Assembly: GCF_013408525.1 (NCBI RefSeq)
Contig: NZ_JACBZM010000001.1
Location: 868,001-932,000, forward strand
DNA: 64,000 bases
Source: Nocardioides aromaticivorans
GTDB lineage: Bacteria > Actinomycetota > Actinomycetes > Propionibacteriales > Nocardioidaceae
Direction: 5' to 3'
Part shown: one piece after another, positions 1 through 64,000 of the stretch
Layout: every line of letters begins with the position of its first letter
How positions within the stretch are numbered: position 1 is the stretch's first letter
Position numbers and translations under genes: made by a program
The notes under the pieces: generated by a model
Databases searched by the model: none
What the model was told of the DNA's origin: nothing
What the model saw: only the letters and a program-made list of their open reading frames with translations

Positions 1-1
1 G

Positions 2-1192
2 GCGGCCCGGCACCGCATCCCCGTCGTCCCGCGCGGCGCCGGGACCGGGCTGTCCGGCGGCTCGTCCGCCGTGGACGGCGGCATCACGATCTCGCTCGAC
101 CGGATGCGGTCGATCACGGTCGACCCCGCGAGCCAGGTCGCCGTCGTCGAGCCGGGCGCCCTCAACGCCGAGGTCAAGCACGCCGCCGCGGAGCACGGCC
201 TGTGGTACCCACCCGACCCGTCGTCGTACGAGATCTGTTCGATCGGCGGCAACCTCGCCACCAACGCTGGCGGCCTGTGCTGCGTGAAGTACGGCGTCAC
301 CACCGACTACGTCCTGGGCATGGACGTCGTGCTCGCCGACGGCACCCTGGTCCGGATGGGCGGCAAGCAGATCAAGGACGTCGCCGGCCTCTCGCTGATG
401 AAGCTCTTCGTCGGGAGCGAGGGCACGCTCGGCGTGATCACCCGGGCGGTGCTGCGGCTGATCCCCGCCCAGCTCGCGGGCGCGACCCTGGTGGCGAGCT
501 TCCCGTCGATGACCGACGCGTCGCGGGCCGTGGTCGCGATCCGCGGCCGGATCCGCTGCTCGATGCTCGAGCTGATGGACGGCGTCACCATCAACGCCGT
601 CGAGGACTGGCGCTCCCACGGGCTCGACCGGTCGGCCGGAGCGCTCCTCATCGCCCAGTCCGACGCGCCGGGCCAGGCCTGCGCCGGCGAGGTCGAGGTG
701 ATCCGCGCGTGCTGCGAGGCCGCCGGGGCCGCGGAGGTCTTCACCACCACCGACCAGGAGGAGGCCGCCCTCTTCGTGGCCGCGCGCCGCAACGCCTTCC
801 TCGCCGTGGAGCAGCGCGGCAGCGTGCTCTTCGAGGACGTCGGCGTCCCGATCCCCCAGCTGCCCGACCTGGTCGACGGGATCGCGCGGATCGCCGAGGA
901 CTGCGGTGTCGAGATCGCCCTCGTGGCCCACGCCGGCGACGGCAACACCCACCCCCTCGTCGTGTACGACGCCAGCGACCCGGCCTCGGTCGCCGGCGCC
1001 CGACGGGCGTTCGACGGGGTGATGTCCCTCGCCATCGGGCTCGGCGGCACGATCACCGGCGAGCACGGCGTGGGCCGGGCCAAGAAGGCCTCGCTCCCCG
1101 ACCAGCTCGGGCCCGACCTGATGGCGCTGAACCGGCGGATCAAGCACGCCCTCGACCCGGACGGCATCCTCAACCCCGGCGCCGTGCTCTGA
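2..1192 (+). CDS. FAD-binding oxidoreductase, GlcD/D-lactate dehydrogenase type (5' end outside window)
   Basis: Partial flavoenzyme that would oxidise a 2-hydroxy acid such as glycolate or D-lactate. The frame is open through the left edge (first full codon at base 2), so the N-terminus is missing and the GTG at 71 is internal. The first visible residues contain the FAD pyrophosphate loop PRGAGTGLSGGS, followed by GGNLATNAGG and GSEGTLGVIT of the FAD_binding_4 domain. The C-terminal FAD-oxidase domain shows HAGDGNTHP and, near the end, GEHGVGRAKK, which carry the conserved histidines. The family is clear; the substrate cannot be told from the sequence. The gene ends about 95 bases before sdhC and is probably a separate unit because a palindromic promoter region lies between them. 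Confidence 0.88.
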   Translation, partial: AARHRIPVVPRGAGTGLSGGSSAVDGGITISLDRMRSITVDPASQVAVVEPGALNAEVKHAAAEHGLWYPPDPSSYEICSIGGNLATNAGGLCCVKYGVTTDYVLGMDVVLADGTLVRMGGKQIKDVAGLSLMKLFVGSEGTLGVITRAVLRLIPAQLAGATLVASFPSMTDASRAVVAIRGRIRCSMLELMDGVTINAVEDWRSHGLDRSAGALLIAQSDAPGQACAGEVEVIRACCEAAGAAEVFTTTDQEEAALFVAARRNAFLAVEQRGSVLFEDVGVPIPQLPDLVDGIARIAEDCGVEIALVAHAGDGNTHPLVVYDASDPASVAGARRAFDGVMSLAIGLGGTITGEHGVGRAKKASLPDQLGPDLMALNRRIKHALDPDGILNPGAVL

Positions 1193-1209
1193 ACCCTCCG
1201 TCGATACGA

Positions 1210-1225
1210 GTAAGGCTTGCCTTAC
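1210..1225. promoter_or_regulatory. Palindrome upstream of sdhC, candidate IdeR/DtxR iron box
   Basis: GTAAGG, four bases (CTTG), CCTTAC: a palindrome with 6-base arms about 60 bases before the sdhC start. It resembles actinobacterial DtxR/IdeR iron boxes but matches the 19-bp consensus only partly (about 11 of 19 positions by eye). Succinate dehydrogenase is iron-rich, so iron control is plausible. The assignment is an inference. Confidence 0.45.
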
Positions 1226-1286
1226 GTGCATATCTCACATGATCCGCGTCACCTACCGGCCGGTAGCGGGAGTAGCGTGGCCCCCC

Positions 1287-2003
1287 GTGGCAACGACGAC
1301 GCGACCTGAACTGGTCAAGGGCTCCCGTGCAGCCCGCACGACCATCGCCCTCAAAATCCTGATGGCCGTGAGCGGCCTGCTGTTCATCGGCTTCGTGCTG
1401 GGGCACATGTACGGCAACCTCAAGGCCTTCTCCGGCGAGGAGTCCTTCAACGAGTACGCGCACCACCTGCGCGAGCTCGGGACGCCGATGCTCCCCTACG
1501 AGGGCTTCCTCTGGATCATGCGGGTCGGGCTGCTCGCCGCCCTCGTCGTCCACGTGGGCTCCGCCATCGCGCTCTGGCAGCGCGCGGCCAAGGCCCGGCC
1601 GGTGAAGTACGTCGCGAAGAAGAACCGCGGGTCCTCGATCTCCTCGCGCACGATGCGCTGGGGCGGCCTGACCCTGCTGCTGTTCATCGTCTGGCACCTG
1701 CTCAACTTCACGATCGTCAAGATCAACCCGAGCAACGGCGACACCGGCAGCGACAACCCCTACGCACTGGTCGTCGACACCTTCGACCTGTGGTGGATGA
1801 CGATCATCTACCTGGTCGCGATGGTCGCCCTCGCGCTGCACCTGCACCACGGGACGTTCAGCTCGCTGCAGACGCTCGGCCTCACCAACTCCGCCACGTC
1901 CCGCGCCCGCGCGCGCGCCGCCGGCTGGGTCGTGGCGATCGTCGTCGCCGGCGGATTCTCGCTGGTCCCGCTGTCCGTGCTCGTCGGCATCATCGAGAAG
2001 TAA
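1287..2003 (+). CDS. sdhC: Succinate dehydrogenase cytochrome b subunit
   Basis: Membrane anchor of a type-B succinate:quinone oxidoreductase (complex II), passing electrons from the Fe-S subunit to the quinone pool. The 238-residue product has five hydrophobic segments and the histidines expected for two b hemes, in [20 protein letters not shown] and [12 protein letters not shown]. The start chosen is GTG 1287, which gives [14 protein letters not shown]; an upstream in-frame ATG at 1239 would add a non-membrane tail overlapping the promoter region. It is followed 13 bases later by sdhA and forms the operon sdhCAB. Confidence 0.9.
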
Positions 2004-2016
2004 GGAGCCAACGAAC

Positions 2017-4076
<2,060 letters not shown>

Positions 4077-4080
<4 letters not shown>

Positions 4081-4820
4081 AGCTCACTCTGAAGATCTGG
4101 CGGCAGGAGAACCCCACCGCCACGGGTGCGATCCACACGTACGAGCTCGACGGCGTCTCGAAGGACATGTCCTTCCTGGAGATGCTCGACCTGCTCAACG
4201 AGCAGCTCGTCACCAGCGGCGAGGAGCCGGTCGCGTTCGACTCCGACTGTCGCGAGGGCATCTGCGGCATGTGCTCGCTGATGATCAACGGCGAGGCGCA
4301 CGGCCCGGAGGTCACCACGACCTGCCAGCTGCACATGCGCTCGTTCAACGACGGCGACACCATCACCATCGAGCCGTGGCGTGCCGAGCCCTTCCCGGTC
4401 CTCAAGGACCTGGTCGTGGACCGCTCCGCCTTCGACCGGATCATCCAGGCCGGCGGCTACATCTCCGCCAACACCGGCTCGGCCCCCGAGGCCAACTCGG
4501 TGCCGGCGCCGCGCGACAAGGCGATGCGGGCGTTCAACGTCGCGACCTGCATCGGCTGCGGCGCGTGCGTCGCGGCGTGCCCCAACGGCTCGGCCTCGCT
4601 GTTCATGGGTGCCAAGATCACCCACCTCGGTGAGCTGCCGCAGGGCCAGCCCGAGCGCTGGTCGCGCGTCGTCGACATGGTCGGCCAGCACGACCACGAG
4701 GGCTTCGGCGGCTGCACCAACATCGGTGAGTGCGCGGCCGCGTGCCCCAAGGAGATCCCGCTCGACGTGATCTCGCAGCTCAACAAGGACCTGCGCACCG
4801 CGCTGAAGAACGGTCACTGA
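4077..4820 (+). CDS. sdhB: Succinate dehydrogenase iron-sulfur subunit
   Basis: Electron-transfer subunit of complex II, 247 residues. Cysteines for the [2Fe-2S] cluster are C58, C63, C66 and C83. The [4Fe-4S] and [3Fe-4S] ligands are in [12 protein letters not shown] (C158, C161, C164, C168) and [12 protein letters not shown] (C213, C219, C223). The start is GTG 4077, overlapping the sdhA stop as GTGA, which indicates translational coupling. An open frame extends upstream inside sdhA but is a shadow. A strong hairpin follows the gene, closing the sdhCAB operon. Confidence 0.95.
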
Positions 4821-4841
4821 CCGCTCGCAGTCCCCGTCCGG

Positions 4842-4866
4842 CCCGGCTCGATCGAATCGAGCCGGG
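4842..4866 (+). terminator. Hairpin after sdhB
   Basis: An 11-bp perfect stem, CCCGGCTCGAT against ATCGAGCCGGG with a 3-base loop, 21 bases after the sdhB stop. There is no U-tract, as is usual at this GC content. Likely the end of the sdhCAB transcript. Confidence 0.6.
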
Positions 4867-4905
4867 TCGGCGCCATTTCCGGGTCTGTTCTGCCACGATC
4901 AGCGC

Positions 4906-6189
4906 GTGGGGCTCAAGACGATCAGCAGTTGGCTGCAGGAGCAGCACGGACAGCTGCACATGGCCCGCTGGATGCTCGAGTTCGACGACCACGAGGCCGA
5001 GCGCGAGTTCGCCGGGTACGACGACGTCCGCGGCCTCAACGAGGGTCGCTTCGCCCTCGGCATCGGCATCCTCTTCACGACCGTGTACGGCGTCGTGGAC
5101 GTGCTCGTGCTCGACCGGCTGGTGCCGGAGGTGGCCCTGGTCCGGCTCGCCGTCGTCCTGCTCTTCCTCGGCGCCCTCGTGGTCACCGGTCGCGCGATCT
5201 GGGTCGCCCGGCAGCTCCAGCTCGCCTCGGCGCTCCTGCTGACCGCGACGCTGCTCCTCCTCGGGACGGCGATGGGCCAGGTCGCGGACTTCCCCATCGA
5301 GTACCTCCGCACCTCCTGCACGGTCACCCTGCTCGGCGCCGTCGGGCTGCTCCGCCTGCGCATGCACGCCGTGATGGCGATGACGGCGGTCTACATCGCG
5401 GTGTGCCTGAGCCTGCCGGGCGCGCTGGGCGGTGTCGACACACTGGCCCGGAACGTGGCCCCCACCCTGGGCCTCGCGTCGATCGCGGTGCTGATCGGCT
5501 ACTCCTTGGAGAAGCTGCGGCGTACCGACTACCTGCGCCAGCAGGAGGTCGAGATGGAGCAGGCCCGCTCCGACGAGCTGCTGCACAACGTGCTGCCGGC
5601 GACGATCGCCCAGCGCCTGCGCTCCGAGCCGGGCGCGATCGCCGACTCCGCGCCCGAGGTCAGCGTGCTCTTCTCCGACATCGTCGGCTTCACGCCGGTC
5701 TCGGAGTCACTGACACCCGAGGCGCTCGTCCAGCTGCTCGACACCATGTTCCGCGAGTTCGACGAGCTGTGCGAGCGACGCGGGATCGAGAAGATCAAGA
5801 CCGTCGGCGACGCCTACATGGCGGTCGCCGGACTCCCCCTGCCCGACGCCGACCACGCCGCCTCCCTCGCCGAGCTCGCCCTCGACATGCAGCGCACGCT
5901 CACCCGCCTCTCCCCCGAGTGGCCGAGCCCGATCGCGATGCGGATCGGCATCGCCTCCGGTCCGGTCGTCGCGGGCGTGATCGGCCGCCGCAAGTTCACC
6001 TACGACCTGTGGGGCGACACGGTGAACACCGCCAGCCGGATGGAGTCGCACGGTCGCCCGCACCGCATCCAGGTCTCCGCGGCGACGCACGCGCTCCTCG
6101 AGAGCCGCTACGCCTTCAGCGAGCCGCAGACGATCGAGGTCAAGGGCAAGGGCCCGATGACGACGTACTTCCTGCTCGGGGCCTCCTGA
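4906..6189 (+). CDS. Class III adenylate cyclase with six-helix membrane domain
   Basis: Integral-membrane nucleotide cyclase of 427 residues. Six hydrophobic segments lie between about residues 48 and 200, followed by a helical linker and a C-terminal cyclase domain (about 250-425). The metal aspartates are D258 (FSDIVGFT) and D302 (GDAYM). The base-selecting residues are K298 (EKIKTVG) and D367 (YDLWGDTVN), the pair typical of ATP rather than GTP use, and N374/R378 (NTASR) are present. The six-helix plus single catalytic domain plan is like the mycobacterial Rv1625c type, which works as a homodimer. GTG 4906 is the only good start. It sits alone between sdhB and a convergent lipoprotein gene, so the sensed signal is unknown. 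Confidence 0.92.
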   Translation: MGLKTISSWLQEQHGQLHMARWMLEFDDHEAEREFAGYDDVRGLNEGRFALGIGILFTTVYGVVDVLVLDRLVPEVALVRLAVVLLFLGALVVTGRAIWVARQLQLASALLLTATLLLLGTAMGQVADFPIEYLRTSCTVTLLGAVGLLRLRMHAVMAMTAVYIAVCLSLPGALGGVDTLARNVAPTLGLASIAVLIGYSLEKLRRTDYLRQQEVEMEQARSDELLHNVLPATIAQRLRSEPGAIADSAPEVSVLFSDIVGFTPVSESLTPEALVQLLDTMFREFDELCERRGIEKIKTVGDAYMAVAGLPLPDADHAASLAELALDMQRTLTRLSPEWPSPIAMRIGIASGPVVAGVIGRRKFTYDLWGDTVNTASRMESHGRPHRIQVSAATHALLESRYAFSEPQTIEVKGKGPMTTYFLLGAS

Positions 6190-6193
6190 CGGC

Positions 6194-6844
6194 TCAGCCT
6201 CCGGGCGCGCTGGTGCCGTAGGGGTCGACCGGCGCGCCGTCGCCGGTCGTCGGCAGGTCGCCGCGCGTGACCGGCGACGACGGCGTGGCGGGCGTGATGT
6301 CCCCGCCGTCCTGGTGGCGCGCGCCGAGCGCCGCCGCGACCAGGTCGTCCCGGTCCACCCGCTCCGTCGGGCCGCTGAGGGCGAGGACGTGGCCGGCGTC
6401 GAGGACGACGTACTCCTGCCAGCCACCGCCGGTGCGGTACCAGCCGCCGGCATCGGGCTCGCACGACTCCACGGGCGCCGGGGACCCACCCGTCGGTCCC
6501 GGCAGCGGCTCGGTCGCGCACCGGCCGGCGTCGTACGTGCCGGCTCGGACGGTGAGGTGGACCTCGGTCGTGTACGGCGCCTCCACGGGCACGTACGTCG
6601 CCCCGTAGTCCGCGTCGCCGAACACCCCCGCCGACTGCTCCGCCAGCTCGAACCCGGCGAGCTCGATGGTGTGCACGAGGTCGGGGTCGACGCCCTGGGC
6701 CAGGACCCGGCGGTAAGTGTCGTCGGGCAGGGGCGCCGGTCCGTCATCCCGGCTCGAACTCTCGGTGCCGCAGGCGGTGGTCAGGAGGAGGACCAGGGCT
6801 GTTGCCGCAGTGGAGATGGGGCCGAGTCGTCGCGCACCGTGCAT
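6194..6844 (-). CDS. Lipoprotein of unknown function
   Basis: 216-residue predicted lipoprotein. The N-terminus has a positively charged start, a hydrophobic stretch (STAATALVLLLTTACG) and a lipobox LTTAC, so the mature protein should be anchored outside the membrane. The rest is a single acidic, moderately polar region with two further cysteines (in RCATEP and ESCEPD) and a TGGGWQEYVVLDAG segment; no family is recognised. The gene is convergent with the cyclase gene, with only four bases between the stops, so no terminator fits between them. Codon use is normal for the window. Confidence 0.7.
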   Translation of the reverse strand: MHGARRLGPISTAATALVLLLTTACGTESSSRDDGPAPLPDDTYRRVLAQGVDPDLVHTIELAGFELAEQSAGVFGDADYGATYVPVEAPYTTEVHLTVRAGTYDAGRCATEPLPGPTGGSPAPVESCEPDAGGWYRTGGGWQEYVVLDAGHVLALSGPTERVDRDDLVAAALGARHQDGGDITPATPSSPVTRGDLPTTGDGAPVDPYGTSAPGG

Positions 6845-6900
6845 GGGTCGACCGTAGGGCGCAGGGGCTCACGTCGGCCTGAGGTCGGGTGCTCAGCTGG

Positions 6901-7119
6901 TCACACCGCGAAGCGGACGAGCGAGACCAGCCCCGTCACGAAGACGACTGCGAGCAGGACGAGCACAGCGAAGCATCCAGCCTTGCCCCACCACGTCCGT
7001 GGCCGTGGTTCGACTGCTTCGGCATCCCAGTCAGGCTCACCGCGACCCACCCACGCGGCGACGTGGTCCCACGAGCAGAAGTCCTTCCAGACCTCGTGGG
7101 GCGCATTCTCGAACTGCAC
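6901..7119 (-). CDS. Small single-pass membrane protein, possibly N-terminally degraded zinc-ribbon protein
   Basis: 72 residues from GTG 7119: a soluble half rich in W and H (HEVWKDFCSWDHVAAWVGRG) and one C-terminal membrane helix (GCFAVLVLLAVVFVTGLVSL). The same frame stays open upstream to a TGA near 7255. The region just before the GTG encodes CAECGRTALVHDTHVSV, a CxxC knuckle that would complete a zinc ribbon with the downstream cysteine. No ATG, GTG or TTG exists in that stretch, so either the short form is real or the gene has lost its start. Function unknown. Confidence 0.5.
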   Translation of the reverse strand: MQFENAPHEVWKDFCSWDHVAAWVGRGEPDWDAEAVEPRPRTWWGKAGCFAVLVLLAVVFVTGLVSLVRFAV

Positions 7120-7275
7120 GCTGACGTGAGTGTCGTGGACCAGCGCCGTACGGCCACACTCAGCGCAAGCGAGTCCTTCGTCACCACCACGGCAAGAGCG
7201 TAGGACGCGCTCAACGGCTTGACCTACTTGGTTGCGGATTGGCCGGCGCCGGCCTCAGGGTCTCTGCGGCCGTTC

Positions 7276-7578
7276 TCATTCGAATCCAATCGCCACGTAC
7301 AGAACAACGAATCCAGCGATACAGAGCGGGACCATGAGCGCAACACCCCCGGCAACGCCGACCCACCACCTTCGCCACTCACTGGAGGCGGCAGCAGCGA
7401 CAAGAGCGCCTGCGAACAGAATCGCCAAGGCCGGGATGACGAACACGTCCCAGAACAACCCGCCTGTGCCCCAACTCGCCTGAACGAAGTAGGCGCCCAA
7501 GACGAGCACACCCGCCGCGAATCCCAACAGCACCCCTGTGATTGCATGCGGCGCCCGATCAAGCTTGGACATTGGCAT
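7276..7578 (-). CDS. Small integral membrane protein, unknown function
   Basis: About 100 residues from ATG 7578 (second ATG two codons later at 7572 is equally possible). Three hydrophobic helices are visible: AITGVLLGFAAGVLVLGAYF, FVIPALAILFAGALVAA and a long C-terminal one ending VVLYVAIGFE. An open frame continues upstream to 7731 but encodes an unconvincing polar stretch. No family recognised. It lies between the small zinc-ribbon-like gene and the HNH gene, all on the minus strand. Confidence 0.5.
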   Translation of the reverse strand: MPMSKLDRAPHAITGVLLGFAAGVLVLGAYFVQASWGTGGLFWDVFVIPALAILFAGALVAAAASSEWRRWWVGVAGGVALMVPLCIAGFVVLYVAIGFE

Positions 7579-7752
7579 CAGCTCAGCTTTCGGCACGGTG
7601 CGATCTCCGCTCAGCAGGGACGCTCCGACTGCGGTCGCGATCCAGGCCCGCAACTCTAACTGCCAAGCCCCGAGAAGGTGGTCCAGATCAGATGAGAGGA
7701 CTCGACATGCTCTTCCGTCGAACCCGAGCATTCCACGGCAACCTTCGAAGGC

Positions 7753-9060
7753 TCATGCAGCCCAGTCGAGGGCGATCCTCATCAGCGATGCCTCAAGGCG
7801 TGTGGGTGTCTGGTCAGCCGTGGCGGCGGTGACCTTGCGTGTTCCGGTCTGGTCGACCAGGTAGTGGGCCCCGTGTGGGTCTCGCCAGATGACGATCCCG
7901 GGGAAGGGTTGTCGTACTTGCCAGCCGGCGTGGGTCTTGATCCGGTGGTGGGTGCGGGTCATTGGGCCGAGGTTGTCGGTGGAGGTCTTGCCGCCCTCGG
8001 CGTAGGGGACCTGGTGGTCCAGATCGACCTTCCGGGACAGGTTCGCCGCAAACGGGAACGTGTCGCCGGGGTGGATCAGGTGCACGGCCTCGCGGAGCTT
8101 GGCCGGGATCTCGTAGGCGTCGACCGCGGCTCCCTGGTTGAGGTCGATCACGGGTTGCACCTTCACCTGGGAGGCGAAGTGGGCGACCAGGTGGCGGACG
8201 TAGGCAATGGTGACGGGGCCGTGGCCCTCCATTCGCGCGATCGGTGAGTCGGGGGTGCAGTGCAGGACGATCTCGACCTTCGGCTTCACCGGACCCACCG
8301 TGAGGTCGACGTGGGCCTGAGGATTGGTCAGGAGGGCAAGGGCGGCGACGCGGCGTTCGTTCTTGGTGGCGTCGGGCATCTGGTCCTCAAGTGCCTTGGC
8401 CACGGCTGTGACGCCGGCGTTGGAGCCGAGGATGAGGGCCGCGTCGGTGTGGAACGTCAGGGTGGCCTTGCCGTGCTTGTTGATCCGCGAGACCCGGACG
8501 TAGTTGTCCTTCGCGGCGGCCTCTTCCTTGGCTCGGGCGAGCTCGGGGGACGCTGCGGCGACCTTGCCCTCCACGATGGCTTCGAAGCGGGTCCAGGCGA
8601 GGCGGCCGTCGGCGATCTCGACCACCTCGGCGTCGACCCAGGCGGCCTCGTCCGCCGACAGTTCGCGGGTGGCGTCGGCGACATGCCGGGCGTGGGTGGA
8701 GCGCACCTGGCCGGCTTTCACACCGGCCCAGAGCTTCGGGAGCCGGTGCACGAGGTCGACCGCGTCGGCGATCAGCTTCTTCGCGCCGTACGGGCTGGTC
8801 TGGATCCGGGCGCCGAAGGTCGCGGCGGCGTGCTCGGTGATCCGCGGCGTACCGGCCGCACCCGCGGGCTTCGCGCGCTCGCGACCACGCTTGTCGCCAG
8901 GCGGCAGCGCGTCGGGTGAGTGGAGGACCGCCCACTGGTAGGCGGCTTCGAGGATCGCCCGCTCCGCGCTCTGGCGTGCTGCGTGCTGGTCCTCGACGAA
9001 CGACAGCACGGCGTCGGCGGACATGTCCGCGAGCTGGTGGTGTCGGTCTCGAGTGGCCAT
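7753..9060 (-). CDS. DUF222 and HNH endonuclease domain protein
   Basis: 435-residue protein of the DUF222-HNH group, which is very numerous in Nocardioides, Mycobacterium (13E12 repeat family) and relatives. Residues about 10-310 are the helical DUF222 part. The C-terminus carries an HNH nuclease module with VDLDHQVPYAEGGKTSTDN followed by GPMTRTHHRIKTHAGW, which supplies the histidines and asparagine of the fold. The biological job of these proteins is not established; a role in mobile or repeated elements has been suggested. The start is ATG 9060. The 5' side faces a gene-free stretch that leads to the 28-bp repeat array. Confidence 0.85.
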   Translation of the reverse strand: MATRDRHHQLADMSADAVLSFVEDQHAARQSAERAILEAAYQWAVLHSPDALPPGDKRGRERAKPAGAAGTPRITEHAAATFGARIQTSPYGAKKLIADAVDLVHRLPKLWAGVKAGQVRSTHARHVADATRELSADEAAWVDAEVVEIADGRLAWTRFEAIVEGKVAAASPELARAKEEAAAKDNYVRVSRINKHGKATLTFHTDAALILGSNAGVTAVAKALEDQMPDATKNERRVAALALLTNPQAHVDLTVGPVKPKVEIVLHCTPDSPIARMEGHGPVTIAYVRHLVAHFASQVKVQPVIDLNQGAAVDAYEIPAKLREAVHLIHPGDTFPFAANLSRKVDLDHQVPYAEGGKTSTDNLGPMTRTHHRIKTHAGWQVRQPFPGIVIWRDPHGAHYLVDQTGTRKVTAATADQTPTRLEASLMRIALDWAA

Positions 9061-9294
9061 ACGTGTATTGGATCACGGGGGGCCGACACAACCGGCTGGC
9101 GCGGGACCTGCCTGTGCACAACGGCGCTCCCACCGGGCCTTGTGGAGGACAAGTGGCGCAAGAAGTGACTCGCGGAGCTGCCGGACCGCACCCGACCACC
9201 GGAACCCAGCCCCGCACCCACCGCCCTCGTCGCTGCGCTTGAGAACCCGACCACCCACCCAACCGCAGGGCACAGCGGGTGCATCGGAGCAAGA
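9061..9294. other. Gene-free stretch upstream of the HNH gene
   Basis: 234 bases between the HNH start and the repeat array. Open frames on both strands cross it but they are continuations of the repeat or of shadow frames. It should contain the promoter of the HNH gene. No clear palindrome, RNA or motif was found. Together with the array it makes a 578-base region without a gene. Confidence 0.5.
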
Positions 9295-9305
9295 GGTCTC
9301 GTGAC

Positions 9306-9613
9306 GGTCGCTGCGCGACCTCCTCGACCACCGGGTCGATGCGCGACCTCCTCGACCACCGGGTCGCTGCGCGACCTCCTCGACCACCGGGTCGCTGCGC
9401 GACCTCCTCGACCACCGGGTCGCTGCGCGACCTCCTCGACCACCGGGTCGCTGCGCGACCTCCTCGACCACCGGGTCGCTGCGCGACCTCCTCGACCACC
9501 GGGTCGCTGCGCGACCTCCTCGACCACCGGGTCGCTGCGCGACCTCCTCGACCACCGGGTCGCTGCGCGACCTCCTCGACCACCGGGTCGCTGCGCGACC
9601 TCCTAAACCACCG
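9306..9613. repeat. Tandem array, eleven 28-bp units
   Basis: Eleven head-to-tail copies of a 28-bp unit that starts GGTCGCTGCGCGACCTCCTC and continues GACCACCG. Nine units are identical; unit 2 has GGTCGATG for GGTCGCTG, and unit 11 has CCTAAACC for CCTCGACC. A partial unit (GCGACCTCCTCGACCAGCGG) follows. Each unit contains a hairpin GGTCG-CTGCG-CGACC. There are no spacers, so this is not CRISPR. Because 28 is not a multiple of 3, the array is open in several frames and creates false coding frames. Bases 9295-9333, which include the first unit, match a separate dispersed element at 36527. Confidence 0.95.
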
Positions 9614-9638
9614 GCGACCTCCTCGACCAGCGGGGAGG

Positions 9639-9875
9639 TCAGGCGGAGGCGTCGACCTTCGACGCCTTCAGCGCCTTCCACCCCAGCGAGCCGAGCACGG
9701 CGGCGATCGCGAAGTTCACGACGATCAGCACGGTGTGCGCGATCCAGTAGCCGGCGGCACGGTCCTCGCCGGCGTCGTAGGCGTTGTAGAGGTTCTTGGC
9801 GAAATTGCCGAAGGTGATGACGTTCCAGGCCGCGACGGCGAGGAGCAGCAGGGCGTGCTTGCGCTCGAACTTCAC
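9639..9875 (-). CDS. SCO4848-family small membrane protein
   Basis: 78-residue protein with two membrane helices (ALLLLAVAAWNVITFGNF and YWIAHTVLIVVNFAIAAVLG) that matches the size and pattern of the SCO4848 family of actinobacteria, found next to YihY-type proteins. GTG 9875 overlaps the stop of the yihY-like gene as GTGA, so the two are translationally coupled. A much longer open frame covers this gene, but its upstream part is a shadow of the YihY frame. Function unknown. Confidence 0.75.
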   Translation of the reverse strand: MKFERKHALLLLAVAAWNVITFGNFAKNLYNAYDAGEDRAAGYWIAHTVLIVVNFAIAAVLGSLGWKALKASKVDASA

Positions 9876-10936
9876 CGTCCCATCCTCCCAGAGCCTCCAC
9901 CACGACGGCCGATCAGGGCGCCGACCAGGGTGCCGACCGCGGCGCCCACGGCCAGCGGGAGGGCCCACGGGCCACGTCCGGCGGATGCCGCGACGCCCGC
10001 GGGGTCGACGAGGGTCACCTGCGCCACCGACACGGGGACGACCGCGTCCGCCGCGGCCTCCGCACGCGCGACGGGGGCGGTCTGGGCCCAAGCGGCGGCG
10101 TACAGGATGACGCGGGAGAAGTAGTTGATCCAGACCAGCAGGATCAGCGCGATGCCGAACGCCTGGAAGGCGGGCTGGCCCTTCGTGCTGACCAGGAGGA
10201 GGCCGGAGAGCTGCTTGAGGATCTCGAAGCCGATCGCGCCGAGCCAGGCGCCCGACCACAGGGCCCGAGAGGGGGTCGGCGGCTTCGCGAGGATCCGGAA
10301 CATCAGGAAGAACAGCAGCGCCGACGCGGCGAGGCCGAAGGCCAGCGCCAGGATCGTGACCAGCCACCCGAGGCCGGCGCCGAGGCCGATCCAGTCGAGC
10401 ACCTGGCGCGACATCCGAGTGAGCACGCTCGAGGCGCTCACGCTCACCATCAGTACGACGCCGAGCACGACCAGCGAGGCCAGGTCACGCAGCTTGCCGG
10501 CGATGAAGTTGGGCTGCAGGCGGTCCGGCATGCCGAAGACGACGATCAGCGCCGTCTGCAGCGAGGACAGCCACCCCAGGCCGGCGTAGAGGACACCGAC
10601 GAGGCCGATCAGGCCGACGGCACCGGCGGCGCCCTGGATGTCCTCCAGCGGGACCTGGTTGGCGCCGTCGCCCACCAGCCCCGGCAGGACCTCGCCGATC
10701 GCCTTGATCAGGGCGTCCTGGGCGTCGGGGAAGACCTTGGCGACGTACCCGACGGCGAAGAAGGCGAGCGCCAGGACCGGGAAGACCGAGAGGAAGCCGA
10801 AGTAGGTGACGCCGGCGGCCTGCTGGTTGCCCTTGACCTCCGAGAAGTGCTCCTGGGTGCGGAAGGCGTGGTCGGCCAGCGGGGACCGGGCGCGCAACCG
10901 TGCGATCCGGGCCTTCACACGGTCGACAGCACTCAT
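9872..10936 (-). CDS. YihY/BrkB family inner-membrane protein
   Basis: 354-residue membrane protein of the YihY (formerly BrkB/RbnB) family. Conserved features are the N-terminal amphipathic region, QAAGVTYFGFLSVFPVLALA, the loop with LPGLVGDGANQVP, and about six hydrophobic helices up to residue 285. The tail is low-complexity with another hydrophobic stretch and a glycine-rich end. Homologues were once called ribonuclease BN but are now regarded as transporters or envelope proteins of unclear role. It ends the trpS-side gene run, with SCO4848 overlapping its stop. Confidence 0.85.
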   Translation of the reverse strand: MSAVDRVKARIARLRARSPLADHAFRTQEHFSEVKGNQQAAGVTYFGFLSVFPVLALAFFAVGYVAKVFPDAQDALIKAIGEVLPGLVGDGANQVPLEDIQGAAGAVGLIGLVGVLYAGLGWLSSLQTALIVVFGMPDRLQPNFIAGKLRDLASLVVLGVVLMVSVSASSVLTRMSRQVLDWIGLGAGLGWLVTILALAFGLAASALLFFLMFRILAKPPTPSRALWSGAWLGAIGFEILKQLSGLLLVSTKGQPAFQAFGIALILLVWINYFSRVILYAAAWAQTAPVARAEAAADAVVPVSVAQVTLVDPAGVAASAGRGPWALPLAVGAAVGTLVGALIGRRGGGSGRMGR

Positions 10937-10942
10937 GGCAGC

Positions 10943-11457
10943 TCAGACGGGCTCGGACAGGGCGAAGGTGCGCGTCGCCCTCCAGCCCTCCTCCTCGTGG
11001 TGGACGTAGAGATGGAAGTCCGTTACCCCGAAGCGGCAGTCGAATCCCGCGAGCTCGTCGAAGGCGCGGTCCAGCGTCGGGTCGTCGAGGTGGTGCGCGA
11101 CCGTGACGTGCGGGTGGTAGGGGTAGTCGAGCTCGACGGCGAGCGGTCCGCGGCGGACGGCGTCGGCGAGCTGCTCGCACTGCGAGATCCCCTCGACCAG
11201 GCCGACGAACACCACGGGCGAGACCGGCCGGAAGGTCGCCGTGCCGCGCAGGTGCACCGTGAACGGGGCGACCTTCGTCGCCGCCTCGGCCAGGTGCGCC
11301 TCGATCGCTGAGAGGTCGCCCTCGACCTCCATCGGCGGAATCAGCGTGATGTGGCTGGGGACGCCCTCAGCGGTGGGGTCGCCGATGGAGAGCCGGTAGT
11401 CGTAGAGCTCGGTGGCCCACGGCTCGGGTACGGCGACGGCGACGCCGATCACCGGCA

Positions 11458-11458
<1 letters not shown>
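10943..11458 (-). CDS. 2H phosphoesterase, 2'-5' RNA ligase family
   Basis: 171 residues with both H-x-T/S-x motifs of the 2H phosphoesterase superfamily: HITLIPP near residue 36 and HVTVAHH near residue 118. Such enzymes act on 2'-5' phosphodiester or cyclic 2',3'-phosphate bonds in RNA or nucleotides; the substrate here is unknown. The ATG shares one base with the trpS stop (TGATG), so it is translated with trpS. This genomic link of an RNA-processing enzyme to tryptophanyl-tRNA synthetase is an observation only. Confidence 0.82.
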
Positions 11459-12579
<1,121 letters not shown>

Positions 12580-13812
12580 TCACGCGGGTGCGGCCGCCAC
12601 GGACGCCCGGCGGTGGGTCACCGCCGAGACGAGGAGGATCGCGACGCCGATGGCGGCCAGCCCGGCGCCGACGAGCGCCGGCGCGCGGTAGCCGTGGCCG
12701 GCCGCGATGACGAGCCCGCCGAGCCAGGCGCCGAGGGCGTTGGCGATGTTGAGGGCGGCGTGGTTCATCGCGGCGCCCAGGGTCACCGCTCCCCCGGCGA
12801 CGTCCATCAGCCGCAGCTGGAGGTTGACCACGAGCACCGAGCCGGTCGCGGTGACGAGGAACGCGACGGGGAGCAGCAGCCACCCATGCGGCGCGGCGGC
12901 GTAGTAGACGAGCATCAGCACGATGCCGGTCGCGCCGGACAGGATCAGGCTGCGGAAGACCGACCAGGCGGCCAGCTCGCCGGCGAGCCAGGTGCCGACG
13001 ACCATGCCGAGGCCGAGCGCCAGCACGAAGAAGGGCACGGTGCCCCGCTCGAGGCCGCCGACCTCGGTGACGGTCTTCGCGATGTAGGAGTAGACGGCGA
13101 ACATGCCGCCGAAGCCGACCGCGCCGACGGCCATCGTCAGCCAGACCTGCAGGCTGCCGAAGAACTCCCGCGCCTCCTTGCGACCGCTCGCCTCCGGGTC
13201 GCCGGGCACGGACGGGACGACGGCGAGCACCATCGCGACGGTGGCGAGCGCGAGCAGGCCGCCCAGGAGGTACGTCGAGCGCCAGCCCACCTGCTGGCCG
13301 AGGAAGGTGGCCAGGGGCACGCCGACGACATTGGCCACCGACAGCCCGAGCATCACGCTGGCGACCGCCCGGCCGCGGCGCTCGGGCGTGACCAGGCTGG
13401 CCGCGACGAGGCTGGCGACGCCGAAGTAGGCGCCGTGCGGCAGTCCGTCGAGGAACCTGGCCGCGGTGAGCACCTCGTAGCTCGGAGCCGCGGCGCTGAG
13501 GATGTTGAAGACGGCGTACACGCCCATCAGGCCGACGAGCATGCCGCGGCGCGGCAGGGCGGCGCCGAAGAAGGCGAGGATCGGCACACCGACCACGACG
13601 CCCAGCGCGTACGCCGAGATGATGTGGCCGGCCGTGGGGACGGACACGTCCACGCCCTCGGCGACCTCGGGCAGCACGCCCATCGTCATGAACTCGGTCG
13701 TGCCGATGGTGAAGCCACCGACCGCGAGCGCCAGGATCGCCAGCACCGGCCGGGCGTGGGCCAGCTCGGGCTCGGACAGGGCCTCGGTCGAGGTCGCGGG
13801 CGCAGAGGTCAC
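12580..13812 (-). CDS. MFS transporter, DHA1-type drug or sugar efflux
   Basis: 410-residue major facilitator protein with about 12 hydrophobic helices. The first helix carries GGFTIGTTEFMTMGVLPEVA, typical of the AraJ/Cmx-like DHA1 efflux branch, and the loop 2-3 motif is FFGAALPRRGMLVG. GTG 13812 was chosen: the longer frame upstream overlaps the SDR gene by almost 200 bases and lacks membrane character. Substrate unknown. It lies 29 bases downstream of the SDR and may export a product of the P450/SDR pair, which is an inference from position. Confidence 0.85.
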   Translation of the reverse strand: MTSAPATSTEALSEPELAHARPVLAILALAVGGFTIGTTEFMTMGVLPEVAEGVDVSVPTAGHIISAYALGVVVGVPILAFFGAALPRRGMLVGLMGVYAVFNILSAAAPSYEVLTAARFLDGLPHGAYFGVASLVAASLVTPERRGRAVASVMLGLSVANVVGVPLATFLGQQVGWRSTYLLGGLLALATVAMVLAVVPSVPGDPEASGRKEAREFFGSLQVWLTMAVGAVGFGGMFAVYSYIAKTVTEVGGLERGTVPFFVLALGLGMVVGTWLAGELAAWSVFRSLILSGATGIVLMLVYYAAAPHGWLLLPVAFLVTATGSVLVVNLQLRLMDVAGGAVTLGAAMNHAALNIANALGAWLGGLVIAAGHGYRAPALVGAGLAAIGVAILLVSAVTHRRASVAAAPA

Positions 13813-13841
13813 GTGGGATGGTAACCGGCCCGAGCGGCTTC

Positions 13842-14690
13842 CTATTCCGAGAGGTCGGATGTCTCCGCGGCCCGCCGGGCGCGCTCCTCGTACGCCGCCC
13901 GCGCGGCGGGGTCCGCCGAGCTGAGCACGTCGCCGGCGCGCGTCGCCCGGCTCATCGCGTCCTGCACGAAGCGCGGCAGCGCCAGGCTCCCCTTGCCGAG
14001 CCCCTGGGTCCAGCGCGGGACCCACAGCTCCGGCCTCGGCCGGCGTACGGCGGCCTCGATCACCTCGGCGACGTCGTCGGCGGTCACCGGCTTGATCCCC
14101 CGCGCCGCGGGCACCCCGGCGGCCAGCTCGGTCTGCACGACGGTCGGCAGCACGACGGTCACGTCGATCCCGTCGGGCGCGAGCTCCTGGCGGATGGCCT
14201 CGCTGAACCCGACCACCGCGAACTTCGACGCGGAGTAGGTCGCACCGTGGGGCACGGCCACCCGGCCCACGGCCGAGGCGACGTTGACGATGTGGCCACG
14301 ACCGCGGTCGACCATCCCCGGCGCGACCGCCTTCACGCCGTTGATGACGCCGTGCACGTTGACGTCGAGGATGGTGCGGGCGACGCCGACGGGCTCCTTC
14401 AGCACCGGGCCCAGCGGCATGATCCCGGCGTTGTTGACCAGCACGTCGAACGGGCCGAGGTGGGCCACCTCGGCGAGGAACGCGGTCCAGGAGTCCGGGT
14501 CGGTGACGTCGAGGTGGGCGGTGGCCACGCGGTCGTCGTACCCGCTCGCGACCTGGGCGGCGAGGCCCGCGTCGAGGTCCCCGACCGCAACCCGGGCGCC
14601 CTGGCGTGCGAAGCGCTCGACCGTGGCGCGGCCGATGCCGCGGGCGCCTCCGGTGACGATGACGGACAGGTCGGCGAGGGGGCGGCTCAT
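13842..14690 (-). CDS. Short-chain dehydrogenase/reductase
   Basis: 282-residue classical SDR. It has the cofactor loop TGGARGIG near residue 13, LDVTDPDSW, the NNAGIMP motif near residue 88, the catalytic serine (NVASAVG), the Y-x-x-x-K pair in YSASK near residue 150 and a helical C-terminal extension. It would reduce or oxidise a carbonyl/hydroxyl group with NAD(P)H. It lies 25 bases downstream of the cytochrome P450 gene on the same strand, suggesting one oxidative pathway under the divergent TetR regulator. Confidence 0.88.
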   Translation of the reverse strand: MSRPLADLSVIVTGGARGIGRATVERFARQGARVAVGDLDAGLAAQVASGYDDRVATAHLDVTDPDSWTAFLAEVAHLGPFDVLVNNAGIMPLGPVLKEPVGVARTILDVNVHGVINGVKAVAPGMVDRGRGHIVNVASAVGRVAVPHGATYSASKFAVVGFSEAIRQELAPDGIDVTVVLPTVVQTELAAGVPAARGIKPVTADDVAEVIEAAVRRPRPELWVPRWTQGLGKGSLALPRFVQDAMSRATRAGDVLSSADPAARAAYEERARRAAETSDLSE

Positions 14691-14715
14691 GGTTGCCTCC
14701 GGGTCGGGCGGTTGG

Positions 14716-16056
14716 TCAGGGTCGGACGAGGTCGATGGGCTGGCCGTCCTTCGGGAACGGCAGCGAGTGGTTGTCGAGCGGCGCGACGTACGACGGGTCG
14801 ACGCTCCACCGGTGGGTGCGCAGCAGCCGGTGCAGGATCGCCTTCACCTCGGCGCCGGCGAAGTGGAGGCCGATGCACTTGTGCACCCCGCCGCCGAACG
14901 GCGACCAGGCGTAGCGGTGCGACTTGTCCTCGCGCCGCTCGGGCCCGAACCGGTCCGGGTCGAAGCGGTCCGGCTCGGTCCACAGGTCGTCCATCAGGTG
15001 CGAGAACTGGACGCCCACGGCGACATGGGAGCCCGCCGGCACCCGGACGCCCTGCACCACGGTGTCCTTGACCGCGCGCCGCGCGAGCATCGGGACGGGA
15101 GCGCGGAGCCGGAGGCTCTCCTTCATGACCAGGTCGAGCGAGGTCAGCTGCTCCAGCTCGGCCAGCGACGGGGCCTCCCCGAGCGCGAGCGACTCCGCGC
15201 GACAGCGCTCCTGCCACTCCGGGTGCTGGCCGAGGTGCTGGAGCATCGTCGACGTCGTGATCGTCGACGTGTCGTGCGCGGCCATCATCAGGAAGATCAT
15301 GTGGTTGACGACGTCGTCGTCGGAGAAGCGCTCGCCGCCCTCGCCCTCGATGTGGCACAGCACGGAGAAGAGGTCGTCGGTGCGCTCGGCCCGCTTGGCC
15401 GGCAGGTAGTGGCGCAGGAACTCCTCGAGCACCCTGCGGCCGCGGTGCGCGCGCCCCCAGCGGGTGAACGGGACGTCGGCGCGCACCACGCCGGACGCCG
15501 CCTGGACGCAGGCGATGAACGCCTCGTTGACCCGCTGCATCTCCTCCGGCGAGGTGTCCGCCGCACCGCCCATGAAGATGTCGGCTGCGATGTCGAGGGT
15601 CAGCTGCTTCAGGGCCGGGTAGCAGCGGAAGCCGTCACCCGCCGGCCACGTGTCGAGGCCACGGGCGATGGCGGGATGCATCGCCTCGACGTACGACGCC
15701 AGGCGGTCGCGCGTGAAGGCCTCCTGCATGATCCGGCGGTGCAGGTGGTGCTCCTCGCCGTCGAGCAGCATCAGCCCGCGGTGGAAGAAGGGCCCGACCA
15801 GGCGGCCCCAGGCGGGGCCGTTGGCGAAGGCCTTGTCCCCGTTGCGGAGCGCCTCCTCGCAGGCGTCCGGCCCGAGGAGCATCACGAAGGTCTGGCCGAG
15901 GAAGGGGAACGGCGAGACCGGGCCGTAGGTCTCCCACTGGTGGCGCATCAGCGCGACGGGGTCCTTCGCGTAGGCCGTCACCCGCCCGAGCAGGGGCAGG
16001 CCGTGGTCGCCACGCCGCACCGCGGGGAGGTCGCGGGTCACCTGGTCGGTGGTCAT
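14716..16056 (-). CDS. Cytochrome P450
   Basis: 446-residue bacterial P450 monooxygenase. The I-helix oxygen-binding motif is MMAAHDTSTIT, the K-helix is ESLRL, and the heme loop is FGGGVHKCIGLHFAG, in which the cysteine binds heme iron. The C-terminal region is complete. ATG 16056 gives MTTDQVTRDLP; an ATG five codons upstream is possible. No ferredoxin gene is adjacent, so electrons must come from elsewhere. Head of a probable P450-SDR-MFS unit, divergent from a TetR gene, which likely controls it. Confidence 0.9.
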   Translation of the reverse strand: MTTDQVTRDLPAVRRGDHGLPLLGRVTAYAKDPVALMRHQWETYGPVSPFPFLGQTFVMLLGPDACEEALRNGDKAFANGPAWGRLVGPFFHRGLMLLDGEEHHLHRRIMQEAFTRDRLASYVEAMHPAIARGLDTWPAGDGFRCYPALKQLTLDIAADIFMGGAADTSPEEMQRVNEAFIACVQAASGVVRADVPFTRWGRAHRGRRVLEEFLRHYLPAKRAERTDDLFSVLCHIEGEGGERFSDDDVVNHMIFLMMAAHDTSTITTSTMLQHLGQHPEWQERCRAESLALGEAPSLAELEQLTSLDLVMKESLRLRAPVPMLARRAVKDTVVQGVRVPAGSHVAVGVQFSHLMDDLWTEPDRFDPDRFGPERREDKSHRYAWSPFGGGVHKCIGLHFAGAEVKAILHRLLRTHRWSVDPSYVAPLDNHSLPFPKDGQPIDLVRP

Positions 16057-16072
16057 GGAGCACAGCCTCATT

Positions 16073-16121
16073 CAGGAAGGACATCCTGTCAACCTTCTCT
16101 CCCGGCCGTCTCCGTGACAGG
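16073..16121. promoter_or_regulatory. Inverted repeats between P450 and TetR genes, candidate operator
   Basis: The 73-base divergent gap contains CCTGTCA at 16085-16091 and its inverse TGACAGG at 16115-16121, plus the tight repeat CAGGA-N6-TCCTG (16073-16088). On the minus strand TTGACA overlaps the first half-site and could be the P450 -35 box. This is the expected place for TetR binding; the exact operator is not resolved. Confidence 0.4.
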
Positions 16122-16129
16122 GTGGAGGG

Positions 16130-16732
16130 GTGGCGGTGCAGTCGGGGACCTACAAGGGCGTGAGCGCGGCGGACCGTGCGGCGGACCGCCGCCGTCGCCT
16201 GCTCGACGCGGCGCTGTCCGTGTGGGCCGACCCCGACCAACGGACGACGATGACCGCGGTGTGCCGTGCGGCCGGACTGACCGAGCGCTACTTCTACGAG
16301 AGCTTCGGTGGACTCGACGAGGTGCTGAGCGCCGTGGTGGAGGAGGTCGGGACCGAGATCGAGAGCACCACGCTCGCGGCGGCCGACGCCGCCGGAGCCG
16401 ATCCCGCGGCCCGGATCACGGCGGCCGTCGCGGCGTTCGTCGACCTCCTGGTCGCCGACCCCCGCAAGGGCCGGGTCGCGATCATCGAGGCCGCCGCGCT
16501 GCCGGGGCTCCGGGCCCGTCGTACCCAGCTCCTGCGGCACTTCGCGCACCTCGCCGCCGAGGAGGCGCAGCACCACGCCGCCCGCCGTCACGAGGACGAG
16601 CTCGCCGGCCTGCTCTTCATCGGCGGCATGGCCGAGGTCGTCACCGCATGGCTCGACGGGGCCCTCGACGTCGCTCCCGAGGAGGTCGTCGCGACCGCCT
16701 CCCGGGCCTACCTCGGCCTCTACCCGACCTGA
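16130..16732 (+). CDS. TetR family transcriptional regulator
   Basis: 200 residues. The N-terminal DNA-binding domain (about 12-60) has the TetR helix-turn-helix TAVCRAAGLTERYFYESFGG preceded by RRRLLDAAL. The rest is the helical ligand and dimer domain, with no recognisable specificity. GTG 16130 is used. Divergent from the P450-SDR-MFS genes, it is likely their repressor. Its stop lies three bases from the stop of the convergent ABC gene. Confidence 0.88.
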   Translation: MAVQSGTYKGVSAADRAADRRRRLLDAALSVWADPDQRTTMTAVCRAAGLTERYFYESFGGLDEVLSAVVEEVGTEIESTTLAAADAAGADPAARITAAVAAFVDLLVADPRKGRVAIIEAAALPGLRARRTQLLRHFAHLAAEEAQHHAARRHEDELAGLLFIGGMAEVVTAWLDGALDVAPEEVVATASRAYLGLYPT

Positions 16733-16735
16733 CGC

Positions 16736-19700
16736 TCAGCCGGCGAGGTGGCCCCACTCGCCGGCGAGCTCGGTCCACGGCCCCACGGCGGCCACCTCCC
16801 CGTCCGCGAGTACGACGACCCGGTCGGCCTGCGCCAGCGCCGCCCGCTTGGACGTGGCGCCCACGACGGTGGTGTGGCGCTCGCGCAGGGCCGCCCACAG
16901 CTCGATCTCGGTGGCCGCGTCGAGCGCGCTCGAGACGTCGTCGGCGAGCAGGAGCTCGGCGTCGGCGGCGAGCGCCCGGGCGAGCGCCAGGCGCTGGACC
17001 TGTCCGCCGGACAGGCGCACGCCCCGGTGGCCGACGAGCGCGTCCGGACCGCCGGCCTCGGCGACGTCGGCGCCCAGGCGGGCGGCCGCGATCGGCTCCT
17101 CGAACCGGCGCTCGTGGCCGAGCTGGACGTTGTCGGCGAAGGTGCCCGACAGCACGCGCGGGACCTGCGCGACGTGGGCGACCTGACCCGGCCGCAGGAA
17201 GGCCTCGGCGTCCTGCACCTGCTGGTCGTTCCAGCGCACGGCACCGGTGTGGTCGATCAGGCCGGCGAGCGCGGAGAGCAGGCTGGACTTGCCCGAGCCG
17301 ACTTGGCCGACGAGCAGCACCAGCTCGCCGCGGGCGATGGTGAGGTCGACGCCGGCGACGCCGATCGTGCCGTCGTCGTGGACAGCGGTGAAGTCGCGCA
17401 GGTGGAGCTGGTCGAGCGGGACCCGGCCGGGCGCCGCGGGCGCAGGAGCCGCGCCGGTGACGAGGTCGATGCCGTCGGGGAGCTCGACCAGGTCGACCCC
17501 GCCGGCGAAGCGCGAGGTCGCCCGTTGCCAGGAACGCACCCCGGGCGCCTCGGTGACGACGGCGCCGGCGACCCGGCCGAACCAGTCGAACCCGTTGACG
17601 GCCGTGGCGACCAGCAGCGCGGTGGCCAGGCCCCAGACGTCCCAGAGGTAGAAGGCCCACGCGGCCACGACGCCGACCTGGACCATCACCATCGGCACGC
17701 CGTCGAGGACGGCCTGCACCCGGTGCTCGAACACCGCGGCCTCGACCCGCCCGCCGTCGACGCGGCGCAGGTGGGCGTGCACCTGCGGCGTACGGCCGGC
17801 GAGCTTGACCGTGCGCGCGGACTCGACGGCGGAGACCAGCGCGCGGCCGAAGCCCGCCCGCGCCGCCGAGGACCGCGCGGCCGAGCGGCCGGCGATCGGG
17901 CGACCGATCGACGAGGCGAGGGCGCTCGACGTCATCACGACGAGCAGCACCGCACCGGCGAGCCAGGTGCCGCCGACGAGCATGGTGAACAGCGCAATGA
18001 GCAGGCCGTTGACGAAGTCGATCCAGCGGTCGGAGTAGCGGGCGTAGCGGTCGGCGTCCATCGACCGCGCGACCACCTCGCCCGGAGGCGTGCGAGGCAG
18101 GCGGTGCCCGGCGACCTGGCCGATCAGCACCGACATCCGCACCCTCAGCATGACCTCGATCCACCAGCGCGGGTAGCGGCGGATCGCGTCGGCGAGCAGC
18201 AGCGGGCCGGTCACCAGCAGCACCGCGAGCGCGGCCGTCAGCGGACCGACCGGTTCGCCGGCGTCGAGCCGGGCGACGATGTGGCCCCACACGAAGCCGG
18301 TGAGCGCGCCGAGCGGCGCGAAGATGCTGGCGAGCAGGAAGAGCACCACGGAGTAGAGGCCCCACCACGGCCGGACCCGCATCGCGTGCCACGTGCCCCG
18401 CGCCAGGGAGGGGCCGGTGCCGACGACGGGGCGTGCCGGCGGCTCGCCGGTACGACGGCGCCCACCCACGTGGCCCGACGCGTCCAGCGGGTCGGTGAGG
18501 TCCTGCTCGTCGTCGGCCGCGCTCGCGACGAGGAGCCGCTGGAACGGCCCGTCGACCACGGCCAGCTCCTCGCGCAGGCCCTGCTGGATGACGCGGCCGT
18601 GGTCGAGGACGGCGACCATCTCGGCACGCTCGATGGTGCTCAGCCGGTGGGCGACCAGGACGCCGGTGCGTCCGCTGATCAGCCGGTCGGCCGCGGCCAC
18701 GACCCGGCTCTCGGTGACCGGGTCCATCCGCGCGGTGGCCTCGTCGAGCACGACGACCTGGACGTGACGGACCAGCAGCCGGGCGAACGCCACCAGCTGC
18801 TCCTCCCCCGCGGACAGCGTCGTCCCGCCCGGGCCGAGCAGCGTGTCCAGGCCCTGGGGCAGGCCGTCGACCCACTCGGTCAACCCGAGCTCGTCGACCG
18901 CCGCCTCGATCTCCTCGCGCGGCACGGAGGCGAAGAGGGCGATGTTCTCGGCGAGCGTCCCGGCGAGGATCTCGGTGCGCTGGGTGACCACGCCGACGCG
19001 GCGGCGCAGCTCGTGCAGGTCGAGCGTGGTGATGTCGGAGCCGCCGAGGAAGATCGTGCCGGCGGGCGGCTCGACGGCGCGCGAGAGCAGCGACGCGAGG
19101 GTCGACTTGCCCGAGCCGGTGCGGCCGACGAGCGCGACGGTGTGCCCCGCCTCGACGTACATCTCGACGTCCTGGAGCGCGAACGCACCCTCGGCGTAGG
19201 AGAAGTCGAGGTGGCGGATGCGCAGGTCGAGGGCTCCGGCCGGGACGTCCTCTCCCCCGACCGGCTCGGCCTCCACGGCGAGCAGCTGGCGCAGGCGCAG
19301 CACGGCGCCGAGCCCGGCCTGGATGTCGGGCAGCTGGTGGGCGAGGTTGTTGATCTGGCCGACGAAGATCGTGGTGACCAGGAAGAGCGTGACCAGCCGG
19401 TCGACCGGCAGCGAGCCGTGGCCGGCGAGCAGGACGCCCGCGAGGGCGACGGACAGCAGCAGGCCGTGCAGGACGAGGCCGACGCGCGCGGCGACGCGGC
19501 CCTCGATCCGCACCACGGCGCCGAACCGCTCGTGCACGAGGGCGGACAGCTTCGCCAGCCGTTGGACGGCGAACGCCTGGCCGAGGCTGGTGCGGAGGTC
19601 GTCGCGGCCCGCGATGCCCTCCTCGAGCGCGGCGGCATGGTCGGTCCAGGCCATCTCCTCGATGACCTTGAGCCGGGCGATCTCGACGAGCGCCGGGCGC

Positions 19701-20242
19701 ATGACCCACACGGTCACCGCGCCGACGACCGGGAAGAGCACGAACGCCGGCCACCAGGTGAAGCCCGCGACCAGCCACATCGGCACGGCGCCGAAGCCCG
19801 TGCGCATCGCCATCCAGATCTGCTGGCGCAGCAGCGTGCCGACCTCGTGGGTGTCGTCGTCCACCCGGTCGAGGACCTCGCCGACGGCCTGCTCGGTCAG
19901 GTGCTCGAGCGGCTGGTGGAGCGCCGCGCTGAGCAGGTCACCGCGCAGGCGGCCCTCCGCGCGGTCGACGACCCCGGCCCACACGACGCGGCCGGTGGTG
20001 TCGATCGTGGCGGCGCCGACGACGCAGAGCGCGAGCCAGCCCACGAGGGCGCCCGTGGGGTGGTCGGCGACCCGGCCGGCGAGGACCGTGCCGAGCGCCG
20101 TGCCCAGTGAGCTGATCGCGACCGCGACCACCGCGAAGAGTGCGGTGCGGCCCTTGAGGCGGCGCCAGTCGACGCGGCGGGCGGGGTCGTCGGCGACGTG
20201 CTCCGGGGCCGGAGCGGGGGCCCGGGTCAACGTCGTCGTCAC
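16736..20242 (-). CDS. Fused two-half ABC exporter (TMD-NBD-TMD-NBD)
   Basis: About 1168 residues containing two complete ABC-exporter halves. Half 1: membrane domain about 35-310, NBD1 with Walker A GRTGSGKST (373-381), signature LSAGE (476-480), Walker B VVVLDEA with catalytic E501, and H-loop H532 (VAHRLST). Half 2: membrane domain about 620-890, NBD2 with Walker A GQVGSGKSS (979-987), canonical signature LSGGQ (about 1077), but Walker B LLLADD with D in place of the catalytic E, and the H-loop histidine replaced (VVGATSKRA). So one ATP site is complete and one degenerate, as in heterodimeric exporters. GTG 20242 is chosen; TTG 20272 behind GGAGG is the alternative. Substrate unknown; not clearly linked to its convergent TetR neighbour. 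Confidence 0.88.
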   Translation of the reverse strand: MTTTLTRAPAPAPEHVADDPARRVDWRRLKGRTALFAVVAVAISSLGTALGTVLAGRVADHPTGALVGWLALCVVGAATIDTTGRVVWAGVVDRAEGRLRGDLLSAALHQPLEHLTEQAVGEVLDRVDDDTHEVGTLLRQQIWMAMRTGFGAVPMWLVAGFTWWPAFVLFPVVGAVTVWVMRPALVEIARLKVIEEMAWTDHAAALEEGIAGRDDLRTSLGQAFAVQRLAKLSALVHERFGAVVRIEGRVAARVGLVLHGLLLSVALAGVLLAGHGSLPVDRLVTLFLVTTIFVGQINNLAHQLPDIQAGLGAVLRLRQLLAVEAEPVGGEDVPAGALDLRIRHLDFSYAEGAFALQDVEMYVEAGHTVALVGRTGSGKSTLASLLSRAVEPPAGTIFLGGSDITTLDLHELRRRVGVVTQRTEILAGTLAENIALFASVPREEIEAAVDELGLTEWVDGLPQGLDTLLGPGGTTLSAGEEQLVAFARLLVRHVQVVVLDEATARMDPVTESRVVAAADRLISGRTGVLVAHRLSTIERAEMVAVLDHGRVIQQGLREELAVVDGPFQRLLVASAADDEQDLTDPLDASGHVGGRRRTGEPPARPVVGTGPSLARGTWHAMRVRPWWGLYSVVLFLLASIFAPLGALTGFVWGHIVARLDAGEPVGPLTAALAVLLVTGPLLLADAIRRYPRWWIEVMLRVRMSVLIGQVAGHRLPRTPPGEVVARSMDADRYARYSDRWIDFVNGLLIALFTMLVGGTWLAGAVLLVVMTSSALASSIGRPIAGRSAARSSAARAGFGRALVSAVESARTVKLAGRTPQVHAHLRRVDGGRVEAAVFEHRVQAVLDGVPMVMVQVGVVAAWAFYLWDVWGLATALLVATAVNGFDWFGRVAGAVVTEAPGVRSWQRATSRFAGGVDLVELPDGIDLVTGAAPAPAAPGRVPLDQLHLRDFTAVHDDGTIGVAGVDLTIARGELVLLVGQVGSGKSSLLSALAGLIDHTGAVRWNDQQVQDAEAFLRPGQVAHVAQVPRVLSGTFADNVQLGHERRFEEPIAAARLGADVAEAGGPDALVGHRGVRLSGGQVQRLALARALAADAELLLADDVSSALDAATEIELWAALRERHTTVVGATSKRAALAQADRVVVLADGEVAAVGPWTELAGEWGHLAG

Positions 20243-20300
20243 TGGATCGAGAATAGTTGCCGCCGCCGACAACTTCCTCCGGATTATCTGCTGGCGAAGG

Positions 20301-20963
20301 TCACAGGTGCTTGAGGGCCTCGCGCCGGCTCAGCGGGCTCAGCTCGTGGCCCGCCACGTAGGAGCGCACCCAGTCGGGGTGCACCTTCGCCGCCTCGCGC
20401 AGCGACCACCCGACGGCCTTGCGGACGAAGAACTCGGGGTCGGCGAGGTTCGGCCCGATGACCTCGGCGAGCAGGTCGAGGTCGACCCGGTCGCGGCGGC
20501 CGAGCTGGCTGATGATCGCCAGGCGTCGTACCCACAGGAAGTCGTCGGTCGACCAGCGGCGCACGACCGCGGCCGTCTCGGCGGGGTGGGCGTCGTGGAG
20601 GTCGGCGACCCGGTGGGCGGCCTCGTCGACGTGGTCCCACCAGGCACCGGTCCGCGCGACGTGCTCGTGGAAGGGGACGAGGGAGAGGTCGCCGCGCAGC
20701 GGCCGCAGGCCGAGCAGGACGGCGGCGGCGTAGCGCTCCTCGCGGTGGGTGGCGTCGTCCCACAGCTCGCGGGCCGTGGGGACCAGCTCGTCCGGGGAGC
20801 TCACGCCGAGGTCCCGGACGAGCGCGCGGACGAGCCGGCGGACCTCGGGGACGCGGACGCCGAGGAAGGGCATCGCGGACTTCATGTACGCCTGCTGCCC
20901 GGGCGCCAGGGACGCGTCAGCCGCGGCCCGCAACGTGCTGCGGACCGCGGCTGACAGCGACAT
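20301..20963 (-). CDS. AlkD-like DNA alkylation repair protein
   Basis: 220 residues of the HEAT-like-repeat DNA alkylation repair family (AlkD/AlkC related DNA glycosylases that remove N3/N7-alkylated purines). Typical features are SAMPFLGVRVPEVRRL near residue 30, DDFLWVRRLAIISQ and the signature FVRKAVGWSLREAAKVHPDWV near residue 183. Length matches the family. It follows icd by 20 bases on the same strand and precedes the ABC exporter; no functional tie to either is evident. Confidence 0.85.
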   Translation of the reverse strand: MSLSAAVRSTLRAAADASLAPGQQAYMKSAMPFLGVRVPEVRRLVRALVRDLGVSSPDELVPTARELWDDATHREERYAAAVLLGLRPLRGDLSLVPFHEHVARTGAWWDHVDEAAHRVADLHDAHPAETAAVVRRWSTDDFLWVRRLAIISQLGRRDRVDLDLLAEVIGPNLADPEFFVRKAVGWSLREAAKVHPDWVRSYVAGHELSPLSRREALKHL

Positions 20964-20982
20964 GGTCGTGCTCAGGCGGCGA

Positions 20983-23181
<2,199 letters not shown>

Positions 23182-23205
23182 TCACTCCTGAGCCGTGGTT
23201 GGGAT

Positions 23206-23219
23206 TCTTGACGTCAAGA
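23206..23219. promoter_or_regulatory. 14-bp palindrome upstream of icd
   Basis: TCTTGACGTCAAGA, a perfect palindrome 34 bases before the icd ATG. It contains TTGAC and could overlap a -35 box on either strand. The cognate regulator is not known from the sequence; the layout is like MarR- or TetR-type operators. Confidence 0.45.
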
Positions 23220-23255
23220 TACCTGATGACGGGGCGCAGGTCCCCCTCGGTGGCC

Positions 23256-23272
23256 ACCCTAGTGACTAGGGT
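23256..23272. promoter_or_regulatory. 17-bp palindrome upstream of the aquaporin gene
   Basis: ACCCTAGT-G-ACTAGGGT, a perfect inverted repeat with a one-base centre, 56 bases before the aquaporin start and 84 from icd. CTAG tetramers are scarce in such GC-rich genomes, which makes the site stand out. Likely operator for one of the two divergent genes. Confidence 0.45.
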
Positions 23273-23327
23273 TGCCGATGTAACCCGGCTGGTTTTCGGG
23301 AGCCGGACCGAGGAGAGGTAGACCCCC

Positions 23328-24341
23328 ATGACGCAAGAAGCGATGGCCGACCAGTCGGCCGACACCCCACCCACCATCGTCCAGAAGCTGCTCGCCGAGT
23401 TCCTCGGCACGTTCGTGCTGGTCTTCATCGGCTGCGGCGCCGCCGTCATCAGCGGCGTCGACCTGGTCGCGACCGGCTTCTCCTTCGGCATCGCGATCGT
23501 GATCATGGCCTACTCGTTCGGCCGGATCTCGGGCGGCCACTTCAACCCCGCCGTCTCGGTCGGCGCAGCGCTCGCCGGGCGGATCTCGTGGAAGGACGTG
23601 GGCCTCTACTCCGCCGCCCAGACCGTCGGCGCGCTCGTCGGCGGCTTCGTCCTGGCGATCACGCTGCTCGCCTCCGACGCCGGCTGGGAGTTCGGCGACC
23701 CGCTGGCCAGCAACGGCTACGGCGACTTCGGCAATGCCGACCTGTTCGGCGCGCTGATCATCGAGATCGTGCTGACCTTCATCTTCCTGCTCGTGATCCT
23801 CTCGGTGACCGATGACCGCAACCGCGCGATCGCGGCGCAGGCACCGCTGGCCATCGGCCTCGCCCTCGCGGCGATCCACTTCGTCGGCATCGGCGCCACC
23901 GGCACGTCCGTCAACCCGGCGCGCTCCATCGGCGTCGCGTTCTACTCGGGCGGTGACGCCATCGCCGACCTCTGGCTATTCATCGTCGCCCCGCTCATCG
24001 GCGCGGCGATCGCCGGCGTGATCTACCCGCTGACCTTCGGCCGCGACAAGGACCCCGTCCCCGGCTCCGGCCTCAACTTCGGCAGCGGCGGGTCGTCCGA
24101 CCCGGGCTTCACGCAGCAGTGGAACCAGGGCTACGGCCAGCAGGTCTTCGGCCAGCAGCAGCCGGACCAGCCGATCATCCAGGACGGCTGGCAGTGGGAC
24201 CCGGCCAGCCAGCAGTGGGTGCCCGCCCAGCAGCCGGGCGGTGCTCCGGCTCCGGCTCCGGCACCCGCGCCCGACCAGGGCCAGCAGGGTGGCTGGGCGC
24301 CGCCCGCAGGCGACCAGACCCAGGTCCGCCCGCCGCAGTGA
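23328..24341 (+). CDS. Aquaporin Z-like MIP channel with long C-terminal tail
   Basis: 337-residue water-channel family protein. Six membrane helices and two NPA loops are clear: GGHFNPAVSVG near residue 70 and TSVNPARSIG near residue 200. The selectivity residues F (GFSFG), H (AIHFVG) and R (NPARS) fit a water-specific AqpZ-type pore. After the last helix (about residue 245) comes an unusual cytoplasmic tail of about 90 residues rich in Q, G, P and A, with the aromatic motif DGWQWDPASQQWV and an APAPAPAP run. ATG 23328 is preceded by GGAGAGG. Confidence 0.92.
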   Translation: MTQEAMADQSADTPPTIVQKLLAEFLGTFVLVFIGCGAAVISGVDLVATGFSFGIAIVIMAYSFGRISGGHFNPAVSVGAALAGRISWKDVGLYSAAQTVGALVGGFVLAITLLASDAGWEFGDPLASNGYGDFGNADLFGALIIEIVLTFIFLLVILSVTDDRNRAIAAQAPLAIGLALAAIHFVGIGATGTSVNPARSIGVAFYSGGDAIADLWLFIVAPLIGAAIAGVIYPLTFGRDKDPVPGSGLNFGSGGSSDPGFTQQWNQGYGQQVFGQQQPDQPIIQDGWQWDPASQQWVPAQQPGGAPAPAPAPAPDQGQQGGWAPPAGDQTQVRPPQ

Positions 24342-24361
24342 CCTGATCCAGACCCCTCAGG

Positions 24362-24393
24362 AGCGGGGCCCATTCTTCGGAGTGGGCCCCGCT
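24362..24393. terminator. Bidirectional terminator between aquaporin and lipoprotein genes
   Basis: Perfect 11-bp stem AGCGGGGCCCA / TGGGCCCCGCT with a 10-base loop, 20 bases after the aquaporin stop and between convergent genes, so it can serve both. Confidence 0.75.
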
Positions 24394-24448
24394 TCGCTCT
24401 TCGCGGTCGGCTGAGCCCGGGTGCCGACAGGTGGGCCGCCAGACAGCC

Positions 24449-25189
24449 TCAGCCGTCCACGGAAGCCAACCGCGTGCGCGGCAGCGCGGCGGAGCGGAGC
24501 GATGACGCGCTCGCGCCATCGAACACAGTGAGCCCCGCTTCGCCTGTGCGGACGAGGCCGATGCCGCGGGCGTAGACGTCGCGGCGGGTGAACCCGCTGT
24601 CGACCACCTCCAGGGTGACCGTGTCGTCGTACTCCCCCAGCGGTACGTCGACCGCGTCGCCGACCGCGACGACGGACGCGACCTCGTCCTCCCCACCGGC
24701 CCGGCCGCTCACGAAGCCGTCGCCCCGGCGCGGCTCGGCCGGCATGGCCAGCCCGGCCTCGGCGCCGTCCACGCCGGCCTCCCACGCGCCGGTGTCGGCC
24801 TCGCGGCCGAACCACCACACGTTGCCCTCGGTGTCCTGCGCGTAGTGGTCGCGGACCACGGCGCCGTCGGACGAGGTCCGCACCAGGACCGTCGTCGACA
24901 CGCCGGCGATCTCGCCGCCGGGCTCCACCTCGAGCACCAACTCCTCGGTCGTGGCCCGCGCGACGTCGTACTCCCAGCGGGCGCCGGGCAGGAGCGGGAA
25001 CCACGGGTTGTCGATCGCGTCGACGAAGTCGGAGGGGCGCGGGTCGGGCGTCGGGACGACGAGTCCGTCGACCCCCGTCGGGGCGCTCGGCGCCGAGGCG
25101 GAGCCGCACCCGCTGAGGGCCGCGAGCGCCACGAGCGCGGCGGCAGCGAGCCGAATCTTCGACCTGGCCGGGGTCCGCATGCGGGCCAT
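24449..25189 (-). CDS. Lipoprotein of unknown function
   Basis: 246 residues from ATG 25189 (a second ATG at 25180 is possible). A charged start, hydrophobic core [16 protein letters not shown] and lipobox LSGC indicate a lipoprotein anchored on the outside of the membrane. The mature part holds [17 protein letters not shown], then alternating short strands ([28 protein letters not shown]), which suggests a beta-rich fold; no enzyme motif is evident. It shares the 91-base gap with the divergent mdh gene. Confidence 0.75.
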
Positions 25190-25280
25190 CGTCTCGCACC
25201 CGTGCCCGGGTGCCCGCGGCGGGCCGGGCGCTGCTAGCGTCGCCAGAGTCCACCGCGTTCTTCTCCATAGGAGTGTCCCT

Positions 25281-26267
25281 GTGAGCACCACCCCGCTCAA
25301 GGTGGCCGTGACCGGCGCAGCCGGCCAGATCGGCTACAGCCTGCTCTTCCGCATCGCCAGCGGCGCCATCGCCGGCGACCGGCCCGTCGAGCTCCGCCTG
25401 CTCGAGATCGAGCCCGCGCTCAAGGCCCTCGAGGGCGTCGTCATGGAGCTCGACGACTGCGCGTTCCCGAACCTCGCCGGCGTCGAGATCGGCTCGGACC
25501 CGGAGAAGATCTTCGACGGCGTCAACCTCGCGCTGCTCGTCGGCGCCCGCCCGCGCGGCCCGGGCATGGAGCGCGGCGACCTGCTCTCCGCCAACGGTGC
25601 GATCTTCACCGCCCAGGGCAAGGCGCTCAACGCCGTCGCCGCCGACGACGTCCGCATCGGCGTCACCGGCAACCCGGCCAACACCAACGCGCTGATCGCC
25701 GCGAGCAACGCCCCCGACATCCCCAAGGAGCGCTTCTCGGCGCTCACCCGCCTCGACCACAACCGGGCGATCTCGCAGCTGGCCGCCAAGACCGGCTCGG
25801 CCGTCACCGACATCAAGAAGATCACGATCTGGGGCAACCACTCGGCCACCCAGTACCCCGACATCTTCCACGCCGAGATCGCCGGCAAGAACGCCGCCGA
25901 GGTCGTGAACGACCAGGCCTGGATCGCCGACACCTTCATCCCGACCGTCGCCAAGCGCGGCGCCGCGATCATCGACGCCCGGGGCGCCTCCTCGGCCGCC
26001 TCGGCCGCGTCCGCGACCTGCGACGCCGCCCGCGACTGGCTGAACGGCACCCCCGCGGGCGACTGGGTCTCCATGGCGGTCGTCTCCGACGGCTCCTACG
26101 GCGTGCCCGAGGGCCTCGTGTCGTCCTTCCCGGTCACCACCTCCGGCGGCAACTGGGAGATCGTCCAGGGCCTCGAGATCGACGACTTCTCGCGCGGCAA
26201 GATCGACGCGTCCGTCGCCGAGCTGGCCGACGAGAAGGCCGCGGTCACCGAGCTCGGCCTGATCTGA
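25281..26267 (+). CDS. mdh: Malate dehydrogenase
   Basis: TCA-cycle enzyme oxidising malate to oxaloacetate with NAD; 328 residues, the usual length of the cytosolic-type MDH. The NAD loop is [18 protein letters not shown], the substrate arginines are in [13 protein letters not shown], and the catalytic histidine lies in [12 protein letters not shown], with LDHNRA before it. GTG 25281 follows a good GGAG; a longer frame to 24951 is antisense to the lipoprotein gene and was rejected. A very strong terminator follows. Confidence 0.95.
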
Positions 26268-26280
26268 GCCACCCGCACCA

Positions 26281-26321
26281 ACGACGAAGCCCCGGCCGCG
26301 TTGCGGCCGGGGCTTCGTCGT
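26281..26321. terminator. Strong bidirectional terminator after mdh
   Basis: Perfect 19-bp stem (ACGACGAAGCCCCGGCCGC and its complement) with a 3-base GTT loop. It lies between the convergent mdh and DUF3017 genes and is the longest perfect terminator-like stem in the window. Confidence 0.85.
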
Positions 26322-26331
26322 GTCGGCAAGG

Positions 26332-26646
26332 TCAGACGGGCTGGTCCGGGATGCTCGCGGCGAGCACGAAGAGGGTGACCGCGATGACCACCAGGATGGC
26401 CACGTCGAGCGCCCGGTGGCGTACGGCGAGCATGCCGGCGTCGCGGTCGCGGAGCACCAGCCGCAGCACCGCCGCGAAGGCCAGCGCGCCGGCGATCATC
26501 CGGACGCCGGTGCGCCAGTCCGAGGCGGCCGCGACGACGACGCCGCCGATCGTCAGCAGCAGCACGACGATGTAGAAGCCCCCGCCGATGGTCGACGGGT
26601 ACCGGCGTGGCCCCTCTTCCTCGGCGACCTGCGGCTCCTCGTTCAG
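26332..26646 (-). CDS. DUF3017 family membrane protein
   Basis: About 104 residues. Three hydrophobic helices and the block DAGMLAVRHRALDVAIL identify DUF3017, a small actinobacterial protein normally encoded between folD and mdh, as here. Function unknown. No ATG, GTG or TTG is available in the frame before the first helix; CTG 26646 behind GGGAAGG is the best start, otherwise an alternative start deeper in the helix would truncate it. It begins 17 bases after the folD stop. Confidence 0.75.
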   Translation of the reverse strand: MNEEPQVAEEEGPRRYPSTIGGGFYIVVLLLTIGGVVVAAASDWRTGVRMIAGALAFAAVLRLVLRDRDAGMLAVRHRALDVAILVVIAVTLFVLAASIPDQPV

Positions 26647-26663
26647 CGCACTGCCCTTCCCGT

Positions 26664-27518
26664 TCAGGCCCGGGCCTGCTTCTCGGCCATGGAGACGACG
26701 TTGGCGAGCAGCATGGCGCGGGTCATCGGCCCGACGCCACCCGGGTTGGGCGAGACCCACCCAGCGGTCTCCCACACGTCGGCGGCCACGTCGCCGGCGA
26801 TCTTGCCGTCGACCCGGCTCACGCCCACGTCGAGGACCGCCGCACCCGGCTTCACCATGTCGCCGGTGATGATGTCCGGGACGCCGGCCGCCGCGACGAC
26901 GATGTCGGCCTTGCGCACGTGCGCGGCGAGGTCGACCGTGCCGGTGTGGCACAGCGTGACGGTGGCGTTCTCGCTGCGGCGGGTCAGCAGGAGGCCGAGC
27001 GGACGGCCCACCGTGATGCCGCGACCGACCACGACCACCTCGGCGCCCGCGATCGGGACGTCGTGGCGGCGCAGCAGCTCGACGATGCCGTACGGCGTGC
27101 ACGGCAGCGGCGCCTCGTTGCCGAGGACCAGCCAGCCCAGGTTGGTGGGGTGCAGGCCGTCGGCGTCCTTGGCCGGGTCGATCAGGCCCAGGACGCGGTT
27201 CTCGTCGCGGCCGCGCGGCAGCGGCAGCTGGACGATGTAGCCGGTGCAGGCGGGGTCGGCGTTGAGGCCGGCGACGGCCTCCTCGATCTCCTCCTGCGTG
27301 GCGACCTCGGGCAGGTCGACCCGGATCGAGGCGATGCCCACCTCGGCACAGTCCTTGTGCTTGCCGTTGACGTACCACCGCGAGCCGGGGTCGTCGCCGA
27401 CCAGCACGGTGCCCAGGCCGGGGGTGATCCCCTGCTCGCGCAGCTTGTCGATGCGGACCCGGAGCTCGTCCTTGATGGTCGCCGCGGTGGCGTTGCCGTC
27501 GAGCTTCTGTGCAGTCAC
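26664..27518 (-). CDS. folD: Bifunctional methylenetetrahydrofolate dehydrogenase/methenyltetrahydrofolate cyclohydrolase
   Basis: 284 residues, the normal FolD length. It interconverts 5,10-methylene- and 10-formyl-tetrahydrofolate, the one-carbon donor used by PurN and PurH encoded just upstream. Seen are [20 protein letters not shown] (with the Y and K of the active site), [16 protein letters not shown] of the NADP fold and [18 protein letters not shown] 27518 is preferred because GAGAGG sits 9 bases upstream; ATG 27527 abuts that Shine-Dalgarno sequence. Confidence 0.93.
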
Positions 27519-27659
27519 GTGATCCATCCTCTCAGTTCTGGTTCGTGGGGGCGGCAGCGTGGCGCCCGCGGCGACGCCGCGTCGGCGTGGGCCCGCGGGC
27601 CGAGCGCAGCGAGCGCGCGTGCCGCCCGCGTCGACCGGCGACACGCTCGCGCAATCCAC

Positions 27660-29264
27660 TCAGTGGAAGAAGTGGCGCGTGTTGGTGAAGTACATCGTCA
27701 CGCCGGCCGCCTTGCACGCTGCGATGGTCTCCTCGTCGCGGACCGAGCCGCCCGGCTGGACGATCGCCTTCACGCCGGCATCGATGAGGATCTGCGGGCC
27801 GTCGGCGAACGGGAAGAAGGCGTCGGACGCCGCGACCGAGCCGCGGGCCCGCTCCTGCCCCTCGAGGAGGGTGTTGGCCCGCTCGACGGCGAGCTTGCAG
27901 GAGTCGACCCGGTTGACCTGGCCCATGCCGATGCCGACGGCGCCGCCGTCCTTGGCCAGCAGGATGGCGTTCGACTTGGCCGCACGCACCGCGTGCCACG
28001 CGAAGGCGAGGTCGGCGAGGGTCTGCTCGTCGGCGGCCTCGCCGGTCGCCAGCGTCCAGCTCGCCGGGTCGTCGCCCTCGGCCTGGAAGCGGTCGACGTG
28101 CTGCATCAGCAGGCCGCCGCTGATCGGGCGGGTCTCGACGCCGCCGGCCGCCAGCGGCTCCGCGACGAGGATCCGGATGTTCTTCTTGCCCTGGAGCACC
28201 TCGACCGCGCCCTCGTCGTACCCGGGGGCGACGATGACCTCGGTGAAGATCTCCGCGACCTGCTCGGCCATCTGCTTCGAGACCGGGACGTTCGTGGCGA
28301 TGACGCCACCGAACGCGGAGACCGGGTCGCACTCGTGGGCCCGGCGGTGGGCCTCGGCCACGTCGGCGCCGACCGCGATGCCGCACGGGTTGGCGTGCTT
28401 GATGATCGCCACCGTCGGCTGGTCGCCGTGGTCGTACGCCGCCCGGCGGGCCGCGTCGGTGTCGACGTAGTTGTTGTAGGACATCTCCTTGCCGTGCAGC
28501 TGCTCGGCGGCCGCGAGACCGCCCGGGCCGTAGCCCGAGCGGTAGAGCGCGGCGGGCTGGTGCGGGTTCTCGCCGTAGCGGAGCACCGCCGACTTGTCCC
28601 AGGTCGCGCCGACCCACGCGGGGAAGCCGGTGCCCTCGGAGGAGTCGGTGAGGACGTTGCCCATCCAGGAGGCGACCTGGACGTCGTAGGTCGCGGTGTG
28701 GACGAACGCCTTGGCGGCGAGGGCCTTGCGCTCGTCGTACGTGAAGCCCTCACCCTGGGCGGCCTCGAGGGCCCTGGCGTAGTCGGCGCCGTCGGTCACG
28801 ATCGCGACGGAGGGGTGGTTCTTGGCGGCGGCGCGCACCATCGAGGGACCACCGATGTCGATCTTCTCGATGCAGTCGTCCACGCCCGCGCCGGAGGCGA
28901 CGGTCGCGGCGAACGGGTAGAGGTTGACCACGACGAGGTCGAAGGGCGCGACGTCGAGCTGCTCGAGCTGCGCGACGTGGTCGGGCAGGCGGCGGTCGGC
29001 GAGGATGCCGGCGTGGACGCGCGGGTGCAGCGTCTTCACGCGGCCGTCGAGGCACTCGGGGAAGCCGGTGAGGTCCTCGACCTTGGTGACGGGCAGGCCC
29101 AGCGACTCGATGAGGGCGGCCGAGCCCCCGGTCGACACGAGCTCGACGCCGGCGGCGGCGAGGCCCTTGACCAGGTCGTCGAGGCCGGTCTTGTCGAAGA
29201 CGGAGACCAGCGCGCGCTTGATCTTGACTGCGCCGATTTCGGGGGTGTCAGGGGTGGCGGACAT
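27660..29264 (-). CDS. purH: Bifunctional AICAR formyltransferase/IMP cyclohydrolase
   Basis: Last two steps of IMP synthesis. 534 residues: an MGS-like IMP cyclohydrolase domain (about 10-200, starting [16 protein letters not shown], with [12 protein letters not shown]) and the AICAR transformylase domain with [22 protein letters not shown] and [14 protein letters not shown] 29264 is preceded by GAGGAG; the open frame continues upstream through a riboswitch and is not coding there. The 119-base leader carries a ZTP riboswitch, so the enzyme that consumes AICAR (ZMP) is induced by its phosphorylated accumulation signal. It lies between purN and folD. Confidence 0.95.
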
Positions 29265-29274
29265 CGAGGGGCTC

Positions 29275-29370
29275 CTCATCGGTCGGTGGTCTCGATGAGG
29301 GCACCCAGGCGATCGATGCCGACTCGTCACTCCCTGGTGGTGGCCCACCTGCGCCAGTCGTGTGACGCAG
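29275..29370 (-). promoter_or_regulatory. ZTP (pfl) riboswitch upstream of purH with SD-masking hairpin
   Basis: Read on the minus strand, 29367 downward shows CGTCACACGACTGGCG, GTGGGCCACCAC, CAGGGAGTGACG and then CGCCTGGGTGCCC (29311-29299), the conserved segments of the ZTP/ZMP riboswitch in order: first stem-loop with GACTGGCG and GGGAG, and the downstream CGCCTGGG. The following hairpin CTCATCG-N11-CGATGAG (29299-29275) covers the start of the purH Shine-Dalgarno GAGGAG. In this class ligand binding turns expression on, here plausibly by freeing the ribosome site. Position before purH is a known context. Confidence 0.82.
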
Positions 29371-29383
29371 ATTCTACGGCGGC

Positions 29384-29992
29384 TCAGCCTCCGAGGCGAA
29401 CCCGCCGGCCGTCGACCGTGAAGCCCTCCCGGGCCATCCGCCCGACCGACTCGACCAGCATCGCCCGCTCCGCGACCTTGATCCGCTCGTGCAGGGTCTC
29501 GACCGTGTCGTCGTCCTCCACCGGGACCGCGCTCTGGGCGACGATCGCGCCCGTGTCGACCCCGGCGTCGACCACGAACAGCGTCGCGCCGGTGACCTTG
29601 ACGCCGTACTCGAGGGCGTCCCGGGGGCCGTGCATGCCCGGGAACGAGGGCGAGAGCGCCGGGTGGGTGTTGACCGTCATGCCCCCGAAGCGGGCCAGGA
29701 ACTTCTCCCCCACCAGCTTCATGAACCCCGCGAGCACGACCAGGTCGGGCTCGAAGGCGGCGACCTTGTCGGTCAGCGCGCGGTCCCAGTACGGGCGGCT
29801 GGTGTGGTCGGAGAGCCGGGCGACGAAGGTGGGGACGCCGGCCCGCTCGGCCCTGGCGAGGCCCTCGATGCCGTCGCGGTCGGCGCCGACGGCGACCACC
29901 CGGGCGCCGTAGGCGGGATCCGCGCTGGCGTCCAGGATGGCCTGGAGGTTGGTGCCCGATCCGGACACGAGGACGACGATGCGGGCGGTCAC
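29384..29992 (-). CDS. purN: Phosphoribosylglycinamide formyltransferase
   Basis: 202-residue PurN, transferring formyl from 10-formyl-THF to glycinamide ribonucleotide in purine synthesis. [10 protein letters not shown] binds phosphate near the N-terminus, and the catalytic region has [30 protein letters not shown] (Asn and His of the active site) and the conserved aspartate in [16 protein letters not shown] 29992 start. It precedes purH by 119 bases containing the riboswitch, so purN itself is upstream of that control. Confidence 0.94.
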
Positions 29993-30022
29993 GGCCCGGA
30001 GTCTAGGCCGTGGCGGGCCCGC

Positions 30023-31342
30023 TCAGCGGCGCGGGAGCCGGTCCCGGACGGCGCTCAGGCGGGTGCGGACCCAGCCGTCACCGTCGCGCTGCCACCAGCA
30101 GACCAGCAGGGCCCCGACCACGCCGCCGATCCCGAACGACGTGATCGCGTGCAGGAGCACCTCGAACGTGTACGGACCCACGTGGGCCATCCGGCCGGGG
30201 CCCACGGCGCCACCCGCGAGCACGGTGAGCGCGGCCAGGCCGACGCCGGCGAGGATGCCTCCCGCGCAGCCGCGCAGGGCCGCCTGGTCCCAGCCGAGGA
30301 CCGGCCGGTCGCGCTGGACCCGCCCGGCGACGTACGCCGCCAGCAGGACGGGCGTCACCATCAGCCACTCGGTCCACCACGGCTGGACGCCTTGGTCGGG
30401 CAGCGCTGCCAGCAGGGGGAACATCGGGAGCGGGCCGAGCACGACCACGCTCGTGGAGACGGTGGTGCCGGTGCCGACGGTGAAGCCGGGACCGAGCAGG
30501 TAGGAGCTCGAGAACAGCACCGCGTTGGGCAGCACCCCGAGCGTGATCAGCAGCATCAGGGTCACCGCGCCCGCGTCGGCGTGCAGCTGGGACACGACGT
30601 TGGCGGCGGTGGAGAAGTCGAGCACGAACGCGACGGCGAGCGCCACCAGGCTGATCGCGAACCAGAGCCCGAGGATCCGGCGCGCCACGAGCGCGGCGTC
30701 GCGCACGGCCGGCGGGACGACCGGCAGCCAGATCGCGGCGCGACCCGAGCCGAAGGCGATCGCGGCGCCACCGACGCCACCGCCGATGAGGAGCGACCAC
30801 AGGACCACGGGAGCCGGGGCCGGGGAGGACGCCGGGGTCGCGGCGACCGCGCAGGCGACGACGCCGACGACGGCGTAGCCGACCGCGAACAGGGCCGAGG
30901 CGAGCGGGACCGTCCAGTCGCGGGCCCCGTCGGAGATCCGGTCGGCGTCGGGGCCGTGCCCGGAGATCGACTCGCCGACGCGGTGACCGACCCGCCAGGT
31001 GGCCCACGCACAGGCCAGGGTGAGGCCGAGCGGGATCGCGGTGATCCGGATGCCCTCCACGGCGACCGTCGAGCCGTGCGCGACCAGCCAGCCGTGCGCC
31101 CCGACACGCAGGGCGCCGCTCGGGCTGCCGTCGGCGCCCGCGTCGGTCAGGAACCAGCCGACCACCGCCAGGGCCATGCACACGAGCAGCGGGCCGCCGG
31201 CCGCGATCGCGCCGCCGAGGGTCGCGGCCGGCACCAGCGGCCGGCTCGTCGCCAGCTCGTGGCGCAGCTCGGCGTCGCTGCGGGCCGTGCCCTTGGCACG
31301 TCCGGCGGTACGGCGCAGCGGCGGATCCTGGAGCGACGTCAT
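30023..31342 (-). CDS. DUF6350 / PerM-type polytopic membrane protein
   Basis: 439 residues with about ten to eleven hydrophobic helices beginning at residue 40 (TLGGAIAAGGPLLVCMALAVV). The position directly before purN and close to sucCD is conserved for the actinobacterial DUF6350 family, called cell division protein PerM in mycobacteria. Molecular role is not established for this branch. ATG 31342 lies three bases after GGAGGG; the very long open frame running upstream is antisense to the sigma-fusion gene and was rejected. Confidence 0.8.
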   Translation of the reverse strand: MTSLQDPPLRRTAGRAKGTARSDAELRHELATSRPLVPAATLGGAIAAGGPLLVCMALAVVGWFLTDAGADGSPSGALRVGAHGWLVAHGSTVAVEGIRITAIPLGLTLACAWATWRVGHRVGESISGHGPDADRISDGARDWTVPLASALFAVGYAVVGVVACAVAATPASSPAPAPVVLWSLLIGGGVGGAAIAFGSGRAAIWLPVVPPAVRDAALVARRILGLWFAISLVALAVAFVLDFSTAANVVSQLHADAGAVTLMLLITLGVLPNAVLFSSSYLLGPGFTVGTGTTVSTSVVVLGPLPMFPLLAALPDQGVQPWWTEWLMVTPVLLAAYVAGRVQRDRPVLGWDQAALRGCAGGILAGVGLAALTVLAGGAVGPGRMAHVGPYTFEVLLHAITSFGIGGVVGALLVCWWQRDGDGWVRTRLSAVRDRLPRR

Positions 31343-31492
31343 GGTCCCTCCATCTTCACGCCGTCGCCCGGCAGGGCCGGGCCGCCACGCCGACGGTGCC
31401 GGGGTTGAGGGCTGAGAATCCGCTGAGGTGACGGGAGAAACGGCCGGTCTGGTTGGGGTCCGGTCGCCCGGACGTCGTACGGTGGTCCGGCC

Positions 31493-33433
31493 ATGACCGA
31501 GCCGCGCGACCGCACGTCCACCCCGGAGCACGGGTACGTCAGCCACGCGGACCTCACCACGGGCTTCGACGCGTTCTACAAGGACGCCCGCGACCGGCTG
31601 CTGCTGCAGACGTTCGCGCTCACCGGCGACCTCGCCGTCGCGCGCAGCGCCGTCCGGGAGGCCTTCGTCGTCGCCTGGCACCACTGGCGCAAGACCTCGC
31701 GCCTCGACGACCCCGAGATGTCGGTGCGGCCGAACGCCTGGCGCAAGGCGCTGCGCCGCAGCAGCCACCGTCCGTGGCACCGCAAGAAGGACCTCGAGCC
31801 CGAGGTGCGCGCGGTGCTCGACGGCCTGGCCACGCTCACCCTCCCGCAGCGCAAGGCGCTGCTGCTGACCCAGCTCGCCGCGGTCTCGATGGAGGAGATG
31901 GCGCAGGAGGTCGGCCTGCCGCTCGAGGCCGCCGAGCGCGAGCTCCAGCTCGGCGCCGCCCAGCTCGCGATGCAGCTGGAGATCCCCACGTCGGCGATCC
32001 CGCTCTCGCTCAGCTCGCTCTCCACCGTCACCCGCACCGTCACCTGGCCGCGCGTGACCATCATCCGGCGGGCCGGTAGCGCCCGTCGGCGCGCCCACAC
32101 CGTCGTCGGCGCCACCGCCGCCGTGGTCGCGCTCGTCGCCGGCGGCGCCGTCGCCACCGACGCGACCGGCGCCCGCCCCTCGCTCGACCGGGCTCCCCTG
32201 CCGTCCTCCTCCGCCCCGCCGACCGCCGGTGGCCCGGCCGTCAACACGCTGCCCGACACCGCCCTGCTGCCCCTCATCGGCGTGCAGGAGGTCCTCGGTG
32301 GCAAGGGTTGGCGCGAGGGTGCGACGTCGGACAACTCGACGGGCAACGGCCGGGTGCTGCCCTGCCAGCCGGAGCGGTACGCCGACCCGCGCGGCACCGC
32401 CGCCTGGGTCCGCACGTTCCGGACGACCAGCACGAAGCCGCCACGGACGATGGTCCAGTTCGCCGAGGCCTCGATGTCGGAGAAGCACGCCGTGCGCACC
32501 TACCGTCGCGCGCTGAGCTGGTTCACCGGCTGCCCGACGCCCGACGACGACGCGTCGGCCGTGCCTCGGATCCAGCTCGTCAGCACCGCCGACCTGCCCG
32601 GCGTCGGCGACCAGGCCTCGCTCATGGTGCTGCGCTCGCGCGCCGACCGGGTCGTGTACGTCGTCGGGCTGGCCCGCAGCGGCCAGTTCACCACGACGAC
32701 GTCGTTGGCCAGCCGGATCCCCGCCGGCAAGGCCGACCGCAAGAACGTGGCCCGCCTGCTCGCCAGCGCGGTCGACCGGCTCTGCCCGCTCGCCGACGGT
32801 GGCGCGTGCGCGGACCCGAAGGTGAAGGTGGCCGACCGGGCGTCGTACCCGGTGGGCAAGGTGCCGTGGATGCTGTCCGAGGTCGACCTGCCGCCCCTCA
32901 ACGCCGACCAGGGCCCGTGGGTGGGCACTCCCCCGGCGGCGCTCGCCGAGGACCGGATCGACTCGGGCGCGATCGGCTGCGACACGGTGCACCTGTTCGG
33001 CTCGTTCCGCGACCAGAAGCTGCAGGGCAACCGGTTCCGCACGTTCGTGCTGAGCGCGGCCGACCTGCCGCCGGAGGTCGGCCTCACCCAGACCGTCGGC
33101 GCGCTCCCGGCCAACGCCGCCCGCGCCTTCGTCGACCGCTTCCGCGAGCAGATGCGGGCCTGCCCGCAGTCCGACGCGACGGCGGGCACCGAGGTCGACG
33201 AGCTGGCCTCCAGCGGCACGTCCGCCAGCGCGCTCTCGGCCTGGCACCTCAGCACCGCCCTGCCCGGCGACCGCACCGTCGAGTACGACGTGGCCGTGGT
33301 CCGCCGCGGCACCTCGATCGCCGTCCTCGCCTACGTCGCCGCGCCCAAGGCCCGCATCGCCGACGACGACTTCGTGGCCCTCGCCTACCGCGCCCTCGAC
33401 CGGTTGCGCTCGATGGCGGCCTACGGCGGGTAG
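31493..33433 (+). CDS. Sigma-factor-like protein fused to a membrane helix and a large outer sensor region
   Basis: 646 residues with three parts. Residues about 24-95 look like ECF sigma region 2 (FDAFYKDARDRLLLQTFALTGD, then EAFVVAWHHWRK) and about 105-160 like region 4 (LPQRKALLLTQLAAVSMEEM). A single helix (about 203-222, VVGATAAVVALVAGGAVATD) follows a basic stretch. Residues about 260-646 would be outside the cell and contain two similar-sized halves, each with cysteines, reminiscent of the PknH-like sensor class. The region 2 motif is divergent, so true sigma activity is uncertain. It may be a membrane-tethered sigma or a regulator derived from one. First gene of the sensor island; divergent from perM. 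Confidence 0.75.
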   Translation: MTEPRDRTSTPEHGYVSHADLTTGFDAFYKDARDRLLLQTFALTGDLAVARSAVREAFVVAWHHWRKTSRLDDPEMSVRPNAWRKALRRSSHRPWHRKKDLEPEVRAVLDGLATLTLPQRKALLLTQLAAVSMEEMAQEVGLPLEAAERELQLGAAQLAMQLEIPTSAIPLSLSSLSTVTRTVTWPRVTIIRRAGSARRRAHTVVGATAAVVALVAGGAVATDATGARPSLDRAPLPSSSAPPTAGGPAVNTLPDTALLPLIGVQEVLGGKGWREGATSDNSTGNGRVLPCQPERYADPRGTAAWVRTFRTTSTKPPRTMVQFAEASMSEKHAVRTYRRALSWFTGCPTPDDDASAVPRIQLVSTADLPGVGDQASLMVLRSRADRVVYVVGLARSGQFTTTTSLASRIPAGKADRKNVARLLASAVDRLCPLADGGACADPKVKVADRASYPVGKVPWMLSEVDLPPLNADQGPWVGTPPAALAEDRIDSGAIGCDTVHLFGSFRDQKLQGNRFRTFVLSAADLPPEVGLTQTVGALPANAARAFVDRFREQMRACPQSDATAGTEVDELASSGTSASALSAWHLSTALPGDRTVEYDVAVVRRGTSIAVLAYVAAPKARIADDDFVALAYRALDRLRSMAAYGG

Positions 33434-33453
33434 AGAATTCCTCCGACGGGGTG

Positions 33454-33479
33454 CAACCGCATCCCCTGGCCGGGCGTAT
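33454..33479 (+). promoter_or_regulatory. ECF-type promoter boxes before the SigE-family gene
   Basis: CAACC at 33454-33458, a 16-base spacer and CGTAT at 33475-33479, 54 bases before the sigma gene start. The same arrangement recurs at 35659 and in variant form at 49591, each before a member of this gene family, which suggests self-activated promoters. Inference from pattern only. Confidence 0.5.
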
Positions 33480-33533
33480 GCCTCCTGAAAGCCCCGGACG
33501 AGGGGCTCGAGGACGGTCCGAGAGGAGGTCGGC

Positions 33534-34043
33534 GTGGAAGCCAGTGAGTTCGACGAGTTCTACACCGCGTCGTTCCGCAGGGTGACCGGGCAGGTCTACG
33601 CGATGATCGGTGACTTCGAGGAGGCCACCGAGTGCACGCAGGAGGCGTTCGCCCGCGCCTGGGCGCACCGTCGCAAGCTGGACCGCGCCGAGTACCCGGA
33701 GGCGTGGGTGCGCACGACCGCCTACCGCCTCGCCGTGAGCCGCTGGCGCCGCCGCAAGCGCGGTGAGCGCTCCCCCGACCGGGCCCTGCAGGGCGCCGGC
33801 TCGGTGGCGGCGGTCGACGAGTCGCACGTGGCGCTCGTGGCGGCGTTGAAGAAGCTCCCCGAGGCCCAGCGCCAAGCGCTGGTCCTCCACCACATCGCCG
33901 ACCTCCCCGTGCAGCAGGTGGCTGCCGAGGTCGGCGTACCCGAAGGAACCATCAAGGCGCGGCTGAGCCGCGGCCGTGCGGCTCTCGCCGAGCTGCTGGC
34001 CGACGAGTCCGGCCTGGCGGGAGGAGGGGTCACCCATGCCTGA
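33534..34043 (+). CDS. SigE-family ECF RNA polymerase sigma factor
   Basis: 169 residues. Region 2 starts at residue 4 (EFDEFYTASFRRVTGQVYAMIGD, with EATECTQEAFARAW) and region 4 near residue 105 (LPEAQRQALVLHHIADLPVQQVAAEVGVPEGTIKARLSRGRAAL), the length and spacing of the SigE subfamily (TIGR02983-like). The start is GTG 33534 behind GAGGAGG. The stop overlaps the next start by 8 bases (ATGCCTGA), coupling it to a membrane protein that probably acts as its anti-sigma partner. Confidence 0.9.
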   Translation: MEASEFDEFYTASFRRVTGQVYAMIGDFEEATECTQEAFARAWAHRRKLDRAEYPEAWVRTTAYRLAVSRWRRRKRGERSPDRALQGAGSVAAVDESHVALVAALKKLPEAQRQALVLHHIADLPVQQVAAEVGVPEGTIKARLSRGRAALAELLADESGLAGGGVTHA

Positions 34044-35571
34044 GCAGCACGACCCGATCGATGAGCTGGCCCGTTTCGGGGCAGGGTTCGGCTCCGCGAC
34101 ACCTGGAGGCGACATGCCCCTGTCCGCAGCCGACGTACGACGCCGGGGCGACCAGATCCGCCGTCGGCGCACCGCCCTCGTGGCCGGTGGCGCGGCGCTC
34201 GCCGTGGCGGCCGTCGCCGTGCCGGTCTTCGCGGTGATCGGCAACGGCGACCCGCGCGGCGACAAGCAGAACATCGCGGTCGAGAACCCACCGCTGTCCC
34301 GGGCCAACCTGCTCCGCGACGCCGACACCGAGTACGACCGCGAGGGCTACAGCCTGTTCACGATCACGGAGACCTTCGAGGGCGACGGCCAGGCGGTCTA
34401 CCTGCCGTGCCAGCGGGAGGCGACCAGCGCCCTCGGCGCGAGCGACAGCCTCACCCGGGTCTTCAACCTGGCTCCCGACCCGGAGAAGATGTCGCCCGGC
34501 GACACCTTCGACGACCAGACGGACGACGACATGGTCGAGCTGGTCGCCCAGTTCGACTCACCCGACGCGGCGCGGACGGCCTACGACCGCTTCGCCGAGT
34601 GGATCGTCGACTGCGAGATCCCCGGCGCGGACACGGTCAGGGTCGGGGCCCAGGGCCGGTCGGTCGACGTCGCCGACGGCGACGCGGTCGTCTACGACAT
34701 CAACTGGGGGCCGGTGCCGCAGGAGCTCGACCCGACCGGCGACTCCGCCTACATCGGGGAGATCGGGCTCGTCGTGCAGGACGACCGGATCGCGGTGCTC
34801 AAGGTGACCGCCATCGGCCAGGACTACAACTGGCTGCCGGAGGACGGCGGCAGCCCGCTGGAGCGGATGCTCCCGAAGGCCGCCGAGCGGCTGGCGCTGG
34901 ACGGCGCGCCGAACCAGCCGACCGAGACGACGGAGCCGACGGACACCGTGACGGCCGACGACGGCCGGACGACCGGGGCCGGCGAGCCCGACCCGGGTCC
35001 CGGTGGTCCCGACGCCATCCCGGACGACTTCCCGATCTTCGCCGGCTGGCCGGAGGAGGCCGGGGACGGCGAGGGCCGGATCGGCCCGGAGCGCCCCGGC
35101 GAGCCGCTCGCCTCGGAGGCCTGCGGCGAGAAGGCCGCCGACCCCGAGTTCGTCGACCGCCTGCGCGCCGAATACCACAACGCGGAGGACTACCGCAGCC
35201 GCGTGGTGACCACCTACGCCAACGCCGACGAGGCGGTCGCCGCCGTCGCGGCGATCCGGCAGGTGTACGCCGACTGCCCCACCGGCGAGGTCCGCGACGA
35301 CGGCTACACGCCGCACTGGGCCGTGGTCGACACCCAGATCGGCGGCGACTCCTTCGCCGTCCTCGGGTGGGACACCCTCGGCGACCAGCCCACGCCGTAC
35401 GGCGACACGCTGCTCGTCGTCCGGCTCGGCAGCTCCGTGCTCGTGGTCGCCCACGGCGGAGAGTCGGGTGCACCGAGCGGCGGGGACGACCAGCGGGCCG
35501 TCGACCAGATCGTCCAGGAGTCGGCGCCGGTCGTCGACGCGATGTGCACCTGGACGGCCGCCGGCTGCTGA
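34036..35571 (+). CDS. Membrane-anchored outer-domain protein, probable anti-sigma partner
   Basis: 511 residues from ATG 34036. A short cytosolic part (1-45, basic RRRGDQIRRRR at the end), one membrane helix (46-68), and two outer domains. Domain 1 (about 85-290) has C125 and C193 and ends with AIGQDYNWLPEDGGSPLERM; it is clearly homologous to the lipoprotein two bases-pairs of genes on. A Thr/Gly/Pro linker leads to domain 2 (about 330-511) with four cysteines (EACGEK, ADCPTG, DAMCTW, AGC at the end). No classical zinc anti-sigma motif is present in the short cytosolic segment, so the anti-sigma role is inferred from coupling to the sigma gene. Confidence 0.75.
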   Translation: MPEQHDPIDELARFGAGFGSATPGGDMPLSAADVRRRGDQIRRRRTALVAGGAALAVAAVAVPVFAVIGNGDPRGDKQNIAVENPPLSRANLLRDADTEYDREGYSLFTITETFEGDGQAVYLPCQREATSALGASDSLTRVFNLAPDPEKMSPGDTFDDQTDDDMVELVAQFDSPDAARTAYDRFAEWIVDCEIPGADTVRVGAQGRSVDVADGDAVVYDINWGPVPQELDPTGDSAYIGEIGLVVQDDRIAVLKVTAIGQDYNWLPEDGGSPLERMLPKAAERLALDGAPNQPTETTEPTDTVTADDGRTTGAGEPDPGPGGPDAIPDDFPIFAGWPEEAGDGEGRIGPERPGEPLASEACGEKAADPEFVDRLRAEYHNAEDYRSRVVTTYANADEAVAAVAAIRQVYADCPTGEVRDDGYTPHWAVVDTQIGGDSFAVLGWDTLGDQPTPYGDTLLVVRLGSSVLVVAHGGESGAPSGGDDQRAVDQIVQESAPVVDAMCTWTAAGC

Positions 35572-35658
35572 CCGGGCCGTCCTGGCCACGACGGGCCGCC
35601 ACCGAGCAACGGTGGCGGCCCGTCCGCGTTCCCGCTCAAGAAAGTCCGCGCAGCGTTG

Positions 35659-35684
35659 CAACCGACCGCCCGGTTGCAGCGTCT
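35659..35684 (+). promoter_or_regulatory. ECF-type promoter boxes before the lipoprotein gene
   Basis: CAACC at 35659-35663, a 16-base spacer and CGTCT at 35680-35684, 43 bases before the lipoprotein ATG. The -35 region also forms a palindrome TGCAACCG-N6-CGGTTGCA (35657-35678). Same layout as at 33454. Confidence 0.5.
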
Positions 35685-35726
35685 CCACTTCCGAATCAAC
35701 GAACCGATCACCTGAAGGAGACCGCC

Positions 35727-36461
35727 ATGCAGCAGCACCGGCTCACCCTCGCCGTGGCCGCCGTCGCGGCCGCCACCCTGCTCGGCGCCTGTGGCACCGA
35801 CCCCTCGACCGACCGCTCCGCCGACGACGGCGCGGGCACCACCCCGACCGGGACGTCGTCGACCACGCCGGCCACGGGCCTGACCACCGCCAACCTGCTG
35901 ACCGACGACGACACGGTCTACAGCGACGGCGCCGACTGGTTCCGCACCGACGCCGCCGAGGGCGACGGCCAGTCCGTCTTCAACCCGTGCGCCCGGGAGA
36001 GCCTGCAGGGCACCGGCGCCACCAGCGTCGTGCGGGCCGACTTCGAGCTGCGCAACAGCGCGGCCGACGCCCCCGACACGGCCGGCGACTACTTGATCCA
36101 GGTCGTCGGCGAGTACGACGACGAGGCGGCCGCCACGAAGGCATGGAGCACGGTCAACGGCTGGCTCGAGGAGTGCAGCACGCTGCCCGACGACCTGCCC
36201 GACTACCGCGCGCTCCAGACCCGCAAGGTCGACGTCGACGGCGCCGACGCGGTGATCACGGACTCGCACTTCGGACCGGTCCCGAAGGAGGCCGACCCGA
36301 CCGGCGACGCCGCCTACATCATGGAGACCGGCGTCCTGCGCCAGGGCAACCGCGTCGTCGTACTGACCTCGGTGATCATCGGCCAGGACTACGACTTCCT
36401 CGACGAGGACGGCGGTACGCCGGTCAACCGGATGCTCCCGAAGGCGGCCGCCCGGCTGTGA
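35727..36461 (+). CDS. Lipoprotein duplicating outer domain 1 of the sigma partner
   Basis: 244 residues with signal LTLAVAAVAAATLLGAC (lipobox LLGAC, lipid Cys 22), a Thr/Ser/Pro linker to about residue 50, and one domain (55-244). That domain aligns with residues 85-290 of the protein encoded just upstream: EGDGQSVFNPCARE against EGDGQAVYLPCQRE, GPVPKEADPTGDAAYI against GPVPQELDPTGDSAYI, and IGQDYDFLDEDGG against IGQDYNWLPEDGG. So a free, lipid-anchored copy of the sensor domain is made. ATG 35727 is behind GAAGGAG. Ligand unknown. Confidence 0.85.
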   Translation: MQQHRLTLAVAAVAAATLLGACGTDPSTDRSADDGAGTTPTGTSSTTPATGLTTANLLTDDDTVYSDGADWFRTDAAEGDGQSVFNPCARESLQGTGATSVVRADFELRNSAADAPDTAGDYLIQVVGEYDDEAAATKAWSTVNGWLEECSTLPDDLPDYRALQTRKVDVDGADAVITDSHFGPVPKEADPTGDAAYIMETGVLRQGNRVVVLTSVIIGQDYDFLDEDGGTPVNRMLPKAAARL

Positions 36462-36483
36462 CCCGGCCCTGACCCCGGGGACG

Positions 36484-36521
36484 ACGAAGGCCCGCCACCT
36501 GTGGGGGTGGCGGGCCTTCGT
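36484..36521. terminator. Bidirectional terminator after the sensor lipoprotein
   Basis: Perfect 16-bp stem ACGAAGGCCCGCCACC / GGTGGCGGGCCTTCGT with a 6-base loop, 22 bases after the stop, between convergent genes. Confidence 0.82.
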
Positions 36522-36526
36522 GCGAC

Positions 36527-36564
36527 CGGTGGTCGAGGAGGTCGCGCAGCGACCGTCTCGAGAC
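36527..36564. repeat. Dispersed 38-bp palindromic element
   Basis: Begins CGGTGGTCGAGGAGGTCGCG and continues CAGCGACCGTCTCGAGACC. Its reverse complement matches bases 9295-9332 at 37 of 38 positions, where it is the first unit of the 28-bp tandem array. It sits between the terminator and the sucD stop. It looks like a REP-type intergenic element. Confidence 0.85.
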
Positions 36565-36567
36565 CCG

Positions 36568-37464
36568 TCAGAGCGACTGCAGGATCTCCCGCGCGAGCGC
36601 CGCGGTCGCGGACGGCGTCTTGCCGACCTTGACGCCGACGGCCTCGAGGGCCTCCTGCTTGGCGGCCGCGGTGCCGGCGGAGCCCGAGACGATGGCGCCG
36701 GCGTGGCCCATCGTCTTGCCCTCCGGGGCGGTGAAGCCCGCGACGTAGCCGACGACCGGCTTGGTGATGTTCTCCTTGATGTACGCCGCGGCACGCTCCT
36801 CGGCGTCGCCACCGATCTCACCGATCATCACGATGAGCTTGGTCTCCGGGTCGTCCTCGAAGGCCTGGAGGGCGTCGATGTGCGTGGTGCCGACGATCGG
36901 GTCGCCGCCGATGCCGATGGCGGTCGAGAAGCCGAAGTCACGCAGCTCGTACATCATCTGGTAGGTCAGCGTGCCCGACTTCGAGACGAGACCGACCGGG
37001 CCCTTGCCCGCGATGGTGTGCGGCGTGATGCCGGCGAGCGACTCGCCCGGCGTGATGATGCCGGGGCAGTTCGGGCCGATCATCCGGGTGGACTTGCCCT
37101 GCAGGTAGGACCACACCTCGGCGGTGTCCTGGACCGGCACGCCCTCGGTGATCACGACGATCAGCGGCATCTCGGCATCGATCGCCTCGATCGCGGCGTC
37201 CTTCGTGAAGGCCGGCGGGACGAAGAGGACCGACACGTTGGCGCCGGTCTCCTTCATGGCCTCGGCGACCGTGCCGAAGACGGGGAGCTCGACGTCGTTG
37301 CCGTCGTGGTCCTTGTGGGTCACGGTGGTGCCGGCCTTGCGGGAGTTCACACCGCCGACGATCGTGGCGCCCGAGTCGAGCATGAGGGCGGTGTGCTTGG
37401 CACCCATGCCGCCCGTGATGCCCTGGACGATGATCTTGCTGTCCTTGTTGAGGTAGATGCTCAT
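36568..37464 (-). CDS. sucD: Succinate--CoA ligase alpha subunit
   Basis: 298 residues. SucD carries the CoA-binding Rossmann domain ([22 protein letters not shown] near the N-terminus) and the phosphohistidine loop: GHAGAIVSG near residue 250, with [12 protein letters not shown] in the middle. With SucC it converts succinyl-CoA to succinate with nucleotide triphosphate formation. Lies 17 bases downstream of sucC on the minus strand. Confidence 0.96.
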
Positions 37465-37481
37465 GTTCTCTGCTCTCTATC

Positions 37482-38648
37482 TCAGGCGTTCGCCAGCTCG
37501 GCGGCCTTGTCGGCCGCGCCGTCCATGGTGTCGACCTGGGTGACGAGCGGGTGGTTCAGCTCGTTCAGGATCGCGCGACCGGCCTCGACGGCGTTGCCGT
37601 CCAGGCGCACGACGAGCGGCTTGGTGGCCTTGTCACCGAGGAGCTCGAGGGCGCCCTTGATGCCGTTGGCGACCTCGTCGCACGCGGTGATGCCACCGAA
37701 GACGTTCACGAAGACCGACTTGACCTGCTCGTCGTTGAGGATGACGTCGAGGCCGTTGGCCATCACCTGGGCGTTGGCGCCACCGCCGATGTCCAGGAAG
37801 TTGGCCGGCTTCACGCCGCCGTGGTTCTCGCCGGCGTACGCGACGACGTCGAGGGTGCTCATGACCAGGCCCGCGCCGTTGCCGATGATGCCGACCTGGC
37901 CGTCGAGCTTGACGTAGTTGAGGCCGAGGTCCTTGGCCTTCGCCTCGAGCGGGTCGGCCTCCTCGCGGATCTCGAACTGCTCGTGGTCGGGGTGCCGGAC
38001 CTCGGAGGCGTTGTCGTCGAGCGACACCTTGCCGTCGAGGGCCTCGAGCTTGTCGCCGGCGAGCCGCGCGAGCGGGTTCACCTCGACGAGGGTGGCGTCC
38101 TCCTCGACGAAGACCTTGTAGAGGTCCTCGATCATCTTCACGGCCTGCTCGAACACCGGCTCCGGGAAGCCCGCCCCGGTCGCGATCTCGCGCGCCTTGG
38201 CCGCGTCGACGCCCTTGCCCGGGTCGATCGCGATCTGCTTGACGGCGTCGGGGTTGGTCTTCGCGACCTCCTCGATCTCGACACCACCCTCGACGGACGC
38301 GATGCAGAGGTACTGGCGGTTCGACCGGTCCAGCAGGAAGGAGAAGTAGTACTCCTCCTCCGGCGGGGTCGCCGGGGTGACGAGGACCCGGTTGACCGGG
38401 AGGTCCTTGATCGTCAGGTTCAGGATGTCCGTGGCGTACTGGAAGGCCTCGTCAGGGGTCTTCGCGATCTTGACGCCACCCGCCTTGCCGCGGCCGCCGG
38501 CCTTGACCTGCGCCTTGATGACGGTGACGCCGCCGATCTGCTCGGCAGCGGCCTTGGCCTCCTCAGCGGTCTCGACGACCACTCCGAGGGTGGTGGCCAC
38601 TCCGTGCTTCGCGAAGAGCTCCTTCGCTTGGTACTCCATCAGGTCCAC
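37482..38648 (-). CDS. sucC: Succinate--CoA ligase beta subunit
   Basis: 388 residues, the standard length. ATP-grasp domain begins [14 protein letters not shown]; also seen are [42 protein letters not shown] and [14 protein letters not shown], with [13 protein letters not shown] near the C-terminus. The start is GTG 38648 (GAGGA 7 bases upstream); ATG three codons later is possible. First gene of sucCD; in related genomes perM-purN-purH follows directly, while here a 5-kb island intervenes. Confidence 0.95.
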
Positions 38649-38980
38649 TGATACGTCCTCACATCTGGGTCAGAGGTTCGGTGCGCACACCTGCCGCACC
38701 CCCCGGGCACACTAGTCCTGACCCACGAGTAGGACGAGTCCGGGAGCCACGACGTGACACGGCTCACGGCGACGCCCTCCCGGTCGCACCGCCTCACAGC
38801 CCTCCACAGGGGCGGACGCCCGATTTCGAGGGCGTCGGGGTATCGGATATGGTCGGCACGCATGTTTCACCCGGCTGTCACCCGACAGCCACTTCGTGTC
38901 GGAGCCACTCGGGCGCCTCGGACGAGAAGGTGCGGGTCGAAACCGGCCTGCACGATCGTCCCCCAAGGAGTCAGCAGTCG
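38649..38980. other. Divergent intergenic region with structured leader before the M23 peptidase
   Basis: 332 bases without a gene. It holds the sucC promoter on the minus strand and a long leader for the peptidase on the plus strand. Hairpins seen: GTCCT-N11-AGGAC near 38715, GGCTGTC-ACCC-GACAGCC (38873-38890), and CCGACA-N9-TGTCGG (38882-38902). The last two share bases 38882-38890 and cannot both form. Cell-wall peptidase genes of actinobacteria often have c-di-AMP riboswitches, but the conserved blocks of that class were not recognised here. Confidence 0.45.
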
Positions 38981-40057
38981 ATGGGTAGCCACCGAGCGGA
39001 TCACCGCGCGCCGCAGCCCTCCTCTGCCTCCGGGTACGTCGGGAAGCGAGTCGCCCAGCGGGCGGTCAGCGAGGCCCCCTCGACGTACGTCGGCAAGCGC
39101 GTCGCCCGCCCGGTCGACACCCCTGCGCCGGTGGCCCCGGTCGAGGCCGCCGCTCCGGTGGTACCCGCCGAGCCGGTCCTCATCCGCGGCCTGGAGCGCA
39201 CCCCGACGGTCGAGCTCCCCGCGCTGCGCGACATCCCGCTGCTCGACCCGCTGACCGACTCCTCGACGCAGCTGCGCGCGGTCGGCTCGGTCGGCAAGCG
39301 CCGCGCCACCCGCCATTCGGGCCCCCGCGGTCCCCTCTTCAAGGGACTGCCCACCCTCCCCGTCGCCGTCGGCGTCGCGACCCTCGCGGTCGCGGTCGGC
39401 GGCGCTGTCGTTTCCGCGGACCCCCAGCTCGCCTCCGGCGGCGACCGGGTCGCCGCCGCCAACGCGATGACCGGCTCCTTCGGCAACGGCTCGGTCACCG
39501 AGCGGGTCGACACGGTCAGCCGCGACTCCGACCGCGACGCGCTCTCCCAGGCCAACCCCGGCGATCTCGAGGAGACGGTCGAGCTGTCGGTCAAGCAGCG
39601 CGACACCGCCCTCGACGACCTCGCGAAGGCCGCCGAGAAGGAAGCCGCCGAGATCGCCCTCAACAAGTGGGGCCTTCCGCTCAAGAGCTACCGCCTGACC
39701 GCCACCTTCGGCGAGTACGGCCTCTGGTCGAGCTACCACACCGGCCTCGACTTCGCGGCCCCCAGCGGCACCCCGATCTACGCGGTGACCAACGGCACGG
39801 TCACCTCCGCCAGCTTCGACGGCGCCTACGGCAACAAGACCGTGCTCACCCTCGAGGACGGCACCGAGCTGTGGTTCTGCCACCAGACCGCCTTCAACGT
39901 CTCCGTCGGTGACACCGTCCGCACCGGCCAGCTCATCGGGTACGTCGGCAGCACGGGCCACGTCACCGGCCCGCACCTCCACCTCGAGGTCCGCCCCGGT
40001 GGCGGCGACCCGGTGGACCCCGACGCCGCCCTCCGCCAGCACGGCGTGACGCCCTGA
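38981..40057 (+). CDS. M23 family metallopeptidase, secreted or membrane-anchored
   Basis: 358 residues. A long basic, Ala/Pro-rich N-terminal part contains two copies of a YVGKRVA motif (SGYVGKRVAQR, STYVGKRVAR) plus GSVGKRRA, then a hydrophobic segment (LPVAVGVATLAVAVGGAVVS) and a short coiled-coil (TVELSVKQRDTALDDLAKAAEKEAAE region). The C-terminal LytM/M23 domain has the zinc ligands in YHTGLDFAAP and GPHLHLEVR. It would cut peptidoglycan crossbridges, or act as a regulator. ATG 38981 is behind AAGGAG; an upstream open frame was rejected. Confidence 0.88.
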   Translation: MGSHRADHRAPQPSSASGYVGKRVAQRAVSEAPSTYVGKRVARPVDTPAPVAPVEAAAPVVPAEPVLIRGLERTPTVELPALRDIPLLDPLTDSSTQLRAVGSVGKRRATRHSGPRGPLFKGLPTLPVAVGVATLAVAVGGAVVSADPQLASGGDRVAAANAMTGSFGNGSVTERVDTVSRDSDRDALSQANPGDLEETVELSVKQRDTALDDLAKAAEKEAAEIALNKWGLPLKSYRLTATFGEYGLWSSYHTGLDFAAPSGTPIYAVTNGTVTSASFDGAYGNKTVLTLEDGTELWFCHQTAFNVSVGDTVRTGQLIGYVGSTGHVTGPHLHLEVRPGGGDPVDPDAALRQHGVTP

Positions 40058-40133
40058 CGCGAGCGCGTCCTCGCTCGGTCGGGAGCAACTCCTCGTCAGG
40101 AGCGTCGCACCGCCCTGCGCGAGCCGCCGTCGG

Positions 40134-42596
40134 CTAGAGCTTCTCCACCGGCGCGTAGCGCAGCAGCAGGCGCTTCACCCCGTCGGAGCCGAAGTCGATC
40201 GACGCGACGGACTTGTCGCCCTGGCCCTCCACGGACACGACCGTCCCGAGGCCGAACGAGTCGTGGGTGACCTTGTCGCCGGGGGCCAGCACGGGGATCG
40301 CGCGTGACGGCTTCGACTTCGCGGCGGCGTCGGCGCGCGCGGCTGCCGAGCTGAAGTTGCGGCGGCCGGCCGCGGTGGGGGCGCCCATCCCGCCACCGCC
40401 GCTGCCGTACGACGACCCGCCGCCGTCGTACCGGCCGGCGTTGCCGTAGGCGGGGCGGGACCAGCGGGTCTGGTCGGCCTCGGTGCGGCGCCAGTCGACG
40501 AGGTCGATCGGCAGCTCGCCGAGGAAGCGGGAGCCCGGGTTCATGGCGGGGGCGCCCCACGCGGAGCGGACCATCGCCCGGGAGACGTAGAGGCGCTGGC
40601 GGGCGCGGGTGATGCCGACGTAGGCGAGCCGGCGCTCCTCCTCGAGCTCGGGCTTGTCGCCGAGCGCGCGGGAGTGCGGGAAGACGCCGTCCTCCATGCC
40701 GGTGAGGAAGACGACCGGGAACTCGAGGCCCTTCGCGGTGTGCAGGGTCATCAGGGTGACCACGCCGGTGTCCTCGGGGGCGTCGGGGTCATCCGGGTCG
40801 GGGGCGTCGGGGATCGAGTCGGCGTCGGCGACGAGCGCGACCCGCTCGAGGAAGTCGCCGAGACCGGGCTCGACGGTGCCGGCGTCCACGTCGGCGGGGT
40901 CGGCCGACGGACCGGCGACCGGGTCCTCGGCGAACTCCCGCGCCACGGCGACGAGCTCGGCGAGGTTCTCGATGCGGGTGGCGTCCTGCGGGTCGTCGGA
41001 GTCCTCGAGGCTGGCGAGGTAGCCGGAGCGGTCGAGCACGGTCTCGAGGATCACGTCGGGCCGCTCCCCCGCCGCGACCATCTGCTGCAGGTCCTGGACC
41101 ATCGCGACGAACGCCTCGATGTTGGTCTGGCTGCGGGTGGCCAGGCCCGGCGCCTCGCCGGCGCGCTGGAGCGCCTCCCAGAAGGTGATCCGCTCGCGGT
41201 CGGCGAACGTCGTGATCGCGAGGACGGCGCGGTCGCCGATCCCCCGCTTGGGGGTGTTGAGGATGCGGCGCAGCGAGACCTGGTCGTCGGGGTTGACCAG
41301 CATCCGCAGGTAGGCGAGCGCGTCACGCACCTCGCGCCGCTCGTAGAAGCGCACGCCGCCGACGACCTTGTAGGGCATGCCGGTGCGGATGAAGATCTCC
41401 TCGAACACCCGCGACTGCGCATTGGTCCGGTAGAACACCGCCACGTCGGACGGCTTCAACCCGCCCGCGTCGGTCAGCTTGTCGATCTCGCCGGAGACGA
41501 AGCGGGCCTCGTCGTGCTCGTCGTCGGCGACGTACCCGACGATCTTCTCGCCGTCGCCGGCGTCGGACCACAGGCGCTTCGGCTTGCGGCTGTCGTTGCG
41601 CTCGATGACCGCGTTGGCGGCGGTGAGGATGGTCTGGGTGGAGCGGTAGTTCTGCTCGAGCATGACCGTCCGCGCGTCGGGGAAGTCCTGCTCGAAGTCC
41701 ATGATGTTGCGGATGTCGGCGCCCCGGAAGGCGTAGATCGACTGGTCCGCGTCACCGACGACCATCAGCTCGGCCGGCGGCACCCGGTCGGCGGGTCGCC
41801 CGTCGAGGGTGGTCGGGTCGTGCTCCTCGAGGTCCTGCCCGCAGAGCTGGTGGATGAGCGCATACTGCGCGTGGTTGGTGTCCTGGTACTCGTCGACCAG
41901 GATGTGCCGGAACCGCCGCCGGTAGGTCTCGCGGATCTCCGGCTTGAGCTGGAAGAGCCGGACCGTCTCCATGATCAGGTCGTCGAAGTCGAACGCGTTG
42001 GCCTCGCGCAACCGCCGCTGGTAGGCCTTGTACGCCGCAGCGTAGGTCTCGTCGATGCTGTTGCGGGCCTCCGCGGCGACCTCGTCGGGGTCGCGCAGCT
42101 CGTTCTTGTGGTTGCTGATCCAGTGCAGCACCGGACCGGGCTGGAACTTGCGCGGGTCGAGCTCGAGGTCGTTGCAGACCAGCGTGATCAGCCGCTTCTG
42201 GTCCTGGGCGTCGTAGATCGAGAAGTTCGACTTCACCCGCTCGTAGCCGAGGTGCTCGACCTCCTTGCGCAGGATCCGCACGCACGCCGAGTGGAAGGTG
42301 CTGACCCACATGACCCGGGCGCGGTTGCCGACCAGCTCGCTGACCCGCTCCTTCATCTCGGCCGCGGCCTTGTTCGTGAAGGTGATGGCCAGGATCGAGC
42401 CGGGGTGGGCCTTGCGCACCGCGATCAGCCACGCGATCCGCCGGGTCAGCACCCGCGTCTTCCCGGACCCCGCCCCGGCGACCACGAGGAGGGGCGTGCC
42501 CTCGTGCTTCACCGCCTCCTGCTGGGGGCCGTTGAGACCCTCCAGGAGCGCTTCTGCGGTGAGGGCCGGGGGCGTGGTGCTGTGTGCGTCGATCAT
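40134..42596 (-). CDS. pcrA: ATP-dependent DNA helicase, UvrD/PcrA type
   Basis: 820-residue superfamily 1A 3'-5' helicase. Motif Ia/Walker A is VVAGAGSGKTRVLTRR, with the Q motif LNGPQQEAV before it; Walker B is ILVDEYQDTNHAQY; motif III GDADQSIYAFRGAD; motif IV QNYRST; motif V TAKGLEFPVV and motif VI YVGITRARQRLYV. The last 150 residues include a Gly/Ser-rich hinge and the PcrA-type C-terminal Tudor-like segment (GDKVTHDSFGLGTVVSVEGQGD). It acts in repair, replication restart and removal of RNA polymerase. ATG 42596. Confidence 0.95.
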   Translation of the reverse strand: MIDAHSTTPPALTAEALLEGLNGPQQEAVKHEGTPLLVVAGAGSGKTRVLTRRIAWLIAVRKAHPGSILAITFTNKAAAEMKERVSELVGNRARVMWVSTFHSACVRILRKEVEHLGYERVKSNFSIYDAQDQKRLITLVCNDLELDPRKFQPGPVLHWISNHKNELRDPDEVAAEARNSIDETYAAAYKAYQRRLREANAFDFDDLIMETVRLFQLKPEIRETYRRRFRHILVDEYQDTNHAQYALIHQLCGQDLEEHDPTTLDGRPADRVPPAELMVVGDADQSIYAFRGADIRNIMDFEQDFPDARTVMLEQNYRSTQTILTAANAVIERNDSRKPKRLWSDAGDGEKIVGYVADDEHDEARFVSGEIDKLTDAGGLKPSDVAVFYRTNAQSRVFEEIFIRTGMPYKVVGGVRFYERREVRDALAYLRMLVNPDDQVSLRRILNTPKRGIGDRAVLAITTFADRERITFWEALQRAGEAPGLATRSQTNIEAFVAMVQDLQQMVAAGERPDVILETVLDRSGYLASLEDSDDPQDATRIENLAELVAVAREFAEDPVAGPSADPADVDAGTVEPGLGDFLERVALVADADSIPDAPDPDDPDAPEDTGVVTLMTLHTAKGLEFPVVFLTGMEDGVFPHSRALGDKPELEEERRLAYVGITRARQRLYVSRAMVRSAWGAPAMNPGSRFLGELPIDLVDWRRTEADQTRWSRPAYGNAGRYDGGGSSYGSGGGGMGAPTAAGRRNFSSAAARADAAAKSKPSRAIPVLAPGDKVTHDSFGLGTVVSVEGQGDKSVASIDFGSDGVKRLLLRYAPVEKL

Positions 42597-42670
42597 GCTC
42601 CGACCAGCCTACGGCGCCGTACCGACGGTGGTGGTGCCGGGACGGAACGCTCGCCCGGGGTGGTCGCCGC

Positions 42671-42780
42671 TGTAACACGCTGTTCGCCCGTCTACCTGCC
42701 GGGATTCAGGGACGACACGCCGCAGAACGGTCGGATCGGCCCTGAAAACCGCCGACCAGTTGAGCGACCAGCGTGTTACA
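42671..42780. repeat. 110-bp palindromic repeat, copy A
   Basis: Starts TGTAACACGCTG and ends CAGCGTGTTACA, with nested inner arms TTCAGGG and CCCTGAAA around the core ACGACACGCCGCAGAAC. The whole element can fold into one long hairpin. It aligns without gaps to copy B at 43985-44094 with 85 of 110 identical bases; the core is the best conserved part. It lies between pcrA and the nuclease-like gene. Confidence 0.93.
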
Positions 42781-42906
42781 TGAGGACGGCCGCCCCGCCC
42801 CGGATTCATCCACCCGCCCTCCACAGGCACTCCGTGCGCGTGGGATATCCACCGGCCGACGGCGCGAGGGGTGGCCCAGCCGGAGCGGGCGGGGACGCTC
42901 GCTCCC

Positions 42907-43959
42907 ATGAATGCTCGTGTGGCTGCGCTGATGAGCGCCCAGTGGGGCCTGGTCACGCGCCGGCAGGCGCTCGAGGCCGGCATGACCGGCGCACGCATCG
43001 ACCACCTCCTGCGCACCCACCGGTGGGAGGCGCTGCGAACGGGCGTGTACGCCGAGACCGCCTTCACTGCCCTGCTGTCCACCGCGCTCCAGCGGAAGGT
43101 CCTGGCGGACCGGGCGGCGAGTCTTCGGATCGCGGCCGCGCACGTGATGAGCCACCACTCCGCGGCCGACCTGTTGCGCATGCCACTGCTGAACGAGCGG
43201 ACGCCGAACACGCACGTCACGCGGCCGGGCATCGTCGGGTCGCACCTCCGACACGGGGTCAAGCACCACCTGGCGCCCTACGCGCCGCACCAGGTGGTGA
43301 CGGTCGAGGGCGTGCAGGTGCTGGACCGGGCACGTACGGCGCTCGACGTCGCGCGGGAGGAGGGCTACCTCGCCGGACTCGTTGCCGCCGACGCCGCGAT
43401 GCGCGCTGGAACGAGCAGGCACGAGCTCTCGGCAGCAGCCGCCGCGATGCGTTGCTGGCCCCACGTGAACGTCGTCCGCGACGTGATCGCGTCAGCCTCG
43501 GCGTTGACCGACTCGATCGCCGAGACCCTCGGGCGCGACCTCGTCACCGAGCTGGGCTACGGCGTTCCCCAGCCACAGTTCGGGCTGACGGCCGACGGGC
43601 GGACCGTCTGGTGTGACCTGCGGCTCGGACGCCACTTCTTCGAGATCGACAGCCGCCTGAAGCTGCGACCGCTCGCGGCGGGCGGGCTGTCGGTGAGGGC
43701 GCCCGAGGAGACCTTGTGGGACGAGAAGCTGCGGCAGGACTTCGTCACCGGCTTCAAGACCGGCGTGTCGCGCCTGACCTGGGACGACTTCTTCGGACGA
43801 CGGCGCCGGGCGGCCCTGGACCGGTGCCGCCGCGAGTTCCTCGATACCTGCGCCAGGTTCGGCACCGACATCTCCGACCTGGCGCAGTTCCGGCCACGGA
43901 GCCCCAAGCCCCCGGTCGCCGTACCAGCCGGACCGCTGCTACCCGCGTGGCTCCCGTAG
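42907..43959 (+). CDS. AbiEi-like winged-helix and DUF559-type PD-(D/E)XK nuclease protein
   Basis: 350 residues. The N-terminus (VAALMSAQWGLVTRRQALEAGMT) is the winged-helix domain often labelled AbiEi-type antitoxin. The C-terminus fits the DUF559/Vsr-like nuclease fold: E206 (SIAETLGRD), D237 (VWCDLRLG), E246-x-D248 (FFEIDSRLK) and a final GVSRLTWDDF strand. These residues match a PD-(D/E)XK site although the usual EVDG is EIDS. Such genes are numerous in Nocardioides and their role is unknown. Here the gene is bracketed by two 110-bp palindromic repeats. ATG 42907 is chosen over an upstream GTG. Confidence 0.7.
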   Translation: MNARVAALMSAQWGLVTRRQALEAGMTGARIDHLLRTHRWEALRTGVYAETAFTALLSTALQRKVLADRAASLRIAAAHVMSHHSAADLLRMPLLNERTPNTHVTRPGIVGSHLRHGVKHHLAPYAPHQVVTVEGVQVLDRARTALDVAREEGYLAGLVAADAAMRAGTSRHELSAAAAAMRCWPHVNVVRDVIASASALTDSIAETLGRDLVTELGYGVPQPQFGLTADGRTVWCDLRLGRHFFEIDSRLKLRPLAAGGLSVRAPEETLWDEKLRQDFVTGFKTGVSRLTWDDFFGRRRRAALDRCRREFLDTCARFGTDISDLAQFRPRSPKPPVAVPAGPLLPAWLP

Positions 43960-43984
43960 CGCCCGCCGAGCAGACCCAGCGTGA

Positions 43985-44094
43985 TGTAACACGTGGTTCG
44001 CGCAACATGGCGCCACTTCTCAGGGACGACACGCCGCAGAACTGTCGGTTGGGCCCTGAAAGGCGCCCCCCAGTTGAGCGGACGGCGTGTTACA
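43985..44094. repeat. 110-bp palindromic repeat, copy B
   Basis: Starts TGTAACACG and ends CGTGTTACA; inner arms GGCGCC..CTCAGGG and CCCTGAAAGGCGCC surround the same core ACGACACGCCGCAGAAC. Same orientation and same length as copy A. Several stem positions differ between copies while pairing is kept, for instance the GGCGCC arms. Confidence 0.93.
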
Positions 44095-44135
44095 GCGGGG
44101 GGCGCCCCACCGACACCAGGACGCCGGCCGCGACC

Positions 44136-44501
44136 TCAGGACACGCTGTGTGCGGACGACCAGAGCACCGCGACGCAGACCTCGGCGATCGACAGCACGA
44201 GCAGCCCGGCCCACAGGCCGTTCGGGATCTTCTCCTTGCGGAGGTTGGCCATGACGAGCACCAGCAGGACCAGGCCGATCACCAGCTTGACCGCGACCTT
44301 CGCGTGGTTGACCTCGACGCCGTCCATGCCCTCGAGGACCCCGACCAGCAGGAGCCCGGCGAGGAAGGCGGTGCCGACGCCGTCGCGCATCACGCCGGTG
44401 ACCTTCTTGTCGCCCGGACCGACCTGCGCCAGCAGACCGCCGATCAGGGCCGAGAAGCCGAGGATGTGGGCGATGAGCAGGATGAGGCGCACGGTCTCCA
44501 T
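44136..44501 (-). CDS. Small four-helix membrane protein, unknown function
   Basis: 121 residues from ATG 44501 (METVRLILLIAHILGFSALIGG). Four hydrophobic helices are evident, with a short charged segment (VNHAKVAVK) and NLRKEKIPNG between helices 3 and 4. A histidine in helix 1 (LIAHILGF) and the overall plan recall small heme- or quinone-linked membrane proteins, but no family can be asserted. It is convergent with the nuclease gene and repeat copy B. Confidence 0.7.
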   Translation of the reverse strand: METVRLILLIAHILGFSALIGGLLAQVGPGDKKVTGVMRDGVGTAFLAGLLLVGVLEGMDGVEVNHAKVAVKLVIGLVLLVLVMANLRKEKIPNGLWAGLLVLSIAEVCVAVLWSSAHSVS

Positions 44502-44543
44502 GGGGCGCACTCTATGCAATCGCCGCCGCGCACGGGCAGCGGG

Positions 44544-45419
44544 TCAGCGGCCCGTCGCGGTGAAGTGCTGGTAGTCCTTCAGCGAGCTCCACGATCCGCC
44601 CCACGACCACCCGATCCGGGCGAACTCGCGCACGACCAGGTCGCCGGCGTGGATGACGCCGGGTTGGGTCCGGCTGCGGTCGAGGTACGCCGACGCGCGC
44701 TCCGGGAGCACGAGGTCGCCCTTGCTGTAGGGGTTCAGGAACGGGTTGACGTCGATCGCCAGGCCGTAGGCGTGGGCCGACCACGTCGTGGTTCCCCGCG
44801 AGGCCCGGCAGACCAGGCCCGCGGTGTTGTTGCCGTCGCCGGTGGGCGGGGCATCGAGGTCGGCGGTCGTCGGCAGCCGCATCTCCTCGATCGGGTACGA
44901 CGCCGCGAAGAGCGCCCGGAACACCGACACCACGTCCTCGGCCCGGTCGGCGGCCACGACGAGCTCGCCGGTGTGCGCGGCGCCGTCGAAGCCCCGGAAC
45001 GAGACGTTGAGGTAGGCCAGGTCGGCCAGCGCGACCGGGCAGGCGGGTGACCACGTCTCCCCCATCCGCTCCCGGATCGCCGGCGTCACCGGGCCGATGG
45101 TCGAGTGGAAGCGCCCGTCGGCCGGCGGCGGGAGCAGGTCGGTCGTCGGGTAGCGCCGTACTCGCAGCGCCTTCGGCGTCGGCAGGATCTCGCCGAAGCC
45201 GTCAGCCGTACGGGGCAGGACGTGGACGCCCAGCTCCCAGTCCGAGTACGACGGCCCGGGGGTCGGCGGAGTCTCCGACGAGGGAGCGGCGGTCGTCGTA
45301 CCCGGGCTCGACGGGGAGCTCGACGGGGAGCTCGACGGGGAGCTCGACGGCTGCGGGCTGTCCGAGCACCCCGCGCCCAGCGCCGCGACGACCACCAGCG
45401 TCGCGGCGAGCGACCTCAC
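44544..45419 (-). CDS. M15 family metallopeptidase lipoprotein (VanY/DD-carboxypeptidase-like)
   Basis: 291 residues. N-terminal lipoprotein signal AATLVVVAALGAGCS, then a Ser/Pro linker with four-residue repeats (SSPS) encoded by tandem 12-bp units around 45310-45350. The catalytic domain of the Peptidase_M15_4 type shows the zinc motif SAHAYGLAIDVNP and the second zinc histidine near the C-terminus (LKDYQHF). It would trim peptidoglycan stem peptides outside the membrane. GTG 45419 overlaps the response-regulator stop as GTGA, so it is coupled to that two-component system. Confidence 0.88.
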   Translation of the reverse strand: MRSLAATLVVVAALGAGCSDSPQPSSSPSSSPSSSPSSPGTTTAAPSSETPPTPGPSYSDWELGVHVLPRTADGFGEILPTPKALRVRRYPTTDLLPPPADGRFHSTIGPVTPAIRERMGETWSPACPVALADLAYLNVSFRGFDGAAHTGELVVAADRAEDVVSVFRALFAASYPIEEMRLPTTADLDAPPTGDGNNTAGLVCRASRGTTTWSAHAYGLAIDVNPFLNPYSKGDLVLPERASAYLDRSRTQPGVIHAGDLVVREFARIGWSWGGSWSSLKDYQHFTATGR

Positions 45420-46075
45420 AGCAGCCGCCGGTCCGAGGCCCAGCGGGTGAGCTCGTGGCGTGAGGAGAGCTGGAGCTTCCGCAGCACCGACGACATGTGG
45501 GTCTCGACCGTCTTGATCGAGATGAAGAGCTCCTTGGCGACCTCCTTGTAGGAGTAGCCGCGCGCGATCAGGCGCATCACCTCGCGCTCGCGCTCGGTGA
45601 GCCGGTCGAGGTCCTCGTCGACGCTCGCGAGGTCGGCGGAGAGGCCGGCTCCGGCGAAGGCGTCGAGCACGAAGCCCGCGAGTCGCGGCGAGAAGACCGC
45701 GTCGCCGTCGGCCACGCGACCGATGGCGTCGACCAGCTCAGGGCCGGTGATCGTCTTGGTGACATAGCCGCGGGCGCCGCCGCGGATGGTGCCGATGACG
45801 TCCTCGGCGGCGTCCGACACCGAGAGCGCGAGGAAGCGCACGTCGGGGTCGTTGACCCGGCGGATCACCTCGACGCCGCCGCCGCCGGGCAGGTGCACGT
45901 CGAGGAGTACGACGGCCGGCCGGTGCGTCGTGACCGCGGCCACCGCCTCGTCGACGTCGGCGGCCTCGGCCACGACCTCGACGCGACCCGCGCCCGTGGC
46001 GCCCAGCTCGGCGCTGACGCCGCGACGGAACATGGCGTGGTCGTCGACGACGACCACGCGCACCGGCTCACTCAT
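45416..46075 (-). CDS. NarL/LuxR-family response regulator
   Basis: 219 residues. Receiver domain with acidic pocket DDH (11-13), phosphoacceptor D59 (VLLDVHLPG) and K near residue 109 (VTKTITGPEL). The C-terminal LuxR helix-turn-helix is LTEREREVMRLIARGYSYKE through TVETHMSSVLRKLQL. It starts inside the last codons of the histidine kinase gene and its stop overlaps the M15 peptidase gene, giving the order kinase, regulator, peptidase in one operon. Confidence 0.93.
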   Translation of the reverse strand: MSEPVRVVVVDDHAMFRRGVSAELGATGAGRVEVVAEAADVDEAVAAVTTHRPAVVLLDVHLPGGGGVEVIRRVNDPDVRFLALSVSDAAEDVIGTIRGGARGYVTKTITGPELVDAIGRVADGDAVFSPRLAGFVLDAFAGAGLSADLASVDEDLDRLTEREREVMRLIARGYSYKEVAKELFISIKTVETHMSSVLRKLQLSSRHELTRWASDRRLL

Positions 46076-47357
46076 CGGTCTCCTTCTGCTGGTGGTCCAG
46101 GTGGAGCCGGACCTCCGTGCCCTCGCCCGGCGCCGAGCGGATCTCCGCCCGGCCGCCGTGCCGCTCCATGCGGTCGATGATGCTGCGTCGTACTCCCAGC
46201 CGGTCCTCCGGGGTCGCGGCCGGGTCGAAGCCGGCGCCGCGGTCGCGGACGAACACGTCGATGCCGGTCGCGGTGATCTCGGCGTAGACGTCGACGCGCG
46301 GGACGCCGGCGTGCTTGGCCGCGTTGGTGGTCGCCTCGCGCGCGGCCATCACGATCGGGCGGGTGTGCTCGTCGTGGTCGCAGTCGCCGACCGCCACGAC
46401 GTCGACGGTGATGCCGTAGGCGTCCTCGATCTCGGCGGCGGCCGCACGCAGGGCGCTGGCCACGGTCGCCTCGTCGAGCGACTCGCCGGCGTAGAGCCAG
46501 GCCCGGAGGTCGCGCTCCTGGGCGCGGGCGAGCCGGGTGGCGTCGGCGGGGTTCTTCTGGATGAGGGCGAGGGTCTGCAGCACCGAGTCGTGGAGGTGGG
46601 CGGCGACGTCGGCGCGCTCCTGCGTGCGCACCCGCTCCTCGCGCTCGGCGCTGAGCTCGGTCACCAGGCGGTAGACGAAGGGCGCGACGACGATGGAGAT
46701 GCCGCCTACGCCGAGGACGATGGCCAGGGTGGCGTCGCGCGCGACGGTCAGGGAGCCGTCGCGCAGCACGAGCCAGAGCACGGCGACGCCGACCAGGCCG
46801 ATGCCGGCGGCCAGCCGGCCCCATGCCGCCCAGCCGCCTCCGCCGAGGACCACCCGGACCGGGTCGACCTTGCCGGTGGCGTCGAGCCAGCGCTCCCGTT
46901 GGGCCTCGTCGGCCTGGCGCCACAGCAGGGCGACACCGGCCACCGCGATCGCCAGCGGCCAGACCCACCAGCCGGTGCCGAGGAGCGCGCCGGTCGCGAA
47001 GACCACGCCGACGCCGAGCGCCGCGAGGGTGATGACCGGCCCGATGTCGGAGAGCCGGCGCGCCCGGCCGGGGCGGCGGCCGTCGCGGGACGCGCTCTCC
47101 AGGCCGGGGGCGAGCACCGACGGCGGGGGTCCGGCGGGCAGCATCGCCCAGAGGGCGGCGTACGCGAGGACGCCCATGCCGCTGACGAAGGTCGCGACGA
47201 CGAAGGCCACCCGCACCCAGAGCACCGGGACCGCGAGGTGTGCGGCCAGGCCGGACGCGACGCCGCCGAGGACCGGCTCGCGCAGGTCGCGCCAGGCGCG
47301 CCGGGGCTCCCGGGCCGCGGGGGCAGCCGGGGGCAGGGTGGTCGCAGAGCTCGTCAT
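46068..47357 (-). CDS. Sensor histidine kinase with N-terminal PspC domain
   Basis: 429 residues. Residues about 20-75 form a PspC domain (LREPVLGGVASGLAAHLAVP), followed by about four more helices, a HisKA_3 dimer domain with AAHLHDSVLQTLALIQ (phospho-acceptor H) and an HATPase domain with AREATTNAAKHAG (N box) and VRDRGAGFD (G box). It is a NarL-type kinase that should sense envelope state. ATG 47357 lies near GGAGG. Divergent, 144 bases away, is another PspC protein with a LiaF-like tail, probably part of the same circuit. Confidence 0.92.
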   Translation of the reverse strand: MTSSATTLPPAAPAAREPRRAWRDLREPVLGGVASGLAAHLAVPVLWVRVAFVVATFVSGMGVLAYAALWAMLPAGPPPSVLAPGLESASRDGRRPGRARRLSDIGPVITLAALGVGVVFATGALLGTGWWVWPLAIAVAGVALLWRQADEAQRERWLDATGKVDPVRVVLGGGGWAAWGRLAAGIGLVGVAVLWLVLRDGSLTVARDATLAIVLGVGGISIVVAPFVYRLVTELSAEREERVRTQERADVAAHLHDSVLQTLALIQKNPADATRLARAQERDLRAWLYAGESLDEATVASALRAAAAEIEDAYGITVDVVAVGDCDHDEHTRPIVMAAREATTNAAKHAGVPRVDVYAEITATGIDVFVRDRGAGFDPAATPEDRLGVRRSIIDRMERHGGRAEIRSAPGEGTEVRLHLDHQQKETDE

Positions 47358-47501
47358 GGTGCCTCCATCGTCACACAGCGCCACGCGCACGAGCAGGGGG
47401 AACGACCCTGATCCGACCCTGAGCCGCACCTCCGGTCGATGCGGCAGGATCAGGGCACTCCCCGATGGTTTCGTCCCGCTCCGGACTTCAGGCTTGGAGA
47501 C

Positions 47502-48680
47502 ATGAACGCACCGAACGACACCGAGACCGGCCCGTCCGGACCGTACGGGCCCGAGCCCGGCGAGTCCGGCCCCCGCGTGACCCGCGACGAGGTCCGCGAC
47601 CTCGCCCGGCTGCGCCGGAGCCGGACCGACCGCAAGGTGTCCGGTGTGGCCGGGGGCATCGCCCGCCACCTCGACATCGACCCGCTGCTGGTGCGCGTGG
47701 CCTTCGTGATCCTGACCTTCTTCGGTGGCGGCGGCCTGATCCTGTACGGCGTCGCGTGGGTCCTGGTGCCGGAGGAGGAGACCGGTGACACGGTGATCCG
47801 CACCGACGAGGGCGTGCGGACCGCAGCGCTGATCATCGCCGGCGTGCTGGCGGTCGCCTCGGTGATCGGCGACTCGGTCGGCGGGATCGACTTCCCGTGG
47901 CCGCTGCTCGTGGTCGGCCTGGTGCTGCTGGTCGTGTTCGGCAGCAAGCAGGCCAAGGGCAAGCGGGCCGGAGCGGACACGCTGGTGCCGCCCCCGCCGG
48001 GCGCGCCCGGACCGTCGTACGAGACCTACCGCCCGTGGCAGCCGCCGCAGCGCCCGCGCCCGGTCGACCCGCGGCGCCGGGGTCCGCTGCTGTTCCCGTT
48101 CACCCTCGCCCTCACCGCCCTCGCCGTCGGCGTCGTCGGCACGATGGACCTCGCCGGCGTCGACGTGGTGCCCTCGGCCTACCCGGCGACCGTCCTGGGC
48201 GTGGTCGGCCTGATGCTGCTGGTCGGCGCCTTCTTCGGCCGGGCCGGCGGGCTCATCTTCGTCGGGCTCCTGGCGGCACTGGCGACCGCGGTGACCTCCG
48301 TGGTCGACGACGACCACATCGGTGAGGTGCGGGAGACCCCGCAGAGCGCCGCACAGCTCGACGCGAGCTACGGGCTGGGGATCGGCGACATGGTGATCGA
48401 CCTGACCGAGATCCCCGCCGACGAGCTGGCCCAGCTCGACGGCGACAAGCTCGAGGTCGACAACCGGGTCGGCCACATCCGCGTGATCGTGCCCGACGAG
48501 GGCCTCCGCGTCGACGTGGACGCGCAGATCGTCGCGGGCGAGGTCGTCCTGTTCGACACCAAGAAGTCCGACAGCTCGAAGAAGGCGTCCTGGGGTGACG
48601 CCGACGAACCCACCCTCACCATCGAGGCCGACATGTTCCTCGGCCAGGTCGAGGTCCTCACGGAGGAGCAGGCAGCATGA
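47502..48680 (+). CDS. PspC-domain membrane protein with LiaF-like C-terminus
   Basis: 392 residues. Acidic N-terminus, PspC domain about 38-95 (DRKVSGVAGGIARHLDIDPL), several more helices with a Pro-rich loop (about 160-195), and a soluble C-terminal part (about 285-392) made of short beta strands (GDMVIDLTEIP, GHIRVIVPDEGLRVDV, ADMFLGQVEVL) as in LiaF/DUF2154 proteins. In Firmicutes LiaF restrains the LiaRS system; a similar negative role toward the divergent kinase is inferred. Its stop overlaps the next start (ATGA). Confidence 0.85.
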   Translation: MNAPNDTETGPSGPYGPEPGESGPRVTRDEVRDLARLRRSRTDRKVSGVAGGIARHLDIDPLLVRVAFVILTFFGGGGLILYGVAWVLVPEEETGDTVIRTDEGVRTAALIIAGVLAVASVIGDSVGGIDFPWPLLVVGLVLLVVFGSKQAKGKRAGADTLVPPPPGAPGPSYETYRPWQPPQRPRPVDPRRRGPLLFPFTLALTALAVGVVGTMDLAGVDVVPSAYPATVLGVVGLMLLVGAFFGRAGGLIFVGLLAALATAVTSVVDDDHIGEVRETPQSAAQLDASYGLGIGDMVIDLTEIPADELAQLDGDKLEVDNRVGHIRVIVPDEGLRVDVDAQIVAGEVVLFDTKKSDSSKKASWGDADEPTLTIEADMFLGQVEVLTEEQAA

Positions 48681-49048
48681 GCACGCACGAGAACCCCACC
48701 GAGCCGACCGCTGGGCCGACCGCCGGGCCGACCACCGGGCCGACCCGCGAGCAGGACGCTCCCACGCCGCCGCGGCGTACCGGGTGGCACCAGGTCAACA
48801 CCGGCCACCTCGTCATGGGCACCGCCTTCCTCGGGCTGGTCGGCGCCTGGGCGCTGCTGATCAGCGACACCGTGGCCATCGAGGACCACGGCTGGGTGCT
48901 GGGCCTGCCGTGGCTGGTCGCCGGCGCGGTCGGCCTGCTCGCCACCGTGCTGCGCGGACCGCGCCGGCACTGGTCCCACGACCAGTGGTGGCAGGACCAC
49001 GGCCACGGCGGCAACCACGGATCGGGCAGCATGCACGGGTGGCACTGA
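48677..49048 (+). CDS. Small two-helix membrane protein, His-rich tail
   Basis: 123 residues. The N-terminal part has near-repeats (TEPTAGPTAGPTTGPT), there are two helices (HLVMGTAFLGLVGAWALL and WVLGLPWLVAGAVGLLATVL), and the C-terminus is rich in histidine, glycine and tryptophan (HWSHDQWWQDHGHGG), possibly metal binding. No family recognised. Coupled by a 4-base overlap to the PspC/LiaF-like gene, so probably part of that envelope-stress unit. Confidence 0.75.
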   Translation: MSTHENPTEPTAGPTAGPTTGPTREQDAPTPPRRTGWHQVNTGHLVMGTAFLGLVGAWALLISDTVAIEDHGWVLGLPWLVAGAVGLLATVLRGPRRHWSHDQWWQDHGHGGNHGSGSMHGWH

Positions 49049-49590
49049 CCGACCTCCCCCAGCTCCCCGGGCTCCGCTCGCTCCCCGTGCTCGAGCGCCC
49101 CGACCTCGTCGCCGCCCCCGTCGCCGCCGCCCTCGCGGACTGGCCGGGGGCGTCGGGCGTCGCCGTCGTCGAGATCGACCCCGAGCTCGCCGACACCGCT
49201 GCGATGAGCGCCGCCTACGACCTGCCCATGGAGGCGGGCGCCAACTGCGTCCTCGTCGCCGGCAAGCGCGAGGGCGAGGAGCGGATCGCCGCCTGCCTCG
49301 TCCGCGCCGACACCCGCGCCGACGTCAACCACACCGTCAAGCGGCTGCTCGACGTGCGCAAGCCGTCCTTCCTGCCGCTGGAGCGAGCGGTCACCGAGTC
49401 GGAGATGGAGTACGGCGGCATCACCCCCGTCGGCCTCCCCACCGGCTGGCGGCTGCTGGTCGACGCGCGGGTCGCCGACATCGACGTCGCCGTGATCGGC
49501 TCGGGACTGCGCCGCTCGAAGCTGCTCGTTCCGGGAGGCCTGCTCGTGCAGCTCCCGCGCGCCGAGGTCGTGGAAGGACTCGCCGGCTGA
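49039..49590 (+). CDS. YbaK/EbsC-family aminoacyl-tRNA deacylase
   Basis: 183 residues of the YbaK/ProX editing-domain fold, which hydrolyses mischarged aminoacyl-tRNAs. Family blocks are AANCVLVAGKREGEERIAAC region, VNHTVKRLLDVRKPSFLPLE with the conserved lysine, GGITPVGLPTG and VIGSGLRRSKLLVPG. GTG 49039 overlaps the end of the preceding gene by 10 bases; the longer open frame upstream is a shadow. Specificity (Cys, Pro or Ala) cannot be told. Confidence 0.85.
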   Translation: MALTDLPQLPGLRSLPVLERPDLVAAPVAAALADWPGASGVAVVEIDPELADTAAMSAAYDLPMEAGANCVLVAGKREGEERIAACLVRADTRADVNHTVKRLLDVRKPSFLPLERAVTESEMEYGGITPVGLPTGWRLLVDARVADIDVAVIGSGLRRSKLLVPGGLLVQLPRAEVVEGLAG

Positions 49591-49616
49591 CAACCTTTCG
49601 GCACCGCTCACCGCTT
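49591..49616 (+). promoter_or_regulatory. Variant ECF-type promoter boxes before the second SigE gene
   Basis: CAACC at 49591-49595, a 16-base spacer and CGCTT at 49612-49616. The spacing equals that of the boxes at 33454 and 35659; the -10 box is weaker (CGC for CGT). Confidence 0.35.
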
Positions 49617-49638
49617 TGGGAGGGTGAGAGGAGTGCCG

Positions 49639-50172
49639 ATGCAGCGAACGGTGGTGGAGCAGGCGATGCCCCAGGGTGCCGTGCCGGAAGACGGGTTCGA
49701 CGGCTTCGTCGCCGCGCGCGGTGACGCGCTGTGGCGCTCGGCGTGGCTGCTGACCGGCGACCACCAGCTCGCCGAGGACCTGGTGCAGACCGCCCTGGCG
49801 AAGTCGTGGCGGGCATGGTCGCGGGTCGGCGCGGACGGCTTCGAGGCCTACGTCCGGCGCGTCATGTACACGACCTACGTGTCCTGGTGGCGCCGCAAGT
49901 GGCGCGGCGAGCGCCCGACCGAGCACCTGCCCGAGCGGCCGGCTGCCGTCGAGGACCGCGACGGCCGCAACGACCTGGTCGCCGCCCTCGGCGCCCTGCC
50001 CCGCGGCCAGCGGGCCGTCGTCGTGCTGCGCTACTTCGAGGACCTCACCGAGCAGCAGACCGCGGCGGCGCTGGGCATCGGCGTCGGCACGGTGAAGAGC
50101 CAGTGCTCACGGGCCCTGGCCGCGCTGCGCTCCTCTCCCCACCTGCGGCGAGAGGAGACGGACGATGAGTGA
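49639..50172 (+). CDS. SigE-family ECF RNA polymerase sigma factor
   Basis: 177 residues from ATG 49639 (GAGAGGAG 5 bases upstream; GTG 49624 would add five residues). Region 2 about 22-85 (FDGFVAARGDALWRSAWLLTGD, LAEDLVQTALAKSW, YVSWWRRKWRGE) and region 4 about 115-165 (LPRGQRAVVVLRYFEDLTEQQTAAALGIGVGTVKSQCSRAL). Same subfamily as the sigma factor at 33.5 kb. The stop overlaps the next gene by 8 bases, again pairing sigma and membrane partner. Confidence 0.9.
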   Translation: MQRTVVEQAMPQGAVPEDGFDGFVAARGDALWRSAWLLTGDHQLAEDLVQTALAKSWRAWSRVGADGFEAYVRRVMYTTYVSWWRRKWRGERPTEHLPERPAAVEDRDGRNDLVAALGALPRGQRAVVVLRYFEDLTEQQTAAALGIGVGTVKSQCSRALAALRSSPHLRREETDDE

Positions 50173-51202
50173 GCCGAACGACGAGACCTGGCTGCGCGAG
50201 GGTCTGGCCGGCGCCGTGCCGGAGCCGCCCGCCGCGCCCGACCGCGCCGAGGGGGCACGCGCGAAGGCCCGCCGCGCCCGTCGTACGACGGTGGCGGCGG
50301 CCGGTGGCGTGGCGGCGTCCGTGCTGCTGGTCGCCGGCGTGGTCGCGACGGTCGGCGGCAGCAGCCCGGACGACGACAAGGCCGCGGACGACGTCCCGGT
50401 GTCGCCGTACGACGCCCCGGCCTGCCCCGCCGCTCCGGTCGACACGCAGACCCAGGTCGGCCCCGACCACGTCCCGGACGGCGCGAGCTCGGTGCGCCTG
50501 TGCGGCGGCAACGAGGTGCCGATCGACGTGCCGAAGGACGCGCTCGTCGACGGCGTGGACGACGTCGCGGCCTCGATCAACGGCCTGGAGACCGCGCCAT
50601 CGGACCTGGCCTGCACGATGGAGCTCGGGCCCGCCTACCAGCTGGTCTTCGCCTACCCGGACGGGTCGAGCGTCGTCGCGTCCGGCGAGCTCTACGGCTG
50701 CCGGCAGGTCGTCGTGGACGGTGTCGAGCGGGTCGGCGCGGACGAGCCGTGGGAGACGTTCATCGACCGGCTGCGGGCGCAGCGGAAGCGGCTCGACCCG
50801 CCGGCGCCCGTGGACGCCGCGACGCTCGAGTGCCCGGCCGCGACGGACACCGTCGGCGTCCCCAGCGTCGGACGGGCGCAGGACCTGGCGGTCGCGGCCT
50901 ACTGCGCGGAGGACAGGCTCGGCAGCGGCACGTGGCGCCGGGCGCCGATCCCCACCGCCGACCTCACGTCACTCGTGACGGACATCCGGGCCAACACGGA
51001 GGAGAACGCCGGGATGGTCGACTGCGACGTCACCCCACCCGTCCCGCACATCGTCGGGGTCACCGCGTGGGGCGACCGGGTGGACCTGCAGGCCCAGTGC
51101 ACCAATGGCTGGTTCACCGTCGACGTCGCGACGAACGCGGTCTGGTCGCCGAGCGAGGACGCCCGCGCGATCCTGGAGAGGCTGTTCGGGGAGGCCCGCT
51201 GA
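50165..51202 (+). CDS. Single-pass membrane protein paired with the second SigE factor
   Basis: 345 residues: short cytosolic part (1-40, ending KARRARRT), one helix (42-63, VAAAGGVAASVLLVAGVVATVG), and an outer region (about 75-345) with seven cysteines in conserved-looking spacing (ACPAAP, LCGGNE, LACTME, YGCRQ, LECPAA, YCAED, VDCDVT, QCTNG). Overall plan equals that of the partner protein at 34.0 kb but the outer domain is not obviously the same. Probable anti-sigma or signal-input protein by position. A terminator stem begins in its last codons. Confidence 0.7.
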   Translation: MSEPNDETWLREGLAGAVPEPPAAPDRAEGARAKARRARRTTVAAAGGVAASVLLVAGVVATVGGSSPDDDKAADDVPVSPYDAPACPAAPVDTQTQVGPDHVPDGASSVRLCGGNEVPIDVPKDALVDGVDDVAASINGLETAPSDLACTMELGPAYQLVFAYPDGSSVVASGELYGCRQVVVDGVERVGADEPWETFIDRLRAQRKRLDPPAPVDAATLECPAATDTVGVPSVGRAQDLAVAAYCAEDRLGSGTWRRAPIPTADLTSLVTDIRANTEENAGMVDCDVTPPVPHIVGVTAWGDRVDLQAQCTNGWFTVDVATNAVWSPSEDARAILERLFGEAR

Positions 51203-51213
51203 CGGGCCTCCCC
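51188..51213. terminator. Terminator overlapping the stop codon
   Basis: Perfect 11-bp stem GGGGAGGCCCG / CGGGCCTCCCC with the stop codon in its 4-base loop region; lies between convergent genes and can serve both. Confidence 0.75.
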
Positions 51214-51223
51214 GACCGGGAGG

Positions 51224-51931
51224 TCAGTGGGCGTCGAGCCCGGTGACCCGGATGCCCGAGTGCGCCTTGTACTTCCGGTTGATCGAGATCAGCACCGCCG
51301 TGAACGGCTCCAGCACCCGCGCCAGGCGCAGCTTCCCGCCATCGATGCCCGGGTGACCGGTGACGGAGGCAGCCAGGTCGATCGCGACCTGCTTGCCCTC
51401 CACCGAGTCACCCACCACGATCACGTCCTCGTCGAGGAACTCCTCATCGCCCCACAGGCCCACCGCCGACACGTTGTGGAACGCGCCGACGACCACCGCC
51501 TCGGGAGCCAGCTCGGCCGCCGACTCCGCCGCCGAGCCCTCACCGCCGTTGACGACCCGCCCGTGCGCGCCGCGCTTGTCGAAGGCCAGCGGGTTCACGC
51601 ACGAGATCACCGTCTTGCCCGCCAGCGCACCGGCCAGCGACGCGACCAGCTCGTCGTGCCCGTCGTAGGGCACCGCCAGCAGCACCACGTCGGCCGCCGC
51701 CACCGCGTCCTCGTTGGCCGCACCACGCGCCGACCCGGCACCGTCGACACCTGCCAGCCGCTCGGCCACCTCGGCCGCGACGGCCTCGGCCTTCTCCGCG
51801 GCACGCGAGCCCAGCACGATGTCATGGCCGTGCCGCGCGAACCGGTAGCCCAGTCCCTTGCCCTGCGGACCGGTGCCACCGATCACGGCGACGGTGTAGC
51901 GGGGGTTCCCCGCGGGAGTCTCAGAAGTCAC
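51224..51931 (-). CDS. npdG: NADPH-dependent F420 reductase
   Basis: 235 residues of the NpdG/Fno type, which moves hydride between NADPH and coenzyme F420. The NADP fold is VAVIGGTGPQGKGLGYRFARHG near the N-terminus, with GSRAAEKA as the NADP phosphate-binding stretch, LLAVPYDGH, SCVNPLAFD and GAFHNVSA. GTG 51931 is behind GGAGGAA. It is divergent from an F420-dependent oxidoreductase gene and would supply reduced F420 to it; fbiC for F420 synthesis is 6.4 kb away. Confidence 0.88.
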   Translation of the reverse strand: MTSETPAGNPRYTVAVIGGTGPQGKGLGYRFARHGHDIVLGSRAAEKAEAVAAEVAERLAGVDGAGSARGAANEDAVAAADVVLLAVPYDGHDELVASLAGALAGKTVISCVNPLAFDKRGAHGRVVNGGEGSAAESAAELAPEAVVVGAFHNVSAVGLWGDEEFLDEDVIVVGDSVEGKQVAIDLAASVTGHPGIDGGKLRLARVLEPFTAVLISINRKYKAHSGIRVTGLDAH

Positions 51932-51998
51932 GCTTCCTCCTATCACGGCGGCGTACGGCCGCTGCGGCCTCGGTCTCGAACAGGGAGACCATGGACAT

Positions 51999-52019
51999 TG
52001 TGACAGTATTACTGTCACA
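51999..52019. promoter_or_regulatory. 21-bp perfect palindrome, probable operator
   Basis: TGTGACAGTA-T-TACTGTCACA: ten-base arms around one central base, in the 156-base divergent gap between the F420 reductase and the LLM/acyl-CoA dehydrogenase operon. AT-rich centre in a GC-rich context. Typical of a TetR-family operator; no regulator gene is adjacent, so the regulator acts from elsewhere. Confidence 0.75.
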
Positions 52020-52087
52020 GTTGTACTGGCGGGGTCACACCGCTCCCCTCACCGTCGAGTTCGGCCACCGCGCCGGAAGGGATTTCC

Positions 52088-53134
52088 ATGAAGCTCTCGA
52101 TGCCCCTCGTCTACGCGGGCAACCCGCGCGAGTCGGCCGACCAGGTCGTCGCGCTGGAGAAGGCCGGCCTGGACACGATCTGGGTCGCGGAGCCCTACGG
52201 CTTCGACGCGCCGACCCTGATGGGCTACCTCGCCGCGAAGACCGAGACGGTCGAGATCGGCGCCGGCATCCTCAACGTCTACTCGCGCACCCCGGGCGCC
52301 CTGCTGCAGACCGCGGCCGGCCTCGACAACGTCTCCGGTGGCCGCGCCGTGCTCGGCCTCGGCGCGTCCGGCCCGCAGGTGATCGAGGGCTTCCACGGCC
52401 TCCCCTACGACCGCCCGCTCACCCGCACCCGCGAGGTGATCGAGGTGCTGCGCGCCGGCCTGCGCGGCGAGCGCCTCGACTTCCAGGGCAAGACCGTCCA
52501 GGTCCCGCTCCCCGAGGGCCAGGGCCTCGGCCTCGGCAAGCCGCTCAAGCTGCTCAACAAGCCGGAGCGCGCCGACCTGCCGATCTGGGTCGCGGCCCTG
52601 GGCGACAAGAACGTCGCGATGACCGCCGAGGTCGCCGACGGCTGGCTGCCCTTCCTCTACTACCCCGAGAAGGCCAAGGAGGTCTGGGGCGAGCCGCTCG
52701 CCCGCGGTGCCGCCAAGCGCTCGGCCGACCTCAAGCCGCTCGAGATCAGCGCCGGAGGCATGGTCGCCATCGGCGAGGGCCCCGAGACCAAGGCGCTGCT
52801 CGACTTCATGCGCCCGCTCTACGCCCTGTACGTCGGCGGCATGGGCGCGCGCGACAAGAACTTCTACAACCAGCTCGCCTGCGAGTACGGCTTCGAGAAG
52901 GAGGCGAAGGAGATCCAGGACCTCTACCTGTCGGGCAAGAAGAAGGAGGCCGAGGCGCTCGTCCCGCTCGAGTGGCTCGAGGCGGGCAACCTGGTCGGCC
53001 CGGCGTCGTACGTCCAGGAGCGGATCGCCGCCTTCAAGGAGTCCGGCGTGACGAACCTGTCCGTCTCCCCCGCGGCCCCCGACAGCGCGGCCGCGGCCGC
53101 GACCATCGCACAGATCAAGGAGTGGGTGGCCTGA
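52088..53134 (+). CDS. LLM-class F420-dependent oxidoreductase
   Basis: 348-residue TIM-barrel protein of the luciferase-like monooxygenase class, F420-dependent branch. Typical segments are the N-terminal KLSMPLVYAGNPRESADQVV, DTIWVAEPYGFDAPTLMGYL, GAGILNVYSRTPGALLQTAAG, LGLGASGPQVIEGFHG and LPIWVAALGDKNVAMTAEVADGW. The start is ATG 52088. It overlaps the acyl-CoA dehydrogenase gene by one base (TGATG), suggesting that both act on a CoA-linked or lipid-like substrate. Substrate unknown. Confidence 0.88.
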   Translation: MKLSMPLVYAGNPRESADQVVALEKAGLDTIWVAEPYGFDAPTLMGYLAAKTETVEIGAGILNVYSRTPGALLQTAAGLDNVSGGRAVLGLGASGPQVIEGFHGLPYDRPLTRTREVIEVLRAGLRGERLDFQGKTVQVPLPEGQGLGLGKPLKLLNKPERADLPIWVAALGDKNVAMTAEVADGWLPFLYYPEKAKEVWGEPLARGAAKRSADLKPLEISAGGMVAIGEGPETKALLDFMRPLYALYVGGMGARDKNFYNQLACEYGFEKEAKEIQDLYLSGKKKEAEALVPLEWLEAGNLVGPASYVQERIAAFKESGVTNLSVSPAAPDSAAAAATIAQIKEWVA

Positions 53135-54282
53135 TGCCCGAGCGTCCCAGCATCTACGAGACCGAGCACGAGGACTTCCGCCAGACCGTTCGCGCCTTCC
53201 TGGAGCGCGAGGTCGTCCCCTTCCACGACCAGTGGGAGAAGGACGGGATCGTCGACCGCGAGGTCTGGCGCAAGGCGGGAGCGGCCGGCCTGCTGTCCTT
53301 CGAGGTCCCCGAGGAGTACGACGGCCCGGGCATCAAGGACTTCCGCTACAACGCGATCGTGGCGGAGGAGTGTGCCCGCGCCGGCGCGAGCGGTCCGGGC
53401 TTCGCCGTCCACACCGACATCATCGTCCCGTACCTGATCGCCATCGGGAACGAGGAGCAGAAGCAGCGCTGGCTCCCCGGCACCGTCTCCGGCGACATCA
53501 TCACGGCGATCGCGATGACCGAGCCGGGCGCGGGCTCCGACCTCCAGGGCATCCGCACCACCGCCGTCGACAAGGGCGACCACTACGTCCTCAACGGGTC
53601 GAAGACCTTCATCAGCAACGGCATCCTGTCCGACCTGGTCATCGTCGTCGCGAAGACGAACCCCGAGGCCGGCGCGCACGGCATCAGCCTCCTCGTCGTC
53701 GAGCGCGGCATGGAGGGCTTCACCCGCGGCACCAACCTCGACAAGCTCGGCCTCAAGGCGCAGGACACGGCGGAGCTCAGCTTCGACAACGTCATCGTCC
53801 CGAAGGCCAACCTGCTGGGCGAGGAGGGCCAGGGCTTCATCTACCTGATGCAGAACCTGCCGCAGGAGCGCGTCTCCATCGCCTGCATCGCCATCGCCGC
53901 GATCGAGGCCGCGCTCGACATGACCCTCGACTACGTGAAGTCGCGCGAGGCGTTCGGCAAGCCGATCGGCAAGTTCCAGAACACCCGCTTCACGCTGGCC
54001 GAGATGGCCACCGAGGCCTACATCGCCCGCGTGTTCGTGAACCACTGCATCGAGCAGCTCAACAAGGGCGAGGTCGACACCGCGCTGGCGTCGATGGCGA
54101 AGTGGTGGACCACCGAGCTGCAGAAGAAGATCGTGGACCAGGGCGTGCAGATGCACGGCGGCTACGGCTACATGATGGAGTACCCCATCGCGAAGGCCTA
54201 CGCGGACACCCGGATCCAGACGATCTACGGCGGTACGACGGAGATCCAGAAGGAGATCATCGGCCGGTTCCTCGGCCTCTGA
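53134..54282 (+). CDS. Acyl-CoA dehydrogenase
   Basis: 382 residues. FAD-dependent alpha,beta-desaturation of acyl-CoA. The FAD/substrate motif AMTEPGAGSDL is near residue 128, with GSKTFISNG following, the helical domain has REAFGKPIGKFQ, and the C-terminus has QMHGGYGYMMEYPI and IYGGTTEIQKEI with the region of the catalytic glutamate. The start is ATG 53134 within TGATG; the longer upstream frame is a shadow of the LLM gene. Coupled to the LLM gene under the 21-bp palindrome; chain-length specificity unknown. Confidence 0.93.
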   Translation: MPERPSIYETEHEDFRQTVRAFLEREVVPFHDQWEKDGIVDREVWRKAGAAGLLSFEVPEEYDGPGIKDFRYNAIVAEECARAGASGPGFAVHTDIIVPYLIAIGNEEQKQRWLPGTVSGDIITAIAMTEPGAGSDLQGIRTTAVDKGDHYVLNGSKTFISNGILSDLVIVVAKTNPEAGAHGISLLVVERGMEGFTRGTNLDKLGLKAQDTAELSFDNVIVPKANLLGEEGQGFIYLMQNLPQERVSIACIAIAAIEAALDMTLDYVKSREAFGKPIGKFQNTRFTLAEMATEAYIARVFVNHCIEQLNKGEVDTALASMAKWWTTELQKKIVDQGVQMHGGYGYMMEYPIAKAYADTRIQTIYGGTTEIQKEIIGRFLGL

Positions 54283-54300
54283 GCCCCCACTCCACCAGCA

Positions 54301-54336
54301 ACGAAGGCCCCGGATGTCGAAGTCCGGGGCCTTCGT
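54301..54336 (+). terminator. Terminator after the acyl-CoA dehydrogenase gene
   Basis: Perfect 14-bp stem ACGAAGGCCCCGGA / TCCGGGGCCTTCGT with an 8-base loop, followed by TCGT. It starts 18 bases after the stop. Confidence 0.82.
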
Positions 54337-54449
54337 TCGTCGCATGTGCGGAAGAAGTTCCCGTCGGGCGATGAATCCGGGGCGATCTCAGGGTCGGATC
54401 CGGAGAAATCCCGATGCCGATGTCGGTCCTCACTGGAAGAGTTCCCCGC

Positions 54450-56810
54450 ATGCACCGTCAGATCGCCGGAAAGCTGACCGGCCCCATCACCAAGTGGATC
54501 GTGGCAGCGATCGTCGTCTTCGCGGCGATGGCGCTGGCCCCCCTGAACGCGAAGCTTGTCGATGTCCAGAACAACGAGGCATCGTCCTGGCTCCCGGAGT
54601 CCGCGGAGTCGACCAAGGTCCTCGAGGAGCTGTCCGGCTCTGACACGCAGGACCCCAACGACATCCCGACGCTCGTCGTCTACAGCAGGGACGGTGGCCT
54701 GACCGCCGCCGACCTCGCTGCAATGGACGAGCAGGCTGCGAAGATCGCGGCCGACGTCGAGGGCGTCACCGACTCGACCGGCGACGGGAAGGCCGACGTC
54801 CTCTCGCCCAATGTCGCCGAGAAGGCCGGCCTCCCCCAGAAGCTCAAGTCCGACGACGACCAGGTCGCCTACCTCTACCTCGTCCTCAACTTCGGCGACG
54901 AGGGCTGGAACGCCATCCCCGACGCGGCGGACGAGATCAAGAAGATCGCGAAGATCGACGGTGTCACCGTCCACCTCGCCGGCTACGGCGGCCAGGCGGC
55001 CGATGCGGCCGAGTCCTTCGAGGGCATCGACACCAACCTGATCATGATCACCGGCCTCGTCGTGGTCGTGATCCTGCTGCTGACCTATCGCAGCGCGTTC
55101 CTCTGGGTCGTTCCCATCATCTGCGCGATGGCGGCCAACCTGATCGCCACCGGCATCGTCTACCTGCTCGCCCGCTACGCCGACCTCACCGTCAACGGTC
55201 AGAGCCAAGCCATCCTGAGCATCCTCGTCATCGGCGCCGGCACCGACTACGCACTGCTGCTCGTCGCCCGCTACCGCGAGGAGCTGCGCCGCCACGAGGA
55301 CCGGCACGAGGCGATGGCCTTCGCCCTGCACCGTGCGGCCCCGGCCATCCTCGCCAGCGCCGCGACCGTCTGCATCGGCATGCTCTGCCTCGTCTTCGCC
55401 GAGCTGAACTCCACCGCTGGCCTCGGCCCGGTCATCGCGGTGGGCATCGCCGCCACCTTCCTGGTGATGGTCACCCTGCTGCCGGCCCTGCTGGTGATCT
55501 TCGGCCGCTGGATCTTCGGCCCCAGGAAGGACCAGCACGGGCGCTGGGCGAAGATCGGTGCCGGCATGCTCGTGGGCGGCGCGATCGCCGTCGCGCTGAG
55601 CTCGACGCTGGGCGACCTCGCCCCGCTGCTGGCGGCGCCGGGCTCGATCTCCCTGCTCTTCGGCCTCCTGATGCTCCTCCAGGTCGGCATCGAGCACTGG
55701 ACCGGCATCCACGGCCGTCCGGACTTCGGGTCCCGCGAGCCCACCAGCGGAGGCCTGTGGGCCAAGGTCGGCAACGCCATCAAGCCCCGCCCGCGCGCGG
55801 TGTGGGTGGTGACCACCGGGCTGCTGCTCCTCGCCTGCCTCGGCCTCTTCCGGCTCGACACCGGCGGCCTGTCGACCGAGGACACGTACACGAAGGAGTT
55901 CGACTCGATCAAGGGCCAGAAGCTGCTCGTGGAGCACGGCCTGCAGGACGCGTCGAACACGATCCAGGTCGTGGCGAACGACGACGAGATCGACGCCGTC
56001 AAGGGCGCGCTGGGTGACGTCGACGGCCTCGGCGAGCCCGGTCCCGCCATCAAGATCGGCGACGGACGCTCGTTCTTCGAGGCGACGATCGGCGCCGACA
56101 TCTCCTCCCAGAAGGCCTTCGACATCGTCGATGCCAGCCGTGACGCCGTCCATGACGTCAGCGGTGCCGACGCCCTCGTCGGCGGCGGCTCGGCCTTCTA
56201 CCTCGACACCAAGACCGCCTCCAACCGCGACAACCTGGTGATCATCCCGCTCGTCCTGCTGGTGGTGTTCGTGATCCTGCTCCTGCTGCTCCGAGCCGTG
56301 ATCGCCCCGGTGCTGCTGATCGCGACGGTGGTGCTGTCCTTCGGCGCCGCGCTGGGCATCTCGGCACTGCTGTTCGAGTACGTCTTCGGCTTCGCCGGCT
56401 CCGATCCCGGGTTCCCGCTGTTCGCGTTCGTGTTCCTCGTCGCGCTCGGCATCGACTACAACATCTTCCTGATGACCCGGGTGCGCGAGGAGACGATCAA
56501 CCACGGGACGCGGACCGGTTCGCTGATCGCGCTCTCGTCCACCGGCGGCGTGATCACCTCCGCCGGCGTGGTGCTCGCCGCGACCTTCCTCGTGCTCGGC
56601 TCGCTGCCGCTGGTGTTCCTCGCCGAGCTCGGCGTGGCCGTCGCCCTCGGCGTCCTGCTCGACACGATGATCGTCCGGTCGGTCCTGGTGACGGCGCTCA
56701 ACCTCGACCTCGGCGGCAAGATCTGGTGGCCGAGCAAGATCGACCAGGGCGACGCCCCGGCCGACGAGCCGCCCGCGGTCGACATCACCAAGGAACCTGT
56801 CGGAGTCTGA
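54450..56810 (+). CDS. MMPL family RND-type transporter
   Basis: About 786 residues with twelve helices in two blocks. Helix 1 is KWIVAAIVVFAAMALAPL, then a large outer domain, then TM2-6 (LIMITGLVVVVILLLTYRSAF, GAGTDYALLLVARYREELRR with the conserved D), a second outer domain around 480-580, and TM8-12 with VALGIDYNIFLMTRVREE carrying the equivalent aspartate. Proton-driven lipid, drug or siderophore export is the usual role. ATG 54450 behind GGAAGAG gives the usual N-terminus; ATG 54414 is an alternative with GGAG. Not linked to a lipid gene cluster here. Confidence 0.9.
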   Translation: MHRQIAGKLTGPITKWIVAAIVVFAAMALAPLNAKLVDVQNNEASSWLPESAESTKVLEELSGSDTQDPNDIPTLVVYSRDGGLTAADLAAMDEQAAKIAADVEGVTDSTGDGKADVLSPNVAEKAGLPQKLKSDDDQVAYLYLVLNFGDEGWNAIPDAADEIKKIAKIDGVTVHLAGYGGQAADAAESFEGIDTNLIMITGLVVVVILLLTYRSAFLWVVPIICAMAANLIATGIVYLLARYADLTVNGQSQAILSILVIGAGTDYALLLVARYREELRRHEDRHEAMAFALHRAAPAILASAATVCIGMLCLVFAELNSTAGLGPVIAVGIAATFLVMVTLLPALLVIFGRWIFGPRKDQHGRWAKIGAGMLVGGAIAVALSSTLGDLAPLLAAPGSISLLFGLLMLLQVGIEHWTGIHGRPDFGSREPTSGGLWAKVGNAIKPRPRAVWVVTTGLLLLACLGLFRLDTGGLSTEDTYTKEFDSIKGQKLLVEHGLQDASNTIQVVANDDEIDAVKGALGDVDGLGEPGPAIKIGDGRSFFEATIGADISSQKAFDIVDASRDAVHDVSGADALVGGGSAFYLDTKTASNRDNLVIIPLVLLVVFVILLLLLRAVIAPVLLIATVVLSFGAALGISALLFEYVFGFAGSDPGFPLFAFVFLVALGIDYNIFLMTRVREETINHGTRTGSLIALSSTGGVITSAGVVLAATFLVLGSLPLVFLAELGVAVALGVLLDTMIVRSVLVTALNLDLGGKIWWPSKIDQGDAPADEPPAVDITKEPVGV

Positions 56811-56837
56811 GTCGGGCCCTGCCTGCAGCACCTACGA

Positions 56838-56873
56838 TGCTCCCACGGACCGTACGGGCGGTCCGTGGGAGCA
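56838..56873 (+). terminator. Hairpin between MMPL gene and next gene
   Basis: Perfect 15-bp stem TGCTCCCACGGACCG / CGGTCCGTGGGAGCA with a 6-base loop. It ends directly at the AAGGGG Shine-Dalgarno of the next gene (start 56889), so it may both end the MMPL transcript and hamper translation of a read-through transcript. Confidence 0.75.
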
Positions 56874-56888
56874 AGGGGTTGTCGCCAC

Positions 56889-58223
56889 ATGAACGACCAG
56901 TCGCCGATCTGGCCGCAGGAGGAGCCGACGAATCCCCGCGGCGAGCGTCCGCAGGGGCCACCGCCGTCGAGCCCTCCCCCTGCCCAGCCGCCGACTGCCC
57001 TGCCCCCGCAGTGGAGCCCCGCTCCCCCGCCGGCAGGCCCGCCCGCCGGCCCGCCCGCGGCAGCGCCCCCGCCCGCAGGCGGCGGCTTCCCGCCGTACGG
57101 ACCTCCTCCCGGCTTCGGCGGTCCCGGCGGCCCGGGAGGCTTCGGACCGCCCCCGAGGCGCAGGAGTCGCGTGGGACTGGTCGTCGGCTCGATCGTCGCG
57201 CTGGCGCTCGTCGTCGGGCTCGGCGTCGCCGGGTTCCTCTACTTCACCGGCCGGCTCGGGATCGGCCCGCTGAGCGCGGCCGACAAGGATGCCGCCAAGG
57301 CGATCGCCGACGGCGTCGAGAAGCCCGCGTGGGCCAGTGACGGCGACGTCGACTGCGCCGTCGACGACCTCGTCCACGAGCACCGCTCGGGTGAGCTGGA
57401 GAAGCGCGGCCTCGTCGACCGCAAGGGAGACGACTGGACCTACACCGGCGAGTGGCGCAGCGAGGACGCGAACGCCTACTACGAGAGCCTGCTCGACTGC
57501 ACGGGCGACTGGGCGAAGCAGGTCGGCGCCGAGTGGAAGCTCGACGACACCGGCTGCCTCGACGACATCGGTACGACGACGATGGCCGCCTGGTTCGCCC
57601 AGGACTTGCTCACCCTGGGCAGCGGCAAGGACGGCGCCGAGGAGGACCGCGCCAAGGCGGTCGAGGCGCTCGACAAGTGCTACCTGAAGACCCCGCCCGC
57701 GCCGGAGGCCACGCCCACCGCCGGCTACCGGTCGGTGACGTTCACGTTCGCGGACACCTCGGCCGAGGGCGACGTCACGATCAACACCGGCGGTGCCGGC
57801 AACTGGACCCCGCTCACCGGGACGTCGGTGTCGGTCGAGACCGAGGAGGGCGGCGCCCGCGGCTGCGTGGACGCGCAGGCCGTGACGACGTACCCGTGGG
57901 GCTCGACGGCCGAGGCGGAGGAGCAGTTCTGCGGCACCGCGAAGCCGAAGCGGATCTGGTGGAAGAAGAAGGCGCGCTGCACGATCGAGCCGGGCTGCTA
58001 CTCCTTCGTCCTCCACTACGAGGGCTTCAAGGACTTCGCGAGCATCACCGCGAAGTACACGAGCAACGGCGGCGACTGCCTGGCCACGAGCGGGCGGTGC
58101 TCCGACACCATCACCGCCGCCATCGGCGGACGCGGCACCGTGGTCACCTGGAGCTTCCCCGGGTCCTACCGCGGCAGCTTCGTCGCCCGCGTGGGCAACC
58201 TCAAGTCGAAGCTGCCGAACTGA
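56889..58223 (+). CDS. Membrane protein with Pro-rich cytosolic head and outer domain, unknown function
   Basis: 444 residues. Residues 1-95 are dominated by Pro, Gly and Ala (QPPTALPPQWSPAPPPAGPP). One helix follows (about 97-122, VGLVVGSIVALALVVGLGVAGFL), then an outer domain of about 320 residues. This has a DUF4333-like cysteine-containing start (VDCAVDDLVHEHRSGELEKRG, LDCTGDWAKQVGAEW) and a beta-rich second half with paired cysteines and the segment GNWTPLTGTSVSVETEEGG. No confident family. ATG 56889 behind AAGGGG. Confidence 0.75.
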   Translation: MNDQSPIWPQEEPTNPRGERPQGPPPSSPPPAQPPTALPPQWSPAPPPAGPPAGPPAAAPPPAGGGFPPYGPPPGFGGPGGPGGFGPPPRRRSRVGLVVGSIVALALVVGLGVAGFLYFTGRLGIGPLSAADKDAAKAIADGVEKPAWASDGDVDCAVDDLVHEHRSGELEKRGLVDRKGDDWTYTGEWRSEDANAYYESLLDCTGDWAKQVGAEWKLDDTGCLDDIGTTTMAAWFAQDLLTLGSGKDGAEEDRAKAVEALDKCYLKTPPAPEATPTAGYRSVTFTFADTSAEGDVTINTGGAGNWTPLTGTSVSVETEEGGARGCVDAQAVTTYPWGSTAEAEEQFCGTAKPKRIWWKKKARCTIEPGCYSFVLHYEGFKDFASITAKYTSNGGDCLATSGRCSDTITAAIGGRGTVVTWSFPGSYRGSFVARVGNLKSKLPN

Positions 58224-58257
58224 CCGCGCACGGTGGTCCTCGCCGTCCGCGGTGAAG

Positions 58258-58271
58258 TGGAACACGTTCTA
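58258..58271. promoter_or_regulatory. KstR-like motif upstream of fbiC
   Basis: TGGAACACGTTCTA, 33 bases before the fbiC ATG, fits the core TNNAACNNGTTNNA described for the TetR regulator KstR of actinobacteria. Only eight positions are fixed, so a chance match is quite possible. Confidence 0.3.
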
Positions 58272-58304
58272 ATCCAAGGGTCCAGCAGGTAGCCTGACTC
58301 CGTC

Positions 58305-60860
58305 ATGACCGATGGCCCCACCCCCCAGCAGATTCGCCGCGCACTGGCTCGTGCGGAGCGTGGCGCCGCCCTCGACCCCGCCGAGGCCGAGGCCCTCCTC
58401 GCCGCGACCGGCGAGGAGCTCGACCGGCTGTGCGCCGCGGCCGCGAAGGTGCGCGACGCGGGCCTGGTCGCCGCGGGCCGCCCGGCGGTCGTCACCTACT
58501 CCCCCAAGGTGTTCATCCCGGTCACCAAGCTGTGCCGCGACCGGTGCCACTACTGCACCTTCGTCGAGACGCCGGGCCAAGCCGCACGGGAGGGGCGGGC
58601 GCCGTACCTCTCCCCCGACGAGATCCTCGAGATCGCCCGCCAGGGCGCGGAGCTGGGGTGCCTCGAGGCGCTCTTCACCCTCGGCGACCGGCCCGAGGAC
58701 CGCTGGCCCGAGGCGCAGGCGTGGCTCGACGAGCAGGGCTACGACTCGACCCTGGCCTACATCCGCGCGATGGCCATCCGGGTGCTGGAGGAGACCGGGC
58801 TGCTGCCCCACCTCAACCCCGGCGTGATGTCGTGGGAGGAGCTCAACCGGCTCAAGCCGGTCTCCCCGTCGATGGGGATGATGCTCGAGACCACCTCGCG
58901 GGGGCTGTTCGAGACCAAGGGCCTCGCCCACTTCGGGTCGCCCGACAAGGACCCGGAGGTCCGCCTCCGGGTGCTCGAGGACGCCGGACGCCTCGGGATC
59001 CCGTTCACGACCGGCCTGCTGGTCGGAATCGGCGAGACGCTGACCGAGCGGGCCGAGACGATCTTCGCCCTGCGCGCGAACCTCCGGGCCTATGGCGCCG
59101 TGCAGGAGGTCATCGTCCAGAACTTCCGCGCCAAGCCGGACACCGCGATGCGCCACGTCGACGACCTCGACCTGGCCGAGTACCGCGCCGCGATCGCGGT
59201 CACCCGGATCGTGCTGGGCCCGAAGGCGCGGATCCAGGCCCCGCCCAACCTGGTCGACCTCGACGAGTGCCGCGCCCTGCTCGGCGCCGGCGTCGACGAC
59301 TGGGGCGGCGTGTCGCCGCTGACGCCCGACCACGTCAACCCCGAGCGGCCCTGGCCCTCGCTCGACCGGCTCCGCTCGATCACCGCGACCTGCGGGTTCG
59401 AGCTCAAGGCGCGGCTCACCGTCCATCCCGAGTACGTCGTCGGCTCGCTCCGCGACGGACAGGCCTGGATCGACCCGCGGCTGCACGCCCACGTGGCCGC
59501 CCTCGCCGGACCCGACGGGCTGGCGATCCCCGAGGTCCGCCCGAGCGGCCTGCCCTGGCAGGAGCCCGACGTCGTCCTCGAGTCCGCGGGCCGCACCGAC
59601 CTCTTCGCCGCCGTCGACAACGAAGGACGCTCCGAGGACCGTCGGTCCGACTTCGCCTCCGTGTACGGCGACTGGGGCGCCGTCGGCGAGGCGGCAGCCC
59701 GCACGGGCCTGATCGACGGTGCGCCCGCGGTGCTGCACGCCGAGGGCGGCGCCGCCCTGCGGGCCGCGGAGGCCGCCGCCGAATCAGGGCAGGTCGACCT
59801 GTCCGACGAGCACGCCCTGACCCTGATGACGGCCGAGGGTGACCTGCTCCGCTCCGTCGTCCGGCTGGCCGACGACCTCCGCCGGCAGGTCGTCGGCGAC
59901 GACGTGACCTACGTGGTCAACCGCAACATCAACTTCACCAACGTCTGCTACGTCGGCTGCCGGTTCTGCGCGTTCGCCCAGCGCAGGACCGACGCGGACG
60001 CCTACTCGCTGTCCTACGACGAGGTCGCCGACCGCGCCCAGGAGGCGTGGGACCTCGGTGCCACCGAGGTCTGCATGCAGGGCGGGATCGACCCCGAGCT
60101 GCCCGCGTCGGCGTACTTCGACATCGCGGCGGCGGTGAAGAAGCGCGTCCCCGACATGCACGTCCACGCCTTCTCACCGATGGAGGTCGTCAACGGCACG
60201 GCCCGCACCGGCCTGTCGATCGAGGACTTCCTCATCAAGGCCCGGGAGTCCGGCCTCGGTTCCCTGCCCGGAACGGCCGCGGAGATCCTCGACGACGAGG
60301 TCCGCTGGGTCCTCACCAAGGGCAAGCTGCCGGCACGCACGTGGATCGAGATCGTCTCCACCGCGCACCGCATCGGCCTCCCGACCACCTCGACGATGAT
60401 GTACGGCCACGTCGACAACCCTCGCCACTGGGTCGGACACCTCAACGTCCTCAAGGGCGTCCAGGACACCGCCCGGGAGAACGGATCGTCCGGCTTCACC
60501 GAGTTCGTCCCGCTCCCCTTCGTGCACACCTCCGCGCCGATCTACCTCGCCGGCGTCGCCCGCCCCGGGCCCACCCTGCGCGACAACCTCGCCGTCCACG
60601 CGATGGCGCGGATCCTGCTCCACGGCCGGATCGACAACATCCAGACCTCCTGGGTGAAGCTCGGCGTCGAGGGCACCCGCGCCATGCTCCGGGCGGGTGC
60701 CAACGACCTCGGCGGCACCCTCATGGAGGAGACCATCTCCCGCATGGCCGGCTCCGAGCACGGCTCGGCCAAGACCGTCGCCGAGCTCACCGAGATCGGC
60801 GCGGGCATCGACCGCCCGGTCCGCGAGCGCACCACGCTGTACGCCGTACCGACGCGCTGA
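58305..60860 (+). CDS. fbiC: Bifunctional FO synthase (CofG-CofH)
   Basis: 851-residue fused radical-SAM enzyme that makes 7,8-didemethyl-8-hydroxy-5-deazariboflavin (FO), the chromophore of coenzyme F420, from tyrosine and 5-amino-6-ribitylamino-uracil. The CofG half has [10 protein letters not shown] near residue 79 and the CofH half has [10 protein letters not shown] near residue 548, each a CX3CX2C cluster motif. Other blocks: [30 protein letters not shown], and [13 protein letters not shown]. The fused arrangement is that of actinobacteria. It fits with the F420 reductase and F420-dependent oxidoreductase genes in this window. Confidence 0.95.
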
Positions 60861-60941
60861 CGCTGCGCCACCCACCCGTTCGCGTTTGCCCGACGACGAA
60901 CGGTGGTACCCGGGTCCCACCCACCTCTCGGAAGGACCCCC

Positions 60942-61595
60942 ATGAAGCGGATCATCCGCCTGCTCGTCATCGCCCTGGCAGCGTCCGTCAGTCTTGTCGC
61001 GTTCCCGTTCGGCGCCCCCGCGGCGCACGCGGACGGCTGGGGCGACGCGTGCAACCCCAACACCTACGGCGGCGCCCGCTACCGCATCGTCAGCGCCACC
61101 AAGGCCCCCGTCATCACCCACATCTCGACCTACGCGATCGGCCCCGGGGTGAGGCGGACGATCACCAAGAGCGTCGAGAAGCAGACGGTCATCACCGCCG
61201 CGGTGACCTACAGCAGCAAGGTCAACGTCGAGGCCAGCGTGGCCGCGAAGGTGCTCGTGAAGGGCGGCGCCGAGGTCAACCTCCAGCTCCAAGCCTCGGG
61301 GAGCCACACGTCGACCACGAACTCGTCGGTCACCGAGGAGGTCGCGAACACCACGAGCCGCAACGTCCAGTACGTCTTCTACAAGGGCGTCTCCAAGGCC
61401 AGCGGCCGGTTCCAGAAGCGCACGTGCACCTACTACTACTTCCCGGGCAAGAACTACGGCTACTACCGGGTGCGGGTCAAGGACGGCAACTGGCGCTCCT
61501 GGGCCATCGGTGGCTCCGGTGCCGTGCAGTGCGGCGCCGGGACGTCGCTCGGCGCCCTGGCGAAGGCCGCGCTGGCGCTGGGCTGCCCCGCCTGA
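60942..61595 (+). CDS. Secreted protein with long Ser/Thr/Val beta region, possible pore-former fold
   Basis: 217 residues. Sec signal KRIIRLLVIALAASVSLVAF with cleavage after PAAHA. The mature start DGWGDACNPNTYGGARY is followed by a stretch (about 65-150) with alternating polar and apolar residues (TITKSVEKQTVITAAVTYSS, VNVEASVAAKVLVKGGAEVN, SGSHTSTTNSSVTEEV) like the amphipathic hairpins of aerolysin/ETX-MTX2 proteins. The C-terminus has Cys-containing, Tyr-rich strands (CTYYYFPGKNYGYYRVRV). Related secreted proteins of unknown role occur in Streptomyces. The pore-former idea is an inference. ATG 60942 behind GGAAGGA. Confidence 0.7.
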   Translation: MKRIIRLLVIALAASVSLVAFPFGAPAAHADGWGDACNPNTYGGARYRIVSATKAPVITHISTYAIGPGVRRTITKSVEKQTVITAAVTYSSKVNVEASVAAKVLVKGGAEVNLQLQASGSHTSTTNSSVTEEVANTTSRNVQYVFYKGVSKASGRFQKRTCTYYYFPGKNYGYYRVRVKDGNWRSWAIGGSGAVQCGAGTSLGALAKAALALGCPA

Positions 61596-61634
61596 ACCCC
61601 GCCTGACCCGCCTGAACCGCGCTGCAGACCTCGC

Positions 61635-61668
61635 CGAACGCCCGCCGGAAGCTCCCGGCGGGCGTTCG
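61635..61668 (+). terminator. Terminator after the secreted protein gene
   Basis: Perfect 14-bp stem CGAACGCCCGCCGG / CCGGCGGGCGTTCG with a 6-base loop, 40 bases after the stop; no U-tract. Confidence 0.78.
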
Positions 61669-61725
61669 CGTCGTCCGCCCGGAAACTTTTGACCTGTGAC
61701 CTCTTTACGTGACCGCCGTCACTGA

Positions 61726-61748
61726 ATATGTTGTTCCGAACAACATAT
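61726..61748. promoter_or_regulatory. 23-bp perfect palindrome before the sugar transporter, candidate ROK/XylR operator
   Basis: ATATGTTGTTC-C-GAACAACATAT: eleven-base arms around one base, 56 bases before the binding-protein GTG. The TTGTT...AACAA core and AT-rich arms resemble operators of ROK-family sugar repressors (XylR, NagC). The regulator gene is not in the window. Confidence 0.7.
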
Positions 61749-61803
61749 GGCCTGCCCGCTTCTGCGGAGCGTTCGGCCAGAGATCGCTAGGAGGCGGTTG
61801 GAA

Positions 61804-62898
61804 GTGAAGCGAACCTACGGAGCGGTCGTCGCGGTGGGCCTCGGCCTCGCCCTGACGCTCACGGCATGCGGCGACGACAGCGGCAAGGGCGGCGACGGCG
61901 GCGACGCGTCGAAGGCCAAGGTCGGCGTCATCCTCCCCGACACCGAGTCCTCGGTCCGTTGGGAGGCCGCCGACCGTCCGGCACTCGAGGCCGCCTTCAA
62001 GAAGGCCGGCGTCGAGTACGACATCCAGAACACCGAGGGCGACGCCGAGAAGATGACCGCGCTCGCCGAGTCGATGATCGGCGACGGCGTCACGGTCCTG
62101 GCGATCGTGAACCTCGACTCCGCCTCGGGCGCGGCGATCCAGGAGAAGGCGGCCGCGGCCGGCGTCCCGACGATCGACTACGACCGCCTGACCCTCGGCG
62201 GGTCGGCGTCGGCGTACATCTCCTACGACAACGTCGCGGTGGGCGAGCTGCAGGGCGAGGGCCTGCAGAAGTGCCTCGGCGACAAGGCGGCGAACATCGT
62301 CTACCTCAACGGCTCGCCGACCGACAACAACGCCACCCTCTTCGCCGAGGGTGCGCACAAGGTCCTCGACGCCAACAGCAAGCTCAAGGTCGTCGGCGAG
62401 CAGGCCGTCCCCGACTGGGACAACGAGCAGGCCGCCAAGATCTTCCAGCAGCTCTACACCGCTGCCGACGGCAAGGTCGACGGCGTCCTCGCGGCCAACG
62501 ACGGCCTGGGCGGCGCTGCGATCAGCGTCCTCGAGGGCGCGGGCCAGGCCGGCAAGGTCCCGGTCACGGGTCAGGACGCCACGGTCGAGGGGCTCCAGAA
62601 CATCCTGGCCGGCACCCAGTGCATGACCGTGTTCAAGTCCTCGGTCGGCGAGGCCAACGCGCTCGCCGAGGCGGCGATCGCGATCGCGAGCGGCAAGGAC
62701 GCGGCGACCACCGGGACCGTGAAGGACACCGAGGGCGGGCGCGACGTCCCGTCGGTCATCCTCGAGCCCGTCGCCATCTCCAAGGACAACATCGCCGAGG
62801 AGATCGGCAAGGTCTTCGCCGACGGCAGCATGACGTACGACGACGTCTGCACCGGCAAGTTCGAGAAGCTCTGCACGGACGCCGGCATCAACCCCTGA
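61804..62898 (+). CDS. Sugar ABC transporter substrate-binding lipoprotein, xylose type
   Basis: 364 residues. Lipoprotein signal (VVAVGLGLALTLTACGDD, lipobox LTAC), then a two-lobed periplasmic-binding fold of the ribose/xylose class: VGVILPDTESSVRWEAADRP, VLAIVNLDSASGAAI, GVPTIDYDRLTLGG, IVYLNGSPTDNNATLFAEGA and VDGVLAANDGLGGAAI. SSVRWE and YDRL are close to XylF-type proteins, hence xylose is the likely ligand. GTG 61804 follows GGAGG. First gene of an importer operon after the 23-bp palindrome. Confidence 0.88.
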   Translation: MKRTYGAVVAVGLGLALTLTACGDDSGKGGDGGDASKAKVGVILPDTESSVRWEAADRPALEAAFKKAGVEYDIQNTEGDAEKMTALAESMIGDGVTVLAIVNLDSASGAAIQEKAAAAGVPTIDYDRLTLGGSASAYISYDNVAVGELQGEGLQKCLGDKAANIVYLNGSPTDNNATLFAEGAHKVLDANSKLKVVGEQAVPDWDNEQAAKIFQQLYTAADGKVDGVLAANDGLGGAAISVLEGAGQAGKVPVTGQDATVEGLQNILAGTQCMTVFKSSVGEANALAEAAIAIASGKDAATTGTVKDTEGGRDVPSVILEPVAISKDNIAEEIGKVFADGSMTYDDVCTGKFEKLCTDAGINP

Positions 62899-62910
62899 TC
62901 CCCGGCAACC

Positions 62911-62952
62911 GGCTCGCGTCCCGGCCGGCCACGGCCGGCCGGGGCGCGAGCC
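62911..62952 (+). terminator. Very long hairpin between binding-protein and ATPase genes, probable transcript processing/attenuation element
   Basis: 20-bp stem with one G-U type mismatch: GGCTCGCGTCCCGGCCGGCC against GGCCGGCCGGGGCGCGAGCC, two bases apart. It follows the binding-protein stop by 12 bases. In sugar importers such hairpins stabilise the binding-protein message and reduce read-through to the ATPase and permease; the same role is inferred. Confidence 0.7.
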
Positions 62953-63007
62953 AGCCCACCAATTCGTTGATTCGCCCAACAAACCCGCTTCCCACGGAGG
63001 GATCCCG

Positions 63008-63793
63008 ATGACAGCCGAGCCCGGCGCCCCGTTGCTGGAACTGCGCAAGGTCAACAAGAGCTTCGGTGTCGTGCACGTGCTGCACGACGTGGACTTCGCC
63101 GTCTACCCCGGTCAGGTCACCGCCCTCGTCGGCGACAACGGCGCCGGCAAGTCCACCCTGGTCAAGGTCATCGCCGGCATCTACGGCCGCGACAGCGGCG
63201 ACTACCACTTCGAAGGTGCCCCCGTCGCCGTGCACGGTCCCCGTGACGTCTCCGCCCTCGGCGTCGAGATCGTCTACCAGGACCTCGCGCTGTGCGACAA
63301 CCTCGACATCGTCGACAACATGTTCCTCGGCCGCGAGAAGCGCAAGGGCATCGTGCTCGACGACGAGACGATGGAGACGATGGCCTGGGAGACGCTCACC
63401 TCCCTGTCGGTGCGCACCGTCAAGTCCGTCCGGCAGAGCGTGGCGAGCCTGTCCGGCGGCCAGCGCCAGACCGTGGCGATCGCCAAGGCCGTGCTGTGGA
63501 ACTCCAAGGTCGTGCTCCTCGACGAGCCGACCGCGGCGCTCGGTGTCGCCCAGACCCGTCAGGTGCTCGACCTCGTGCGGCGCCTGGCCGACCGCGGGCT
63601 CGGCGTCGTGCTGATCTCCCACAACATGAATGACGTGTTCGAGGTGGCGGACCGGATCACCGCCCTCTACCTGGGCCGGGTCGCAGCCGACGTACCCGCC
63701 AAGGACCTGACCCACAACCAGGTGGTCGAGCTGATCACCGCGGGACGCTCCGGAGACCTCGGGATCCGCGACGTCGCCGCCGCGACCATCTGA
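63008..63793 (+). CDS. Sugar ABC transporter ATP-binding protein
   Basis: 261 residues, a single-NBD protein. Walker A GDNGAGKSTLVK near residue 41, Q-loop in VEIVYQDLALCDNLDIVDN, signature LSGGQRQTVAIAKA near residue 144, Walker B KVVLLDEPTAALG, and H-loop LISHNMNDVFEVADR. Unlike XylG or RbsA of enterobacteria it has only one ATPase domain, so it must work as a homodimer, as is common in actinobacterial CUT2-type importers. ATG 63008 behind GGAGGGA. Confidence 0.92.
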   Translation: MTAEPGAPLLELRKVNKSFGVVHVLHDVDFAVYPGQVTALVGDNGAGKSTLVKVIAGIYGRDSGDYHFEGAPVAVHGPRDVSALGVEIVYQDLALCDNLDIVDNMFLGREKRKGIVLDDETMETMAWETLTSLSVRTVKSVRQSVASLSGGQRQTVAIAKAVLWNSKVVLLDEPTAALGVAQTRQVLDLVRRLADRGLGVVLISHNMNDVFEVADRITALYLGRVAADVPAKDLTHNQVVELITAGRSGDLGIRDVAAATI

Positions 63794-63803
63794 GGTGACA
63801 CTG

Positions 63804-64000
63804 ATGACGACCGACATCGACATGAACAAGCCCGCTCCGTCCGCCGACGGCGGCGACTCCAGCCCCACCGGACGCTCGAGCTGGGGCAGTGAGCAGGCGC
63901 GGCTCGTCCGCGGCGAGCTCGCGGCCTACGGCAACCGGCTCCGGGGCGGCGACATGGGCTCCCTGCCCGCGGTCCTCGGCCTGGTGGTGCTGTTCGCCGT
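63804..64000 (+). CDS. Sugar ABC transporter permease (3' end outside window)
   Basis: Frame begins at ATG 63804 (GAGGTG 6 bases upstream) 10 bases after the ATPase stop and is open to the right edge. The first 66 residues are a polar N-terminus (MTTDIDMNKPAPSADGG) followed by the start of a membrane helix (LPAVLGLVVLFAV). By position it is the permease of the xylose-type importer; too little is present for independent identification. Confidence 0.75.
   Translation, partial: MTTDIDMNKPAPSADGGDSSPTGRSSWGSEQARLVRGELAAYGNRLRGGDMGSLPAVLGLVVLFA

What the first reader, a model, noticed from the sequence alone, without database searches (positions are those of the whole stretch)
42671..44094. Two 110-bp palindromic repeats bracket a DUF559/AbiEi-like nuclease gene
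Copies A (42671-42780) and B (43985-44094) are the same length, the same orientation, align without gaps at 85 of 110 bases, and each folds into one long hairpin with ends TGTAACACG / CGTGTTACA. The core ACGACACGCCGCAGAAC is identical while several stem positions differ with pairing kept, as in copies selected for structure. Outside the unit, the outermost bases extend the palindrome (CCGC before A, GCGG after B), so the 1.42-kb unit as a whole has 13-bp inverted ends. The gene between encodes a winged helix and a PD-(D/E)XK-like nuclease. This could be a self-contained mobile unit (nuclease plus its recognition hairpins, comparable in logic to REP/RAYT systems) or a nuclease with paired structured RNAs. 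No such system is known to me for this family.
Basis: partly seen in the sequence, partly recalled or inferred. Interest (0 to 1): 0.85.

Follow-up and report, generated by a model that had tools for sequence, protein, structure and literature searches.

The report
Nuclease gene bracketed by dispersed palindromes
A usually single-copy, predicted DNA-cutting protein of soil bacteria sits between two copies of a hairpin-like repeat that is also scattered elsewhere in the genome, and its relatives have repeats of their own, which looks like an unrecognised counterpart of the known REPIN-RAYT repeat systems built on an unrelated enzyme.

Summary
Confirmed: two 110-bp palindromes, 85 of 110 bases identical, bracket one gene. 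The link is not coincidence. The same protein family has matching repeats on both sides at 100 of 110 distinct loci examined (99 Nocardioides, 11 from its family or order), against 0 of 114 shuffled flanks and 4 of 134 other ORFs in repeat-rich genomes. The repeat is also dispersed: nine more 110-bp copies in this genome. In twelve genomes tested together, each listed match fell on that genome's own repeat. Palindromic and many inverted-repeat brackets share a half-site, TGTAAC-N5-GTT-N7-CT. The unit is mostly one per genome and inherited in place, but occupies at least eight sites. The predicted protein joins an AbiEi-antitoxin-like module to a Vsr/homing-endonuclease-like nuclease. A 27%-identical paralogue in this genome is bracketed by an unrelated dispersed repeat. 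It works like REPIN-RAYT but lacks the HUH transposase. No target-site duplication was found; cutting and movement are inferred. Nine open-literature searches showed no report of it.

The parts
42671..42780 (+). Palindromic repeat A (110 bp), upstream bracket, in the divergent intergenic region between pcrA/uvrD (-) and the nuclease gene (+)
42671..42693 (+). Outer half-site of A (TGTAAC-N5-GTT-N7-CT)
42758..42780 (-). Inner half-site of A, inverted
42907..43959 (+). Nuclease gene, 350 aa: residues 1-200 AbiEi-antitoxin-like, 202-318 Vsr/I-Bth0305I-like PD-(D/E)XK domain; D237, E246, K252 invariant in 48 aligned sequences
43985..44094 (+). Palindromic repeat B (110 bp), downstream bracket, 25 bp after the stop codon, in a convergent intergenic region
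43985..44007 (+). Inner half-site of B (position 23 deviates)
44072..44094 (-). Outer half-site of B, inverted

Best explanation
This is a nuclease-palindrome system. SHOWN by sequence comparison: a mostly single-copy gene, predicted to join an AbiEi-like DNA-binding module to a Vsr/homing-endonuclease-like nuclease, is bracketed on both sides by a repeat, usually with a half-site in inverted orientation at its ends; the same repeat is dispersed as solitary, mostly extragenic copies; the repeat family goes with the lineage's own nuclease; the whole unit is found at several genomic sites, at one of them in both orientations. INFERRED: a protein dimer binds the two inverted half-sites of a repeat through its AbiEi-like winged helix, the nuclease domain nicks or cuts at the repeat (perhaps when extruded as a hairpin or cruciform, or single-stranded at the fork), and repair from, or capture of, another copy spreads and homogenises the repeats, rarely moves the whole unit and rarely inverts it. 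It would be a functional counterpart of REPIN-RAYT with an unrelated enzyme.
Against: No binding, cutting or movement was observed. No target-site duplication in 106 N. luteus-group elements for lengths 2 to 9. Orthologous empty sites exist, but the flanks have diverged too far to read a clean insertion, and one (in G062) looks like a deletion footprint, so losses occur. Many solitary copies sit at orthologous places in several species, so turnover is slow. In the N. luteus group 88 of 108 elements have two different arm types (53 expected at random; orthologous copies counted separately), so full hairpin pairing is not required there. Genome G093 shows only its two bracketing copies at E<=1e-5. 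Ten of 110 distinct loci fall below the cut-off. Genes other than the nuclease can also lie between two copies in repeat-rich genomes (4 of 134). Some bracketed loci have ends unlike TGTAAC (for example L259, L288, L290, L292, L282, L283). Of three weak paralogue hits in the own genome only one is bracketed.
Confidence: 0.6

Rival explanations
1. Regulator with operators: the protein is an AbiEi-like repressor that binds the palindromes; the upstream palindrome is its own operator and the dispersed ones are a regulon. The nuclease domain is vestigial or serves another role.
For: AbiEi and Rv2827c bind 23-bp inverted repeats in their promoters and autoregulate (PMC7319586, passages; PMC3985639, passages); residues 1-200 have that fold; the half-site motif spans 23 bp; A lies in the divergent promoter region.
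Against: A second copy lies just downstream of the gene at most loci; N. luteus-group elements are rare between divergent genes (8 of 99) and commoner between convergent ones (37 of 99); D237, E246 and K252 are invariant in 48 aligned sequences.
Confidence: 0.17
2. Ordinary transposon with MITEs: the unit is an insertion sequence with unusual, often self-palindromic ends, the nuclease is its transposase, and the solitary copies are its MITEs.
For: 25 of 100 bracketed distinct loci match in inverted orientation only; genome G190 holds close inverted pairs of its terminal repeat, like MITEs; the unit is found at several sites.
Against: Mostly one unit per genome and mostly inherited in place (9 site changes on the tree, 8 the least possible, shuffled mean 56.5); no target-site duplication; no transposase family matched. 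It overlaps with the best explanation; the difference is whether the unit itself is an active element.
Confidence: 0.13
3. Defence or toxin-antitoxin locus: an AbiE-derived antiphage nuclease whose flanking palindromes serve expression, spread or self-recognition.
For: PADLOC AbiEi models match the N-terminal part (best E 1.6e-12 to 1.9e-15 for three proteins); public sources name homologues 'type IV toxin-antitoxin system AbiEi family antitoxin domain-containing protein'.
Against: No partner toxin in the bracketed unit or among the Pfam-scanned window neighbours; dispersed cognate repeats are not explained.
Confidence: 0.07
4. Coincidence: a dispersed repeat that happens to flank this gene.
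For: In this genome 9 of 11 copies lie elsewhere, the seven inspected beside unrelated genes; 4 of 134 other ORFs in repeat-rich genomes are bracketed too.
Against: Bracketing at 100 of 110 distinct loci, with different repeats in different lineages.
Confidence: 0.01

Closest known systems
REPIN-RAYT systems (REP doublets and REP-associated tyrosine transposases)
   Same: Dispersed extragenic inverted-repeat doublets, different in each lineage, flanking a mostly single-copy, mostly vertically inherited gene; brackets are palindromes in some and inverted repeats in others, as reported for RAYT and TIRYT (PMC3116915 and PMC3733652, passages read).
   Different: The predicted enzyme is an AbiEi-like module plus Vsr-like nuclease, not an HUH tyrosine transposase; ends are TGTAAC, not GTAG; found here in Actinomycetota.
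AbiE type IV toxin-antitoxin antitoxin AbiEi / Rv2827c
   Different: Extra nuclease domain, no partner toxin in the window's unit, repeats on both sides and dispersed in the genome.
Vsr / I-Bth0305I homing endonuclease / TnsA branch of PD-(D/E)XK
   Different: Joined to an AbiEi-like module; stands alone in an intergenic unit; no activity tested.
Bacterial MITEs and long palindromic repeats such as ERIC or RUP (recalled, no call)
   Same: Fixed-length extragenic palindromes of about 70-130 bp.
   Different: Here the repeat family goes with a nuclease gene that it brackets; no target-site duplication detected.

Membership tests
REPIN-RAYT | Dispersed extragenic REP doublets in inverted orientation | tested here: met
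   11 copies in own genome; 92 of 99 N. luteus-group elements mostly outside predicted ORFs; inverted half-sites
REPIN-RAYT | Repeats flank a mostly single-copy, mostly vertically inherited gene | tested here: met
   100 of 110 distinct loci; 137 of 215 genomes with a match at E<=1e-60, one in most; tree
REPIN-RAYT | HUH tyrosine (Y1/IS200-like) transposase | tested here: not met
   No such Pfam or NCBIfam match at E<=0.1 in any of 14 members; residues 1-318 of 350 are accounted for by AbiEi-like and Vsr-like folds
REPIN-RAYT | GTAG end tag | tested here: not met
   The palindromes of the window end in TGTAAC/GTTACA; likewise at the loci where the finder found them
AbiE type IV toxin-antitoxin | AbiEi-like winged-helix antitoxin fold | tested here: met
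AbiE type IV toxin-antitoxin | Adjacent AbiEii (DUF1814) toxin in a bicistronic operon | tested here: not met
   Window only: one predicted gene between A and B, scanned neighbours show no such domain at E<=0.1; not tested at other loci
Classical insertion sequence with MITEs | Terminal inverted repeats | tested here: met
   95 of 100 bracketed distinct loci match inverted or in both orientations
Classical insertion sequence with MITEs | Target-site duplication | tested here: not met
   106 N. luteus-group elements, direct repeats of 2-9 bases not above permutation; old or decayed duplications are not excluded
Classical insertion sequence with MITEs | Known transposase chemistry | tested here: inconclusive
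Vsr/EDxHD homing endonuclease | Vsr-like PD-(D/E)XK catalytic fold | tested here: met
Vsr/EDxHD homing endonuclease | Sequence-specific DNA cleavage at the homing site | not testable with these tools
   needs biochemistry

The most novel reading that the evidence does not exclude
A previously unrecognised, Actinomycetota-wide class of repeat-nuclease systems: AbiEi-Vsr fusion nucleases, each the dedicated propagator of its own population of fixed-length extragenic palindromes, evolved independently of the HUH-transposase REPIN-RAYT systems, with two unrelated pairs coexisting in the window's own genome.
Probability: 0.45. Interest if true: 0.94.

Novelty: categorically new. Interest (0 to 1): 0.87.

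Why it matters
Long-lived repeat populations tied to a dedicated single-copy enzyme are, as far as I know, described only for HUH tyrosine transposases. A second, unrelated enzyme class arriving at the same layout would show that such populations are a general outcome, and would make the open question of what keeps them alive testable by comparing two independent systems. It also gives a candidate DNA target to a family so far named only as an antitoxin domain protein, and a panel of possibly orthogonal nuclease-site pairs.

Tried and rejected
Coincidence of a dispersed repeat with a gene was my own reading, when the other copies proved to lie beside unrelated genes; overturned. Known structured RNA: Rfam found nothing near threshold. 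PDB sequence relatives: none at E<=1. Phage protein families: none for three members. Clean insertion sites: at least six of ten chosen elements had contiguous orthologous sites; for six of them 20 stretches were fetched and aligned, but intergenic divergence blurred the junctions; a flank-duplication test was negative. Strict palindrome as the functional unit everywhere: weakened by heterotypic arms in the N. luteus group. One search used a shuffler that falls back to single-base shuffling; one search repeats it with exact dinucleotide shuffles (0 of 114). Literature: nine searches of open-licence PMC papers; of these listings I saw titles and beginnings of abstracts, and none describes this system; DUF559 + repeats + actinobacteria + mobile gave 0 papers and one search gave 0. 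Subscription journals and bioRxiv as such are not covered. Passages only were read in PMC3733652, PMC7319586, PMC3116915 and PMC3985639; of PMC8049555 abstract and outline.

Full report
1. Observation. The gene between them, 42907-43959, encodes 350 aa. In the window the nuclease is the only one of 22 predicted ORFs of 250-600 codons whose flanks match each other (109; next 39).

2. The repeat is dispersed. DNA search and a covariance model (R1) find 11 full-length copies in the window's genome, all 110 bp, nine of them elsewhere. Seven of those nine were inspected: by my ORF prediction they lie between genes or overlap a gene end by a few to about 20 bases, beside unrelated genes such as pyruvate kinase, a PaaX-type regulator, transporters and acyl-CoA dehydrogenase. 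Within this genome alone the link to the nuclease would look accidental.

3. The link is conserved in relatives. The genus is Nocardioides (record titles; homologue names). In a search of 215 genomes of the genus with the window stretch, nuclease relatives turned up at other places than the pcrA locus; of the 12 loci returned, the window's own included, 11 carry a model-R1 repeat on both sides and one (G131) on one side. A profile of 14 proteins finds the family in 137 of 215 genomes at E<=1e-60, one per genome in most. I examined the 30 loci returned there, 60 further listed matches, 20 more places including other genera of the family and order, and 5 N. luteus-group loci; not every listed match was fetched. 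Of these 115 rows one (L209) was set aside for a short flank, and four are second records of the same loci. Matching flanks (local score 60 or more): 104 of 114 rows, 100 of 110 distinct loci. Controls: exact dinucleotide shuffles 0 of 114, maximum 39 (with shorter flanks and a cruder shuffle: 103 and 0 of 114, maximum 35); other ORFs of similar size in N. luteus-group loci 4 of 134, none the nuclease, two of them one prenyltransferase-like gene in two genomes; cross-locus pairs median 31, 95th percentile 50, 99th percentile 340, the high values presumably from orthologous flanks. The ten distinct loci below the cut-off include L187, L107 and L179, where only one side has a palindrome, and L281 and L284 from other families of the order.

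4. Anatomy. With a strict finder (ends TGTAAC and GTTACA, one mismatch each, at least 62% pairing) palindromes are on both sides at 59 and on one side at 18 of the distinct loci; lengths over all 144 found cluster at 70-72 (119), 90 (3) and 109-110 bp (21), with one of 69. The upstream one typically lies about 70-180 bp before the profile match, the downstream one about 0-120 bp after it. At 25 of 100 bracketed loci the flanks match only in inverted orientation. The palindromes of 70, 71 and 110 bp and the inverted-repeat forms of, for example, G190 and G443 share a half-site TGTAAC-N5-GTT-N7-CT, G190 without a clear CT (TGTAAC was asked for by the finder, GTT and CT were not); some bracketed loci have other ends (L259, L288, L290, L292, L282, L283). 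For 40 loci with 70-bp palindromes (mean pairwise identity 54%) symmetric positions pair in 80.9% of cells against 54.2% after shuffling and 23-29% when slid; 20 of 35 pairs use three or more Watson-Crick types (the 62% requirement raises the first figure). In the N. luteus group the two arms are usually of different type (88 of 108), leaving part of the inner stem unpaired: what is constant there is the pair of inverted half-sites and the length.

5. Cognate repeats. Twelve bracketing repeats from twelve genomes were searched together in those genomes: every row listed falls on the genome's own segment, a few running some bases into the neighbouring one (251 matches in all, the list is cut; palindromes count on both strands). 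G093 shows only its two bracketing copies. A 71-base query of the N. luteus-group type hits 9 of 9 genomes of that group (28-55 matches each, both strands) and 0 of 11 others. Upstream and downstream half-sites of one locus differ at 2.4 of 23 positions on average (59 loci), against 8.5 between loci; half-site and protein distances correlate (r 0.32, 0 of 999 permutations as high), which vertical co-inheritance alone would also give.

6. Movement and stability. Flanking genes, grouped partly by hand, define at least eight sites; 20 of 115 rows could not be assigned. A tree of 110 proteins (four duplicate rows and the short L286 left out) needs 9 site changes, against a least possible 8 and a shuffled mean of 56.5: the unit mostly stays put and rarely relocates. 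The pcrA junction is empty in G033, G034, G150, G151 and G190, which carry the unit elsewhere. Two sister clades carry the unit in opposite orientation at one site. Solitary N. luteus-group copies are often at orthologous places, but presence/absence differences exist; one empty site keeps a nine-base remnant, which I read as a deletion. No target-site duplication was detected.

8. A second pair. A paralogue of 27% identity in the same genome is bracketed by a different repeat built on GCAGGAATCCCCGG...CCGGGGATTCCTGC. That repeat matches at 12 other places, seven of them as palindromic elements of 94-100 bp. The two other weak hits are not bracketed. In a sample of 396 genomes of the phylum, 7 match at E<=1e-25, the window's own included; of the eight loci outside the window's, six have bracket scores of 60 or more and two do not (51, 48). 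No control ORFs were scored in those genomes. The layout therefore seems general to this nuclease architecture.

9. Reading. The closest functional analogue is REPIN-RAYT: dispersed, lineage-specific, extragenic doublets and a single-copy gene they flank, sometimes by palindromes and sometimes by terminal inverted repeats (PMC3116915 and PMC3733652, passages; PMC8049555, abstract and outline). The predicted enzyme is unrelated, so this is not a member. Binding by the AbiEi-like module to inverted half-sites is the best-founded inference (AbiEi and Rv2827c bind 23-bp inverted repeats: PMC7319586, passages; AbiEi autoregulates through its winged helix: PMC3985639, passages). Cleavage at the repeat and spread by repair are inferred from the nuclease fold and the repeat pattern, not shown. 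I rate it categorically new because the layout is known but no known kind of system uses this enzyme class for it; a reader who files by layout alone would call it a new variant of the REPIN-RAYT kind.

Noticed in passing
L026 / G000:C1:4902434-4903321 (outside the window): Distant nuclease paralogue bracketed by its own unrelated palindromic repeat, which is also dispersed in the window's genome.
   Followed up: yes
L107 (N. luteus JCM 3358), around 4616: The downstream palindrome of the nuclease is missing, with about 30 further bases, while the upstream one is kept.
   Followed up: partly
L127, L083, L087, L143: The gene next to the nuclease unit in the N. luteus group (looks like menA, by recall) has a further copy of the palindrome on its far side, so three copies lie about 1.0 and 1.2 kb apart; it is among the four bracketed control ORFs.
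   Followed up: partly
L249-L253, L287, L293: Inverted-repeat brackets carry short subterminal repeats of the form CCCGGGTAG in variable number, like subterminal binding sites of some transposons.
   Followed up: no
L049 (G010) and L051 (G041): Long hairpins with ends unlike TGTAAC, found by the covariance model, one beside the inverted repeat CTAGAACACGTTCTAG.
   Followed up: no
window 20915-20956: Next-best covariance-model hit in the window: a short GC-rich hairpin without TGTAAC ends; probably unrelated.
   Followed up: partly
N. luteus-group elements in L073-L169: Element arms come in two types (CTCGCCC and CCGGTCG), paired heterotypically in 88 of 108 elements, suggesting distinct left and right ends.
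   Followed up: partly
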